Shown here: positions 1 to 64,000 of the stretch, one piece after another | Layout of the letters: each line of letters opens with the position of its first letter | Numbering within the stretch: position 1 is the stretch's first letter | From: Acarospora socialis | Taxonomy: Eukaryota > Ascomycota > Lecanoromycetes > Acarosporales > Acarosporaceae | Direction: 5' to 3' | Assembly (NCBI GenBank): GCA_025617375.2 | Contig: JAMYGW020000006.1 | Location: 191,001 to 255,000 of the forward strand | Length of the DNA stretch: 64,000 bases | Translations under genes and position numbers: made by a program | Notes under the pieces: generated by a model | What the model saw: only the letters and a program-made list of their open reading frames with translations | Told to the model about the DNA's origin: nothing | The model's database searches: none

Positions 1-1
1 G

Positions 2-1518
2 GCCATCATCGAAGCCCGAGAGGACGGAGATATCCTCACTCTCGTCAGTCTGCTACGGTCCGGTCTCGTGCGCAACCTGGGGAACATCACCGCCCCGCGC
101 CTCTTCAATCGCGCCTATGCTGGAACGAAGCTCCTAATAGAAGACTACATCACTCAAGTGGCTCTAGCCATTGAATATGTCACGACGCTTCCAACAACAC
201 CGAGTCTCGAGAGCGGCTTTACCTCTCAGGCGAAACTCGACCTCCTCCACGATACTCGGCAGGCTTTCGGGCGGTCTACACTTGTGTTGCAAGGAGGAGC
301 GATCTTCGGCCTGTGTCATTTGGGGGTTGTGAAGGCATTGCACCTCCGAGGCTTGCTGCCACGGATCATCACCGGTACGGCCACAGGAGCGCTGATCGCG
401 GCGCTGGTGGGCATACATACAGAGGAAGAGCTCCTAGATTTTGTCAATGGCGACGGTATTGACCTGACGGCCTTTGCCAGGAATGGAACCGCTGGGAAGA
501 GCAAGACCGACAATAAGAACAGTCTGTTGCGGACGCTGGTCCGACGAGTGAGACGTTTCCTCCGAGAGGGCTACTTCCTAGACATGAATATACTGGAAGA
601 ATGCGTCCGGGCGAACGTCGGAGACATGACATTCGAAGAAGCCTACACCAAAACCAAACGAGTCCTCAACATCACCGTAGCCACCTCCGGAAGAGGCGGC
701 GTCCCGAATCTGCTGAACTACCTAACCGCTCCGAACGTCGTACGTCTCCCCGATACCGCACCACTTCCCATACTAACTTCCCCACCCAGCTTATCTGGTC
801 CGCGGCCCTCGCCTCCAACGCCTCCTCAGCAACCCTCTACCCGCCCGTAACCCTCCAATGCAAAGACGAAAGCGGCACCATCGTGCCCTGGGCCTCAGCG
901 CAAGGCATCACGTTCCGGCCATGGCGCCAAGCCAGCTACACGGAGCGCGACTCGCCGCTGAGCCGCATCGCGGAGCTCTTCAACGTAAACCACTTCATCG
1001 TCTCCCAAGCCCGTCCCTACATCGCGCCCTTCCTGCGTTCCGACCTGCACCATCGCCCGCCCAATGCCCGCCATGCGATGGGGTCGTGGAACCTCACGAC
1101 GCCGTTGCTGAGACTCATCACGCTTGAGATCCATCATCGCCTCAACCAGCTCGACGTTCTCGGTCTGCTGCCCGCTCCTGTGCGCCGCTTGCTGATCGAC
1201 GAGACGATCCCCGGCGCGAGCTTGACGCTTGTGCCGGAACTGGCGCCCTCGGATCTGGTTAAGTTGTTGGAACATCCGACGCATGAGAGTTTGCAGTATT
1301 GGATTCTGCGTGGGGAGAGGAGCGTCTGGCCGGCTGTGGGGGCGTTGAAGGTGCGCTGTGCGGTGGAGGTGGAGCTCGATAGGGGGTATCAGGTTGTGAG
1401 GAGGAGGAAGCCGTTGGATATGGGCATGGGGACTGCTGGTGCGTATCGAGTGCAGCAGAGAGGGGTGAGTGTGGAGGGGAGGAAGAGGAGGAGGGCTGTT
1501 AGTGTGGGCCAGGGCTGA
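2..1518 (+). CDS. Patatin-like (Tgl3/4/5-type) lipase-family protein, 5' end outside window
   Basis: The frame is open from base 2, so the N-terminus lies upstream of the window. Two exons, 2..739 and 790..1518, are joined across a 50-nt intron (GTACGT start, TACTAAC branch site, CCCAG end); the splice restores the run NYLTAPNVLIWSAALASNA. The first visible residues (EAREDGDILTLVSLLRSG) fit the DUF3336 region that precedes patatin in fungal triacylglycerol lipases. The patatin oxyanion loop is visible as LQGGAIFGLCHLGV, and ELFNVNHFIVSQ is the conserved late patatin block. Known members act on neutral lipids at lipid droplets. Oddity: the nucleophile elbow, normally G-x-S-x-G, reads GTATG, so the Ser position is Ala, and no DG catalytic dyad precedes ELFNVNHF (the run there is ERDSPLSRI). 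It may be a pseudoenzyme. Family assignment is firm; catalytic activity is doubtful. Confidence 0.85.
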
Positions 1519-2241
1519 GCGGTTGTTTTGGTGTTGGTTGGCGGAAAATGTTTCAGGGGTGGGGCGTTTTTGCTAGTGGGAAGGAAGATTTTAAGCTGAG
1601 GCTTCCAGGATGACATAGGGAGAATCTTGATGATACCTGAACATTGATGTATTTATGTGGATCAGCTGCCTTGACGTCGAGCTCCTCTATCAGGCATCTC
1701 GAACATATATCAACCAAAACGTCGCTTCTAGGTTCGCTCAAGACTTTTGATTCCCACACCGGATCACACGTCATGCCCTGCCCAGACAGAGAGCTCTCTC
1801 TTCCACGCCCCGTGACCAGAGCCACAACCCGATGTCATCGAACTCCACCATCACTTCACAGTCACCATGTTACCAGAGGTCCTTCTCCTCACCGACCAAA
1901 GCACACCCAATACCCGAAGATTAACACTCTCACCCAATCCAGCCATCCCATCAACACAGCAAAGACACTCTCAAACCACAACACCCCACTCCATTGCCCG
2001 TCAAGTGTTGACCCAAGTCGACACTTGTGACTCAAGAGCGCTTCTATTCACAAGCGGTCGAAGTGGATTCACATCGGCTATATAACATGCCCTTCCTACC
2101 AGCCCCAGACTCTTTCCTACATCTCCCTTACCTCCACTTATCGAGATAGATCCACACAAAACCTGACAACATCAGTTCGTGCTCACTCTTTCCTGCCTTC
2201 TCAGACTAGTGATAGCCACACAGCAACTTGTATCTGGGGAC
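1519..2241. other. Intergenic region and putative promoter
   Basis: No gene was recognised here. The second half is C/T/A-rich, as in fungal promoters and 5' leaders, and carries the TATA-like box listed separately. Confidence 0.5.
2079..2085 (+). promoter_or_regulatory. TATA-like box
   Basis: TATATAA, followed by a pyrimidine-rich stretch (CCTTCC..CTTTCC..CTCCC) and lying 157 nt before the proposed ATG at 2242. Spacing and context fit a core promoter; this is not proven. Confidence 0.4.
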
Positions 2242-4065
2242 ATGTCATCAACAATGCCGGGATCCTGGCCGACGCTTCCCGGCTTTCCTGATGGAGTGGG
2301 GTGTGTTGATGCCAGAAGCAGTGCGGCAGACACCCCACCTGGGCTTCATCGCCATAAGATAGGTCTGGGGAGTGTTCGATATGGCGTTTCGTACTCGTTC
2401 AGGAGGGCGGCGTTGACGGAGCTTTTGGAGGGCTTGAAAGCTGGGTGCGCAGAGGTTGAGAGTAGAGGGGCGGGTGTTGAGGGCGATACAGGTGTTGGTG
2501 AGAGGGGTGTTGCGAGACAGCGATCTAATAGTAAGCATCCCATGCATGACAACGAGTAACTTGACTCAACTTCTGAGCTGAGTCCATGCAGGTTCCTTGT
2601 CAGACACGGTCGATGGTACCAGCGACGGCCAAGCAACACCAGACTCGCTAGAAGACGTCGACATGGCACTGCCGCCGTTCCCCAACCTAGTCACCAAAGC
2701 GGGTGAGACAGACTGGGCCAAATACCTGCTCTGGATGGAGGATGACATGTCGTTCGAGGAGCGGACCAACAACAACATGCTTCTGGTAGGAAACTCCATC
2801 CGAGAGGTCTCTTCCGAGGACGTCGTTACGCACCTGAGCCTTGACATCGGGCCCACCGGCAAGCGAAGAATACTGCTGTTCAAGGACCTTCCCGCCATGC
2901 GCCAGGGACAGCATGACGGTCTGGTGATGTATATACTCGGATACGACGCCGCAGAGAGACTGCTCTTCGTTCGGCGGTTTGAGAGACTTTCGTCGAAGAT
3001 AGAGCTACTGCCTCGGTATTGGGATTGTGGTAAGGAAGTAGTGTGGTTGAGTGTCGGACGACTGCTTGAGATGCTTCGGGATGCCGATCTCGACAAAGCG
3101 AGTACCGACTCTGCGACCGTCTTACCAGAATGGGATGAGGAGCTTGGCTTCAAGGTTGTGGTGGTGTCGATGTTGGCTCAGTGGGTCCTTGACTTCAGCG
3201 GTGGGTTGCGAATGATGACGGAGGTGGCGGAGATTGCCCACATGTTGCTTCTGAAATGGAGGGATTCACTGTTGTGGGGTTCTGCAGGGGCGACAGCGTC
3301 TGTGCCCAAGTTCGCTGGGGAGAACGCAGGTCAACAGCTTCATGCAGAAGTCAACGCAACGGAAAGGCAAGCGGTTGTGTCCGTGAGCAATTCGTTGGAG
3401 TTGCCTGTGTGTGGGACACGGCACATTTCAGCCATCTGTCACTACGAGACACCCGCTCACGCATCGCCTTTTATCGACGGCGTTGCCCGTGATAGGAGAG
3501 ACACATACGATAGTGACGAGGAAGAAGAGTGGGCGGCCCGTAACAAGCCAGAAAAAAAAATCGAGAATGACAATACAGAGACGGTATGCGAAGCAGCGAC
3601 GTCGCATGTAGATCTCGGCTCCAACAAAGTCTCAGACTCAAGCAACATGTCTCTCACTCTGGAGGGTGGACAATCGCCACCTGACGCGTCAGATCTAGCA
3701 AGACATGACGATACAAAGCGCTTCAGCGACGCAAGCACACTTTGTGACGGAGGTCAAGAAACCAAAGAGGGGCTGGCATTCACTAATACGTTACGCAATG
3801 CGATGCTGAATGAAGGGTCCAGTGAAGCAATGTTGAGAGTCTACTCGGAGTTTGTTAAAGAGCACCACGAACATGATTCGGAGAAAAAACGCGATCGGCC
3901 CTCTTTGAGTTTCTTGTGACTCAATCCGGGGAGAAAGACGGTGGCTTGTCTCCTATCACCAAAACTTTGCAAGTGCTGAAGAAGATGGGCTCAGCGGAAG
4001 AGAAAGAGGCAGATGCTGCGGAAGCGAAGATCACAAAATTGTTGGAGCGTTCTAACAGCGCGTAA
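2242..4065 (+). CDS. Hypothetical acidic protein with late frameshift
   Basis: Exons 2242..2530 and 2592.. are joined by a 61-nt intron (GTAAGC..GCAG). The frame is open upstream to 2179, but 2242 is the first ATG. The main frame ends with TGA at 3917-3919, giving about 538 residues. I do not recognise a domain. The middle part (about 110-330) is well-ordered sequence with hydrophobic stretches; the C-terminal third is Asp/Glu/Ser/Thr-rich and probably disordered. Just past an A6 run at 3884-3889, the -1 frame stays open to TAA at 4063-4065 and reads as plausible coding sequence (FEFLVTQSGEKDGG..LERSNSA). The simplest reading is one base lost in the A run, a recent mutation or an assembly error; programmed slippage is less likely. 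The 3' end converges on ERB1. Confidence 0.55.
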
Positions 4066-4353
4066 CTGGCCGCGTCAAGGTTGTCTAGCCATCCTAATGA
4101 AGGAATGGAATGGTATTCTGATTTGGTCTTTCTATGGGTAGTGGAGGTCTCTCTCAGTAGCAGGTAGCCCTAGTTGGTCCCGTTATGAAGGGAGCGTGGT
4201 ACCTGAACGGACAATATGTGGCGCATCGGTTTGAAAAACATGTTTCGGATATAGTACTCTCTTTGATATCTCATTCTATCCTGATCGTAAGATAGTTGCC
4301 TGTTGACAGAGATACCTCGTCAATTAATCAGGCATTATTGGCCAACACCCTTC

Positions 4354-6711
4354 TTAAGACCAGAGCCGACAAGTCCCATCTGCTCCAGCACTGACACACC
4401 AAGGCTCACGTGGATGCCAATCTATATCCAACACACCTAACTCTCTTTTCACTTGATGCCCTCTCAGAACCTTGAGCGGTACAATTGTAGCGTTCTCCAT
4501 CAGATCCCCGACGACCTTGCCATGGAAGATCTGCAGGCTGCCATCATCACTCGCGTCAGCAAAAAGAGGAAGGCCGCCTTGATGGAATTTGACTGCTCTG
4601 ATAGCCTTCTTGTGATATCGTAGAGTTTTATAAGGCCGCGTCGAGAGATCGAGATCATGCCAGAGTAGCCTCTTGTCGTACGAGCCGACAATGAGGTTGT
4701 CTCCACCCGGATGAATATCAAAGGACGAGATCCACCGGGCTCCCGGCTGTATCATTTTTAGAAGCTCTTGTTTTGAGAGATCGTAACTTCGAATCATACG
4801 CTGCGTAGCAACGAAGAATATAGGCTTAGATGGATGGAACTGGGCTGATTGTGCCAAACCCTTCAGTCGACGGAACGGTAATTGAGTGAGATGCTTTGAG
4901 AGTGTATGTATCGCGACGGCCCGCGATTGACCTTGGGGAGAGACAGTGGCAAAGTACTCGCCGCGACGGTGCCATGTGATTACTTTCAAACTGCTGCGGA
5001 GGCCAATCTTTACAAGGACCCCGTCATCCTCTAGGCGAGACCCTGGCCGTGTCCACTGCGCAGGCGCATCGGGTTTTGTTGCACCATTGGTAGCGGCCGT
5101 ATTCGTGCCTGCCGCGTAACCCCAACCGACATCCAGTATTTCACGGCTTGAGATCTCAATCTCTGGGTTCGCTTGCGGCGGCACAATCAAGTAGATATTC
5201 TCACCAGCTGCTGCTGATAGTATCATAGCATCTTTTCCGGGCCGCCATCGCACCACGTTTACAGCTTCTTCATCTCCGAGCTTTACTTTCCAGGTTTGCC
5301 TTGCGGTCAACAGTTCCCAGATACGCACCGTCCCATCATCCCCACCACTTGCTAACCACGTTCCTGAAGGATCAATCGCTAAGCTTCGTACGCGACCCTC
5401 ATGACCTCTGAACAGTGCTGCACACGTTGTCGGAAATGGCCTGAGCTCATCGGGGTTTGGGAGCTTCGGTAACAGAGACTCGGGGTCAATGTTGAGTTTG
5501 TTTCGTCGTACTCTCGGTGCAAGGTACAGGTCCAGGCAGCGTTCAAACTTCTCTTTGAGGAACCTATCATAGCCAGGTACCTTTCTTAGAGAGTCATGAT
5601 TTCTCGGTAAATATTCTTTCTCTCGATCTTCTTCATCAGCCTCCTCCCACGCTGCCTCTTCTGCCTTATCAGGTAAGTATTCTGGTGGTGGATGATAGCT
5701 TTCGTCGTAACCAGGCGGAGGCAATTTTGGAGCTGGTATGTTCATAGGATGATCTGGCCTTGATTCCTCGTTCGCCCAGATGTCGTAGCGTTTGATGCCA
5801 GGATCTTCTTCATCTTCTCCCGACGGAGGCTTGTATGGTAGAATCCTACCTTCCCTGATAGCTCGGACTATCTTCATGACCCGCTTAGCCTCATGTTTTG
5901 AGGGTACGAATCGGCGTTTTGGTTCTGGCGCTGCGCTCAAAGGCATTATCTCGAGTTTGTCACTGAAGTATTCAACCATATCAGGGTATGGATCGTATCC
6001 CTCTTCTGGCACTTCATTCATGTGTATTCTTTTAAGGATCTCTAACTCTTCTTTCGTGAGTTCGAGTGGCTTTCCAGTCGACGGATCCGTGAGACCAGTC
6101 CAGCCCTTAGGAACCTCGATGCTGTCTAGCAACGCATCTAACGCCTCGCCCTTCGCAGGCCTTGAGATCTTCTTTCCATTAATGTCATAACCAATGTGTG
6201 GATATGAGTCGTAGAAAGACAGAGGTATGTTGCCAATAGTATTGGTAGTTGCGGGTGCGTCCGAATCGTCCGAATCATAGACGGGATTGATCTCGCCATA
6301 CACGTAGCGAGGATTACCATTGGCGTCTTCCGTAATCACATAGTTGCGCTGATCATTATCTTCGCTGTCATCTCCACCTACTCCAAGGTTATCTTGACTG
6401 ATTGGCCCGCTGCCATTTCCCGGCGACTTTGACCCATTGACTGTTGCCAAGCCCGTGTCGTCATGACCTTCTGAGGGGACTTCATCACTGTCAAGCTCCT
6501 CCTCATCTTCGTCGTCTTCCTCTTCACTCTCCTCATCTTCGTCAGGTTTACTACCGTTGGACCCCTCTTCCCCTTCAATTTCCCCTTCACTGTCGTAAAA
6601 GTTGCCGTTCAATGCCCAGTCGCCAGATTCGCTACCAGAGACCTCATCCTTAGGATCTGGGACATCACGGGTAACTGCTTTCCGCTTCTTGGACTGAACC
6701 ATTGGCGCCAT
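4354..6711 (-). CDS. ERB1: Ribosome biogenesis protein ERB1 (BOP1 homologue)
   Basis: A single uninterrupted exon of 785 residues, close to yeast Erb1 (807). The start was set at 6711: it is the first ATG in the frame, and the frame upstream offers only a TTG. The N-terminal 120 residues are strongly acidic with Glu/Asp runs and Ser. The BOP1 N-terminal domain follows (about 140-400, with [19 protein letters not shown] and the [20 protein letters not shown] block). A C-terminal WD40 propeller starts with [19 protein letters not shown] and ends [22 protein letters not shown]. In the family, Erb1/BOP1 with Nop7/Pes1 and Ytm1/WDR12 forms the PeBoW complex in the nucleolus, needed for 27S pre-rRNA processing and the 60S subunit. 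It is divergent from the Zn2Cys6 gene. Confidence 0.97.
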
Positions 6712-6938
6712 GCTGTTACCTTTTCTCCTCCACAAGCTATTTCAGTAGTGATTGTGAGAATTCGAGTCGCTGGGTGGGACGGAGAAATGATCTTGCCGTG
6801 AAACACGCTAAGACGATAACATTATCGTACCTACCTAGGACCTGCAAGGTGCTTTGTCATAAAACAGCTATCGAACGGAGAAACCATCCAACTGTTCACA
6901 ACATCAAGCATACTGACTTCGCTGACTTGTGTAGCCAA
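6712..6938. promoter_or_regulatory. Shared divergent promoter, ERB1 and Zn2Cys6 gene
   Basis: Only 227 nt separate the two divergent start codons, so both promoters must lie here or overlap the genes. The near-palindrome CCTACCTAGG occurs at 6830-6839. Related CTAGGTAG and CCTACCTAGG words recur before MOB2 (10,630) and near 57,670, a common fungal promoter word of unknown factor. Confidence 0.5.
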
Positions 6939-8388
6939 ATGGCAGCCACGGTAGCTCAACAGTCTCAAGCAACTGAGGTGAGCTTCAAGAAGCACGCTGC
7001 TTGCGATGAATGCCGTACGCGATTCCATAACATACCTCTGAAAACACTCGACAAAGCTGATCTGTGCATAGGCGGCAGAAAGCTCAAGTGCTCTGGCGAT
7101 TTCCCACAATGCGTACGGTGCCGTAAACATGATCTTGTGTGCCACTACTCCGATCAGAAGCCGATGGGGCGACCCCGGAAGCGGCGGCGCAGCAATCCAA
7201 GTGAGGAACAAGAGGTGTCAGACGTTCAAGCAGACCTTATGGATGGGGTCTCAGAGCCCTGGCCTACGTCTGGGGATATCATGCAAATGAACGGGGGTTT
7301 TTCGAATACAACGCCGTGGCCGATACCGGGTGACAGCCCGCTGCGCAACCTTCTCGAGCCCGCAGACCAGCTCATCTCCATCCGTACGCCTAAGCCAACC
7401 ACCATGCCCGAGATCGATTTCTCAAACTGGGAACCGCCCGACTTCTTCATTCCCAGTCCTTTCAGGTAGGTGTGCCAGAGCTCCTCTACATGCAACCATA
7501 ACTTACAGGCGACGAATCAGTACGACACCTGGGCTGATCTACACCACTCCCGAACACATTCAGTCCCCGAATCCAATCACCCTCGAGCCATCAACCCCCG
7601 ACAACGCCTCCTGTCCCTGCCTGCAGAACCTCTACTCAACCCTCACCTCCTTCCAATCCCTCCCACCCCCTTTCTTCCCCATCTCCCTCGCCCCTCTCCG
7701 CACCGCTACGTCCACCGCCCATACCGCGATCCAGTGTCCCCACTGCCTCGCCAATTTTGCCACCGCCCTCCAAAACGTCATGCTCCTCGGTACCCTGTTC
7801 CCGCTGATCCTCGACCACTACCGCAAACTCCTCCTCAGCATCGACGCCGAAGCCTCCAACGGCCGGCCGAAAATGTACCGGATCGGCGACGCGTCGACGG
7901 AGACGGCGCACCTGCATACCCGGGCCCCGGACTGTCCGATGAGCGTCGAGATCGAGCTAGCTGCCGACGATTGGCGAAGGATGGCGCGGAAGGTTATTAG
8001 ACGCGATGTTTTGGGCAGAGAAGACGGGAGCGCCGAGGCCGGGGGTGTGATTGGGTTGATTCAGGATATCGAGAGGCGGCAGCAGAGCTGGCATCAGAAG
8101 CATCGCGAGGAGAATACACGACTGCCGGGGTCGCCGTGCTCGGAGGCAGATGGGAATAGGCATGGGGAGGGCGACCATCTATGCTTGAAGATCGTGGGGC
8201 TCGCGAGGGCGGCGATTGCGGGGCTGGATCTGGGTACTGGTGGGCGGGAAGGATTGTCGAAGCCGGTTGACTCATCGGCGGAGGCAGATGTGGTAGTCGA
8301 CGAGGTGGTGGTTTCGGCGCCGTCGAAGCAGAAGGTCAAGTTCTCGGATAATATCAACCGCTGGCCTTTTACGAGTATCGATTTCTAG
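6939..8388 (+). CDS. Zn2Cys6 fungal transcription factor
   Basis: Three exons: 6939..7014, 7072..7465 and 7509 (or 7521)..8388. The first intron (57 nt) splits the zinc cluster; splicing gives CDECRGRKLKCSGDFPQCVRC with CX2CX6C spacing and the final Cys in LVCHYS, a complete binuclear cluster. It is followed by the basic run GRPRKRRR. The second intron has two in-frame acceptors 12 nt apart (ends 7508 or 7520). The C-terminal part has a Cys-containing block (CPCLQNL, QCPHC) and a helical region LLGTLFPLILDHYRKLL, as in many AflR-type regulators. It is nuclear and binds DNA by family knowledge; its targets are unknown. The size is about 440 residues, short for the class, and I see no separate fungal_trans domain. 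Confidence 0.85.
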
Positions 8389-8661
8389 ATAGGGGAAGGG
8401 AGAGTGGACACGGGGCGCATGACTCTGTTTGGCATTTCTGTGGCTTCAGGAGTTGCTTAGATACCGATTTGCATGGCGTGCATGGCGCGCATTACTACCA
8501 ACTCGAAGATCCGAAGGTATGGAGCTGGGTGTAAATTAGTAAGAGCATAGCTTCTATGACCTGCTTGAACAAGACTCCATCCGGCCCTGCACGTACAAAC
8601 ATGGCTTCTAGGAAGCAGAGGCGCAACGCCTGCATCACCAGCTGCGTAGTGACAAGTATCA

Positions 8662-10398
8662 CTACTCATCCTCCTCATCCTCCACCACCTTCCTCCTCTT
8701 CCCCCTCGCCGCGACCCCACCATCCTCTGCGCCCTCGATCTTCTCCTCTCGACCTTCCTTCTCCCTCTCCCTCTTCGGACTCTTCTTCCTCTTCGGCTTC
8801 TCCTCCTCCTCACTCACCCCCTCCCCATCCGCGTCCCCCAACCCCTCATCCTCATCCTCGCTCCCCTCCACCACCTCCGGCTCCTCATCGCTCCCAACAA
8901 GGAACCCATCATCCTCATCATACTCATCCTCGCGCGTACGGCCCCTATTTCGAAACCCGTCCTCATCATCGCTATACTCGCTATTGCGTCTCGGCTTCCG
9001 TTTCGGCCTGTTCGTCTGCCTCGCCCTGGTCGTCGCCATCCCATCATCGTCCTCGAGCCCTCCGACCGTGAGGCCGCCGCCACCACCAGAGCTACGCAGA
9101 CCGCTCTTCCCCAGCACGCGATTGGCGCGGTCGCGTTCGCGCTCCTCCTGCTGCTGGCGGCGGCGCTGGGCGCGCAATTTCTCGCGCTCCGCGACCTCGG
9201 CTTTCTTCTTGGCGAGCTCGGGGTCCTCGCTGATGGCGATGAGGCCGACGCCGCCGTCGGCGGAGGTTTTGTTGCCGCGGACGGCGGCGGCGAGTGACTC
9301 TTGAAGGCGGATGAGGGCGTCGTCGTTTTGGTCCGAGGAGGGGAGGACGGTGAGGGAGGTGGTGATGTGGTTGGTGACGCGGAGGAAGGAGGCCGATTCG
9401 TGCGGGGTGGTCAGGTAGGTGTAAGATTCGAGTTGGGGGTTGTATGGGGCGTGGGAGTCGCCGTTCGTGGCGCGGCTGCGATTGATGGCTGTTGGGGTCG
9501 GTTTGGGCGGGTTGCGTTGTGGCGGGGCGAGAGGTTTGGCGGGCAGCTCGAGCTGCTCGGTGGCGTTCGAGGCCAGCTGCATGGTGAGAGAGCCGTCGGA
9601 CCAGCGGAGGATGCGTGCGTTGGATTGCAGGCGAGAGGGGTTGCGAGGTGAACGTCTCCAGCGGATGGTGCTGATGGCGGTAGAGTAGGGAGAGAAGGTC
9701 GATGAGGGAGGGCCGATTGAGTGGTGGTCTGTGACGGGAGGTTGGAAATCCTCGTGCCGGTAGATCTTCGGTTCGAGGCCAAGAAAATTGGGGAACTTGA
9801 GGAGATAGAGCTACAGAGTGTTCGGATCAGTAAAGTCGCTCAACTGACGTTCCTCCTAATCGAGTTGATATACCTCGTCGTCGCTAGGGTCAGGCACAGC
9901 ATGCCGACCCAGCTTGACATCCATGATGTTGGCGCTATGACCCTCGATTCCCATATCCATGTCGCCATCCGCATCATCCACCATGCGATCGTTCCGATCT
10001 TCATCGTCTCCAGAGTCAAGTTCTTCGTCATCGAGCTTGCGCAGCGGCCTGAAGTAAGGTGTCAACGTGTGCGGATCAGAGATTGTACGCAAGCGGTCTC
10101 ACCCAGCGTCTTCTGCTTCTGATGCGGAGCCAAAGAGGCCTTCCCCATCGGCGTCATCTCCGGCATGACCATTTATCCCTCCCGTCTCGTGGTGATGCCC
10201 GTTCACCATCGTCCCTGACTGGTGATCACTTGGTGCTGTCTCATCATCCTCTTTGCCATCTTCCTCACTTGATCGCAGAGGGTCTTCGATGCTATCCATT
10301 GCTTGGTCCTGGGTTGCTACGGGACTTCCTTCGGCAGACATGTTGTCCGGAGTATCTGAAGGTTCAGTCTTTGGCGGTTGCGCTGTGTTCTCGGCCAT
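8662..10398 (-). CDS. LEO1: LEO1, subunit of the Paf1 transcription elongation complex
   Basis: Three exons on the minus strand: 10398..10103, 10048..9874 and 9810..8662, with introns of 54 and 63 nt; the product is 539 residues. The acidic Ser/Asp/Glu N-terminus (GLFGSASEAEDAG, DDEELDSGDDED) leads into the Leo1 core: LYLLKFPNFLGLEPKIY, then ILRWSDGSLTMQL and the YTYLTTPHESASFLRV block. A long charged helix follows (KKKAEVAEREKLRAQRRRQQQ), with a Gly-rich stretch and a Lys/Glu tail. The family role is Paf1C at RNA polymerase II in the nucleus, supporting histone H2B ubiquitination and heterochromatin control. Glu/Ser-rich codons make long antisense open frames here, which I treat as shadows. 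Confidence 0.93.
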
Positions 10399-10795
10399 TG
10401 TATTCGAGTACCAGTACCAGCCACTTGAGATTTATATTACTCCCAGACTCCCAGGTTTAGAACGAGCTTAAACGCTCAGCAAAGTAGTGGCTTCTAGTAG
10501 GAAGTAAAGAAATTGAAATGAGAAGCTTACGAGGAGGGTGTTAAGTGTAGAATAATGAGGTCGCATCGAAGTTGAGAACTTTGAAGTTGTCGCGATGAAC
10601 TCGTTCACCTTACTCCGTAGGTAAGCTAACTAGGTAGCACCTTACTTACACCTTCCCTTACCTGATTGAGCGTGGCGCGACAACTGCGCGCTCTAGTTTA
10701 GCGTAACCTCAATTGGGAAATTCACGTTCAGTTCAGCGTTGCTTGGCAGAACCCTTATACTGTCACTGCCCTGATATACAAAGCCGTGGCCAACC
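10399..10795. promoter_or_regulatory. Divergent promoter region, LEO1 and MOB2
   Basis: 397 nt between divergent starts. It contains CTAGGTAG at 10630-10637 and TTACTTACACC/CCCTTACCT words. No coding signal seen. Confidence 0.45.
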
Positions 10796-12313
10796 ATGGC
10801 AACCTTCTTCCAGAGCGTGTAAGTTGAGCGCATCTTATTATTGTTTCTTATATGAACTGTCAAGTACCATGAGCACGATTCTTCTATGCTTGTTTCCTGT
10901 TATAGACCGCATACCCTCAAAACCCCCTGATAGTCACGGGGTCTTCTTTACGCTGCCTGCTTATTATAAAAATCGGGTTATGACATCAAATGTCTCTTTT
11001 GCTTTCCCTCTTGCTTGGCATCAATACAGGAGAACTTTAGCAGCTTTATCCACCATCAGCTTTCCTATTTACTACTCCGCAAGGCCCGCCTGACTTAGAG
11101 CATCTGGGCCGCAGTTTACTATATCTCTGAGGGTATCGGTCTTGATCCACTTTGCCAATATTAATATAGAACGTTTACTGCTATATACTTGGGTCGTGAC
11201 ATTGTCAACAAGTTACTGACAAGAAATCAGCAGCCGGCAATTTGGGCGTCAGTCGAATAAAGACAACAAAAACAGTCAGCCGAAAGGTCAAGCGGCTCAG
11301 AATGCATCCCCAATTACTAATACCCCACCCATGCCCTCCTTCACTACGTCGCCATCGGCCTCGTCCGCTTTGAGCCTCGGAGACGGATACAGTGGCGATG
11401 CTCATTTGGAGCATGAGCCAACGAAGTTTTTCTTCAAGGAGAAGCACGCTACCAATTTCATCCTGAAGGGAAACTTCATGACTTTAGCCGCGCAACCAAA
11501 GCACGTCGAGCTGGGAGAGTGGCTAGCGCATCAGAGTAGGTTTTAGTCAAAGGCACGGCACTTCAACCAATGACTAAGGTTCACTTCCAGTCGTCGAACA
11601 AAACCGTCTCCTCACGGGACTGCTTCAGTGTATTCAAGAAATCGACAGCAACACTGGTCTGGCCATATGTAATCCAAGGTCTTGCCCAACAATGTCCGCT
11701 GGACGGTAAGCTATCGTGTTCCTGCTCTGGGAGGTATCTGACAGGGCTTAGCAGTCACACATACACCTGGCTTAATAACGACAAGACCCCAATCAAGGTT
11801 CCAGCGTGCCAATACATCGGTCTGGTGCAGAAGTGGATCGTGGGCAAGATCCACGACCCAAGAGTATTTCCAACCGACTCTTCCACCATCGCCGCGTCCA
11901 CGTACGCCTCCGGTGGCATGAATACCCCTGGCTCAACTACGCCGATCGCGGCAGGTCCGACGACGCTCAACACTCCGCTCTCCACTCTCGCAGGCAACGA
12001 CTGGGTCGGCAAGCCCAGTGGCTTTCCCGAGAGCTTTCTGGCCGACTGCAAGAACATCACGCGGCAGATGTTTCGATGCTACGCCCACCTCTACCACGCT
12101 CACTGGGAAAACCCTTTCTATCATCTGAGCATGGACAAACAGCTGAACAGTTGTTTTGTGCATTTCATGACAGTCGCCATGCTCTACAAACTGCTGTCAG
12201 AGAAGGACATGGAGCCGATGCAGCCCTTGATCGATATCTGGCTTGCTAGCGGGGCCATTCCGCCTGATGCGGCGGCCGGCGCGGGGGTGCTTGGACCTGC
12301 CATTCCTTCCTAG
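10796..12313 (+). CDS. MOB2: MOB2-type NDR/LATS kinase activator
   Basis: Four exons: 10796..10818, 11231..11535, 11591..11705 and 11752..12313; 334 residues. The low-complexity N-terminus ends in ALSLGDGYSGDAHLEHEPTK, followed by FFFKEKHATNFILKGNFMTLAA. The Mob domain shows the C2H2 zinc site: CNPRSC (CX4C) and HLYHAH (HX4H). The Mob2-specific run QYIGLVQKWIVGKIHDPRVFPT and the end SEKDMEPMQPLIDIW are clear. The family binds and activates NDR kinases (Cbk1/COT-1/Orb6) in polarity and septation. A Ser/Thr/Gly insert (about 170-205) is normal for filamentous fungi. The first intron is long (412 nt), so the 23-nt first exon (MATFFQSV) is less certain. The first and third introns end in TCAGCAG and TTAGCAG, giving tandem in-frame acceptors. 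Confidence 0.9.
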
Positions 12314-13029
12314 TTGTTGTGGAGTCATTGACGGGTTCCGAGTCATATCAGAGGTTGATGTCATATCGCCTTTGCGTATAGGCAGTTGTTCGGTGTGGCG
12401 TTGGTACATTTCTTTGGGTTGCGCAACGTACCGTCAATTTCGATGGAGTAGTTCATACAATACGTTCAGGCAGGCTCTTGGAGAAATTCTTCTACCAATC
12501 CCAGATGGAACTATCAAGTCCCAGAAAAGGGACCTTATAATCTGCTGTGCTCGTGATTTACCCTACCTTTGGTACCTGACTTGGACATGCGATGATGAAC
12601 GGTGAAAGCGGTTTAGCGTCGGTCTTCCCGTAATTGATCGAGGTGATCATCGATCTCACGCTAAACCTCTCCTGGCCAGAGTTTGGTGGCTCAGCCGGAT
12701 TGCGAAGGGCGAGCTTGTGATTTCGTCCCACAGGGGATGGATGAATGTCCTATGACACGCGGTGGGTCTTGGCAATGGGCTGTAATATTGTGGAAACCTT
12801 TCTTGATTTCAAGTACTACTCATACCTGTCTTTAGCCTCATCATACTTGTCTTTAGATCGTAGTTTCAATCTACGCTTATGACAGTCAGCTTCATCGCAT
12901 TTACTTGAGATTGTGCTTCTATGAGTATCTTGTGTCACTGAATCAACAGACAGCTTTACATCTCAGAGCTTTGCCATATCGAACCGGACGCGATCTGAAT
13001 GCGCAACTGATATCAACGTACACCTTACC
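12314..13029. other. Intergenic region
   Basis: 716 nt between the MOB2 stop and the phosphatase start. No gene seen. A near repeat CATACCTGTCTTTAGCCTCA / CATACTTGTCTTTAGATCG lies at about 12,820-12,860. Confidence 0.5.
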
Positions 13030-15492
13030 ATGACCCATGCCTTTACAGATCGATGGAGACATCAAGAAGACGACTCTTCCTCAGATGACGAGGAAGCAGG
13101 TCGACGGACCGCTGCCGCAGGATACAATCGAAAAGCGTGGCCGACTGCCGATACCACCTATGCGACCGAACCGGCCCCTGTGAATAGCAATCCTGCGAAC
13201 TTCACTCGCACACAGAATGGTTCCGGTTTGGGGCGCGCCGATGTAAACGCGTATGGGGACTTGGAAGTCAGATGCGGGCCGTTATTGAACTACAAGGGCT
13301 TGAGCAGCGAGGGCGAGAAAACCCGACGGTGGCACGGCAGCGTATTGGTCATCACGACGCCGGGGGAGCGAGAACCAGAATTGAGTCTGAAATGCCTGGG
13401 ACCAATCACGCACGGATCTGGCAACGGCATCTATGGCCAGACTGGAAATGGATATGCGGATGGCTATACTGGTGGAAACTTGATGAGCAATGGGCTGGAT
13501 TCCAGCTACGGTGATGGGTCACAGACTCAAGCCTACCGAGGGGTAAAGCTCTATGCCGACCCATTGAACGCCTTCTGGAGCTTTAAGATCGATGTTCCTC
13601 TTCAGGAACAGGAAGCGCGGTGGGAGTACGCTCTGTCGGGATTGCGCTTCACTTCAGGCTCCCGTAACGCATCAACTCGTTCGTTCGTTGTACCGGCCAC
13701 TTCCCAGTCGATGCGCATAATGTTTCATTCCTGCAACGGCTTCTCGGTAGGTACCGACGTGGATGCGTGGAACGGTCCCGCGCTCTGGAACGACGTACTG
13801 AGGGTTCACGAGAAGAAGCCCTTCCATGTCATGATAGGTGGCGGAGATCAGATCTATAACGACTACGTACGGAGCGAGGGACCTTTGAAGGCATGGACGG
13901 ATATTGCTAATCCGAAACGAAGACGAGATCACCCATTTGATGAAAAGTTGAGGGCGGCTTGCGATGAATATTACTGTAATAACTATGTCAATTGGTATTG
14001 CCAGGAGCCGTTTGCCAGTGCCAATGGCCAGATACCTCAAGTCAACCTGTGGGACGACCATGGTGAGATGCTCGGTGAGGACAATGAAGCGACATGCTAA
14101 CTGCTTGTGCACAGACATCATTGACGGCTTCGGCTCATATACGGATCACTTCATGAAGTGTGCCGTCTTCCGTGGTATTGGTGGGGTTGCCTTCAAATAT
14201 TACTGCCTTTTCCAGCAGCACATTCCACCTCCGGTATCCACCTTCACGACCGATGCCCCTCAGACAATGCATAGCCAAGGGATGAATGGCGCAGGAGCAG
14301 ATCCTCGACAGCTGCAGAATACGTTTGTGTTGCAAAAGACGGAGGAAGAGCCTTGCTGGATTATTGGCAATCGACCTGGACCCTATGTCGAGGAGAGAAG
14401 TCGGAGCCTGTACATGCAGCTCGGCGCAGGCATCGCTTTTCTGGGTATTGACGCGAGAACGGAGCGAACTCGGCATCAGATCAATTACCCGGATACATAC
14501 GACCTGATCTTCCACCGAGTCCGTTCTGAGCTCAGCAGGTCAGTAGGTGGTATCAGGCACTTGATCGTGCTGTTGGGCGTCCCAATCGCGTACCCTCGCC
14601 TTGCATGGTTAGAAAATATCCTGTCATCACCTATCATCGGACCCATCCGGTTTCTGAACAAGCGGTTCGGTTTCGGAAGTGGTCTTTTTAATAAGTTCGA
14701 TGGAGGCGTTGACCTGATAGACGATCTCGACGACCATTACACGGCGAGACAGCACAAGAGAGAGCGCAAAGACCTCATACTGCGACTACAAGCAGTTTCC
14801 CGAGAATACGACGTTCGCGTCACCATCCTCAGCGGAGATGTTCATCTGGCAGCTCTTGGCCGCTTTTACAGCAATCCGAAACTGAGCATCCCAGCTGAGC
14901 GTGATCACCGATATATGTCCAACATCGTCAGTAGTGCGATCACCAACAAACCCCCACCGAAAGCCATTGCCAACCTCCTCGCTCGGCGGAACAAGATACA
15001 CCATTTGGACTCCGGCACAGACGAGACTCTGATGGAGTTATTCGACAAAGACCCGGGCAACAGTAACATGACGGCGAAGGCGAACCACTCCACCATGCCA
15101 AGCAGGAATTATGCAATCATCCGCGAGGCGTCGAACGATCAATACCAAGGTGATGGCCACATCGACGGAACAGCAAACGGGCATACCGTTGCTCCGCAGT
15201 TCGCGACGGCGACCGGGAAAGATGGGCACTCCCCATTACATATTGGCGAACAGGGCGCAGGGACCAAGCACAGTGCCGCCAGCGGCCTGGATTCTTCGGG
15301 CATGGCAGGGGCGTTGGATGTGACGATCCGAGTGGAGATCGATCAGAGTGATCCGGAGGGGAGAACGGAGGGATATGGTTTTAGTAGTAAGTCAATAATA
15401 CCCCTTTGAGAGGAACTGGATAATGATAAATCTCAGTACCCACGCTCGTGAGCACAACGAAGCACGCAGGCGATTTCTCAGGCGAGTTTTAG
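13030..15492 (+). CDS. PhoD-like metallophosphatase, fungal type
   Basis: Exons 13030..14062, 14115..15386 and 15437..15492 (introns of 52 and 50 nt) give 786 residues. The last short exon ends the protein ..YGFSIPTLVSTTKHAGDFSGEF; without it the frame stops 7 codons into the intron. Metal-binding motifs of the PhoD superfamily are in order: IGGGDQIYND (about 275), NLWDDHD (344, restored by the first splice) and LSGDVHLAALG in the second half. An acidic Ser-rich N-terminus, a beta-rich N-terminal domain and a Gly-rich insert precede the catalytic part. Bacterial PhoD enzymes are phosphodiesterases/alkaline phosphatases; the substrate of the fungal class is not known. I see no signal peptide, so it is likely cytosolic or peripheral. 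Confidence 0.9.
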
Positions 15493-16247
15493 GAGCTTGG
15501 TTCTTTTTTCTGCCCTCTTGGCTACTGTGTTTCAATAGGATTCCCTTGGGAAGGGTAAACAAGCTTGGCTAGTTGAGAGACGGTCTCGGTAGGGAGTCTA
15601 TGGGCTCATGTGTTTCTCGCCGCTTATCTCGGACATATACTACTTTAATTTAGCTCCTTCGAGTCTACATTCAGATTCTATGTATACTTATACCCGCCTT
15701 TCTACCTGTTCATATCGAAATCTTATCGAACGGAATTTTATCAAGGGACTTTCCGTCGGGCGAGGAGGTACTGATTCCAATGACGGTAGCCTGAAGCTAA
15801 ATCACAGTTAGGGATGACTCGTGAGAGAGAGAAAATGCGACATCTTATCGCTAGTCCAACCATCCTCGATGCTCGAACCAAAACACCGACCTTGGCTTGG
15901 ACATACCTGCAAAATGCTTCTCAGAAGTCGATCTGGCGACGGCATCGATGCACATACCTATGGCCTCCTTTCAATATCTCCAAATCACGAGCGGCCATTA
16001 ATCGAAGCCACGTGCGCTCACTGCCATAACACTGCCGCCAATCCCGTAGCGAAGGTGAATGTCCCGCGTGCCCATTGTCGCCCATTCACCGTCCTGGGCC
16101 TGGTGCTTAAAACTCCGAACCAGCACCGAGAAGCTCCATCTTCTTTACATCTCACGCCACATTTTCTCAGCTTTCCAACTTCGCTTTACTTTACTTCTAC
16201 TTATATACTTTACTTATTTATACTTCCGAGTTATTGAACTTGGTTAA

Positions 16248-16399
16248 CTACCATCTGCAATTCCTTTTACTGCGTGTGGCTTATGTCCACGACTCTTTTG
16301 CGGCGTCTTGCGCAGGGCTGACTACCACCCGCAATTCCTTCTACTGCGTGTGACTTGCGTCCACACTCACAACACTGTTGCGCTTTCTTGCGCTGGGCG
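16248..16399. repeat. Imperfect tandem duplication, unit about 75 bp
   Basis: Unit 1 starts CTACCATCTGCAATTCCTTT and unit 2 (16,322) CTACCACCCGCAATTCCTTC. Both continue with ACTGCGTGTG, a GTCCAC box and a TTGCGC..GGG end. Most differences are C/T, in keeping with the mutational bias seen elsewhere in this island. Confidence 0.7.
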
Positions 16400-19300
16400 T
16401 CGACGCTCAAAGTTACCAATCTAACTCAGTAGGAGGATTGGAGTAGAAACACGCGATGCCGGACGCTGTGTTCGCTTCACTTTATCTTATATACCTTTGA
16501 GCTGACCGCCACACCATCCCATCATCTCGGTGCTTGCAATACTTTACTTTCGTTTGCTTGCTCTGGTAAAGAACATGGGCACCTTACTCACTGAATATCT
16601 CCAAACCAACGACTAGAGAGTGTTGCAAGGCCATTGTTGACGCAATTCCTCTTGCGTTCAGCATGAGAGCTCCAGATCACAGTGGCTTTGTTTCTAGTAG
16701 TTATTCTGGTCACGTCTGCCCTTGAAATCAACCGTCTCTCCAGATCGCTTCGTTTAAACCTCGTGTTTCTCTCAGCTACAAATGAAATCTCACCGAATCT
16801 TTGCCCATTCTAATAAGATGGAAGATGGTTTTCAAGCAGAGCCACCTTTAAGAATACCAATATTTGCCAGACATGAAAGAGATTGAGAGTCTGTGCACGA
16901 TAATCCTGCTCTTCTCTTGACTTCATTCCAGATATCAAAACGACATGACACCCGGATATACGAACTATACTGGGTCTGAACGCCCGGGAGCGTTACGGGC
17001 GGCAAAAGCTATCCCGCATTGAGAACCCTCCAGGCTAACGAAAGGTACGAGAACCATCCTCCTCAATGTGCACAAGATCGCTAGAGTCACTTGTTTCTAA
17101 CTGTTGCTTTAGAAAGGGCCATGAGGCGAGGTGATCTCGTGCCCGATTTGCAAAGAGCTGTGTAAGGTTCTTGATCCAGTTGCACTTGAATGTGGTTGGC
17201 GTTACATTCTAAAGACATAACCTCAATTTGACGAAAACCCAACCAGGAGGATGGTGGTGAAGATCCACCAGCCCTTTGCGAAGAATGTTGTTAGTTACGG
17301 ATAGTTGCATGGGATTAGGGAGGGTGAGACCCCCCATTCCACCTCCCAACTCATCACCATTACACTGAACGTTGAGAATAATTGAGATATATTATGAACG
17401 ACTTTGTTACTTTACTGCTCGCTTGAAAGGCTGGCACAACCATTGAGCTAATGAGATCACCGAGCCTCGCAATCAAGGGGCCACTTGCGATGCAATGTGC
17501 AGTTTAGAGCCATTTGAAAGAATTCACAATCCTTTGCCAGAGCTGGGCCGGAATTGGTCAGAATTGAACAAATGAGAAATTGAAGATGACCGGGGAACTT
17601 GCTGCCGTATAGCTGTCGCTTTGATTGGCCCGTGTACTGTTCAAGATGCCACTCTTGCCGTGTGTATCGAAGGGCTTACTTTTTACCGCCCTGACTTCCA
17701 CATGAGTGATATGAAAGGGAATTATCATTATTATAGGTTCACCTTACTATGTTAATCTTCATTTCTGCCGATTGTGAAGTTAGAAACGTGCGCAGCGCTC
17801 ACTTTGCGTTTCAACCAAGTCCACGAAGCCGTTTACCTTCGGTTTGTCGTCAAGGAAACACATGACGACATACTGTCCAGTCAGGTGAAGTCCGCCGAAA
17901 ATGATGGGTTCAGTGCTCGTCGGGGTTGCGCTAAGGGCGAAAGAGTAGAAATCTCAACAGACTGCGATTGGTGGGATTGTCAAGAAGTATGTTAAAGCGA
18001 GTACATCTAAGATGATAGCTCATTTCTCACCTCACTATCCTCTGGCACCTTACGGAAGTTGAGGAAATGGCAGGAATATCACTTACCTCCCCAGTCTCAA
18101 CTGCATAAAAGTGGCAACGACTTCGCATTGTCTCAGCTTGGTGCGATCGCTTTTCCATCCCCTCATTTGTGATCAGAGAAGAAGCTCCGAGTTAGGCTTC
18201 CCCTGGGCACTGCAGCCCGTCGTTCTAGAATCTTTGAAAGTGTGATGATGGTCTTCTTAGATTGTTCGCGCGCAGGCTGTTGCAATGTCCCAGTACTACG
18301 AGAGGTTTGAAAGCACTCGACAGTCCTATCCGAAAAAAATTCAGAGCGCCATATAGAAGAGCAAACTCTATTAGGCTATGTTACTAAGTCTCTCGACGTG
18401 TTGGGCTTAGAGACTAATGTTCCCAGTAAGATTGGCGCTTCGGTTTGGTGACGAAAAGACGCCGCCTACAACGGTGGAGGCTGAAACGAAACCGTTTGGT
18501 GTCCAGGGGTTATTTAGGGCTGTCTCTGCTCTCCCTGAGAGATTGCTCGATTCAAGACTTCTAGAAGGAACAAGATATCCTTCAGAGAACTTCACACCAA
18601 GGGGGTTTTGTTATATTCTAAAATCTCGAAGATGCAGGCATGACTCGAGAAAGATACGGTTCTGACATTCCTGCAATTAACGATATTAGGCACGGTTGCT
18701 TGAGAGCATCTCTAGGTAAATGCAGCTGCGGAGGAGTTATCGCGAGAGGACTACTCTTCCAGAGAGTCAGACAAACAAAGTCATTACAGCTCTGCAGATT
18801 GGTAAAAGGCGTTCCAACTGCCAGACGCTCTGCTTCGAGGATTAGCGGACATGAGAGTTACAAGATCTACTAGGGTCCAGAGGGAATGCATTGAACAGCG
18901 GCAATAGAAGTCCTGCCATGTCAAGATCAAGGGCGTACGTGACAATTCAAACTTTCTACTTACAATACAATAGTATCTAAAGCTCAGAAACCGTACTGCT
19001 CATGAGACTGAGAAAGAATTCGCTCAACTCTTGATGACGGAACGATATAGAGACAAAGCATGAGTACTTTTACTGGGTCCCACTATTATTCTTCTGTTAT
19101 GGCAAAACCGTCGAGGAACTTGCTGCCGAGGAGGAGAAGGGGTTTATGATTGACCAGACCACTGATTTCAGAGGCAAGATGAGCCAATCTCATGACATTC
19201 AGTGCTGCAAGCAAACCTCTGAATCCATTTTCGGAGTTAAAATACTATGCCAAACGTTTAGAACAGAGATGCCTTGAGATGATAAAAGATAATGCGGTGC

Positions 19301-21981
19301 TAGACTGATAGGTCAACGCTCAATGAGACAGGTTATTTCCGGCTATCTTCTCGCTAACAGCGTTGAGCATATTGCACCAGACAGGCACATTACTGCTGTC
19401 TTCAATATGAACGCGTATTTGACCGGTCTGTCAAAAGAGAACATACACCTATTCAAACTTGCGCTTCAAGGCGGCCAAAGCTACAGTCATCTAGACTCAT
19501 GAAGCTTCAATCTAGCCGCAAATGGTGCTAACACACCGTCATGAGTTTCTCACGTGAGAACAGCATCACTTGGCTTGAAGTCGTGGATTGAAGACTGAGT
19601 CACTATGAATGTGACGTAGTTATATTTGTTTGCTTTCTTTCTCCGTGATCTTCGCTATGAGAATGGAAACATTTTGCTACCGATTTTGCTCACAGTTTTG
19701 GAAATGAATATATATTTCAATATACTACCTCTTGAGGGACCAAAGAGTAGCTTGATGTGGACAGACAGGGCAACCGGATGTGAGGAGGTTTTGAATTGGA
19801 AGATCTTTCTATTTGTGCGAAACGTCTTGGAAATCCAAATCTGGGCACCAAGCATACGCAAGATCTCACCGATGCCAAGTAGTGAAAAGTTCTATGCCAA
19901 GACAATTGAAAATGAATCTGATTCAGTACCATCAACGACTGCTGCATTGAGCCCATATCCAAAAAGGTGGAAAGCAAATTTACCGACGCGCAAAAGGCCT
20001 ACAAAGTCTGGCCTCTTTACACTGTGCCTTGAGATTATGCAAGAGTCACTTCTGCCACTGGACTCCTACCCGAGCTGCTACTTGTTGACTTGGACCCTAA
20101 GGGCAATTGACCTAAATGGAGTTTTGGAATCCTACGAAAGCTGCTTCTGCTGTGTCTTTGGACCGAGTTTGAGCATGTTCAAACCTTTGGTGAAGGCTAC
20201 CATAGTAACGGAGCATGTTTCTAACGGCGACTTTGTCTGTCACTGGGTAGAATCTGTGCAGCAAGATGAGATGAGAATCCCAACTCTTCCCGGTAAAGAT
20301 AATAACAGCTAAGCACGAAAAAGAATTAAATGATTTAAGACGATTTAATTCGCGGGAGATAAGAGTATTAACAGTTGGGCCACATAAATGGCCAGCCGAA
20401 GGCTAATCACGAGGATAAGCAAGCATTGAAACTTGCCCTTGTAGGTCCTGGAATTTATTGTTTGGCTATAATATGATATTGAGAAAGTTTGAGCTTCCGG
20501 TTGTGGCTGCTGGGTTGAAAGAGTCAACAAGGCAATGAGTATCATAGAATGGACTCCCGGTGAAGAATCCTACCTATCCCACCAAACCAAGTACACATGA
20601 AGCAGAGAACAGGTAGCTTCTCAGAATGTTGGGCGAAAAGTACATGCAGGAGCCTATTGTTATGAATGTACACCGCCCCTTGGAGCCGCCCGCTCCTTCA
20701 ATGTTTGCCTTAGCCCATGACGGAGCGCGAAAACACACCTCCTGGGTTCGACGACAACGGTCTCCTGCCTTGTGCTTGCCTATATGAAATGACCATCCTC
20801 GAGATCCGGGTGATTGAGAGAAGCATATGCGTAAGATTCGCACATGAGCCTTGCAGAACAGAGGAAAGGGAACCAGGCAGTCAGATTTTAAATACTACAA
20901 AAGTGTCTTACCGATTTTGAGGAAGATCTTTAACGATTGCGAGTTCAACAGAGCATGCTTAGTGCACGTTGACGAGCTCCCTGATATTCATCTTTCTCTC
21001 TTTCATATCCTTGGCAGAATGCCAGCCAGAGGCACCAAGATGCTTCAACAGAAACTGCATGAGATCAGAAGAGAAAAAGATCGAACTGTGGACTTCTGAG
21101 ACACAGTAGTCCGTTTACTCTGCAATGAACAGGATGGCAATCTCAAATGAAGAAGGCACAGAGAACAACTCTGGTCCAAGTCGCTGCTCTTCTCTGGTTT
21201 TAACTAAAGGATTAATCATTAATGAATTGCGTTGACTGAGTGTCAATACTAAAATGGGCACAAAGAATCACCAACTGATCTGGGTTAGACTTAAGCTGTG
21301 CTGAATGCTGAGCCTCATCCGAGAGGATTCACCCAGCTTATCTCAACAGACCGATAAGTCTCACCAGATCAATGCTAGTAAGTATGAGCATCGGGTTTCG
21401 GGTTTTAAGTTCAGTCTTGCAGTTCATTGCATTCTTCTCTACCAGTCATATATCTACCTAAAGACTCAAACAATAACTATGAACAATCAGCGCCAGAGTC
21501 GTGACTACTTGGAGCGAGTGCAATGCGGGCTTCCTCCACCCGCATAGACTCAAGGGTAACCGAAGACTGTCCCACAAAGAAGGCCTCGGCGGAGGTGAAT
21601 TTGGTGGTTATGACACAGAATGAGTATCTTCAAGCCTTCTATAGAGTATCAACCGGTTCAGATAACTCTAGACAAATTCCCGAAAACGGCTGGAGCAAAG
21701 GGTCGTCACAGGGCAGAAGAGATGGCTGCTACAAATGCAGATGATTAGAGAAGAACAACGCAAAGATGACGGGACCATAGTTGGTACTGCCTTGGAGCAA
21801 GAGACTAAGGGCTGAAGTGAATTCAACATGAACGACGAGAAAATGAACGGTCACTTTTAAAGCCACGAACAAGAGGCTTGATTTTCTTTGGGGTTTGACA
21901 ATCAGGGCAACGGAAGTATGTCTATTCATGTGCAAAAACATCTTCCCCACTTCTAATCAACAAAAGGTCCAACCTGTTTGA

Positions 21982-22002
21982 CCTCTTTACCTGGTAAAGA
22001 GG
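21982..22002. repeat. Perfect 10-bp inverted repeat
   Basis: CCTCTTTACC, one base, then GGTAAAGAGG. A perfect stem with a one-base spacer, more likely a cruciform or binding-site palindrome than an RNA hairpin. Function unknown. Confidence 0.55.
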
Positions 22003-24789
22003 ATCTACTCTTTGTCCCTTCAGATATGAGCTCATCTTGCTTCAACTATGTCTCGCAATGATGTCGGGTTTGGACTCCGAGCTGCTTTGGATACGCTTGG
22101 CTTGCTATGATCTGAATTGTGCTTTGACACATAGGGCGCTACCGCAAATAAGTAGGACGCAGAGACGATTGGATCTACGTGGGAGGAAGAAATGAACGTT
22201 ACGTCTTCTACAATTTGACACAAGGCTGTATGCTGCTGATATTAAGAAAGAGTACTGAGACAAAGTCGGTGGCGTGCTCAGCAAAGTACAGATCAGGAAA
22301 AACAACCTTGCGGGATTATCAGCTGGCCGGGGGAAGAAGATGCAGTGGGGATGTTACATTGACGTTATTAGTGGGATGAGGTGAAGAACGAGGCTGGATT
22401 CAAACTGTACATTGGAGGACCGACGGACCTGAATGGTGCGCAACCCTAAGATCCCCAAATGACTGGAATAAGGAACTTCTATCTCGCCAATTGTACCGGG
22501 ATTCTTTTACGATTGCGGAAATATCCTATGGAAAACTATACGAGTAACATGGTACATCCAGCACCATGGCCAGGCGTTATCATGATGGGGGAGCTTGACC
22601 AAGTGGATCGTGAAGGAAGCTTAGGTGTGTCAAAGTAACTGTCAGCAAAGTTGACAACGACTTAACAAGTCTTCCAGGACTGGAAAGAGCCATTTTTTAA
22701 ATTTACGTCAAAACTTATGTTCTATACATCTTCATCGATCGATTTAAGTCATCTTTACTGATTGCAGTGACATTCAGATTTTCTTCTTTGACTGAATAAG
22801 TTACAGCAACAATATCAAACACAAATTCAGAGGTTGTATATCTTGAGCAACAATCTATCAGAAGCAACGTGATTATCTCTGATGTCCATTTCAATTCTTC
22901 TCACATCAATAACACTAACAGTAATAACAATCACAATTCCACTTATCTTCTATATTTGTTGCATAGCAAGAGGCCTGTCTCCAAGAGGTGCCCACCACAA
23001 GCACTTTGTGCGGATCTCACAAGCCAAATCAACCTTAGAGACGCAGCTGTTGGACAACGATGCAGATGTCAAGAGTTTGAGAGACTCACTGCCAATGCTT
23101 CAGTTATAATTATCTTTCATTGAAGACAACCTCTACAATCAGAAACAGAAAAAGTTTGAGAATGTCCGCCAGAGCAAATCACTGAAGAAACTGGTTCATC
23201 TCTCCCGCCAATATCCTGGCTAAACTCGATGTCTTTGTGAGTGATTCATCTTAGGAAGTGGTCGCGATTCTGCGAAATTTGGTTGAACTCAAAGGTATCA
23301 TGTTTATGGCTCAACCAGTACGCCAAACGAATCAGTTTGCCCATCTGAAGATATTCAAGTATATCATGATAGGAGAGTTGGCAGCTCTGAGTAAGCTTTT
23401 GACCAGGTGGTTGACCGCATTCAGAATGTTCTGAGTGGTAAGAGAGCGGTGTTGAGCTAAATGCTGGAGTACAAGACCGGACTGCACAGGAATGTGTCTG
23501 AGTGAAACAGTGGGGTCTCCGTCCCGCCAGCCAGTTCTCCCTTGGAGTCGCACTTACACACCAAAAGCAAATATCCACCAGTACATCCAGTTCTTCTAGC
23601 TCTTCTTCCTAGTTTGGCTTAGTCTTTGCGTCTCTACTGCCGCTGTTACAGCATGCCTTTGGGAGAGCTGCTTGTGTCGCTCAAGTCACTGCATTGCTTT
23701 GCCTTGCAATCGGCAACCGATACTGAACACGAAGACGCCCTTCCCGCATTTCCCGAGAGAAAGAAAGCGAAGATTGACCACGCTCGAGGTTATCTGGACC
23801 CTACGATGAAACACAATTCTGACACCACCCCAAGGCATACGGTATCTGACATGTCCACTTGGTCGGAGTTGGCGGTTGATGATTCAGATCACATGGGCGG
23901 AGCAAGAGCACTCCATGCGTCGCTTACTGCAATGGATCCGACTGTGGCCGTAGGAAGGGTCATTCGAGCCGTTTGGGAATTGGGAGCTGCACGCTTTGTC
24001 AGAAAAACACAAAATTAGTGTGTTTCAAAGAGACCCTCGGTCCCTGCCAGCTCAGTGAAACTGTATCATGTTGTCGATTATCAATATCTTGCCCCGCCGC
24101 GAGGCGTACCACGGGGCAGAGTTGGTAGTTGAGACTTGGCTGTTCTGGACGGTGTCGCGGTACCTCAACTCGCACTCATGCTTTTTGTGATGCTCTTTGC
24201 TTATGAGACAGTTGAGCTGGGTCCTTCGCAGCAGGTATCGATGGCTTGAGACATCCGTCTTTCAACAAGCAATCCCAGGCTGTGTGTTTATAGGCATGAA
24301 TAGTGCATGAAACAACATGAGCCCTTCAAAAGGAAAATTATAACCCATCTGAACATTCTCAATAGATTCTTAGAGTCACCATGCCTTCTGGACTTGGTTC
24401 CAACCGGTTTGTGCCTGTGGCTTTGGCAATGAGAAAGGTGATCTGTCCGCTTTTGTTCACATCTCAAGATTTGAGGATATCTGAGTGCAAAGAGTAAGCA
24501 GTCTGAGATCATACTCGTCTTTCAAGGTCTGTTTTGGTTTATTCCAGCATTCTCTTTGAGTGATACGATAAAATCATATCTGTTGGCGCTTCAAGGCAGC
24601 AAAGGCTGTGCTTTTATGGGACTTGAATTCTGAAGTCTAGTGCCAAGACAGAGAGCAAGGGCGGGAGAGATTGAACTATGAGCTCGAAACAAATGGGTTT
24701 AGTTGCTTCAAAGTCAAGCACAAGTGGTTCACACTGGTCCGCTCCCTGTGCCGCACTTACAGGCAACTAAAATGAACTTAACAACAACC

Positions 24790-27700
24790 AAGAATTAAAT
24801 TAGTGATCATTTCAATATCTAAAAAGACACAGATGATCATTTGAAGCTGAATGAGAGATTAGTGCAATGATGTCTAATCTTATTCTCTTAGTCATTGACA
24901 ATTTTCACATTCAATGCAGCACTGATGAGATAAGTGTCATTAATTCAACTTCTCTTCATGTTGTACAAAATAAATATATTAAAAATTGTAACTTCTTTCT
25001 CATGCAACTTATTCAAATCACTATACTCTAATAAATCAACATTCTGTCATCAATTCTTAACTCTGTGAAAGTTCTACAATAAATACTTCTCTATATGATA
25101 TCTGAATAGTAGAAAGTCTTTTTATTCAGTTAAGATAAGTGAATTATAAAAGTAAATAAAATCAATAAATTAATTAACATCATACAACAGAGACAAATTG
25201 TCAGCAGAAGAATTATGTGATTATTGTGTGAAAAAAACTTGAAAAATATATGTGAAGTGTTGATGATTGAAGAGATAATTTTGAGAAATCTGTGAAAATT
25301 ATAAGAGAAATGATCATAATACTAAATGCATTATACAAAATAAAAATACAGATAATGTATCATCATCAGAAATAGAAAAGATAATAAAAATTATTAAATC
25401 TGATCACAAGATCAAAGCTTCAGCAGTATATAATAAATAAATTATTATTTTTTTTGCATTTTTTAGATCTGAGTGTCTTATACAAATGAAATACTCTATC
25501 ACAAATTCTCAAAGTTCTTGTATACTTTATTGCAAAGCTTCAAGATACTATATATTGAATATTGTATTCTATAAAACTTAGTCAAGAAATATTTTAGTTT
25601 AATGCAGCTGATGATCTTGTATAATATGTAAAAGATGAAAAATCTATTGATGATAAATCTAAATCTGAATCTAGATCTGAATCAGAATTGTGAAATTCTG
25701 TTAATGTGCATGAAAATTGCATGAAATTAGTCAATATATATTAATAAAGTAATATCATACAACTTACAGTAGCTGTCTCTGTCTTAACAGAAGATGAATT
25801 GATATTTAGTTTGATCTTTAGTTTGTTTTCTCTCTTAATCTTCTTAATAAATGATTTGAACAACTTTTTCTTCTTAATAATCTTTTTCTTTATAAACTCA
25901 ATATCATATGACACAGCAGTCTTCTTTTCAACTATCAAAAACATTAAATAGTCACTGAATGTAAACTTAAAGTAAGTCAACAAATTCAAAGTTATTGTGA
26001 CATTCTTCACACTATATTCAAGATAAATTGAATCTTCTTTGCTTTAATCATTTGCAAGTGTGAAAAATATAACATTCTATACAATATGATTTCATCAATA
26101 TATGTCAGATACAAGATCTGTATGAATAAAGATCTTGAGATTGTCAAAAATATAATTATAAAGTTAAATACTGCATCTCTCTAAAAACAAGTACATGTAA
26201 GCTGTTGTATAATCAATGTTGAATGCAAAAAACAATAAATAAAGTATTTTATATCAATAATTTTGTATTCTACATACTTCTTGATCTCATGAAGTTTATT
26301 ATGATCATTTTCATAGATATAAGTCTCTTAACATAGAGTCACTATTATACAATGCACTTTAAACACAGCAATATCAGTAGCAACAGTGCTGCTTGAGTTT
26401 AGAAACTGATGTTTACATGTAAATATGAACAAAAAATATCATAAATTTGTGTATTAACTGCTTGTCATGCAGTTTCTGCTGTAATAGAAATGTGTAATAG
26501 TACTAATGATGCTGTTGTATGATGCAGTGAAGTTAAAATGATATTGAGATCAATGATTACTTATTGACTGAAAGTATTTAAATTTTTAACATTATATTAA
26601 TTATAGTACTGCTTGATTTTTCATTCTGTATGTGATCTATTTGAGTTTTAACATCATTCAGTAAATGTGAATTCAGATATTTTGATGTTATATAATACAT
26701 GTATTTTGAAAGAAAGTTACATAAAAGATATTTCAGTCAGATAAGTTCTTCTCAAAATCTTTTGACTGTATATTAAGATCTGATTCTTCTTTGAGAATGT
26801 TTATTTCATTATTATTTTGTACAATTTCTAAATCTTGTTTTTAATCTATTAACTGAGCACTAAATTTATTTTCTGCAGTCTGTTCAATTTTGATTAAAAA
26901 TATTTTTCTGCATAATTTAATCAATTTGATCAGAATTGATGTTAATTCTGATTGAATATGTTATTGTATGATTGTGCATAACTGAACATAGATCTTACAA
27001 TGAGATCATAATTCATCTGTAAAAACATTCTCTGCACAAATATTTAAAAGTTTTATATTTAAATTCTGCAGCTATTCTGCACATCAATTAAGAATGATAG
27101 ATGAAAGATATTCATCAATATTTATAAATTAGTGTGTTATACAATACTAATGAATTAAGAATACATATTTTAACTTGTATACATTGACAAGTTAAGAGAC
27201 AGCTCAGCTATTTTGACTTAAAAAAGAGTGAAATAGCAGCTCAGAGTCAGCTCAGAACTAGATTTTAGCTGTGTATACTTGCTCTGAGTGCTTTGAGCTG
27301 ACTCTGAGCTGCTTAGTAAGCTTATAAATTATATATTTCATTTATATTGTATTTTACATCATATATTACAAATTACTAAAATTAGAATTAAGCTATACAC
27401 TAAGCTTTAAGCTTAATTGCTTAGTGTAAAAACAACACTAATGCTCTAATTAATGAGTCATCAACACTAGTGCATTTATAATTTTATTTTTGAAAAATTC
27501 AGACAAAATACACTAGTATTTAATATATTATTATTACTAATACTACACACACTTATAGTTATTAAATTTATCTAAAGTCAAGAAAGTTTCTAAATATAGA
27601 CTGATTATTAAGCAATTTTTTATGATTTTATTTATGAATATTATTCACTTTTATACACATTTTAAATATAGCTCAGAGCTAGCTCAGAGCACTTCAGAGC

Positions 27701-29533
27701 TAGTACATGAGCTCAATTAGCTCAGAGCAGTTTTTTGAGTAAAAGTGAGCAAAATCTAGCTCTGAGTCAGCTCTGAGCCATGTCATTATATTGCTGATGT
27801 ATGATGTTTGTAATTGATCAATGAAATTCATATTCACTGATATATCATGATTCTTTGCTGCAACTGTTTCTGAATAATTATATAGCACATGAAGCTGATC
27901 AGTTACAGCATTAAAACAATTGAATTGTCATTGTACAGTATGATTATTTTACAGTTGCACAGATTTATAGATTTCTTGTTGCACAATTGACATATATATA
28001 GTCAGCATGATAATACAATCATCAGAAAATAAATGATCATAAAATCTCTCTTTTGTGAGATGATGAAAGTAATTTTAAATATATTAGCATTGTACAAGCA
28101 ATATTAAATGAGAAAATACTTATATATCAGTAAAAGATCTGACTTTTTGTCAGTTGAGATCATCAAGTCTTAATATGTTGATTTGCAGTACTTGTGTTAT
28201 AGTAGTAACAGTCAATCAAATCAATGTCTAACTGTGTCATATGACACAGTGCTGTGTGCATCTCAGCACACAATGTTGTTTTTTTTTCACAATCAAATTA
28301 TAAGATCTGTGAAAGAAATTCAACTGTTTTGATTGTCTTTAGATACTGACATGCAACACTGATTTTTGTACAATTTGAGATATCAACATAAATTCATGAA
28401 ATATAGCAAGAAAATGCATTTATTTCAGCATAAATCTGAAAATCTCACATGCTCAACTTATTGTGATCATCAATTGATCAGATATAGTTGAGATCTGAAA
28501 TGATGTATTTGTTGCAGTAACATTGCAAATTATTTATATGATATTGATAATTTTCTGAATTGAGCTCTTTAACTATGACAAAGAAATAATTTTTGTTTCT
28601 ATGTTAGTTGCTAGAAACAAATATATATATATTATATAACTTAAATATAATATCTGACAACAAGATGTTCTTTTATACAAAAGTATGTATATAACATGCT
28701 TCTTTCATAATCATCAATAATTTCTGTATTTAATTCTTCAAAAACTATTTTTCTAAAATTTTCATCTGTCTCTATCTGATCAAAAATGAAGACTTTTCAG
28801 ACAAATCTCAGTTTTTTGTGTAATCATATAAGATTTACAGACTTTAAACTATATTCTTTTTGTTTCACAATATGTAGAATAATTTTGTCATTAACACAAG
28901 AGATAAAGAAAAGAGCAGTTACACAAAAATAAGTTGAGAAAAGTTATCTGTCTTAATTCTTTTTGATATTTGTTAGTTTTTGAGATGTCATTGAATTGTA
29001 TAAGCATTACACACAACTTTGTGCTCTTCTTCAAGTAACTGAAATATCTTCTTTGCAGTGTGATTTTTCTGAAAAAACACAATAATTTAATTTTTATGAG
29101 AAGCAAGATCAATAGAACATTTATTGTTTCTCATTTTGCTGTCTTTGTACAACAATGTTTGATTATTGAATATAGTTGATAATATGAATTTGTGTGTGCA
29201 TATATTAGTGCAGTTTCATAAGTGATGATTTCACATAAAATATAAAACTCTTACTACAGACTCAGACTTTTCAAAGTTCTATATTGTACAATATATATTC
29301 ATTATTAATATATGTTCAGCAAAACTCTGTTGTACAATGTCATTCATTTATAGAAACTATATATATTAATATATATCATGCAATTCACATCAACAGATTC
29401 AGTAATGTAAGCAGTAACATATAGATTATGTAATACTACATCTTTTAGAATTTGAGTTCAAATCTCAGCTGAATCATTCAAGAATATTGTGTGCAAGTTC
29501 TACAATAATGTGAAACATGCACATGCTGTTCTT
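24790..29533. repeat. AT-rich tract lacking CpG, CpC and GpG (RIP-like scar)
   Basis: In 4,744 bases I find no CG, no GG and a single CC (27,778-27,779), although G+C is about 25-30% by eye and GC, CA, TG, TC and GA words are common. Chance alone would give some 250 such dinucleotides. Every remaining C (bar one) is followed by A or T and every G is preceded by A or T. This is what complete C-to-T change at C before C or G, on both strands, would leave. The edges are sharp: ordinary sequence with CC and GG resumes within tens of bases on both sides. The open frames inside contain no Gly or Pro codons. The tract is probably decayed repeat; I cannot name the element(s). Confidence 0.85.
27236..27780. 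mobile_element. MITE-like element with long imperfect terminal inverted repeats
   Basis: The left arm 27,236-27,312 and right arm 27,671-27,780 are inverted copies. The outer 30 nt match (GCTCAGAG..CTCAGA.CTAGATTTT on both), and an inner block GCTCTGAGTGCTTTGAGCTG matches the complement GCTCTGAAGTGCTCTGAGCT. The centre holds a further small palindrome (TACACTAAGC..GCTTAGTGTA, about 27,396-27,430). There is no coding capacity. The target duplication is not clear, so the superfamily is open. The lone surviving CC of the tract sits at the tip of the right arm. Confidence 0.55.
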
Positions 29534-30029
29534 GGACTATCATTTTGTTGTATGTTATAAAATTCAGAAAATTTTCTTGGTTGTTGTTAAGTCAGTCTCA
29601 GTTGCCCATAGCACTGTACACTCAGACTGATACACACTTTTCATTCTCTGTTTCAAGGGAATCAGCCTATCATGGGCTAGAGATGAGTCCTCAAAGAAGT
29701 GCCAATTCTGGTACACCACTGACGTACTAGGCAAGCCTGCCGAACTTGATAATCTGTCACCACCTAAACCAATCTTATCAACAACAACTCCAGAATTAGA
29801 ATCAATTGTGTCATCAAAAGACATCTGATTCCCTTCTGACTACAGAAATATTGAATTGTTACATTTTCTGATCATTCAGATGACAGAAGTGCATGCAGTC
29901 TGAAAGAATCAAGCAATGTCTGACTACTGATAGGAGGTGAAGGACTGGGTTAAGAAGCGTAAACTGTGGGAGTGGTATATTATCAAATGAGAATTGAATA
30001 AGGATAGTGATTGCGTGGCCTTTCTACAG
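29534..30029. other. Transition zone after the AT-rich tract
   Basis: CC, GG and a few CG return from 29,534 on. The stretch holds short unassigned open frames and ends in a plausible splice acceptor (TTTCTACAG) in front of the orphan exon. Confidence 0.4.
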
Positions 30030-30125
30030 GACATCAGCCCCGAGGTGATCGCAGCCAATGCCCCCAAGACGGCGGAGGACGGTACCTTATACTACGACAC
30101 CGACGACGAGTTCGACGACGTCTAA
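30030..30125 (+). pseudogene. Orphan 3'-terminal exon of a host gene
   Basis: Directly after an acceptor-like TTTCTACAG, an exon of 31 codons reads DISPEVIAANAPKTAEDG, then TLYYDTDDEFDDV and TAA. G+C, CpG content and the acidic tail look like genuine host coding sequence and differ sharply from the AT-rich flank. No matching upstream exons are visible; 5' of it lies only repeat-derived DNA. It is most likely the stump of a gene cut by repeat insertion or rearrangement, or a captured fragment. I cannot name the parent gene. Confidence 0.45.
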
Positions 30126-32580
30126 CCACCTTCAGTTCCTACGGCTTTGCTTTCGGTTTTTGCACACCTCCTTCCTCCTACAGCGTCATGGGTAGAGCTT
30201 CGCGCTCCTTATTTCGCCTCTTCTTTACAATTACTGCGGCACTGCTCACGGATATCCCGTATGATCTACCTCTTCTCTCACGGCACCAACTACCTCGCGA
30301 ATACTGGCGATAGGACGGAAGATGGGCGAGGCGAATGAAAAACGTATCAACGAGGGCGTCGATGCTTTTCATGTTGCCGACATAGTGTTACGGGATTACC
30401 AGCGTTGCTTCCTTACGGTTTCCTTACATAAGTTGCATACCTTGCTCTATGCTTCGCCGAAGACACTAGCAATAAACACCTCTCCAGCATAGGAGAAACG
30501 CAACTGGTCATTCACACAGTATCATGGCAGCACTCTATCTCAAAGCCGTTGAGTCCGCGTTCAAGATCAAGATTGTCAAAGCGGCTTGCAACTGTTGTCA
30601 CTATTGTGAACGAATCATCAATATATTTGAAAGAAAGACCGTGAAGAAGCGAGTGATGGATATCCTGCCTAAACCATGTGGTCTTCTCAAAGCGAGGTGC
30701 TCGATCCTGAGCACATAGATGACTTGAACTACAAGCGAGTAATGCTATACATCAACTAATGGTTTCCGGATATATATTCAGGAGCCGGCCATTGAACAAG
30801 AGTGTGTGGTTGGAAAAAGGTTTCTGTGTGGCACCAAATCGTATATTGCGAGAGATGAGTTGACTTCATGTCTACACTTACTTGAGCACAAGATGGCATG
30901 GTGGTAATCACAGATGTAGCTGCCATTAAGAGCCAACTTGATCAGGGATATGCACGTTGGGTCAAGACGCTTATTGGTCTACTTAAGCAGTCAATATTGG
31001 TTTGACAAGTTAAGATGTGGCGAAGAACCCCTAAGTTTCCGGGGCATGGAAGTCAACAGAGATGGTATGGTCCACAACCGCGTGCATTAGGGCTGAAGCT
31101 CCTGACAAAGCTCCATGGTTGCTCATCAAGGTGATTTGCACTTAGAGTATAGCCACTCTAGGTTGCGTTCATCCTTGCAACTCAGTTCCTCGTACACAGT
31201 AGAGGAGATAGTATGGTTACTCTGGAATACAGATTTACCGTATCTTGGGAATCATGGAGAATGTACTGGGTGGCTAGAGTTTGGCGCCATCGATCGCGCC
31301 AACAGCACAGTAGACCTTCACGCACCTCAGAGGTCTGTTCACTCTACATCCCTGATTGTCTACTTCTGCGGGTGCTATACCGCGGGACGTGACAAGTGCG
31401 CCGAATGCTTGCGGATCTCCCAGCGGAAGTGCAGTTTAGCTGGTGGTGGTCGTTCCGTTGGTAAGTATTTGGCCAGGAAGCCGGTCCATAGCTAAAGCTC
31501 GGCAGCCGTTGCCGTTGTCGTCGCTCCCCTTCCCGCCGAGGCTCCCGTCCTGACCCCTGAGGATGACGCCGCAGAACGGCCCGGGTCTCCTCGGTTGATT
31601 TCTCTGAATGTGGAGAACAATTTCGTGAAGCAAGAACCGAGCTGTACGGACCCTGCCCGTCCAGTGCGTACAGAATATGGAAAAGTGAAATTCTCAAGTT
31701 CTGTCGCATCATACTCGCCCGGAAGCAGCCTACTTCGCAGACAGACTCATAACTTTGCGGATGAACCTCTTGGCGGAAAGACACATACAGCAGCAAAATC
31801 TTTTAGAAGCTTGTGAAGACTCAATCTCTTATATTCTTTGTTTAGAGCCCTCTCTCCATCTCAGGTACAAAAATTGAGCGAAACACTATAAGTCAATTGG
31901 AATCCTGACTTGCACTTATTGCAGACTCAAGTAGTCAAAGGTAGACGCCGCAGAGGAGGGTGAAGTTATGAGTAGAATGTGTTGAAGAGGCAGAAGCCAC
32001 TGCCACTAACTACACTGCCATACTTCTGGCACTCGAATCTGCAAGTAAAATCGCCCGCCTGGAAAAGAATTCACAACATCCCAACACGGTTGCACCAAGG
32101 GCTATGCCAGAGCAATATGAGGTGGTCTGTACTCGACAGAATGCAGGTCCATCATGATATCATCCAAGCAAGGCCACAAAAACCCGACGGCCGATGCTGC
32201 CAGCATTGCCGTCACTTTGGCTTGGTTCAAACAACCAAAGAAACTCGACCAAGGTGCCACCAAAATCGATGCACTCAGAAAGCACTGGTCAAGGCATAGA
32301 TGGAAGAAATGAGTCCTGAAGATCTTCTAACGGCAGCAAAGGTGAAACAAGGAACTGTAGCTGTTGTGAAACAGCCAGCAATCGAACTTCAACTACCTCA
32401 GCGCTGGCACAGAGAGAAAGAAGACAATACCACGCCTGCTGTCGCCTCTTCTCTCGGTCCAGTTGGCTACATGATTCTCGAGAACTCGATATCGGGCTCT
32501 GTGCCCTACATTAGTATCGAGAAACAGGCCCCTTCAACAATCTACTGCTGGAAAGCTTGAAGTGAGGCGGCCCAGATCAT
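30126..32580. other. Unassigned stretch
   Basis: About 2.5 kb with ordinary G+C and several short open frames (for example 31,115-31,495 and 32,300-32,560), none with a recognisable domain, splice-linked partner or good codon pattern. Confidence 0.4.
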
Positions 32581-33008
32581 CCAAAGATAAATAAGCAGAT
32601 GACAACCATTAAGCCATCCTTGCCAGAAGCATAAAGGTGATCTGTGGTACACATAGACAGTCCACATTGCAGATTGAGGTGCTTGAGGGTCTCATTACTT
32701 GGCTGACCTCACCAATGCATTCACATATGAAGAGTGCAACCCCAGACTCAAGCATCAGTGTTGCTGGCCTGGACTGATTTAGTGGGACACTGAGAGATTA
32801 TGTAACTCTTCAGTCATTCTTCACTGAGGAGAGAGTTTTATGTGCATTGACATGTCACCATGTGCTGCAGTCAACAGGAATAATCAAATCTGTCACATTG
32901 TCACCACCACCATTGCCCTCATATGACTTCAAATTTGATGTCGTGGGATGTTATCACCCAGTCATTGAGAAACCCAATTCCTCTCTCAAAGTTCAGCAGC
33001 CATCTACT
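32581..33008. repeat. CpG-depleted remnant
   Basis: 428 bases of roughly 45% G+C with a single CpG (32,942) but many CC and GG. About 20 CpG would be expected. The loss is confined to CpG, unlike the AT-rich tract to the left. The 3' edge coincides with the target duplication of the MITE at 33,009. Confidence 0.65.
33001..33008. repeat. Target-site duplication, left copy
   Basis: CATCTACT, identical to 33,290-33,297, flanking the MITE. An 8-bp duplication is the hallmark of hAT transposition. Confidence 0.85.
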
Positions 33009-33289
33009 TAGGGTGACCGTCGGGCCAGCCTGACCCTGACCCGACCCGGCTTGACCCTGGCCCGACCCGCGGGTCGGGTCAGAAATTTTGGCCCATGGGT
33101 CGGGTCAGGGTCAAACCAATTGCTCTGACCCGACCCGCGGGTCAATCAGGGTCAGAATATACACTACTTTTAAAAATTTTGAGCCTCAATCCATTGATCT
33201 AGGGCTAGATTCGTTAGAAATAAGCGTTAGATATACTATATTTAGTATGGGTGGGCTGCCAAGCCTGACCCGACCCGACGGCCACCCTA
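33009..33289. mobile_element. hAT-type MITE, 281 bp
   Basis: The ends are inverted: the left begins TAGGGTGACCGTCGGG, and the complement of the right end begins TAGGGTGGCCGTCGGG. The start fits the hAT consensus YARNG. Perfect 8-bp duplications flank it. The inside is built of GACCCGACCC/GGGTCGGGTC words with a palindrome around CCGCGGG, so it can fold into long hairpins. There is no coding capacity, so it is non-autonomous and would depend on a hAT transposase elsewhere. It is full of CpG, CC and GG, in contrast to its surroundings, so it is young or was not touched by the local mutation process. Confidence 0.88.
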
Positions 33290-33297
33290 CATCTACT
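33290..33297. repeat. Target-site duplication, right copy
   Basis: CATCTACT, matching 33,001-33,008 exactly. Confidence 0.85.
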
Positions 33298-36200
33298 GTC
33301 AATCATCACACAGTCTGTGAAGCTCTCACCTCACAGCTGGCAGAGACTGACGCCAAGATTGTGAGGCATGAGAAGAATCTGGTTAGGGTTATTTAGGGTT
33401 AGGGTTATCGAGAAGAAATGGCGCGGCCTTTAAATGAACGCTTTATTGGTTCAAAAGTGTTTCCAAGCGGCAGAAGAGATAACTTTAAAGGATGCTGAAC
33501 ACCATTCGCTAATCAGCAGCCCATTAATCATCTCATTATATCTTAAAACAAACGAAGAGCCTGCATGATTCGTAATGAGTCATTACCAAGGGCTTGGATA
33601 GGATCAAGGTCGACAACATCGCAGCTTGAAGTGAAGACGGGCTCGTCATGTCACCCAGTCTTGACAACTTTCAGCTGACTTACACGGGCCTGAGATAATA
33701 CAAAACGTCTCTCTAGCTGGCAATATGCCCGGTTGTGCAATTCAACTGTAAGAGAAAGCTCACAACCTATGGAAATCCTGCTTCATCATGTATCCTGATA
33801 TGGACAGAAGGCAGACTGAAGAGTATATACTGCAATTCAGTAATCTCAAGGAAAAGTTGACGATAACATCATTTCTTGTCATCAAACAAAATCCGAACTG
33901 ACATTGGCCTTCAGAGCTGCCGCTTCAAGACTGAGACCTGGTGAACACTAGTCTGTGAAATGCTTGTGAGATCTCAACAGCTTGCAATGCCCAGGTGCTT
34001 TTGAACTGAACGATTTTCACACAGTTGTGTCATCATTTGGAAAGCCATACAGAGATGACACAGCGAAGGTCTGTGTATCATCAAGGAATGTTGACTACTC
34101 GCTGGCGCTTTCAGCAAGAAGAAGAGTGCGTACATCAGCACATTTTCAAATAGTTGCTAAGCATAGTTACGGAAAACTGCCGCTGTTCTGTGAGCAGTCC
34201 GGAGAGTGGGTAAGGGCAAAATAACCGAAGCGCAATCAACCATGGTCGAGAACATCCAAGGGTAGCTGAACCAGCAGGGTGCAGAGACGTCGGAAGATGA
34301 AATCCAAGCTACGTTGATGTCATTGTTTGCGAACGTGTTGGAGCAACAAATGATTGGATGGCCACTTACCAATCCACTGGCCTCACGGTGTACTCGCCCG
34401 AGTCCGCCGATCGCCTGATGTTTCGCTCGAGGTGACAGAAGAGAAGGTAAAAGCGGCTACGCAGGAACGCCAATGAAAGATAGCAGGTTTTGGAAGATGG
34501 TCTTGTTGTTGTGAAGGGAGAGAGGTAGCTTGGCTACAGTTATTGTATTGGTCCAGGCTCGCTATATTCATTCCACGGACAGTCTCTCGTGCACCCCTTC
34601 CATGAGCCCAGGACAAACAACTAGGGTAGATTTTGAGTGGGCCGACTATATCATGTTTACAAAACCATGGCGTCGAACCTAAGACACATGGCTCGGTGTT
34701 CGGAAATGATGGAACTAGATTTGGGAAGATGTTGACAACCGCAGGAGCAGAAAGAAGAGAATGAGATTGAGGCAGTCATGCAAGAATTGATTATCTCCGA
34801 CTCCATTTTGTAATCATGGAATCTCGGAACTCTTGACGTAAAACATCATCCCCTATGCTGCTAGGAGAAAGCTCCCACGTGAAGAGTTATTATCAACCTC
34901 AAGAAAACAGATCCAGGATGGCTTCAACCTTGTTCTGACCCACCCAGCAGCGAAGAGTTCATTCATCGAGTGACATCCGAGCCAGCTCGTTGATGATGGT
35001 GGTGTAAGGCTCGGTTCGCTCAGCAATAGAGAGAATCTGCTCTTCCATCCCAAGGTCTTTCACAATACAATGTAAATTGCACGGCAATGAATTAAACCAA
35101 TCGTTGAATCTATACCTAGCATGGCACAACAGGTCTGACATGACTAGAGAAGAAGCTTGGATGGTCCAACGGCGGCATCCTTGAGAGAAGAACTGTTGTA
35201 CAAGAATTACACTGCGTCTCTGTCCATGCTTCATGATCGTTAATACTTTTCTGTGTGGGGTCTGTGCTCAAATCTGCTCAGTGGGCACACCTTGATAAGA
35301 TTGTCGCATTACCATGTAAGTTGTAACGTTCAAAACATCAGTGAGGTACAGCTATCTAATATCTGTCTCTCTACAGCTCCGTTGGACTATTTGACCCTCG
35401 AATTCTTAACAGGTCAGACTATCAAAGCATTCAGCATCAGAATCTCCCATCAAGCCACCCCGGAGGTGTTGGAGCAAAGACTGGATTCCTTATGGTCTCT
35501 TTTGCCCACACTTTTACTACGTAAGTCATTCTTGAGGACTGGCCGGATGGTCTCATACATCGACACACCTATACTAACTATCAGCTACCATCATCGAAGG
35601 AAATCGAGACATTTCGAGGATCTTCAATTCAAGCGACAAAGAAAAGATATGTTGCGAACCCGGCAGTTTTTAACGCGGAATCGACAGTACTCAATCATAT
35701 CTGAAAAGAGCGTTGGAGGTTTCACCACAGAAGCCTTATGAGCTGAAGTAACCCGCAACTCGCGATGTTTGTGACCATGGTCAGTAGGTCAATCCGAACT
35801 TTCTCTAGCTCATCATATAGAGGATTAACGAGTCAGTTCTAGGTACCACAACATCATACAAAATTGAGGCGAAAGACTCAATGGCTTGGTAGTGATTTGA
35901 TTCCATCTGCATACGCCAGTGGCTTAATGGTTTCAGACCGCAGCAGCAGCCACCTATGCCCGGCTTAGCAACTCCAGCTCGGACGAAATACCGATCTTCC
36001 CACAATTAAATGGGAGAGGTAATACACTGCCTCCGTTAGGAACCAATGTGAGTGGAACCCGCCAAGGGATGTGTTCACGACCGCGCTTGAGAAAGATATT
36101 TCAAGAGCTTGTTGGTTCTCCAATGAGAGTAGCACTCAGCCCCGCTTCTTCTGGAACAACAGACATTTAGAGACTCTTTCTAGAAACAAGATCTGGGTTG

Positions 36201-39172
36201 AAGTGACCGTAGACTAAGCAGTTACATTTGATCTCTCTCTGCCCCTTTTCTGTTCAAATGAACCGTTAGCAATACTTGAAATACAAAGACTTCTTTTCAG
36301 AGGTAAGAGCACAACAAATATGGCTTCTATGACAGAAAGAATAGATATACTAGTGCTGTCAATTGGCAGCCATAACAGCGAGGGTACAGCCTAGTCAAAG
36401 TCATAAGACGAAATCACAAGAGGTAGCAGTTAATCTTTCGTGACAATCATACTTCCAAACCATTACAACTCACCACGACGACGACGACGATACGCAAAAA
36501 CCGCTTCGTATACTCGTAAAACACGGACACGATGTCTGCACGTCAGGCACAACGAGTTCAGACGCATAAGGGTGAAACCATTGCTGTTCGGGAGCAAGAC
36601 ACGACACCAACACCAGCAATGTAGAAATGTCCCGGCTGCTTTGTCAGCAGGAATTATTCTCTGCATCTCTCCGACACCGCATTCTGAAGAACCGGTCAAA
36701 GTTCTGTTAAGATACTGGTCACGTGAGTCAGCTGAGACTCCATGGGAGTAAAATTTCGCTGTGATAGGACAACTTTCTTCTCAGTTGTGTTTACAGTATA
36801 GTGACAGAATATCAATTTCAACTTGGAATTTGAGCGACATACGATTATAGCCACAGCGAAGTGATGGGCTCTCTGGAGACTAGATTGGCGATCACGCTGG
36901 CAAACATCGCTCGAACTCGAGCTCTTTTTAATCCCTATATTCGGAAGATCTCATCCATGGCTAGGGTGAGAAGTCGACCAATACGTATACCCTTGGCGCC
37001 CTAATGGAGAACTGGGACTTCAAATAGGATTAGTCCGGAGATCTCGCTCTCTACCCACATTGAGTTTACTTCTCCATTACTTGTGCACGGCAAGGCCTTG
37101 TGTCGCAAGCCTTCTATTTTCACAGCCATTCTAGGGATTCATGTTGCTGACCATCAAAATATACAGCCCATTGGACCAAGATAATCGCATCTCAAGCGTT
37201 CAGCTTCTTCCTGTTACTATTGGGTCGCTTGATTGATAGACTCGTCCTTGAACCTGTGAGCGCGGATATTGAAACGCGTCTGGAAGGCAGGGTCGTGGCT
37301 CTGGCTGGTTTAGCGGTGGTCAATACATCCGTATTGGAAGCCCAGCCGCGGAGGCTTTCAAGTTATTTCCACCGTGCAAGGTTCTGGATTCCAGGATCTT
37401 AGGCGTATACTGCATTTATTCTCTGGTTTAGGCTAAGTTCAGGTAGAATAAGTTACCGTCCTAGCTATCCCCACCGCCGCCAGAGAAGGGAAGTGATGAC
37501 CCCAAAAAGGACACAGGGAAAGGCGACGAGGGAGTGGAGGACGCAAAATCTCGCCGAAAGGCAAGTCACACAGTGAAAAGAGTCCTACAGAGGGCACAAA
37601 AGCGGGAAGAGAGACGACTCTGCAATCCGTGGTCTCCTTTCACTTCAGCTTTCTATGCTGTCATACTTTGGCTGTCTTTGTGTATAGGCGCAACGGCTCA
37701 TAAAACAGGAGCCTTAGGATATCTCGAATCGACTTGAGTGGGCCACTTCATGAGGACTTTGCTCGCATATGTGTTAGGCTGGGAGGAAAGTCATACGAAC
37801 ATGCACAGGCGGGGTTCTAGCTCTCTGAAGTTAGGGTTAGTCGCGCAGAATGGCTGGCACCTAAGAAGCAGGAAACAAGCGTGTACTTTACGGCACGAAG
37901 TATTAGACGGAGCCACGTGGAGTTCAAGAACGAGCTTACTGACGTGATCCTGGAAAGAGGCTCGATAGTGCACAAATAACGAGACCAGGAGAATATGCCC
38001 CACAATGTACAGCAATTCAGCATACAATGACCGACAGTTGAGGTATCGTCCGGGCTCGGCAGTCAGAGTGAAGATAGCATATGAGACGGGGCGAACCGGG
38101 TACGCGGAACCAGGCATTTTCGCCATGAGAGCTGACGAGGTGAAATAAGGGCTGAAGAATACAACGGTGCAGCTTCAGCCAAGCAAACAGGATCGTCGCC
38201 CAACTGCTCGCAGACATACCAATGAGCTGAATCAGGGCCGGATCACAGGGAAGATGGCCTATGGAAGTTCAGCTGAAAGTGGGCGGGAAGGAAGAGGATG
38301 TAGTGTCATTTGAAATACTGCCGCTAAATAGTGAAGGTGCATTCATGTATTACTATCTTCCTTGCTTTGGGCATGAGTTAGGCGTAAGTCAGGGGCAATT
38401 ATATGATAATTGGTGTGAGTTAAGTTCAAGGCGTAAACTTAGCTGCAGTTATAGATGAGGCTATAGACAATTCGCATGTATGTGAGATCTACAGAAGTGA
38501 CATATGCAAATAATCTTGCCGATGTTGTGGTGTTCTAGCTCAAGGCGAACAAGGTGAAAGGTGCTATATTGGCGAACTACACCGCCAACATTCAGAGCTG
38601 TTTACAACGACGACGACGTCGGCGTACCCGGCCGCGTAGAAGGGCGCAGCACATTGCAGTCGAAATAGGCATCGATCTCAGGCCAAGCCGGTCTCCAATC
38701 TCGAGGCAAGCAGGTGGTTCCAGATCCGGGCGTCAAGCCCCACAGAGCAGCCAAGTCTGAGTAACAGATCACAACCTGCGGAGCGCCGACGGAGACGACT
38801 CTGGCGCGTACCCAGACGCAAGCAGATATCAGTCTGCACAGTGACTACTTCAAAACAGCCTCGCTATAGCGGGTGGCAATACTCTAAACGGGTATGCCGG
38901 AGACCTTGCTTTCGGGTCTTGGCTGGCAGCTCCTTCATCATTGGATGGCTTTTGATCTTTTTTAATCTCAACTCCAGACAACAACGGAAAGTCGGCACAA
39001 GGCAGCGCAGCACAGTGAATCTGTTTCAATCCCTATATTAGACCCCTTCTTCTGCTCGTTCCTGCATATCCATCATCCACCACACCCATTTGACTTTGCA
39101 ACCCACACACATCTCGTTTCCACGCTTACCTAACTTTCACTATCCACACACGTCCATCTCATTAACAGCACC
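33298..39172. other. Gene-poor stretch right of the MITE
   Basis: About 5.9 kb with short open frames only and no domain recognised. It includes an ACG-type microsatellite near 36,475-36,490 and the telomere-like words listed separately. The last 150 nt form the promoter and leader of the gene at 39,173: a TATA-like CTATATTA near 39,031 followed by a long C/T/A-rich leader. Confidence 0.45.
33383..33404 (+). repeat. Short interstitial telomere-like repeat
   Basis: TTAGGG occurs three times (33,383, 33,393 and 33,399), the last two head to tail, within GGTTAGGGTTATTTAGGGTT. Another TTAGGGTTAG is at 37,831. TTAGGG is the telomere unit of most filamentous ascomycetes. Confidence 0.6.
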
Positions 39173-39667
39173 ATGTACGTCAAGAACACTCTTTCCCTCC
39201 TCATCGGAGCTCTCGTTATCGGCGCCTACGCTGCCGACGCGCCCGAGAACGGCTCCAGTGCTGTTGCGGTGGCCACCAGCAATGGCGGTGGAGACAACAA
39301 CAACAACAATAACAACGACAACAACAATGACAACAACGGTAGCAAGGCCGCCTCTACTACGATGCTTACCACGTCTACCGCGACCGTGATGGCCGGATCT
39401 ACCACGGCGAGAGCCACCAGTTCCACTTCCACCGGGAAGGAGGAGGACAACGGCAACGACCAGCACTCTAGCACGACCGCCGGCACCGTCGCTGCTGCGA
39501 CCTCTGCGACCTCTGCGACCTCTGCAAGCTCTACCGGCCGCGAGGAAGACGGTCGGACTAGCACTACTACTTCCGGTGTTGCGACTTTCACCGGCGCTGC
39601 TACTCACAACTACGCTCCGGGTGCCATGGCCGCTGCTGCGGTGCTTGGCTTTGCCTGGGCCATTTAA
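39173..39667 (+). CDS. Small secreted Thr/Ser/Asn-rich protein, probably GPI-anchored
   Basis: 164 residues in one exon. It begins MYVKNTLSLLIGALVIGAYA, a typical signal peptide with an AYA-A cleavage site. A run of Asn/Asp coded by an AAC microsatellite follows (about 42-60), then Thr/Ser/Ala-rich segments likely to be O-glycosylated, including a repeated ATSATSATSAS. It ends with a spacer and a hydrophobic C-terminus (PGAMAAAAVLGFAWAI) as in GPI-anchor signals. No cysteines are seen in the mature part. The role is probably cell wall or surface; an effector or adhesin-like function is only a guess. A good pyrimidine-rich leader precedes the ATG (ACCATG). It stands alone at the right edge of the gene-poor island. 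Confidence 0.75.
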   Translation: MYVKNTLSLLIGALVIGAYAADAPENGSSAVAVATSNGGGDNNNNNNNDNNNDNNGSKAASTTMLTTSTATVMAGSTTARATSSTSTGKEEDNGNDQHSSTTAGTVAAATSATSATSASSTGREEDGRTSTTTSGVATFTGAATHNYAPGAMAAAAVLGFAWAI

Positions 39668-39774
39668 CTCGATGGTCACCTGTCTATTAACCGTGGGGGG
39701 GGAACTGAGATGTACAGTCTGGCAAATCGAGACGGCAACCCGTGGTCTGCAGCTCAAAGTTGGTAGACGTCAGG

Positions 39775-39826
39775 GTGGTGATGTCAAGTGGTGATTTCAA
39801 GTGGTGATGTCAAGTGGTTATTTCTG
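39775..39826. repeat. 13-bp minisatellite, about four units
   Basis: GTGGTGATGTCAA, GTGGTGATTTCAA, GTGGTGATGTCAA and a decayed fourth unit in tandem, about 110 nt downstream of the stop of the secreted-protein gene. Confidence 0.75.
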
Positions 39827-41373
39827 GCGGTGTAAGCAACGGGTGAGACGGCGTGGATGTAATGGGGGATGATCTGGGCTGAGTTGTTTGCTGGTGGCTA
39901 GTTTATGAGACCTTGTGCAGGGATCGAGTCAAAATACAAAGACTGCAACTGGGAATTTGTCCATTGATCCAACATGACCAACTGCGAGAATATAGAGCTT
40001 CACAAAGCCCCTTTCTGCTCTAAGGCTCAAGCCCAAACTCTCACGAGTGCAATATTGTTGTGAGTTGTATGGCGAGATGTGGTCCTTGCCACCGACTATC
40101 TACGTGTGCCTACTTCTCATTCAAGGCTGTACAGTAGCCTAGGAGGACGATCTCCATGCGAAGCGCTACTAAAGAAATCGACACTTGCCCTGAGCTAGGT
40201 AAGGCCTCTGTTCATGGCCCTGTAGACCTTCGGAGATCAACGATATGGCCCAGTTTCATTGATCCGCACGAGTGGGCTCATGGGCTGCGCAATGAAGATT
40301 AGCGATTGACTGCAAGGTAAAGACCGGTCATGCAACCGCACAGCTTGCAGAAAGCGGCGAGTCCGAATGGCCGTGTTTTCCAGTTTGCGGGCGACGCACA
40401 AGTGATAGGCTTGCTCTCGGGCAGCATCTCAGCCTTCGAAACTCACCGTAGCACTAGATAAAGTAGACTACCTTATACAAGCTTAATTTCTGCTATGTGC
40501 GCAAAACGAATGGCTGAAACGCGGTGAAGAATGCTGGCAGTCACACGGTGTAGGTAGGGTTACCTGGGATCTGGAAAGCACGGGCCGAGCGGATCTGGCT
40601 AGCTTGGTGATCGACAACCAGTTATGCCTTTGGCCGGGATAATTAGGTATAAGGTGCCTGAACTGTACCTAGACAGGCTAGCCTCAGGAGTACCGGCCGC
40701 CTGAAAACAATGGGGCCCCGCTGGAAAACACGGGCCGACCGTGCCGGGAGGAAACTTGGTACTTTGATGATCGACAGACTTGATCGACTTTAGGCACAGC
40801 CCTGACTTCATGCCAAGTCATACAGGGAGACAACGCTTGACTTGTCTGGCCTCTCGACCTATGATAAACTTATTCGTAGCTGTTTCTGCCAGCTTTCTGC
40901 AATTACTCGTACGACGTATAAGCCCGTATCAACCAGACGTTTCGTTGGTACGATCGACCAAAGATCTAGGCCCCTTCCTACTCGTACTTGTTTTTCCTTT
41001 GCCTTCTTGCGCGTCTTAGCATACGTTAGTGGCTATGTTGACACTCATGAAGAGCATTATTGTGGTGGTCAAGGATCGATGCATCCGCCGTTGACTGCAG
41101 AATAGTATAGCTAAGATGGCCAAGGCAGCCTAGCCGGCCAAGTCGGCCAAGTCGGGCGAAAAGAGTCTCTCGACGTGCAAATAGAATCTTGACGATGACA
41201 TCGGCTTGAATGACAGTTCTTCCAAGCACACTTGACGCCTCCCCTTCCAGAATGAAAGATACAATTGATGTCGTCGCTGATATAAGATATCATTCACTGG
41301 TTACTTTGTTATCTTCTGTACAAACCTCATCCTTCCACCTCTCCACACGTCGGACCTAAACACCATCTTCAAC
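39827..41373. other. Intergenic region with a diverged repeat pair
   Basis: No gene seen. Two related segments, about 40,571-40,620 and 40,721-40,780, share CTGGAAA.CACGGGCCGA and a TGATGATCGACA/TGGTGATCGACA end about 150 bp apart. GGCCAAGTCGGCCAAGTCGG at about 41,137 is a short tandem word. The end (GATATAAGATATC, then C-rich leader) is the probable promoter of the next gene. Confidence 0.45.
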
Positions 41374-41874
41374 ATGGTCAACCTCGTCCCCAAAGCCATC
41401 TCCACCCACCCTCTCTATCCTCGCCTCCTGCAAGCCATCCGCATCATCCAGTTTCTCTCCTCCCTGATCTCGCTCATTCTCTTCAGCATCCACCTCTCGC
41501 GCCTCGTCACCAGGATCGCCTGCGCGCAGGGCGCCGTTCAGGGCATCATCGCCGCCGCTTTGGCCTACACCATTATCGCAACCCTGATCAGCCTCTTCGT
41601 GAAGGTGGGCTTCTTCGCCATGAAAGCCATCCTGATCGGGCTGGATCTGTGTTTTATGGCCGGCTTTATTGCTGTCGCGGTGTTGACGAGTCCGTCTGGA
41701 GGCGCTGCGAGAGGGGGTTGTGCTGCAACTCGCAATAGCAACGACAAGCGCGACGACAATGACGAAAGTTCGGGCACTCAAGGGCCAGGCTGTGCGCTTG
41801 TGACGGCAACGTTTGCTTTGGCGCTTGTGAGCACGTGGGTTTCGCTTCCGTTCCCTTTCCCTTTTCTTCGATAA
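41374..41874 (+). CDS. Four-helix integral membrane protein, MARVEL-like
   Basis: 166 residues, one exon. Hydrophobic segments fall at about 20-48, 53-78, 80-104 and 138-158. The loop between segments 3 and 4 is polar and Gly/Ser/Asp-rich with two Cys. The opening (RLLQAIRIIQFLSSLISLILFSI..) resembles fungal MARVEL-domain proteins, which sit in the plasma membrane or endosomal membranes; no catalytic motif is expected. The C-terminus SLPFPFPFLR is odd and may come from reading into an intron, so the true 3' end may differ. The ATG (AACATGG) follows a C-rich leader. Confidence 0.6.
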   Translation: MVNLVPKAISTHPLYPRLLQAIRIIQFLSSLISLILFSIHLSRLVTRIACAQGAVQGIIAAALAYTIIATLISLFVKVGFFAMKAILIGLDLCFMAGFIAVAVLTSPSGGAARGGCAATRNSNDKRDDNDESSGTQGPGCALVTATFALALVSTWVSLPFPFPFLR

Positions 41875-43120
41875 GACAGTCGGTGGGAGATGGAGCGGAT
41901 GCTGATGCTGAGGTAGGGTCTCGCATGCTGCATCGGCTTGGATGCAGCAGGGTCATACGGCCGCCTCCAAATTCAACGACCCACGTACCAATCGGGAATG
42001 ATTTTCACAGCTTACACAAGGTTATGTTGGTGTTGCAGCTGCATGGTTCATCTACGGTCGATAGCAGTTCTCTGATAGGAAGCTGGAGCCTTGAAGATTG
42101 GTGTCATGGGCGCCTTGCAGACGGTTGGCTTGATGTTCTTCTGCGCTTCTTGCTTTGGGCGTGTCTACGTTTGGAGCAATTGGCGAAGTAGCCCTTCAGA
42201 ATTGCTGAGCGGCAGAATAGCAATCCTGACTCATTTTGATACCAAAACTATTTTTTCCAGCTCAGTTTGTTGTCAGCATATGCAGCTGCCGTGCCGTCCA
42301 TTCTTACAGTACCACCCCGGTATGGATGATCAACTCAGACATTATACAAAAACACGAATCTCAGAAAATATCCTCCTTCTACATCCTACTCTCTCCCTTC
42401 CTTCTCATGCCTTCCCCGAATTGAATCCGACATCTCAACAAGCCGGAGACCATTACGATCACATTGTACTATCCAATGCTCCAGATTCGAAGCATTCAAT
42501 GTGCCAAATAGCAGTCCACTGTCGGACCAAGTGACCAGAGACTCGGTGAAGTGCCAGCTTCACGGCCAAAGAAACAATGCCTACTCCGGGGATATCAGGA
42601 GATCACCGCTCCACCAAAGATTAGTGACTGGCCTGGCAAGGTCTTACAGCACGTCGCGAGGATGTCACCGCTTTATCCTGCCAGCAGCAAGATTCCATGT
42701 TTGCCAGGAGCAAGGGCAGAGCCAAGTCGGCGAGCATCGAAGTCGGCGACTTCTTCGTTCGCCGATTCGCTAGCTCCCGGAATTAGGCTCGTTCCCAACG
42801 AATATTGGAGTGACGACAAGGGGAAGGGGTGTCGGCCATACACCGGGGATGGAAAGACGCCCATTTCAGTGCCCATGTAGTGATGGCACGAACGATGTCA
42901 TCCACCTGGGGTTCGGGATTCGATAGGACCTAATTTTGGGTTTCGGGGTGGGAAGAACAGTAGCTTGTGGGATAGGACAAAACCATGGTATTGCCTGCTA
43001 TGCCATTTTTACCTCTCAAACCATTCCATTTCTCCCATTCAAAATTCGATATACCACGAACCAAGGGGTAAACACCCGCCTCCCACTCTGTAGTGGACCA
43101 TATACACCTATAGAAAACAA
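41875..43120. other. Intergenic region
   Basis: 1.25 kb between two membrane-protein genes. Only overlapping short frames, none convincing. A downstream exon of the previous gene could lie at its start. Confidence 0.35.
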
Positions 43121-43819
43121 ATGCAGCAACGAAGGAGCCATATCCAACAGCTCTTCGCCTACCTCACCGCCTCCATCCGCATCAACGTCCTCGTCGAAGC
43201 TGAACTCCTCCTCCTCGCATTCGACACCGGCATGCAAGACGCGACCACCTTCCCCGACTACCACAGCTTCGCCTCCAACCAAACGGGCAACACCGTGCTC
43301 TTGGCCGTTGGAGCCGCCGGGATCGTCGGGACGCTGTTCTTGCTGCCCAACACCGGCGTCAGCCTCGGCCTGTTTGTCGCGGGCGCCTTGATCATGGGCC
43401 AGATCGGGAACGCGGTCGGTGACTGACGCCGTCTGTGGCTGCTCGTGAGCAATGCGGTACAGACCGCGCTCGTTTTCGCGGCGGCGGCGTTACAATATCG
43501 GGTTGGGAGCGTCGTCGAGGCGGAAGGGGTGACGGCAATGGGGGTCATCGCGCTGTTGGCTTTTTCGTCGGGCGTGCAAGTGGCGATGGCATGGTCGGTT
43601 AAGGTGGCGGAGATCACGACGGCGATGGCGACGGCTGCCTGGGTGGATTTGCTGGTTGACGAGAGATTGTTAGTGGGGCACAATCGGGGGAGGAATCGAA
43701 GGGCATTGTTCTTGTTGTCATTATTTGTGGGGAGTTTTGTAGGCGCGTTTGTTTATCGGAGGGTTGGGTCTGCTTTTGCGTTGGAGCGAAGGAACGGAGG
43801 GGGCGAGTCAAGATTTTAG
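43121..43819 (+). pseudogene. DUF1275 (YoaK-type) membrane protein with one in-frame stop
   Basis: One continuous frame codes for two halves of a DUF1275 protein, 43,121-43,423 and 43,427-43,819, separated by a single TGA at 43,424-43,426. The N-terminal half has NVLVEAELLLLAFDTGMQDATTF and the family signature SNQTGNTVLLA; the C-terminal half has hydrophobic segments ending in FLLSLFVGSFVGAFVYRRVG. Reading through would give about 232 residues with roughly six membrane segments, a normal size. The stop sits where the family has a basic run before LWLL; CGA to TGA is the likely change, a C-to-T at CpG. I see no intron that would remove it. Recent pseudogene, read-through, or sequence error. 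Function of the family is unknown. Confidence 0.75.
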
Positions 43820-44468
43820 GGAGAAGAGGATCAACGTAGCGTGTGAGAGATGATATAAACGATATGTACTTCGCGGAGGATAGAGCTATCTTCTATCTTT
43901 CCTCTTCGGCATGGTAGGAGATTGAGGAACCCGAGGAGCGCGCAAATAGTGTCGCAACCGACCGCCATGCACACATCACCATCCGTGAAGTGGTAACTGA
44001 TACAACAGTCTTTTCCACTCCCGTAGGGTCGGCTGCATGGATCGAGTTGAGACTTGAAAGTTGCAAAAACCGTATTGAGAAGCCTCTAACTGATTCAAGA
44101 AAGGGAAGATGCGCAGGTTCATCTGTCCAAATCAATGAAGTGCCTATAATTGTACATGACTGTTGATAAACCCTGACTGAGTACTAATGAAAGAATCGTA
44201 ACACCGACTTTTGGAGACAATCCCTCGCCCTCAACCACACAATCTATATCGAGTACTGCTCTCCTCTATCCCCATAGCTCAGGCACTTTTAAGAAACCTG
44301 AAGGCACCTAAATCTATCGGAACCCGCATGGGGCAACCGTCCAGCACGTATATTGATCTGTAGGGACTGACGAAGAAGTTTAGGTTCAGACAACGAACCG
44401 TCCCGTTCATGTCTCCAACAGACAAAACTCTGCTCTAGAGTGCCAGCCTTCACATGTTTGTTCCTGGC
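43820..44468. other. Intergenic region
   Basis: No gene seen. It includes the non-homologous tail that follows the truncated lactamase-like frame. Confidence 0.4.
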
Positions 44469-44753
44469 ACTATGTACGGTGTAGCCATGTTTAGCCACTA
44501 GAGCCAAGAGTTGATCTGCAGAAGAGGTGGTGGTTGTGTTCGTGGCGGCATCGAAGTCGAGCACTGGATCGATGACGACAGCATCACGTGTCTCTCGATC
44601 GGCGATAACGTATTGCCGTGTGCCGGTCTTGGCTTCAAAACACACATGAACGAAAGGCTTTTGTTCTATGCTTATTGTGATATTTGGTGATTTCTTGCGT
44701 TGAAGTTTGAAGATGGAGAAATCTGCGAAGGTCAAATCGACATTGATGAGCAT
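44469..44753 (-). pseudogene. N-terminal fragment of a metallo-beta-lactamase-fold (ETHE1/Blh-like) protein
   Basis: From 44,660 leftwards the frame reads KPFVHVCFEAKTGTRQYVIAD, then AVVIDPVLDFDAA and LLALVAKHGYTVH. This is the start of a persulfide-dioxygenase/Blh-type metallo-beta-lactamase domain (first beta hairpin, DPV/D turn, helix). Family knowledge expects ETHAHADH, the zinc/iron-binding motif, directly after; instead the homology stops and unrelated residues run on to a stop at 44,289. No metal site remains, so it is a truncated relic. It lies head-to-head with a YeeE/YedE transporter (277 nt between starts), the usual partner of such enzymes in sulfur metabolism. Confidence 0.65.
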
Positions 44754-45029
44754 GTCTTATACTGGAGTGGTGGTTGATTATCCGTCATCGACTCATCATC
44801 GGTGTTGTGATAAAGCCCTGCAGTCGCCGTCTGATTCACTAGTCGGCGAACCTTTTGAGAACCCCGTAGTCTAATCGGCGACCATATGTCGGCGATTACA
44901 TCTACGTTGGTAATGAATAAGGCACCATGTATTTTCTTGATCCATGGCATGACCGACATTCTTATTATCCATTGATTCCACCCTTTTTCCAATTCTTTTT
45001 TCGACTCCCCCTGTCGAAACACCAGAAAC

Positions 45030-46145
45030 ATGCCAAAGCAAAGAGGCCCATCCAATATTATTGACATCTCGTCCTCTACCATGGCTAGAACGCTTGCAGC
45101 CGTTGGAGCTGGCGCACTCTTTGGAGCGGCTCTGACATCGTCTGGAGTGTATCTGCCGTCGGTCATACTCTTGCAAATGGAGATGAAGGATTCTCATATG
45201 CTCAAAGTCTTTCTAACTGCCAGTGGCAGCAGTGCGTAAGTGTCTTGCATGCTTGTTGATCGGCTCTTGGAATCCTCACTAACGAGTCCTAGTGCGGTCA
45301 TGGCAGTCATGGAACGACTCAAACTTGCCCACTGTCCCCCTCGAAAAGCATCGAGTATTGGCTGGTTCAGTAGCTACGACGCGAATATCATCGGTGGCCT
45401 GATGGTGGGTGCTGGCATGACTCTCACAGGTGCATGTCCAGGTACCGTCCTCGTTCAAATCGCGACTGGCGTCCGGTCAGGATGGCTCGTCATGCTCGGT
45501 GGTGTCCTTGGGGGCATCTTGTACGCGAGGATCTCTCCATATCGACGCAAAGACGTGCCGACCAGCGGCGCCTCCTCCAGCAGCCTCGCAGTGCAGAGCA
45601 AATTCAACCTCCGTCCAAACCACGCCGTTCTGGCTTATGAGGCGATATGCGTGATAATGATCACTCTTGCGACAACGTTAGGGCCCAAGGGTACTCATGT
45701 TCCTTTGCACCCAGTCCCGGGGGGTTTGTTGATCGGAGGTGCTCAAGCTGCATCGCTGATGATGACGGGCTCTCCCTTGGGTGTATCAACGGCGTACGAA
45801 GAGGTTGGACAGAACTTCTGGCGGGTGTGGGACTCCTTGGTAGGGTCCAAGCCAATGCCTACGCCGGCACCGTCCACAAGGGCGATAACGTTTGGGTTGG
45901 GAATACTCGTAGGAAGCTGGACTCTAATCCAATCAATCGCCACAACAAGGGTCGCACCAGACATGCAGATCTCCCATATTTCCGCGGTCCTCGGTGGGTG
46001 CCTAATGGTGGTGGGCGCGCGGCTTGCCGGTGGCTGCACTTCAGGTCACGGGATTACCGGCATGGCTCTGCTTTCTATTTCCAGTATTATTACTGTCGCG
46101 TCCATGTTTGTCGGCGGTATTGCATTGGCTCAGCTGATTGCCTAA
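45030..46145 (+). CDS. YeeE/YedE (sulphur transport domain) membrane protein
   Basis: Exons 45030..45235 and 45293..46145 (57-nt intron, GTAAGT..CTAAC..CCTAG); 352 residues. Two halves each carry the family hallmark around a conserved Cys: TLTGACPGTVLVQ in the first and GGCTSGHGITG near the end, within a run of about nine or ten hydrophobic segments (GALFGAALTSSGVYLP, WLVMLGGVLGGILYA, GLGILVGSWTLI, MVVGARLAGG). Bacterial relatives carry thiosulfate or other reduced sulfur across the membrane through these Cys residues. An internal start at 45,081 (MARTLAAVG) is also possible. The neighbouring lactamase relic suggests an ancestral sulfur-handling pair. Confidence 0.9.
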
Positions 46146-46354
46146 TGGAGCCGTTATCTCGTGTCATTGTTACCATGCGAAAAGAAGTGCACATCTTGCC
46201 GTACAAGCCAATAACTTCAATCAATGGCAGCAAGCTGTACTCTTTCACGATCTTCCCGTGTGCTATCAGGCTCTTTGTCGTTCTAGAAGACCTTCCAAGC
46301 TTCTACCCTCATGACCCCAGGCTTCGATACTCAGCTTTCCGGAACTGAAGAGAT

Positions 46355-47581
46355 CTAACGGTTTGCCGCTCCATTGTCGCACGCCCTTGCCTTCTCATCC
46401 ACTACCAAGTCCACTCCCTCGAGCGTCAACATACTCATGACTTCCCAACATACCCCTCTCACCTCTAACCTTCGCAGGCCTTCCCATCCTTTCATCAAAG
46501 TCGGAAGCAATCTCTCTTTGAATCGTTGATCCATGGGCGCTATCTTTTGCGCCCGAAGCGGCACCATAGGCCCAGGCATGTCCCTGAATCTTTCAGTTTG
46601 TGACCACAGCCATCTTGAGTCCCTTCCTTGCTCAACGGTCAAAATCTGAGGCTTCACAGCCGTGATGAATGACGCCCATTCATCATACACCTCTTCGTCG
46701 CCCTGCGGGTAGAAATCTTCCTGTTGGGGATGCTCGTGTCCTACCTTGCGGAGTAAGAGCGTTTTCAAACTCTCACATCTATCCTTCAACTGGGGGAGTA
46801 TCCGTCTCATTGGGCCAGGAAGTACGAACTCCCGGCTGTCGTTCTCAGGCCAACGCTCACGAAGTCTAAAAAGCGGAGTTTCAATGGTTGAAAGGCGAGA
46901 GAAACGTTGTCCGTCCTCTCCCTGGCCCTCATCGTGCAGATTGTCCAAGCATAGAGATGTCAGCTTCGCTTTTTCGCCGTGTAGAATAGCTGTCACTAAT
47001 GCGTAGCTCGTCTTGCCGACCAATCTAATATGCTTCGCTTTCGGAAATAGACTCTGAGGAACAGGGTTCCGGGAAGGATCAGGTTCGCAGTACGCAAATG
47101 CTAGGTCGAGCCTCCTCACTTCAGTTAACATCTCCATTACCTTGTAAACCTCGGACCCAGCCCACTTGAACTTGGTATTTCCAACAAAGTGTATCGTCCA
47201 AGTAAACTTCCGAACAAATCGCGCATAATCGGGATTCTCGAGGATAGCTTTGAGAAATTGTTTCTGTCTCTGCACGACATCCGGCCACCTCCCTTCAGTG
47301 TATATATACATGGTGTCCGCCCACACCATGCCCTTGAATGGTGAATATGATGCCGGTACACCGCTTACAACCCATCCACGGTTATGCCAGCTAATGTCCA
47401 CGTTAGAGTAGAGGATTGGTATGCAGAGTGCGCGCATGCGTTTCGAGGTCCGGGCGACGATCAAGAGTTCGCAAGTAGACAAATACTCGACTACCTCAAG
47501 GCAAAGCTCATCCGGAAGCCGTTCGAGTGGAAATCTACCCCTGTGAACCCACTTTGAGATCTTCCCATTTCTCAGCTCCAT
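46355..47581 (-). CDS. F-box domain protein
   Basis: 408 residues, one exon. An N-terminal F-box motif at about 17-60 (FPLERLPDELCLEVVEYLSTCELLIVARTSKRMR shape, with the L-P-x-E-L core) is followed by a C-terminal region of about 340 residues with leucine-rich, repeat-like spacing (RRLDLAFAY, KLTSLCLDNL, SLKTLLLRKV, LRRLEVRGV). By family knowledge the F-box binds Skp1 and brings substrates to an SCF ubiquitin ligase; the substrate is unknown. Such genes are numerous in filamentous fungi. It converges on the YeeE/YedE gene, with 209 nt between stops. Confidence 0.85.
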   Translation of the reverse strand: MELRNGKISKWVHRGRFPLERLPDELCLEVVEYLSTCELLIVARTSKRMRALCIPILYSNVDISWHNRGWVVSGVPASYSPFKGMVWADTMYIYTEGRWPDVVQRQKQFLKAILENPDYARFVRKFTWTIHFVGNTKFKWAGSEVYKVMEMLTEVRRLDLAFAYCEPDPSRNPVPQSLFPKAKHIRLVGKTSYALVTAILHGEKAKLTSLCLDNLHDEGQGEDGQRFSRLSTIETPLFRLRERWPENDSREFVLPGPMRRILPQLKDRCESLKTLLLRKVGHEHPQQEDFYPQGDEEVYDEWASFITAVKPQILTVEQGRDSRWLWSQTERFRDMPGPMVPLRAQKIAPMDQRFKERLLPTLMKGWEGLRRLEVRGVCWEVMSMLTLEGVDLVVDEKARACDNGAANR

Positions 47582-48678
47582 CTCTTTTGGCGTGCTGCAA
47601 ACACTGTGATAGACCTAAATTATCAATATCTTCGATAATCTATCGAGAGTTCAGAGATAGAACGAAAGCATTTCTTGGCGCCAACCTACCTGACCACCAT
47701 CCAACGTACTGTGCCGCAACAGGGATCAATGACGTGGCCGCTCATCACCGGGAGAGGCATAGTACGCAAATAAGCATACTGTCAGAAGCGCAGTGTATTG
47801 ACTTGTAATGAGTTAATGAAGAAGGGACTTCTTTCTCTTGTCATCTATCCACTGTTGCTGAAACAATCTGAAATGATATGTTAGAAATGCAGATTTTATC
47901 TGTTAGAGGGTTCTTCATTAGTCTATTGGGCCTAGTGAAACACACGGCATATCATGTAAATTGATCTGGAAGTCTAGACTAATAATAACATCATTCAACT
48001 GCATGCTTTAACCTCTATGTTTGACAGCTCTCTCAAACTTTGGCTAAATCTGGGTGCTAATGGGTAGCGTGGATCTGGGCTACAGGTGAACAGCACGGGG
48101 TGCGGTCACAATGATGATGAGGATGATGGGCTTTGAACCAAGTAAACAAATCATTCTTCTCTTGTACTCTGGCGAGTTCCGGTTCGGCAACTGAGGGGGC
48201 GTTCATGTTGAGGTAAAGGTCGTCGTCCAAGTATGCCACTAAGACATCAATTGGAGCTGTCCTGTCAGCTTCTGCTTTGGCCTTTTTCTTAGCCCTTCAC
48301 CGGTGGGTCTTGTTCTGCGGGCGAGATCATATCGAATGGCATGGTACAGAACTCTTTTCAGGATGGTGAGGATGGGGGAAGAGGGGTAATAGAAGTGTCG
48401 AATGGGGTGGTTGCTGGTAATTTTTTGATTGGTGATAGTTCGGAGCAGTGGGACAGTAGACGGGTGAAGTAGATTGTTGGTGCCAGGTTGGCTGACGTTG
48501 TATATAATGACCGTTTGTGCCAAATATATAGATTAGCAGGCCTGACGGACAATGTGGGTAGAAGCTATAAAAACAGGTGGGAAAGATAGTGAAAGGTAGT
48601 GCGTGTGAAAGTAAAGTTGACTATTTAGTGTCGCGCACAACCATGGTTCATCCAACGCTATCCCAAAGGACCTCGCAC
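47582..48678. other. Intergenic region
   Basis: 1.1 kb. Only short frames without family resemblance; nothing else seen. Confidence 0.4.
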
Positions 48679-50642
48679 TTACTGCTCCCTTGTTTTCTGG
48701 ATCCATTCTATGGCTTCGAGAAGGTGTGGTACGAACTTTGCGGGATTTTCAGTCGCAGGAAAATGTCCCAATCCAGGCATGCTCTTGAAATTGGCCCCCT
48801 TGATCTTCTTGGACGTCGCGTGCGACATTTCCGGAGTAGTCGACCAGTCGTATTCGCCAGTCAAGAAATAGATAGGGCACTTCTTGGTGTCGATTTGGCC
48901 AACGCGATCGCGCGCGTCGAAGCCCCCAAAATAGAAATCGAGATCGCCATGGAATATACCATACGCCTGGCCTGAATATAAATGCCAAATAAGGAGCTTA
49001 TTGACAGCTGGACTTTTCGGGGCCATCATGCCATAGATCCAGTCGGGATTGAATAAAGACTGATTGACAACGGGACTCTTATCGTGAAACTGGCGTTCCA
49101 TGGTGAGGTAATCGCATCCCTGAAGTGGTATCGTGCCGCCGGCTCCGACCTGTCGACCGCATAATCAACACTGCAGGCAGTACAGGCATAGCACCAAGCA
49201 TAGGAAACAACGATCTGTTTATGGCACGGGAATGAGCCAGAAAAGCAGCATGCGAGATAAGACAACAGTACATGACAAGCTTTGCTCTTCAAAGACATGA
49301 GAAGCAGAATATTCGAGCAATCATCACCAGAAATAACAATGCCAAATCACAAGAGATATACATACCTCTTCGGCTCGAATCGCCACACTAACGCATACTT
49401 GGCCAGCCATCGACGCTCCACAAATGATGGGTTTGTTTAGCTTTAGTGCCTTCACAACTTCTCTGATGCAGCCGACGTAGGAGTCTTCGGTGTTGGTATG
49501 GTTGCCAGGAACGTAGTGTTGGCCCGGGAAGCTTCGGCCGTGAGCTGGTAGATCGAAGGCTATCATGGTACAAGTCTCCATCATTCTCTTATCATTCATA
49601 ACGCCGTGATATTGGCGACTGTCGCTGCCCGCGGTGTGTAGGAAGACAATTTCCTGCTTCCCAGTACCGCTCTTCTCGTAGAACACCTTGGTTCTGCCCC
49701 AAACGGGCGGCGAAACATAGATATACCGACCAACAATATGATCTTCGTCCAACTCTGACTGGGTGTCCTCCTCCATGGGTCCATGCAGCCCGTCGCGCAA
49801 GAGCTCGAGCAGTCGAGTTGCAAAGTGGCCATATTGTGCGAATCTACCGCATAACACGCCTAATCAGCGATTCTAACTCACGATGTGAGCTAGACTGAAA
49901 GAATGGTCTACTGAGTCAGTTTGAGAGTGAGGATCACCAACAACAAAACTGAAGATCTGAGGGTTTGCGATAACACAGGCTTTGATTTCTCCACGCTCGA
50001 GAACGTATCGCTCAAAGTGTGATAACAGAGGCGCCAACATCGTTATACAGGATACGTACTTGACTTGGTCACCGTGCACACCAACGCCTTCCTGGACTAT
50101 ATTCATGCCCTAGTGGTGGGAACGTCAATGCAGCCGTAAGTCAGGGGGCCGCTCACGCGTAGAGATTCACAGGGATTGAGGGGTGGTCTAAGATCCATAG
50201 ACCATGGTTCACCCGGCAAGGGTGTCTCACCTGTAGTCCGACAAAACTGGTGTAAGGGGCCTTTGGATCTACCGTAAGTTCAAACATATTAGCGTGTGGA
50301 TATACCTTCTCACCTACCCTGGCCGGAGGTGTGCTCACCTGCAGAGAAGAATTTCTCCCATTGTTCTGGCTGAGCTGCCAAGGCGAAATCCGCTTTCGAT
50401 GCATTGCCTGTTGTGGCTTCTGTTTTCGCACCAGGACTGATCATGACGAGCACTGCATCATCACTATCCGTGGACTTGACGCCGAAGGTGACTGGCTCAA
50501 TAATTGCTTTCGTGTCGACAAAGGCTTGCCACCAGCTGTCTGACTTCAGTCGTTCACTAAGGGTGGACACAGACTTCTCCATTGCCGCAGGCAATGAAGC
50601 CCAGCTATGAGTTGTGCCATTGGTATCGTTTCGGGGAGGCAT
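48679..50642 (-). CDS. Alpha/beta hydrolase with N-terminal SCP2-like domain
   Basis: Five exons on the minus strand: 50642..50339, 50268..50231, 50109..50060, 49843..49366 and 49149..48679; introns of 70, 121, 216 and 216 nt; 446 residues. Phases agree at every junction and the joined protein reads smoothly (KFFSADPKAPYTSFVGLQG, QVKFAQYGHFATRLLELL). The N-terminal 140 residues resemble an SCP2 sterol-binding fold (FGVKSTDSDDAVLVM.., ADFALAAQPEQWEKFFS). The rest is an alpha/beta hydrolase: oxyanion region FLHTAGSDSRQY, nucleophile elbow CGASMAGQ (G-x-S-x-A), acid in LTGEYDWSTTP and His in PGLGHFP. It is probably a cytosolic or peroxisomal esterase/hydrolase of unknown substrate. The two 216-nt introns are long for this genome and could hide small exons. 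Confidence 0.85.
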
Positions 50643-51340
50643 GTCGGAGGAATATCGCTTTCCTTATTGTCAGTGGGTCGCGAAAGCTTTTATATAAGCT
50701 GTGAAATTTTTATATGGATATCTGGAGTTCCCGAAAATGTTCCTGAAGATACAGCGTGACTCTAACATCGGTTCAGATTGACTCCCAAGGGATCTCCGCA
50801 CGCCTGGCTGCACAGTGACCTAGACACATGAACCGGACTTATGGAGCTGACCTCTTGAAGGTCCGCCTTCAAGACCAAGGAGTGGCGCTCTCAAAACTTC
50901 GAGCCCAATCAGAGGTAAGCTTTACCCCGCAATCGTGTTGATTTCGAGGAAGAACTTCCTTCACTCCGAGGATACAAAACAAGTCTGAAATAGCACGACT
51001 AAACCAGATTTGTCGTCCTCGATGTAGGAAGGGAATTGGCAGACAAACTCGATGGGGTGGATCTTGGATGATCGAGTTCGACGCCAGGTTGCGGACAAAT
51101 CGGGATCTGCCGGGAAGCCATATGAAGAGTTTCCATAACGCGGCGAACTCGCAAGGCAGAGGATCTGCTGTGCAAAGAGAAGCACCAAGTCACCTATACA
51201 AAGTAGTTCAAATTCAGAGGAGGGCAGGAGGGCAGACTCTGATCTCTGCAAGGTGGACTTGCCAAGTTGCAGCTGAAGTGTCAGCTCTACTACTAGTGAC
51301 CGAGCGTACTGCAAATACCCGTTGCAGACGTATTTTGAGA
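50643..51340. other. Intergenic region
   Basis: No gene seen. The first part is the hydrolase promoter (TTTTATATAAGC near 50,690 is TATA-like on either strand). Confidence 0.4.
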
Positions 51341-51604
51341 CTAGATCCCTCCCAAAGCTGAAGACGAGAATATATTCACTAAGGCTTCCCGAATAGCATT
51401 GGGAATCTGGCCAGATGAATCGCAGACAACTACGGTTGCCTTTCCGTTGCAGATAGCGTCGAGTATCATACGTGCATTTGCTCTGATACGGTCCTGCACA
51501 TATATCTTGTCCCTTTGGTCCTTAGAGAATGCCGTTATCACCTTCAATTTCTGTGAAGTGTTCTGCTCTGTAGGGCCAGCAGTCAGTGCAGACCCTTCTT
51601 CCAA
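51341..51604 (-). pseudogene. C-terminal fragment of a diflavin reductase (Tah18/CPR-type)
   Basis: The frame carries KLKVITAFSKDQRDKIYVQD, then RMILDAICNGKATVVVCDSSGQIPNAIREALVNIF. This is the NADPH-binding end of the ferredoxin-NADP reductase domain shared by Tah18/NDOR1, cytochrome P450 reductase and sulfite reductase (family knowledge: AFSRDQ..KIYVQ and the C-GSS/GNA..MP.AVR-AL turn). Only about 70 residues match. No FMN, FAD or flanking NADPH segments are visible upstream, and the usual C-terminal tail is missing. CDSSG in place of the more usual CGSSG or SGNAK also looks worn. Relic of a duplicated or captured gene. Confidence 0.6.
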
Positions 51605-52445
51605 AAAGGAAAGTTCAGGCGTTGCACTACGCCGAAGACCAGAAGCGCGAGTGGAAAGCCGAAACTGACGCGCAGGACGGAGAGGGAAAAAACCCTCGAA
51701 TGAGACCAGAGGGTGCCGGCGCTGGAAGGATAGCGCGACCGCCTTTCTACCCGCTCACGCCACCGATATCCTCGTTTACAATGGCCCACAGCAAAGAGAG
51801 GGATGTCGTTATTTAGATAGACAGTGCCGAGTCAGCCACATTACTCCGGTAAAGACTTCAGAAGAACTACGATGGACGAGAAATAGGACACGGAAAAGTA
51901 GGGTGGAAGTGGGAATGGGCACGAGAGGGACGCCAAGAAGTGCAAAAGGCAAAACATACAACAGCGGGTATTCGCTGGTCGTCACCGGCCCAACTACTAA
52001 TCCGCCGATCTAAGGTTTATGTATGGCAGAGCGGACGGGATGCCCAGTTGTCCTTAGTCTGTGGTCGTATGTGGAAGGGAGATGCTCATTGCAACATATA
52101 TAGAACGCTTTTCAAGGTCCTGCGATTGGAGACAGCGATGAGCATATACCCTCAAATATCATGACTCAGGAAGACACTATAAGGCACCGTAGCTGGTGAT
52201 ATATGGATGCAAGACATCCTGCTGTATCAGTGTAACGGGTGGGCGGTACTGTAACGCGGTACGTCGAAGTGGAGCTCGCTGGGTTGCATGAGTTTTAGAA
52301 TAATAGGCGTAGATAGGCGAAGCTTAGAGATTTGCACAGCACAGGATGACGGATGAGAATTTTGTGCTGTGAAAAGGGATCTATCTGTCCATTTGTATGA
52401 AACGGCTGCGCTTTGGAAATACTCCGTACGGTGGCGTAGCCCTGG
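51605..52445. other. Intergenic region
   Basis: No gene seen between the reductase fragment and the 3' end of the rhomboid gene. Confidence 0.4.
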
Positions 52446-54401
52446 CTATAAGCGCCCTTCCTTGATTCTATCCAACACTCCCAGGTTCTGCCGTCTCTGA
52501 GCTTCCAACCGCTTCTTCTCCTTCTGCTTGGACTTCAACCATTGTCCTCCAGCAATGCCAGTCGCGTAACCACCGAGATGAGCCCAGTGATCGAGTCGAC
52601 GCCATCCTCTGGAAGCGCCTACTAGTTCGACGATGATGAGGAAAGATAAGATGACGCTCCAGGAAAAGGCGGGAAGGAAATCCGGAGGGAGGAAGATGAA
52701 GGAGAAGCGCTTGCTATAGGTGGTTGTCAGTGTGAGATCCTCCTATAGATGGGGAGGGATATAAATACTCCGAGTTGATAATACACCAGGCTCCGACGAT
52801 GCCGGCCATGGCGCCGCTAGCTCCTAGCGATGAGACGTGGAACCCACTCCTTAAGACGCAGTAGCTAAGGGATGCGAATGATCCCAAGACCCCGCTGCAA
52901 AGGTATATGGCGAGAAAGTTGCCACGGCCGATGTCATCATGCACTAGGATAATTTCAGCAGGAATCGTAGAGTGACTTGTGCGGATTCAAATAGCGTACG
53001 TTTCGTGCCGATGAACCACAGCACCACCATATTAGCAAGGAAATGTTTGACTTGCTGGTGAGAGAACACGTTGCCCAAGATACTCATAGCACTTGGGTAA
53101 ACTGGCGTGCTGAGAAAATGCTGGTTTAAAAACCGCCACGCCGGCGGAAATCGCCACAGAACCAGGATGAGGGAATTCACAATGATCAGAACGATAACTG
53201 TGGCAGCTGCAGGAGGCATGTTGGGCCATAATCGTGCTGACCTGGGAGGCGGAACGTAGTTCAGTGCGAATAGAAGTGAGAGGCCTACAACAACGCATGT
53301 GACCACGGCGGAGGGCCCAAGACGCTGCCACTACGAACACATAAGTGTCTCTCCGAGTTACAAGTTGGATTCGCGGCTTACTATAGTCAACTTGGGTATC
53401 TCTTCACCGGGATATATGATGGCTCGTTCTGACCAGTATTTTCGTCTCGTCGCACGCGCAGCTTCAAAAGTCAGCTCGAGTCCTAGTCGTTCGTAACTAA
53501 TAATAACGTAATATTGTATAGATGAGTACGTACAGAGCTCCCTCTTCTCACGTATGGGCTCTAATTTGCCTATCTCGAACCCCCTCTCCTCCGCCTTCGG
53601 CTTAGGCTCGGCGACCGGCTGACTCTCATAATGCTCCCGAATAGCATCCAGTCCGCTAGGCCCGTACAATCTGCTCTTGTCCGTACTTTGCTGGCGTATT
53701 AGGCCTAGTTTGGTAGCATCTTCCAGCAATTCCCTCTCTTCCTCTGCTTGCTCCCGTTCTATTCGTGCCATGATAGCCGCATCCTCGTCCACGGGATAGT
53801 GCGCACGAAGCCATATCAGCCCCGAGGCAACCAGGCTCTGAACGTAGGCAGTTGCGAGTGGCACTGCGAGGCCTTGATCAAGAGTCCCTGATAAACGCTG
53901 GCCGTGGAGGACACGCAATATTCTATTGCCTTCAGCTTTATCGATATATGGCCCGAATACAGACGTGATTTCCTTTTCTGACAGGTCTTCAGCTCGAAAG
54001 CGTACCCCTTCGGAGGGGTCAACATGCTTTGAATCTTCTGGTAGTCTGGCTTGTGGTGATTCGCTCTTGGGTAAGTTGATTGTTGAGTGTTTGGAACGTA
54101 GTAGGCGTTTTGGTGAGGATGCCCTGCTCGATTTGTAGCGGGCACTGAACCAGCTCTGCGCTGTTATTCTTGGTGGACAATTCTTCGCCCAAGATAATCT
54201 CCGACTACTGAAATATCTCGTCTGCTGTTGTAAAGGTTGTGTGCATAGTGCATTTTGTCTAAATATCTGTCCTGGTGATCTTGGTATGCCTCCGCCAAGT
54301 CTGCCCCCGAACAGGGCTTTCGCCGGATCCAGGAGGGTTAACTGGACACATCGTAGGCTGGTGCAAGAAGACCGCCATGGGAGTGTCCAGACATAATTCA
54401 T
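52446..54401 (-). CDS. PCP1: Mitochondrial rhomboid protease (PCP1/RBD1/PARL type)
   Basis: Four exons: 54401..53382, 53330..53000, 52943..52769 and 52713..52446; introns of 51, 56 and 55 nt; 597 residues. The start is the first ATG in the frame; MNYVWTLPWRSSCTSLRC.. is basic/hydrophobic and suits a mitochondrial presequence. The C-terminal half has membrane helices and the rhomboid signatures: IGRGNFLAIYL.SG, catalytic Ser in SLGASGAMAG, and His in DHWAHLGGYATG. In yeast, Pcp1 in the inner membrane cleaves Mgm1 and Ccp1. The long pre-domain (about 340 residues) is usual for filamentous fungi. A stretch of about 15 residues, CTYSSIQYYVIIS.., looks like read-through of an intron but no phase-correct splice removes it. 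Shares a 201-nt divergent promoter with the Tma17-like gene. Confidence 0.9.
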
Positions 54402-54602
54402 CGAACGCGCCACTTGTATCTCTAGGTTGTGGAATACATGACACCCCTTGCAGGTTCTTGCAACCGCAACGGAGTCGAGCCCGCGCACGGACCATTCCAC
54501 TGACTGCACAACTCACCTTCGGTTCTATCGCTTCGACCTACTTCAATATGTCCGTCTACTGATCATCACTCATTCTCATATCATCCCTGGCGGTTCGCAA
54601 TA
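54402..54602. promoter_or_regulatory. Divergent promoter, PCP1 and Tma17-like gene
   Basis: Only 201 nt separate the two divergent start codons; no TATA box is evident. The side next to 54,603 is C/T/A-rich. Confidence 0.45.
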
Positions 54603-55088
54603 ATGTCCGCCACAGCAGCTCCAATCTCCCCGGAGCGTTTCGCCCTCGCGATCGAAGACCTTCCAATCGCGAACCTGCACCTCAAAGCCTCCGAACTCCG
54701 CAACTCAATAGCCCATCTACTCTCCTCCAACGAACAATTGCAAACATATGCCGAGGAAGGCGACCAAGATTGCTTAGACGCTATACGCGAGAATGAGGAA
54801 GTCCTCGTCAGGTTGAGAGAGCGAATAGCGCTACTGAGGAGGGAAGTGGAGAGGAGAGGCTTCAGGTGGGATGAGGCTGAGGTGGAGGATAAAGAAGATG
54901 GACTTCAGGATCCAAGGTTGGATGGTGGGGAGGGTACTGGTCACGGGGGTGCCCGAGCGAATGGAGCGCCGGAGGGGCACGCGGTGAACGGCGGTCGGCG
55001 GGGTGGCAGTTTGACCGATGAAGAGCTGGAGCGAAGACTGAGGGAGCGGATGGCGCAGGACGAGGAAGACGATGGCCTACACTTATGA
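54603..55088 (+). CDS. Tma17/Adc17-like proteasome assembly chaperone
   Basis: 161 residues, single exon. The helical N-terminal half has the family pattern: FALAIEDLPIANLHLKASEL, RNSIAHLLSSNEQL, then DAIRENEEVLVRLRERIALL. It matches the helical hairpin layout of yeast Tma17 (150 residues), including the S-I-x-H-L-x-x-S-N core and the E-N-E-x-V-L run. The C-terminal third is acidic, Gly-rich and probably disordered. In yeast Tma17 (Adc17) binds Rpt6-Rpt3 and helps assemble the proteasome base, especially under stress. Assignment rests on motif pattern only. Confidence 0.7.
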   Translation: MSATAAPISPERFALAIEDLPIANLHLKASELRNSIAHLLSSNEQLQTYAEEGDQDCLDAIRENEEVLVRLRERIALLRREVERRGFRWDEAEVEDKEDGLQDPRLDGGEGTGHGGARANGAPEGHAVNGGRRGGSLTDEELERRLRERMAQDEEDDGLHL

Positions 55089-55906
55089 ATAAGTGGGGCC
55101 TATGGACGTCCTTCCTCATATTCTTATAGAGCCAACGAGCGAAACCTACACCCGGCCTCCGCTTCCAGACTCAGTGTGTTCGTGGATATGAGAAGTACAG
55201 TTAAGCAATGGGTGAGCGACGTTCAGTCCTGACCAAGCTATGTCTGTTGGAAACAATCGAGCTAATGAATTGCAGAGACTCGAACATGAAGCCACCTCCC
55301 ACATTACACGGCGCACTCGTACTCCGTGACGCAGTGGATTTTCCGATAGGAACCCGCCAATAGAGGAAAGCACTTGGCTATTTAACAAATACCGGTTCAT
55401 ACCAAGTGATCAATCTACGGAAATGATAGCAACAGACAAGTTCCGAAGTTGGACCGGAAGGTGTGTAGTTGGTTCTGGCTTGTAGGTCCCCGACGCAGGA
55501 CATGTAATTCACATACCAATGAATACTCGCAAGGCTATTATGCTGTAGTGCGAGAAATCGATTTCGGTGTTCTTGCGTACGTAAATAGAACCACTGTGAC
55601 ACGAAGCACAACATTCATCTCTGTTGCCGCAAGGAACCTTAGAGTAAGTCGCAGACTTCATTTGAGAAGGAACTCATGTCTCTTTGCTGTAAAGGGCCAG
55701 CCCTTATCGTCATTCAGGGACATCGGGCGATCATTGACCCGAACGGGAAGATCTGCGTCATGCACGACAGGTTGAGATCTGCCCCGCAACAACGGCCGCT
55801 TTATATAGAGTACCCAGTACCTTATGCAAATTGAGGTATATTTGCGACAAAAGAACATCAGGGACTTGTCGACTCCTACGATAATTGCCATTTGAAATTG
55901 TTAGAG
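55089..55906. other. Intergenic region
   Basis: 818 nt, no gene seen. TTTATATAGAGTACCC near 55,800 is a TATA-like box about 105 nt before the aldolase ATG. Confidence 0.45.
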
Positions 55907-57035
55907 ATGCAAGCTGCCAATCGTCTTCAGAAAGCCCTGCGCACAGGCTCAGGCCTTACGTTTGGGGCATGGCAAATGCTCCCAGGGACCAACCACGCCC
56001 GCGTCATGGCAAGATGCGGGTTCGATTGGATCTGCGTAGATACGGAACATGGAAACATTGACGGTATGGGAGACCAGATTGCCTCGACGGAATCCGCTAG
56101 ACTTTGCTAAGTAAGTTGTTGTGGGTTGCCTCAGATGCGGCGATGCACGAAGCTGTGGCAGCGGTCGCGGCTTGTGGTGTAAGTCCAGTCGTGCGAATAC
56201 CCGCCAACGAAGGGTGGATGGTGAAGCGTAAGCGCGAGCTGCTGCTCCATCTGTCCGTGAGGGCCCAAAGCGCGCCTCGCATCGCTGATGAACACACTCG
56301 ATACAGGAGCCCTAGACGCTGGGGCCCATGGCATCGTGGTACCTCTCCTCTATACTCCTGACGACGCGAGGAAGCTGGTACAGTCCGCCAAGTTCCCACC
56401 GGTCGGTCAAAGAGGGTTCGGATCACCGTTTCCGATGGAGAAGTTTGGCGGACAAACGTCGGCGGAGTACTTGCAGCAGGCGAACGACGCGTTGGTGACT
56501 GTCGTACAGATCGAGACGAAGGAAGCTCTGGAGAATGTATGTTACAGTTCCAGCTATCGAAGCTCCGCGATGTGTTGTGTGACGCTGATAGCAAGCTGCG
56601 ATATTAGGTAGATGCAATTGCAAAGGTCCCCGGGATCGACGTATTGTTGGTCGGACCTTTCGATTTAGGGAACAACATTGGGCATCCAATTCTTGACGGA
56701 ACCATGCACGAGGATCTGAAGCATGCAATTGCCAAGATCCACAAGGCAGCCGTGGAGAATGGTAAGAGAACTGGCATATACAGCACTTCGGGCGACCAGG
56801 CAAGGGAATTCGCAGACCAGGGCTTTCACATGGTATGGACTGGATCCAGTCAAAGTCACTGCAGCAGACTGACTCCACCTTTTAGGTCTCTGTCGCTGCG
56901 GATATGATCGCGCTACCATCGTACCTGACGTCTGCGTTGAGTAGTGCGAAGGGCTCGTATGTTCATTCGGCGTTGAATCTTGCGAAAGGCGCTGTATCTG
57001 GGGCGGCAAAGATAACAGGTCCATACGGTCGATGA
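55907..57035 (+). CDS. HpcH/HpaI-family class II aldolase
   Basis: Five exons: 55907..56063, 56135..56227, 56307..56536, 56608..56832 and 56886..57035; introns of 53-79 nt; 284 residues. Splicing gives an unbroken family pattern: FGAWQMLPGTNHARVMARCG, DWICVDTEHGNID, the RIPANEGWMVKRALDAGAHG and IVVPLL block, GQRGFGSPFP, the metal-binding Glu in VQIETKEALEN and the metal-binding Asp in LLVGPFDLGNNIG. Relatives cleave or form 4-hydroxy-2-oxo acids with pyruvate as one partner, using a divalent metal (HpaI, garL, also fungal homologues of unknown substrate). The start ATG (GAGATGC) gives the family's usual N-terminus. No organelle signal is evident. Confidence 0.92.
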
Positions 57036-57115
57036 CATGCTTGGTGTAGGTTGTAGACTCGATCGAATTGCACTAGCGAGCCTAGGAATAGAACTGATTG
57101 CACCTGAGGCCAGTG

Positions 57116-57552
57116 CTATGAATGCCCTTCAGCTTCGTCCATCAGCCCTTCCACCTCTGCTTCCGTGAACCGATGCATCAACTTTCGCGCTTCCGTAGCA
57201 ATGTCAGGCTTAGAGTACGTATGGAGAATCCTCTGTACATGCAACTGTTGCATTCGCTGTCAGTCGAGTCCGCCATACACTCAGACGGCGATCTTACCAC
57301 TGGAGTATCGAACTCGTAGAGATCTTTCCATTGCTTCTGCCCAGGGGCCATGACGTCTACTTCGTCATACTGAAAGCCTCGGCGCTTTTTCACCCTTGAT
57401 ATGACAGCCTTGGCGGTCTCACAGAGGGAGCAGTTTGCCCGTGTAAACAAAGTAAGGCGCGCACTGTGTTGGAGTAGTTGCAGAGAGGGTTTCATGTTTG
57501 AGTGAAGATGCGAGAAGATGGAGTCACCAAAACTAGTTACAGCGAAACTCAT
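57116..57552 (-). CDS. Glutaredoxin-like DUF836 protein
   Basis: Exons 57552..57298 and 57244..57116 (53-nt intron); 127 residues. It has a thioredoxin-like fold start LTLFTRANCSLCETAKAVI with a C-x-x-C pair, FQYDEVDVMAPGQKQWKDLY and the cis-Pro region EFDTPVLHVQRI, the last part made only after splicing. Yeast YDR286C and bacterial relatives are the family; a redox role is likely, with partners unknown. An internal start at residue 20 (57,495) would remove a short leader that may be a weak mitochondrial signal. The 3' end converges on the aldolase gene, 80 nt apart. Confidence 0.85.
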
Positions 57553-57704
57553 GGCCGGGGCCGCACCGGAATAACGCCGATAGGTTCGTTCACTGCGCGC
57601 TTACATTGCGCTTAACGCGTCTCAAGATGACCTTGTTGCAGATCCATAGCTGCTTTAACCGTCATCATCGTCACTACCTACCTAGGTTACAGAGACCGCT
57701 GCAT

Positions 57705-58502
57705 TCAAACCTCAATAACCTTCTTCTCCGCAAAACCTGCCGACTGGCTAAAGTAATACCCCCTCTGATTCGTAACGACCCTCTTCCCAGCCACCGAATC
57801 CACATAATCGCAATTGAAATGCGTGTGCCCAAACGCCCACACCTTGACGCTCCGGCTGGTCCAACACGCTTCGCCCGACAAGTCCGACGAGAAGCCCGAG
57901 GAGATTTTGCTGTTCGCATGCGCCGGATCCACAGCTTGAGGAGATGTAGTCGGGCTGTGATGAGTGAGGATAATGATTTTCCGGTGCGGTTCGCGCTCTG
58001 CTATCGCCTTGACTTGAGCGTTTAGCCAGTCGAGATCCGCGGTGTGTGCCTCGTTATGCTGCTCCACGGTCCAGTCATCGATATGGTAAAAATCGTTAAG
58101 GCCGAAGCTGACGTGATCGGCTTGGGATGGTAAGATGTGCGAGTACAGCGTGCAGCCCAGAATGGTAATGTCCGAGGAGAGGTCGTGGTGAGTTTGGTCG
58201 AGGAAATTGAAGGATCCGTAACTCCCCGCTGGTTTTCTTGTGCGCATCTGATCCTCGAATCGCAGCACCTTTTCCTTCACGGTGGTCCAGTTACTATGGT
58301 AGGGTTCGTGGTTGCCGAGTAGGAGGAATACGGCTTTGTATTTGGGTAATTGTCTCTCGATGAAAGGGAAATAGTCATCGTCCTTTACACAGCCAATGTC
58401 GCCGATCAGCGCGAGGTAAGGTGCGGTGGGAGTGATTTCGAATAGGTCGTAGCTTTTGGGCGCTTCGAGGTGAAGATCGGATAGGAGTTGTATTGCAGTC
58501 AT
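57705..58502 (-). CDS. Calcineurin-like metallophosphoesterase
   Basis: 265 residues, one exon. All metal-binding blocks are present in order: LLSDLHLE (D-x-H), LIGDIGC (G-D), LLLGNHEPYHS (G-N-H-E), ILTHHSP and WAFGHTHFN (G-H-T-H). The short size and the SDLHLE opening match the small fungal/bacterial Ser/Thr phosphatase-like esterases found near many other genes; the substrate is not known and cytosolic location is assumed because no signal or membrane segment is visible. It lies in the same orientation as the glutaredoxin-like gene, which begins 152 nt downstream of its stop. Confidence 0.92.
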   Translation of the reverse strand: MTAIQLLSDLHLEAPKSYDLFEITPTAPYLALIGDIGCVKDDDYFPFIERQLPKYKAVFLLLGNHEPYHSNWTTVKEKVLRFEDQMRTRKPAGSYGSFNFLDQTHHDLSSDITILGCTLYSHILPSQADHVSFGLNDFYHIDDWTVEQHNEAHTADLDWLNAQVKAIAEREPHRKIIILTHHSPTTSPQAVDPAHANSKISSGFSSDLSGEACWTSRSVKVWAFGHTHFNCDYVDSVAGKRVVTNQRGYYFSQSAGFAEKKVIEV

Positions 58503-59398
58503 GGTTGCTGTCTTGAGAGTGGGACGGAGTGGCAGAAAGTTGATTCTTTATTTACAACTTGGCCAAGCGGAAGATAGAACGTTGGATATATTTAGGCCCG
58601 TGATTCCGGTCGACCACAGTTCAATATTCATAGACCACTGACTTACTAATCATAGATCACCCCTAATCGGGTAGTGGTTCCAGGCTTTCATGCCTAGATC
58701 CAATGCCTGAGCAGAACTTAGGGGGACGATGATGCGCATTGTCTCTCTCATTCTGGTGGGTGAGGAGCCTCGCTGCCCTGAGCTCACATGAGCTGGGGTG
58801 AGCCTTAGGGTGTGCCCAGGGTGATCCCTCACCTGCATCTCACCTCTGGCACGCCCAGTTAGCATTGCCTCGGTGCTGCTGCCTGACCCTTTTGTAGCGA
58901 GTAGACAGAACGGGCGGAACATTTGCTTTATTGCTGATCAAACAGCACAGGCCAAAGCAGGGTTTATAACCAATAGCATCTGTTGTCGAAGAGAATCTAT
59001 TGCGTACTTTTCTTAGCGCTGTTCAGCCGTTCTATCACCTTACTGTAGTTTTAGTCTCACTAGAATCTGCTTACCATAAACCATTTCATTCAGTGACCTT
59101 TGAGCGCCTTTAATAGGTGGGTGTAAGATCGCTACTGGTGTGTTACCATACATGGCTTAGCGCGCCCACATCAAGCATAGCGCTCCTCTCGAGGCTTCGA
59201 TTGCGCCAAACACGTGACACCAAGCTGAAATCAATGGATTGCAGCCTGGCAGTCGGCGAGGCGTCTGAATAATGGTCTCTCTAACAAGTCTAAGAGCTCC
59301 CAAGTCTCTTACTCTGGCTCGGAGCAGGATCAAGTCCACACGCTGAAGGCCACTGCTCAATTTTATTATCTTACTTCGACTTGAAACTCATTTGCCCA
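58503..59398. other. Intergenic region, possible repeat remnant
   Basis: 896 nt with no gene. The part 58,650-58,980 has an atypical G/C-rich look (repeated CACCT/GGGTGAG words, AGCTCACATGAGCT near-palindrome) and may be a worn repeat; I cannot assign it. Confidence 0.35.
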
Positions 59399-61631
59399 AT
59401 GGATCGTCTTCCACATGACCTTTTGCTCCTCGCAATAGATCGTCAAAATCCTCAAAATCAAGCTTTCGTGGAGGCGTCACAGATACGGTTCATCTATGAA
59501 CCTTTGACTGGGCCAGCAGATATTCGGCTCTTGGTTTTGACCTCAGGCGAACCCAATGACATGATCAAATGTTTCTTGTTGAAGCCTATGAGTCTGGATT
59601 CCCTCGATACCCCGCAGGACTTCGAAGGTTCAAATATTTTGTTGCGAGAATACTTCGCACTGTCTTATGTTTGGGGCGACCCCCATTATGGCCATCTTAT
59701 TTCAGTTAATGGGAACCCATTCTGGGTCACGTCCAACCTACACTCTGCTCTTCAACGCATTCGAGCAATCGGCCACGAATATTTTCTCCTGTGGGTAGAT
59801 GCAATATGTATCGATCGAAACAATCCGTCAGAGCGGAAGGCTCAGGTCCAAATCATGAGCCGCATTTACCGGCAGGCGAAGGCGATGATTGCGGATACCG
59901 GAGAGGAACCCGAGGGTGCAGACTTGCTGGTCCCACTCCTTGAAAAGATCGTGCAAGCGGGAGAGTCGTGCGATGTGGCAGCAAAGTCTCTGGAAATGTC
60001 ACCATCTAATGCACTGGTCGAACAGCAATCACTTGGACAGATTATATCGACAGTCGTCCAGTCAAGCTTGCCGGGGCAATACAGTATCAAAGACGAAGCC
60101 GACGAAGCCATAGGGTCAGCCAAACCCGTTATTCTCAGGCTAGAGCACTATGGCATGCCGCCGAAGACAGATCCTGCTTGGATTTCATTTCGCGGGTTTC
60201 TTGCATCGCCGTATTTCCGTAGGTTATGGATACTTCAGGAATTCGCACTTGCACCACGTATATTAGTTCTGTGGGGCAACAAACAATTATCTGCGAGCAA
60301 GCTGATTGACTCGATCCGATACCTGAATCTCTATGGCACGGGTACACCGGGTTCCTATTTCTCAGTTTTCGGGAGCTACGAGGAGCTCCAGCAGGATATC
60401 CAGCAGTCTAGGACAGAAGGGTACAAAGGATTCATGACATTTATAATTCAAAAGCATGAAGTCCTAGCGAAGCTTCCTGAGGAGGATCACGAAACATTGC
60501 TAATTCACAAAATGAATCTAGCCAAGGTCTTTTTCGCATCAGATGAAAGAGACAAAATCTACGCACTTATGGGTCTCGCATCAGATGCAAAGGTCTACTC
60601 CCCATCCATTGATTACTCGCAGTCGTATGAGGTAGTTTACCGCAGATTCGCCAAGCTCTTCATCGAGAATGGGCATGGCATTGAACTTCTTTACCAAGCT
60701 TGCGCAAGAAATGATCAGACTAGACTTCCAACTTGGGTTCCGGTACGTTTGCCTCGCCCGGATATCTATATCTATTGCCCATAGTGACGTCGCTATTTGT
60801 CGGTTGCGTAAAAAACAGCAATAGGGCTAACCAAAATCGTAGGATTGGCAGAATCCCGACCGAATCCCAAGTCGCCTGGTAGCACCAGGTCCGTCGTCCA
60901 ATTTCGCCGCTTCAAGCTCTCCAGATGCCTTTTTTCAGGTCGATGAGGCAAACGACAGCATTATGGTAGCAGGCGTAATCATCGACACAGTCACCAAATT
61001 GAGCGACACCTTGAAACATGTCGATAGACCTCACGAGCATCAAGACCCAGACCAATTACTAGATGATCACGGACTGCTGATGTTCAACGATATTCTTGGA
61101 TTCTTCATCTCTGGAATGGATTTTGCTGCGGAGATCAGCGAATATCCTACCAATGAGAGTTCTCTTGAAGTTTTGCTGCGGACCTTCATTCGAGGTCCCC
61201 CTTGCCACATCACTCATAACCAGATGCTTTGTCTTCGGAAAGGTGTGAGAGCAATTTTCGATCGAGTAATGCTTGGGGTGTCAATAACGAATGAACCCAC
61301 TAGGCTAGAACGGGAGAAATTGGTGACTGAAGCGCAAAGAACTGAAGATGACATGGCAGAACTTTTCAAAGCTGGTTCGTCGGCATTCAAGCGGTGCTTT
61401 TGCATAACAGCCCGAGGATACTTCGGTCTGGTTCCCGGCAAAGTGCAAATCGGTGACAAGGTGGCAGTCTTCAACGGCGGCCCAGTCCCGTTCATCTTGA
61501 GGGAAGTCGAGCCGCGTCTGGCCGCAGAGCCAGCATTTCAGCTTGTCGGAGACGGATACTTCCACGGGCTGATGCATGGGGAAGCTTCAACTCTCGATCA
61601 TTACAAGGAACAGGGCATTATGCTAGTCTAG
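59399..61631 (+). CDS. Heterokaryon-incompatibility (HET) domain protein
   Basis: Exons 59399..60742 and 60843..61631 (100-nt intron); 710 residues. The first ATG in the frame is 59,399; the frame further upstream offers a TTG only. The HET domain spans about 90-300 with its conserved blocks: YFALSYVWGDP, LLWVDAICIDRNNPSERKAQ, VQIMSRIYRQA and RRLWILQEFALA. After the splice the text reads LPTWVPDWQNP, the usual post-HET motif, and the C-terminal half ends with ARGYFGLVPGKVQIGDKVAVFNGGPVPFILR, a common HET-protein tail. Family members trigger cell death upon fusion of unlike fungal individuals or act in NLR-like defence. It lies 0.5 kb from a heavily mutated repeat tract, a usual setting for variable HET genes. 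Confidence 0.93.
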
Positions 61632-62138
61632 GTATCCTGTTTGGATATCCCATGCAAGGACTTGCAACATCTTAGGTATGCGACCGCCCGCTTGGACGTC
61701 TATGAGACTGTGCTGCCTCAAGTTGGAGGAGGGAAGGAAAGTGATCCACCAGGAAGAGGTATCTACAAAGTAGTTAACAAGAATAATAAACTCCAATCCT
61801 CCAATTTTTATGAACTCTGATACCCCCTTCCACCTATTCACCTTTTAACATCTACCTTTACTGCCATAGATTAGAAAAGAAAGATGGTGCTCACTGTTAT
61901 GGTCGCGTTCACGCAACCTAACATTCACTCATATATTCACTTAGAACCTGACCTCGCGGTCAGGCGGGCCTTTTGCCTTAGTGGTCAAGATCCTTACAAT
62001 CATACAAAGGAGCTCAAATGTCACACTGAAGAGCTTGAATGAATCAATTCTTGTCTTGAATGACACAGCAAAGAACTTGAACACATTGATTTGTTACATC
62101 CTAAACCTGAGATGCCTCAAGTATGCTAGGACTAGAGG
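61632..62138. other. Boundary zone between HET gene and mutated tract
   Basis: 507 nt with no gene. G+C drops step by step. It holds the hairpin at 61,947-61,964. CC and GG persist until 62,138. Confidence 0.45.
61947..61964. repeat. Inverted repeat (7-bp stem)
   Basis: CCTGACC, loop TCGC, GGTCAGG. A perfect short hairpin at the edge of the repeat zone; it may belong to the end of a repeat or act as a terminator-like structure. Role unknown. Confidence 0.4.
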
Positions 62139-64000
62139 TTTGTGCTTGTTGATATAACAATTTGTATGATACAGTTGAATAAATCAGTAGATAGTAACTC
62201 TATTACTAGATGAGAATTTGAACACAATCATTTTCATAAGAAAAACAATTCTACTATATAGAATAAACTCAATTCTCAAAGAATTGACTCAACATTCTCA
62301 GTGTTGCACACAACAGTCTGAATGTTGACTTAATGTCTAACTCATTGTTTGATCTCAGAACTGCACAGTCTGTATACAGTTCTCATATCAACTGCAGTAT
62401 GATCATAATATCATTTTCTTCTTCTAGACACTAGTTCTCTGAGTTTATATAAGTGAGAGTGTAAAGTTGTTTCATCATCAGTCATGTCTCAAAAACTGTT
62501 CATCAGTCATGAGTTTGACAATCATCTTTGAGCTGTCAAAGAGATTCTCTTCTACAGACACTCTCTCACTATTTCTTGCATGCACTGTTACACTCATAGT
62601 CTTTTCTGTATCACAATGAATTCTAATACACACATTAAGTGTGTTGAGTGTACTCATCATGATTGTTTCTGTGTTGATCTGATGTGAAAATCACTGAATT
62701 ATGTTTGTAATCAGCTAAAGTTCAAAATTCTGAAAACAGAAAAAGAGTAAACTTGTCTGTTTGTCAAACTCTTCTGATTATAAAAAACTTTGTGTTAAAC
62801 TTATGACTGTGTAAAATAGAAGATTCTCTGTTTGCTGAAAGAGATAAATGATAATAATAATGATGATGAAAAAAATTCTCAGTCTGAGACTCTTTCTCAA
62901 CTGTTTAATGTAATGCTGATCAACTTCTGACAGTTTAATTCTTTATTTTCTTCTCAAAATGTTGAAGTGTTCTTGTGCAGTTCTTGAGATTTTTCTTGAA
63001 TTTTCATGTATTTTCTGAGATATTGTATTCTTTTCATTTGATGAGATAATAAACTTTCTCTTTAATCATTCTTCTTTTTAGAATGTTCTCAATCTCATAT
63101 TCTTCATTGAATTCAACAGATGTTTCAGTAATCTGAAGTGATATGAACTGATTGCAATGTTGAAGTATGAATGCATGAAATACAGAATGTATTCTCATTT
63201 TCTTGAGTAAGTCAAGTTCATAACTTAGTTTCTTAATATTTTGTTTAATTTTGAATGATTCAATGCTCTTGTTATCTAACTTCTTGCTTTTTTTCTTGAT
63301 GTGTATGTTGTTCATTCTTAAGTATATCTTTTCTCTCTCTTTAAATGATTCTGCTGTTGTTATTCATTCTGTTTGTTGTTTAATCTGTGTTGTTAAGTTT
63401 TGATGCAGTTTCTTTAGTTCATTGATATCTAATATTACTTGTTGACTTTGTGATTCATGTTCTCATGAATCTCATCATATCTTTGAATTGTAATTATAAT
63501 TCACATAGAAAGATATTTTTCTCATGATTTTGTTTCTTATGTTGTTGTACATGAACTGTGTCATAGATAACAGTTGTATTCAGTTGTTCTGATTTTTGTT
63601 GACATAGTGTTTCAAGTATGTTTTCACTGTTTAATTCATTCATTTACTTTGTTTGTTCATCTGTAAGTGATACACTGTCAACATTTTGTGCTTTATTTCA
63701 AGTTCTGCTGTGAGTGTTTCTCAAAACTTATTTATAAACAGTTTGTCTCTGTCAGTGATAAACTCTTTTAATAATTCATGATTACTAAAAAATTCTTGCA
63801 GTATGATGTAAATTAATACTGATGTCATTGCAGTCTTTTTAAATGAAATGAACATGATGTACTTAGTTAATCTATTCACTATGATTAATATGCTGTCAAA
63901 TCTCACTTTTCATGTTGAGTTCTTTAATGATGATAGCTTTATAATGAAGTTCATAGTAACTGATTTTCATGATGCATCTGATGCATTTAGTTGTGTTATT
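62139..64000. repeat. Second tract with no CpG, CpC or GpG
   Basis: In 1,862 bases up to the window end there is not one CG, CC or GG dinucleotide, against roughly 100 expected from composition. GC, CA and TG remain common. The signature equals that of 24,790-29,533, yet the sequence is a different element (a Ty3/gypsy fossil, below). Confidence 0.85.
63034..64000 (-). mobile_element. Decayed Ty3/gypsy (chromovirus-type) LTR retrotransposon fossil
   Basis: On the minus strand, in pol order: part of the integrase core (63,906-63,721, DSILIIVNRLTKYIMFISF and DRDKLF), then a C-terminal region (63,315-63,034) with a YELDLLKKMRIHSVFHAF run and an EYEIENIL stretch as found before and in the chromodomain of chromoviruses. 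The reverse transcriptase side lies beyond the window. LTRs are not identified. The copy is broken with many breaks and old, or was rapidly mutated: all C before C or G is gone. Family assignment is from motif resemblance only. Confidence 0.75.

Follow-up and report, generated by a model that had tools for sequence, protein, structure and literature searches.

What removes almost every cytosine followed by C or G from a stretch of fungal DNA, and leaves other cytosine contexts plentiful? The question is raised by positions 24790-29533 of the window (the whole 64-kb stretch of the Acarospora socialis genome analysed here). This tract (4744 bases, 25.7% GC) contains a single CC, no CG and no GG (odds ratios 0.01, 0 and 0), against about 77, 78 and 79 expected from base frequencies, or about 234 in total. 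In the same tract GC (113 occurrences, odds 1.45), CA (338, 1.52), TG (352, 1.53) and CT (266, 1.17) are abundant. The recount confirms the composition given in the first-pass annotation (one CC, no CG or GG, plentiful GC, CA and TG), and its argument that low G+C is no explanation is upheld, GC remaining common. The only surviving CC lies at 27778-27779 (forward strand), within an insertion described below and some 20 bases from its right edge. The longest runs free of CC, CG and GG are 24789-27778 and 27779-29534; elsewhere in the window, excluding two AT-rich blocks, such runs reach at most 100 bases. The limits 24790 and 29533 were set by the flanking CC and GG, and the real unit is a larger transposon copy (24760-29608).

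The tract is a transposon copy

Positions 24760-29608 hold a hypermutated copy of a DNA transposon with terminal inverted repeats, of about 4.2 kb plus a nested insertion of 618 bp, recognised by inverted termini and TA flanks in this and other copies. The left terminal repeat (24760-24794, forward strand) was traced visually as far as the TA flank by comparing copies, and the right one lies at 29574-29608 (reverse strand). Both partly retain CC/GG, on the right at 29579, 29605 and 29606, and they share a perfect inverted match of 19 bp (24776-24794 versus 29574-29592). The TA target-site duplications occupy 24758-24759 (all nine left ends compared have TA before the inverted repeat) and 29609-29610, as placed by copy comparison. 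TA flanks and inverted ends suggest a Tc1/mariner-like transposon, but the length is unusual for that group.

The nested insertion (27182-27799) represents a repeat family of its own, equally stripped of CG, GG and CC, whose matches elsewhere are 85-95% identical. These matches are restricted to about positions 2389-3013 of the tract as query, and several copies of the parent element continue without the insertion (for example L006 with L028, and L011 with L012). Genome-wide, the transposon has 54 matches, fragments counted, on 12 contigs. Long matches to the parent part are 85-90% identical, with the exception of L033 (76%), which was excluded from the copy alignment and from the CG/CC-column and edge analyses; copy loci were extracted for 30 of the 54 matches. 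A single transposon copy, and not a regional block, makes up the tract. Two of the 65-73% matches (L035 and L036) were examined as potential intact relatives and both are stripped, L036 retaining three GG. Translated in six frames, with stops as X, the tract yielded no usable Pfam match (one hit, at E 0.18).

Differences between copies

Copies of the parent element align at about 88% identity, and transitions make up 95.9% and 94.0% of the pairwise differences in two parts of the element. Among copies of the nested element they account for just 64%. At 132 columns derived from CG (where copies read CA or TG instead), the 1208 cells comprise 520 CA, 482 TG, 205 TA and one CG; C-to-T and G-to-A changes are both seen, so that both strands are affected. 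The 28 sites where CC survives in some copy (220 cells) contain 113 TC, 38 CC, 31 CT, 28 TT and 10 others. The share of T is about 19% of cells at CA sites and about 28% at CT sites. For a directional count, the first 235 bp of the lightly mutated copy L008 served as reference. Relative to it, the other copies carry T in 66 of 80 cases at CC, 16 of 32 per strand at CG, 84 of 320 at CA and 52 of 248 at CT, and the two CG sites of this reference are both lost in all eight other copies. The earlier statement that C before G or C is wiped out therefore stands, and that on the survival of CA/TG holds in part only, since CA and CT are also mutated at a lower rate. Processive action on one strand was not seen at the CG-derived columns (neighbours hit on the same strand: 306 of 558 versus 295 expected, and 198 of 420 versus 209 in the other part); each site seems to have been hit on either strand independently of the others.

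Decay of methyl-CpG classically leaves fewer CG and more CA/TG, and it has been proposed to explain CpG depletion in the rust Austropuccinia psidii (PMC12774611). That ordinary deamination slowly eroded methylated cytosines in heterochromatin, without any dedicated mutator, nevertheless appears very improbable here. CC is lost too, losses end within 100-200 bp of repeat ends, and copies diverge by about 11% transitions against about 0.5% transversions per pair. To lose CG to this extent takes about 7 hits per site, while transversions number about 0.0025 per site and lineage. The resulting ratio of roughly 2900 assumes independence among copies, which is incomplete: several share their first resolved sites.

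The 16 dinucleotide ratios of the tract were also compared with simulations. A rule mutating C before S (C or G) comes nearest (rmsd 0.13; four other rules, 0.41-0.89), although it leaves GC too low (1.02 versus 1.45 in the real tract) and TC/GA too high.

Limits at repeat ends

Across 18 element ends (one further right end, that of L033, being excluded), CC+GG falls from 92 per kb in the 100 bp just outside the element to 32, 3.3 and 1.7 per kb in successive bins of 100 bp within it. In the same bins CG falls from 41 outside to 8.3 and then 0 inside, and it is slightly reduced over about 300 bp outside the ends. Mutation is confined to repeated DNA and spares single-copy neighbours.

The steeper drop of CG is one of the observations favoring two overlaid processes, in which CG would be lost by CG methylation of the DNMT5 or DIM-2 type followed by deamination of 5-methylcytosine, and CC/GG would be removed by a CpC-preferring form of repeat-induced point mutation (RIP). 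However, CG and CC/GG disappear at the same repeat edges, and a single rule with a higher rate at CG also accounts for the order. Moreover, the survival of one CG in 1208 cells at so few transversions per pair seems to demand a much faster process than slow deamination. We regard this combination as rather unlikely, and return to it below.

A young LINE family

A younger LINE family is not saturated. On each of 13 contigs its listed copies lie together in a single cluster, and 14 of at least 40 copies were aligned. C/T polymorphism affects 54 of 68 CC sites (79%), 21 of 250 CA sites (8%) and 17 of 207 CT sites. These figures leave out 25 sites with a variable next base or mixed states: four with C before A or G (4 polymorphic), 16 with C before C or T (9 polymorphic) and five others (1 polymorphic). 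Among the 150 reverse-transcriptase matches listed, stops comprise 418 TGA, 60 TAA and 21 TAG, an excess of TGA that is predicted by GG-to-GA and CG-to-TG changes.

In the LINE copies CG is nearly gone (odds 0.00-0.06) yet much CC and GG is kept (odds 0.48-1.08). This contrast could mean separate processes for CG and CC, as the two-process explanation has it.

Other repeats and AT-rich windows

A second hypermutated block belongs to a different repeat family with at least 86 matches in the genome. It starts near 62138, contains no CC, CG or GG from there to the window end (64000) and runs past it; its continuation (L037) has one CC in the next 5 kb. The dinucleotide check proposed in the first-pass annotation was run on 524 windows drawn from the 64-kb stretch and other loci, which overlap and were in some cases chosen as repeats, and are therefore not independent samples. 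Most AT-rich windows show the same signature. The 211 windows below 30% GC contain 48 CC/GG/CG where 5546 are expected, and 180 have none, with CA+TG above expectation. The opposite pattern, named beforehand as evidence against the idea (low GC with CA/TG depleted), occurs in none of the surveyed windows below 36% GC. In six windows below 33% GC, CC/GG/CG exceeds 0.3 of expectation. In an evenly chosen sample, 4 of 20 stretches are AT-rich: one (L043) is nearly stripped, with a single CC, and three are only partly so (CC, GG and CG counts of 32, 30 and 0 in L048; 9, 13 and 1 in L049; 7, 9 and 3 in L057). Not every AT-rich stretch of the genome is saturated. A search with 5.8S rDNA for a mutated/unmutated pair found two loci of normal composition and, more weakly, two others (E 0.106 and 9.34), and no directional pair. 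The ITS resembles that of Eurotiomycetes, perhaps of Phaeomoniellales.

AT-rich blocks in fungi are made by RIP, and the classical CpA-type process is an obvious candidate. However, the tract has a product index of 0.78, a substrate index of 1.60 and a composite index of -0.82. None of 227 AT-rich windows, which again include overlapping and repeat-selected loci, satisfies all three thresholds (product >1.1, substrate <0.75, composite >0.01), and one has a composite above 0; the thresholds of The RIPper are 1.1, 0.75 and a composite above 0 (PMC6714961). CA+TG exceeds expectation in every low-GC class of the surveyed windows and GC is common, against both classical RIP and plain low G+C, and rules led by CpA fail to reproduce the ratios when simulated. 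Independent copies that differ from each other contradict an assembly or masking artefact. The chance that any of these three accounts for the tract is negligible.

Methyltransferase and deaminase genes

As the first-pass annotation had suggested, the genome was searched for cytosine methyltransferases, and it is predicted to encode RID-like, DIM-2-like and DNMT5-like enzymes. The RID-like gene L002 (contig C2) matches PF00145 at E 1.7e-27 and carries SPPCQ as motif IV. PF00145 is the only domain found in the 665 aa scanned, and the open frame extends beyond the start of the extracted locus; apart from a candidate intron, the extracted part has no stop. Its target-recognition region, between motifs VIII and IX, counts about 80 residues by eye in a two-exon reading, as short as is typical of the RID/Masc1 class (about 80 aa). 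Motif VI reads ENT, aligned with ENV of bacterial enzymes: T is as in RID and N is retained. Described RIDs have EQT or EET, and all other eukaryotic enzymes ENV (PMC6709928). The RID/Masc1 class is distinguished from DIM-2/DNMT1 by the absence of BAH and RFD domains. Some RID/Masc1 members reportedly show a faint resemblance to BAH (PMC2432034).

The DIM-2-like L001 has a clear PF00145 match and a BAH match of 29.9 bits, below the cut-off of 30.8. It matches PDB 9bap at E 1.3e-191, an entry named DNA (cytosine-5-)-methyltransferase that we take to be DIM-2. The DNMT5-like gene (L003/L042) shows PF00145 and SNF2 in open frames that follow one another along a single contig, with RING matches below Pfam's cut-off. 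The presence of these two genes would suit the two-process explanation, and their enzymes might also contribute under a single process.

C-to-T changes on either strand that depend on a neighboring base are also the mode of action of cytidine deaminases, whether APOBEC-like or acting on exposed strands, and the genome has seven matches to PF00383. We consider it quite improbable that such an enzyme, in place of a RID-type methyltransferase, produced the pattern. The matches are few and a RID-like gene is present. Furthermore, AID/APOBEC context rules lie mainly 5' of the C, unlike the rule here, which lies in the 3' base.

Proposed mechanism

It is likely that this transposon copy was inactivated by a RIP-type process that hypermutates repeats from C to T and prefers C before S. 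The first-pass annotation had proposed a saturating, RIP-like process that acts on both strands and converts C to T when C or G comes next; copy comparison, the young LINE family, the sharp repeat ends and the 524 windows all support it. On either strand, cytosines with C or G as the next base would be the targets, and in the tract their mutation has run to completion; C before A or T would be mutated about a tenth to a seventh as often, as judged from the young LINE family. CG may be mutated before CC. A first hit on CG would give TG or CA by chance of strand, and the product would then sit in a low-rate context, because of which CA and TG would accumulate instead of vanishing. Part of the CA/TG excess is produced in this way.

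Such RIP would probably be driven by RID, given the presence of the gene and the known role of RID. The enzyme would be the methyltransferase encoded by L002, acting perhaps in the sexual cycle, where RIP takes place before meiosis, and its unusual motif VI or its target-recognition region may set the preference. More tentatively, a RID-class enzyme with an ENT motif VI may have moved RIP from C before A/T to C before C/G, and the LINE family may have persisted under this pressure by shedding nearly all CpG and much silent CpC with its open frames kept. If true, the genome would harbor both a mutator whose code is inverted and a transposon adapted to it.

Comparison with known systems

The usual sign of RIP, and the one that software scores, is the loss of CpA (PMC6714961). 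Mutated repeats such as those described here score as free of RIP (0 of 227 AT-rich windows), and surveys reporting no RIP may therefore be wrong in other fungi. A natural enzyme with a nearly opposite preference, if real, would show what decides which cytosines RIP chooses. In addition, CG-derived sites record the strand that was hit, making old repeats a log of mutator action. In the literature covered, no fungus was found with CpC as a leading RIP target; an earlier mention elsewhere is possible.

In Neurospora crassa the order is CpA>CpT>CpG>CpC, and in Trichoderma reesei CpA and CpG are mutated alike and CpC last (PMC5496416); in Paecilomyces variotii (Eurotiales) mainly CpA is mutated (PMC6300479). 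The A. socialis pattern shares with N. crassa RIP the C-to-T change on both strands in repeats only, the AT-rich result and a RID-like gene, but here CpG and CpC lead and CpA and CpT trail. It shares repeat-linked C-to-T change with T. reesei and P. variotii, where the process was shown in crosses. Strong CpG loss from transposons is common to the CpG-biased RIP-like mutation of Aspergillus nidulans MATE elements, Microbotryum and Tuber. Leading CpC loss is not reported for these in the relevant parts of the sources; mutation in Microbotryum prefers TCG and no RID-class gene was found there, and MATE and Tuber also show CpA (PMC2621366, PMC4352252).

L002 itself departs from the RID/Masc1 class, with ENT and not EQT or EET as motif VI. 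CpG depletion by deamination of methylcytosine similarly loses CG and gains CA/TG, whereas here CC/GG is lost too, the repeat edges are sharp and the transition/transversion ratio is very high. In MIP repeats are methylated and not mutated; here they are mutated. Both the CpA preference and the positive standard indices of classically defined RIP are absent from the stripped repeats analysed.

A transposon copy stripped of CC, CG and GG

The first-pass annotation described a 4.7-kb tract (24790-29533) with one CC and neither CG nor GG. A recount gives exactly these numbers; base frequencies would predict about 234 occurrences of the three together. GC is in excess (113 occurrences, odds 1.45) though made of the same two bases, as are CA (1.52) and TG (1.53). 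With the two stripped blocks of the window excluded, the longest run free of CC, CG and GG is 100 bases. The second block starts at about 62138 and continues beyond the window end; positions 62138-64000 and their continuation (L037) belong to a different repeat family with at least 86 genome matches. A HET domain gene (PF06985) lies at 59381-60784 on the + strand, as expected of a filamentous ascomycete.

The assembly searched comprises 31.1 Mb in 38 contigs (the window is C6:191001-255000). Matches to the tract lie on 12 contigs and number at least 54, since 40 of 53 candidates were scored. Dispersed copies share two of its parts, query 1-2392 and 3011-4744, and long matches to these are 85-90% identical, with the exception of L033 (76%). 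Query 2393-3010 is found elsewhere as a separate repeat (85-95% identity). Copy ends that were compared show inverted terminal repeats with TA flanking each side. On the basis of these copy matches and ends, the element extends from 24760 to 29608 and includes a nested 618-bp insertion at 27182-27799, which has its own repeat family elsewhere in the genome. The only CC left in the tract (27778) is near the edge of this insertion. The nested element contains many AGCTC/GAGCT words.

Direction and context of the mutations

Transitions represent 95.9% of pairwise differences in the left part of the transposon (12 sequences, the tract among them) and 94.0% in the right part (12 sequences). The nested element is unlike its parent: among 6 sequences, transitions account for 64% of differences and transversions for 36%.

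The first 235 bp of one copy, L008, are barely mutated and were used as the reference for reading changes in the others; L008 and L009 are somewhat divergent from the remaining copies, so that a small number of the changes may predate the others. T replaces C in 66 of 80 cells at CC, 84 of 320 at CA and 52 of 248 at CT. The two CG sites are each lost in all 8 other copies, with T in 16 of 32 per-strand cells. An original CG is expected to yield CA in some copies and TG in others, and the 132 column pairs of this type hold 520 CA, 482 TG, 205 TA and a single CG. The choice of strand is even, with no clustering along the copies. Column pairs retaining CC in at least one copy (n = 28) hold 113 TC, 38 CC, 31 CT, 28 TT and 10 others. 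T occupies 19.4% of cells at CA sites (609 sites) and 27.5% at CT sites (538 sites). These figures cover sites whose following base is constant and where some copy still has C; sites lost in every copy are omitted. From these copy-to-copy counts, the rule proposed initially, C to T before C or G, is retained as the strong component. However, CA and CT are not fully spared, since a weak conversion is present there.

The tract and five other copies (L006, L010, L018, L027 and L034) have most of the first resolved CG sites in common. This implies either some mutation before these copies separated or later exchange between them.

Mutation rules were also applied by simulation to ordinary window DNA, GC content fixing the single free parameter. 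Measured on the tract's 16 dinucleotide ratios, the C-before-C/G rule gives an rmsd of 0.13, against 0.46 for a uniform rule, 0.89 for a CpA-led rule, 0.81 for a Neurospora-like rule and 0.41 for a CpG-only rule. The C-before-C/G simulation does not reproduce the GC excess of the tract. The standard RIP (repeat-induced point mutation) indices of the tract are 0.78, 1.60 and -0.82. None of 227 AT-rich windows passes all three cut-offs, which were compared with those in PMC6714961, and the composite index exceeds 0 in one of the 227. RIP-index software would miss these mutated repeats.

Limits and genome-wide extent

The edge profile covers 18 element ends, 9 left and 9 right (the right end of L033 left out). 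Just outside the ends (100 bp), CC+GG stands at about 92 per kb; successive 100-bp bins inside have 32, 3.3 and 1.7. CG falls from 41 to 8.3 and then 0. One of the 18 flanks, to the right of L017, is itself AT-rich. CG is 38-41 per kb in the 300 bp outside the ends versus about 52 farther out, a slight dip that may correspond to spill-over.

Windows of 500 bp (524 in all, some of them overlapping and most selected because they are repeats) were taken from the window and from loci cut from the genome. Those below 30% GC (n = 211) contain 48 CC, GG or CG for 5546 expected, and 180 contain none at all. CA+TG exceeds expectation in every GC class; the CA/TG depletion in AT-rich DNA named beforehand as contrary evidence is absent, no window below 36% GC having CA+TG under 0.9 of expected. 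In six windows below 33% GC, CC/GG/CG still exceed 0.3 of the number expected. Of 20 evenly placed samples, four have AT-rich sequence. L043 retains a single CC and is almost fully stripped; CC and GG persist in L048, L049 and L057 with CG at 0, 1 and 3, which suggests that CG is lost before CC and GG. The rDNA loci L038 (C18) and L039 (C28) have normal composition and contain N in part; their ITS appears similar to that of Eurotiomycetes.

Stops among the 150 reverse-transcriptase matches listed, LINE included, are TGA (418), TAA (60) and TAG (21); 23 of these matches are stop-free. The C-before-C/G rule produces TGA from both TGG and CGA. CpA-type RIP is expected to give mainly TAA and TAG.

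A young LINE family

L048, one of the evenly placed 1.5-kb samples, is a member of a LINE family whose copies, 96-98% identical, number at least 40 (of 60 candidates, 40 were scored). Another member, L079, carries endonuclease, reverse transcriptase and RNase H within a single open frame. In 14 aligned copies, after exclusion of 25 sites at which the next base varies or is mixed, C/T polymorphism affects 54 of 68 CC, 21 of 250 CA and 17 of 207 CT sites (T frequencies 0.218, 0.030 and 0.029). This unsaturated family follows the same rule as the transposon copies. Its odds are 0.00-0.06 for CG and 0.48-1.08 for CC and GG.

Within the open frames (L078-L082), the lowest CC values occur at codon boundaries, a place at which C to T is silent (0.27-0.32 of expected, versus 0.81-0.88 at positions 1-2). 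In two host frames used as control the boundary values are 0.76 and 0.75, and those for positions 1-2 are 1.57 and 0.94. In the LINE, GG at positions 2-3 reaches 1.41-1.63 of expected, an excess not predicted from the rule alone; in L079, 30 of 35 such GG are TGG tryptophan codons, where mutation creates a stop. Its 45 arginine codons include 39 AGA and 2 AGG. This pattern is what the same mutation pressure combined with selection on the protein would leave, as if the LINE had been under this pressure while its protein was kept.

Each of 13 contigs (C1-C12 and C14) holds a single cluster of the listed copies (for example L063-L076 and L078-L082), such as C1:2655540-2798749 and C14:10007-86841. 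The layout is centromere-like. Several frames of the family are open, and CpG is nearly absent from it.

Candidate enzymes

RID-like and DIM-2-like methyltransferases, of the types whose search had been advised, are both present. PF00145 gives four matches in three places. L001 is DIM-2-like by sequence: it has a methyltransferase domain, a BAH domain scoring just below the curated cut-off, and 9bap as best solved-structure match (E 1.3e-191). L003 and L042, a methyltransferase part followed by an SNF2 part, appear DNMT5-like. In RID-like L002, methyltransferase is the sole domain found in the fetched part (the N-terminus lies beyond it). Its PCQ motif, the short stretch of approximately 80 residues separating motif VIII from motif IX, and the C-terminal catalytic domain agree with RID/Masc1 proteins as described in PMC6709928 and PMC2432034. 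However, its motif VI, aligned with ENV of bacterial enzymes, reads ENT rather than the EQT or EET of the RIDs described there (PMC6709928). Any control of the target preference by this change is conjectural. The genome also has seven PF00383 deaminase matches.

Proposed mechanism and comparison with known RIP

Recognition of repeats would proceed as in RIP. Conversion of the cytosines in them would take C before G first, then C before C, and the remaining contexts slowly. Mutation of CG on one strand would leave the partner C in a low-rate context, so that the site comes to rest as TG or CA; 205 of 1208 CG-derived cells were carried on to TA. The even, unclustered strand choice agrees with numerous light rounds or with hits independent of one another, not with one single-strand sweep. 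By analogy with RIP elsewhere, the process would act in the sexual cycle and involve RID.

The target order is reported as CpA>CpT>CpG>CpC in N. crassa, and in T. reesei CpA equals CpG with CpC last (PMC5496416). RIP demonstrated in a cross of Paecilomyces variotii (Eurotiales) is CpA-led (PMC6300479), and a ten-genome comparison mentions CpA, CpT and CpG signatures only (PMC4352252). CpG-led loss occurs in Microbotryum and also, alongside CpA loss, in the MATE element of A. nidulans (PMC2621366). In the literature covered by the search, which excludes the main survey (Clutterbuck 2011), CpC was nowhere found described as a leading target. Uncinocarpus reesii, for which a rise in CA and TG is mentioned (PMC7862722), may be a related case. 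The CpA preference of classical RIP is not observed here, and repeat mutation in Acarospora socialis behaves like RIP, probably in a new form with a C-before-C/G target.
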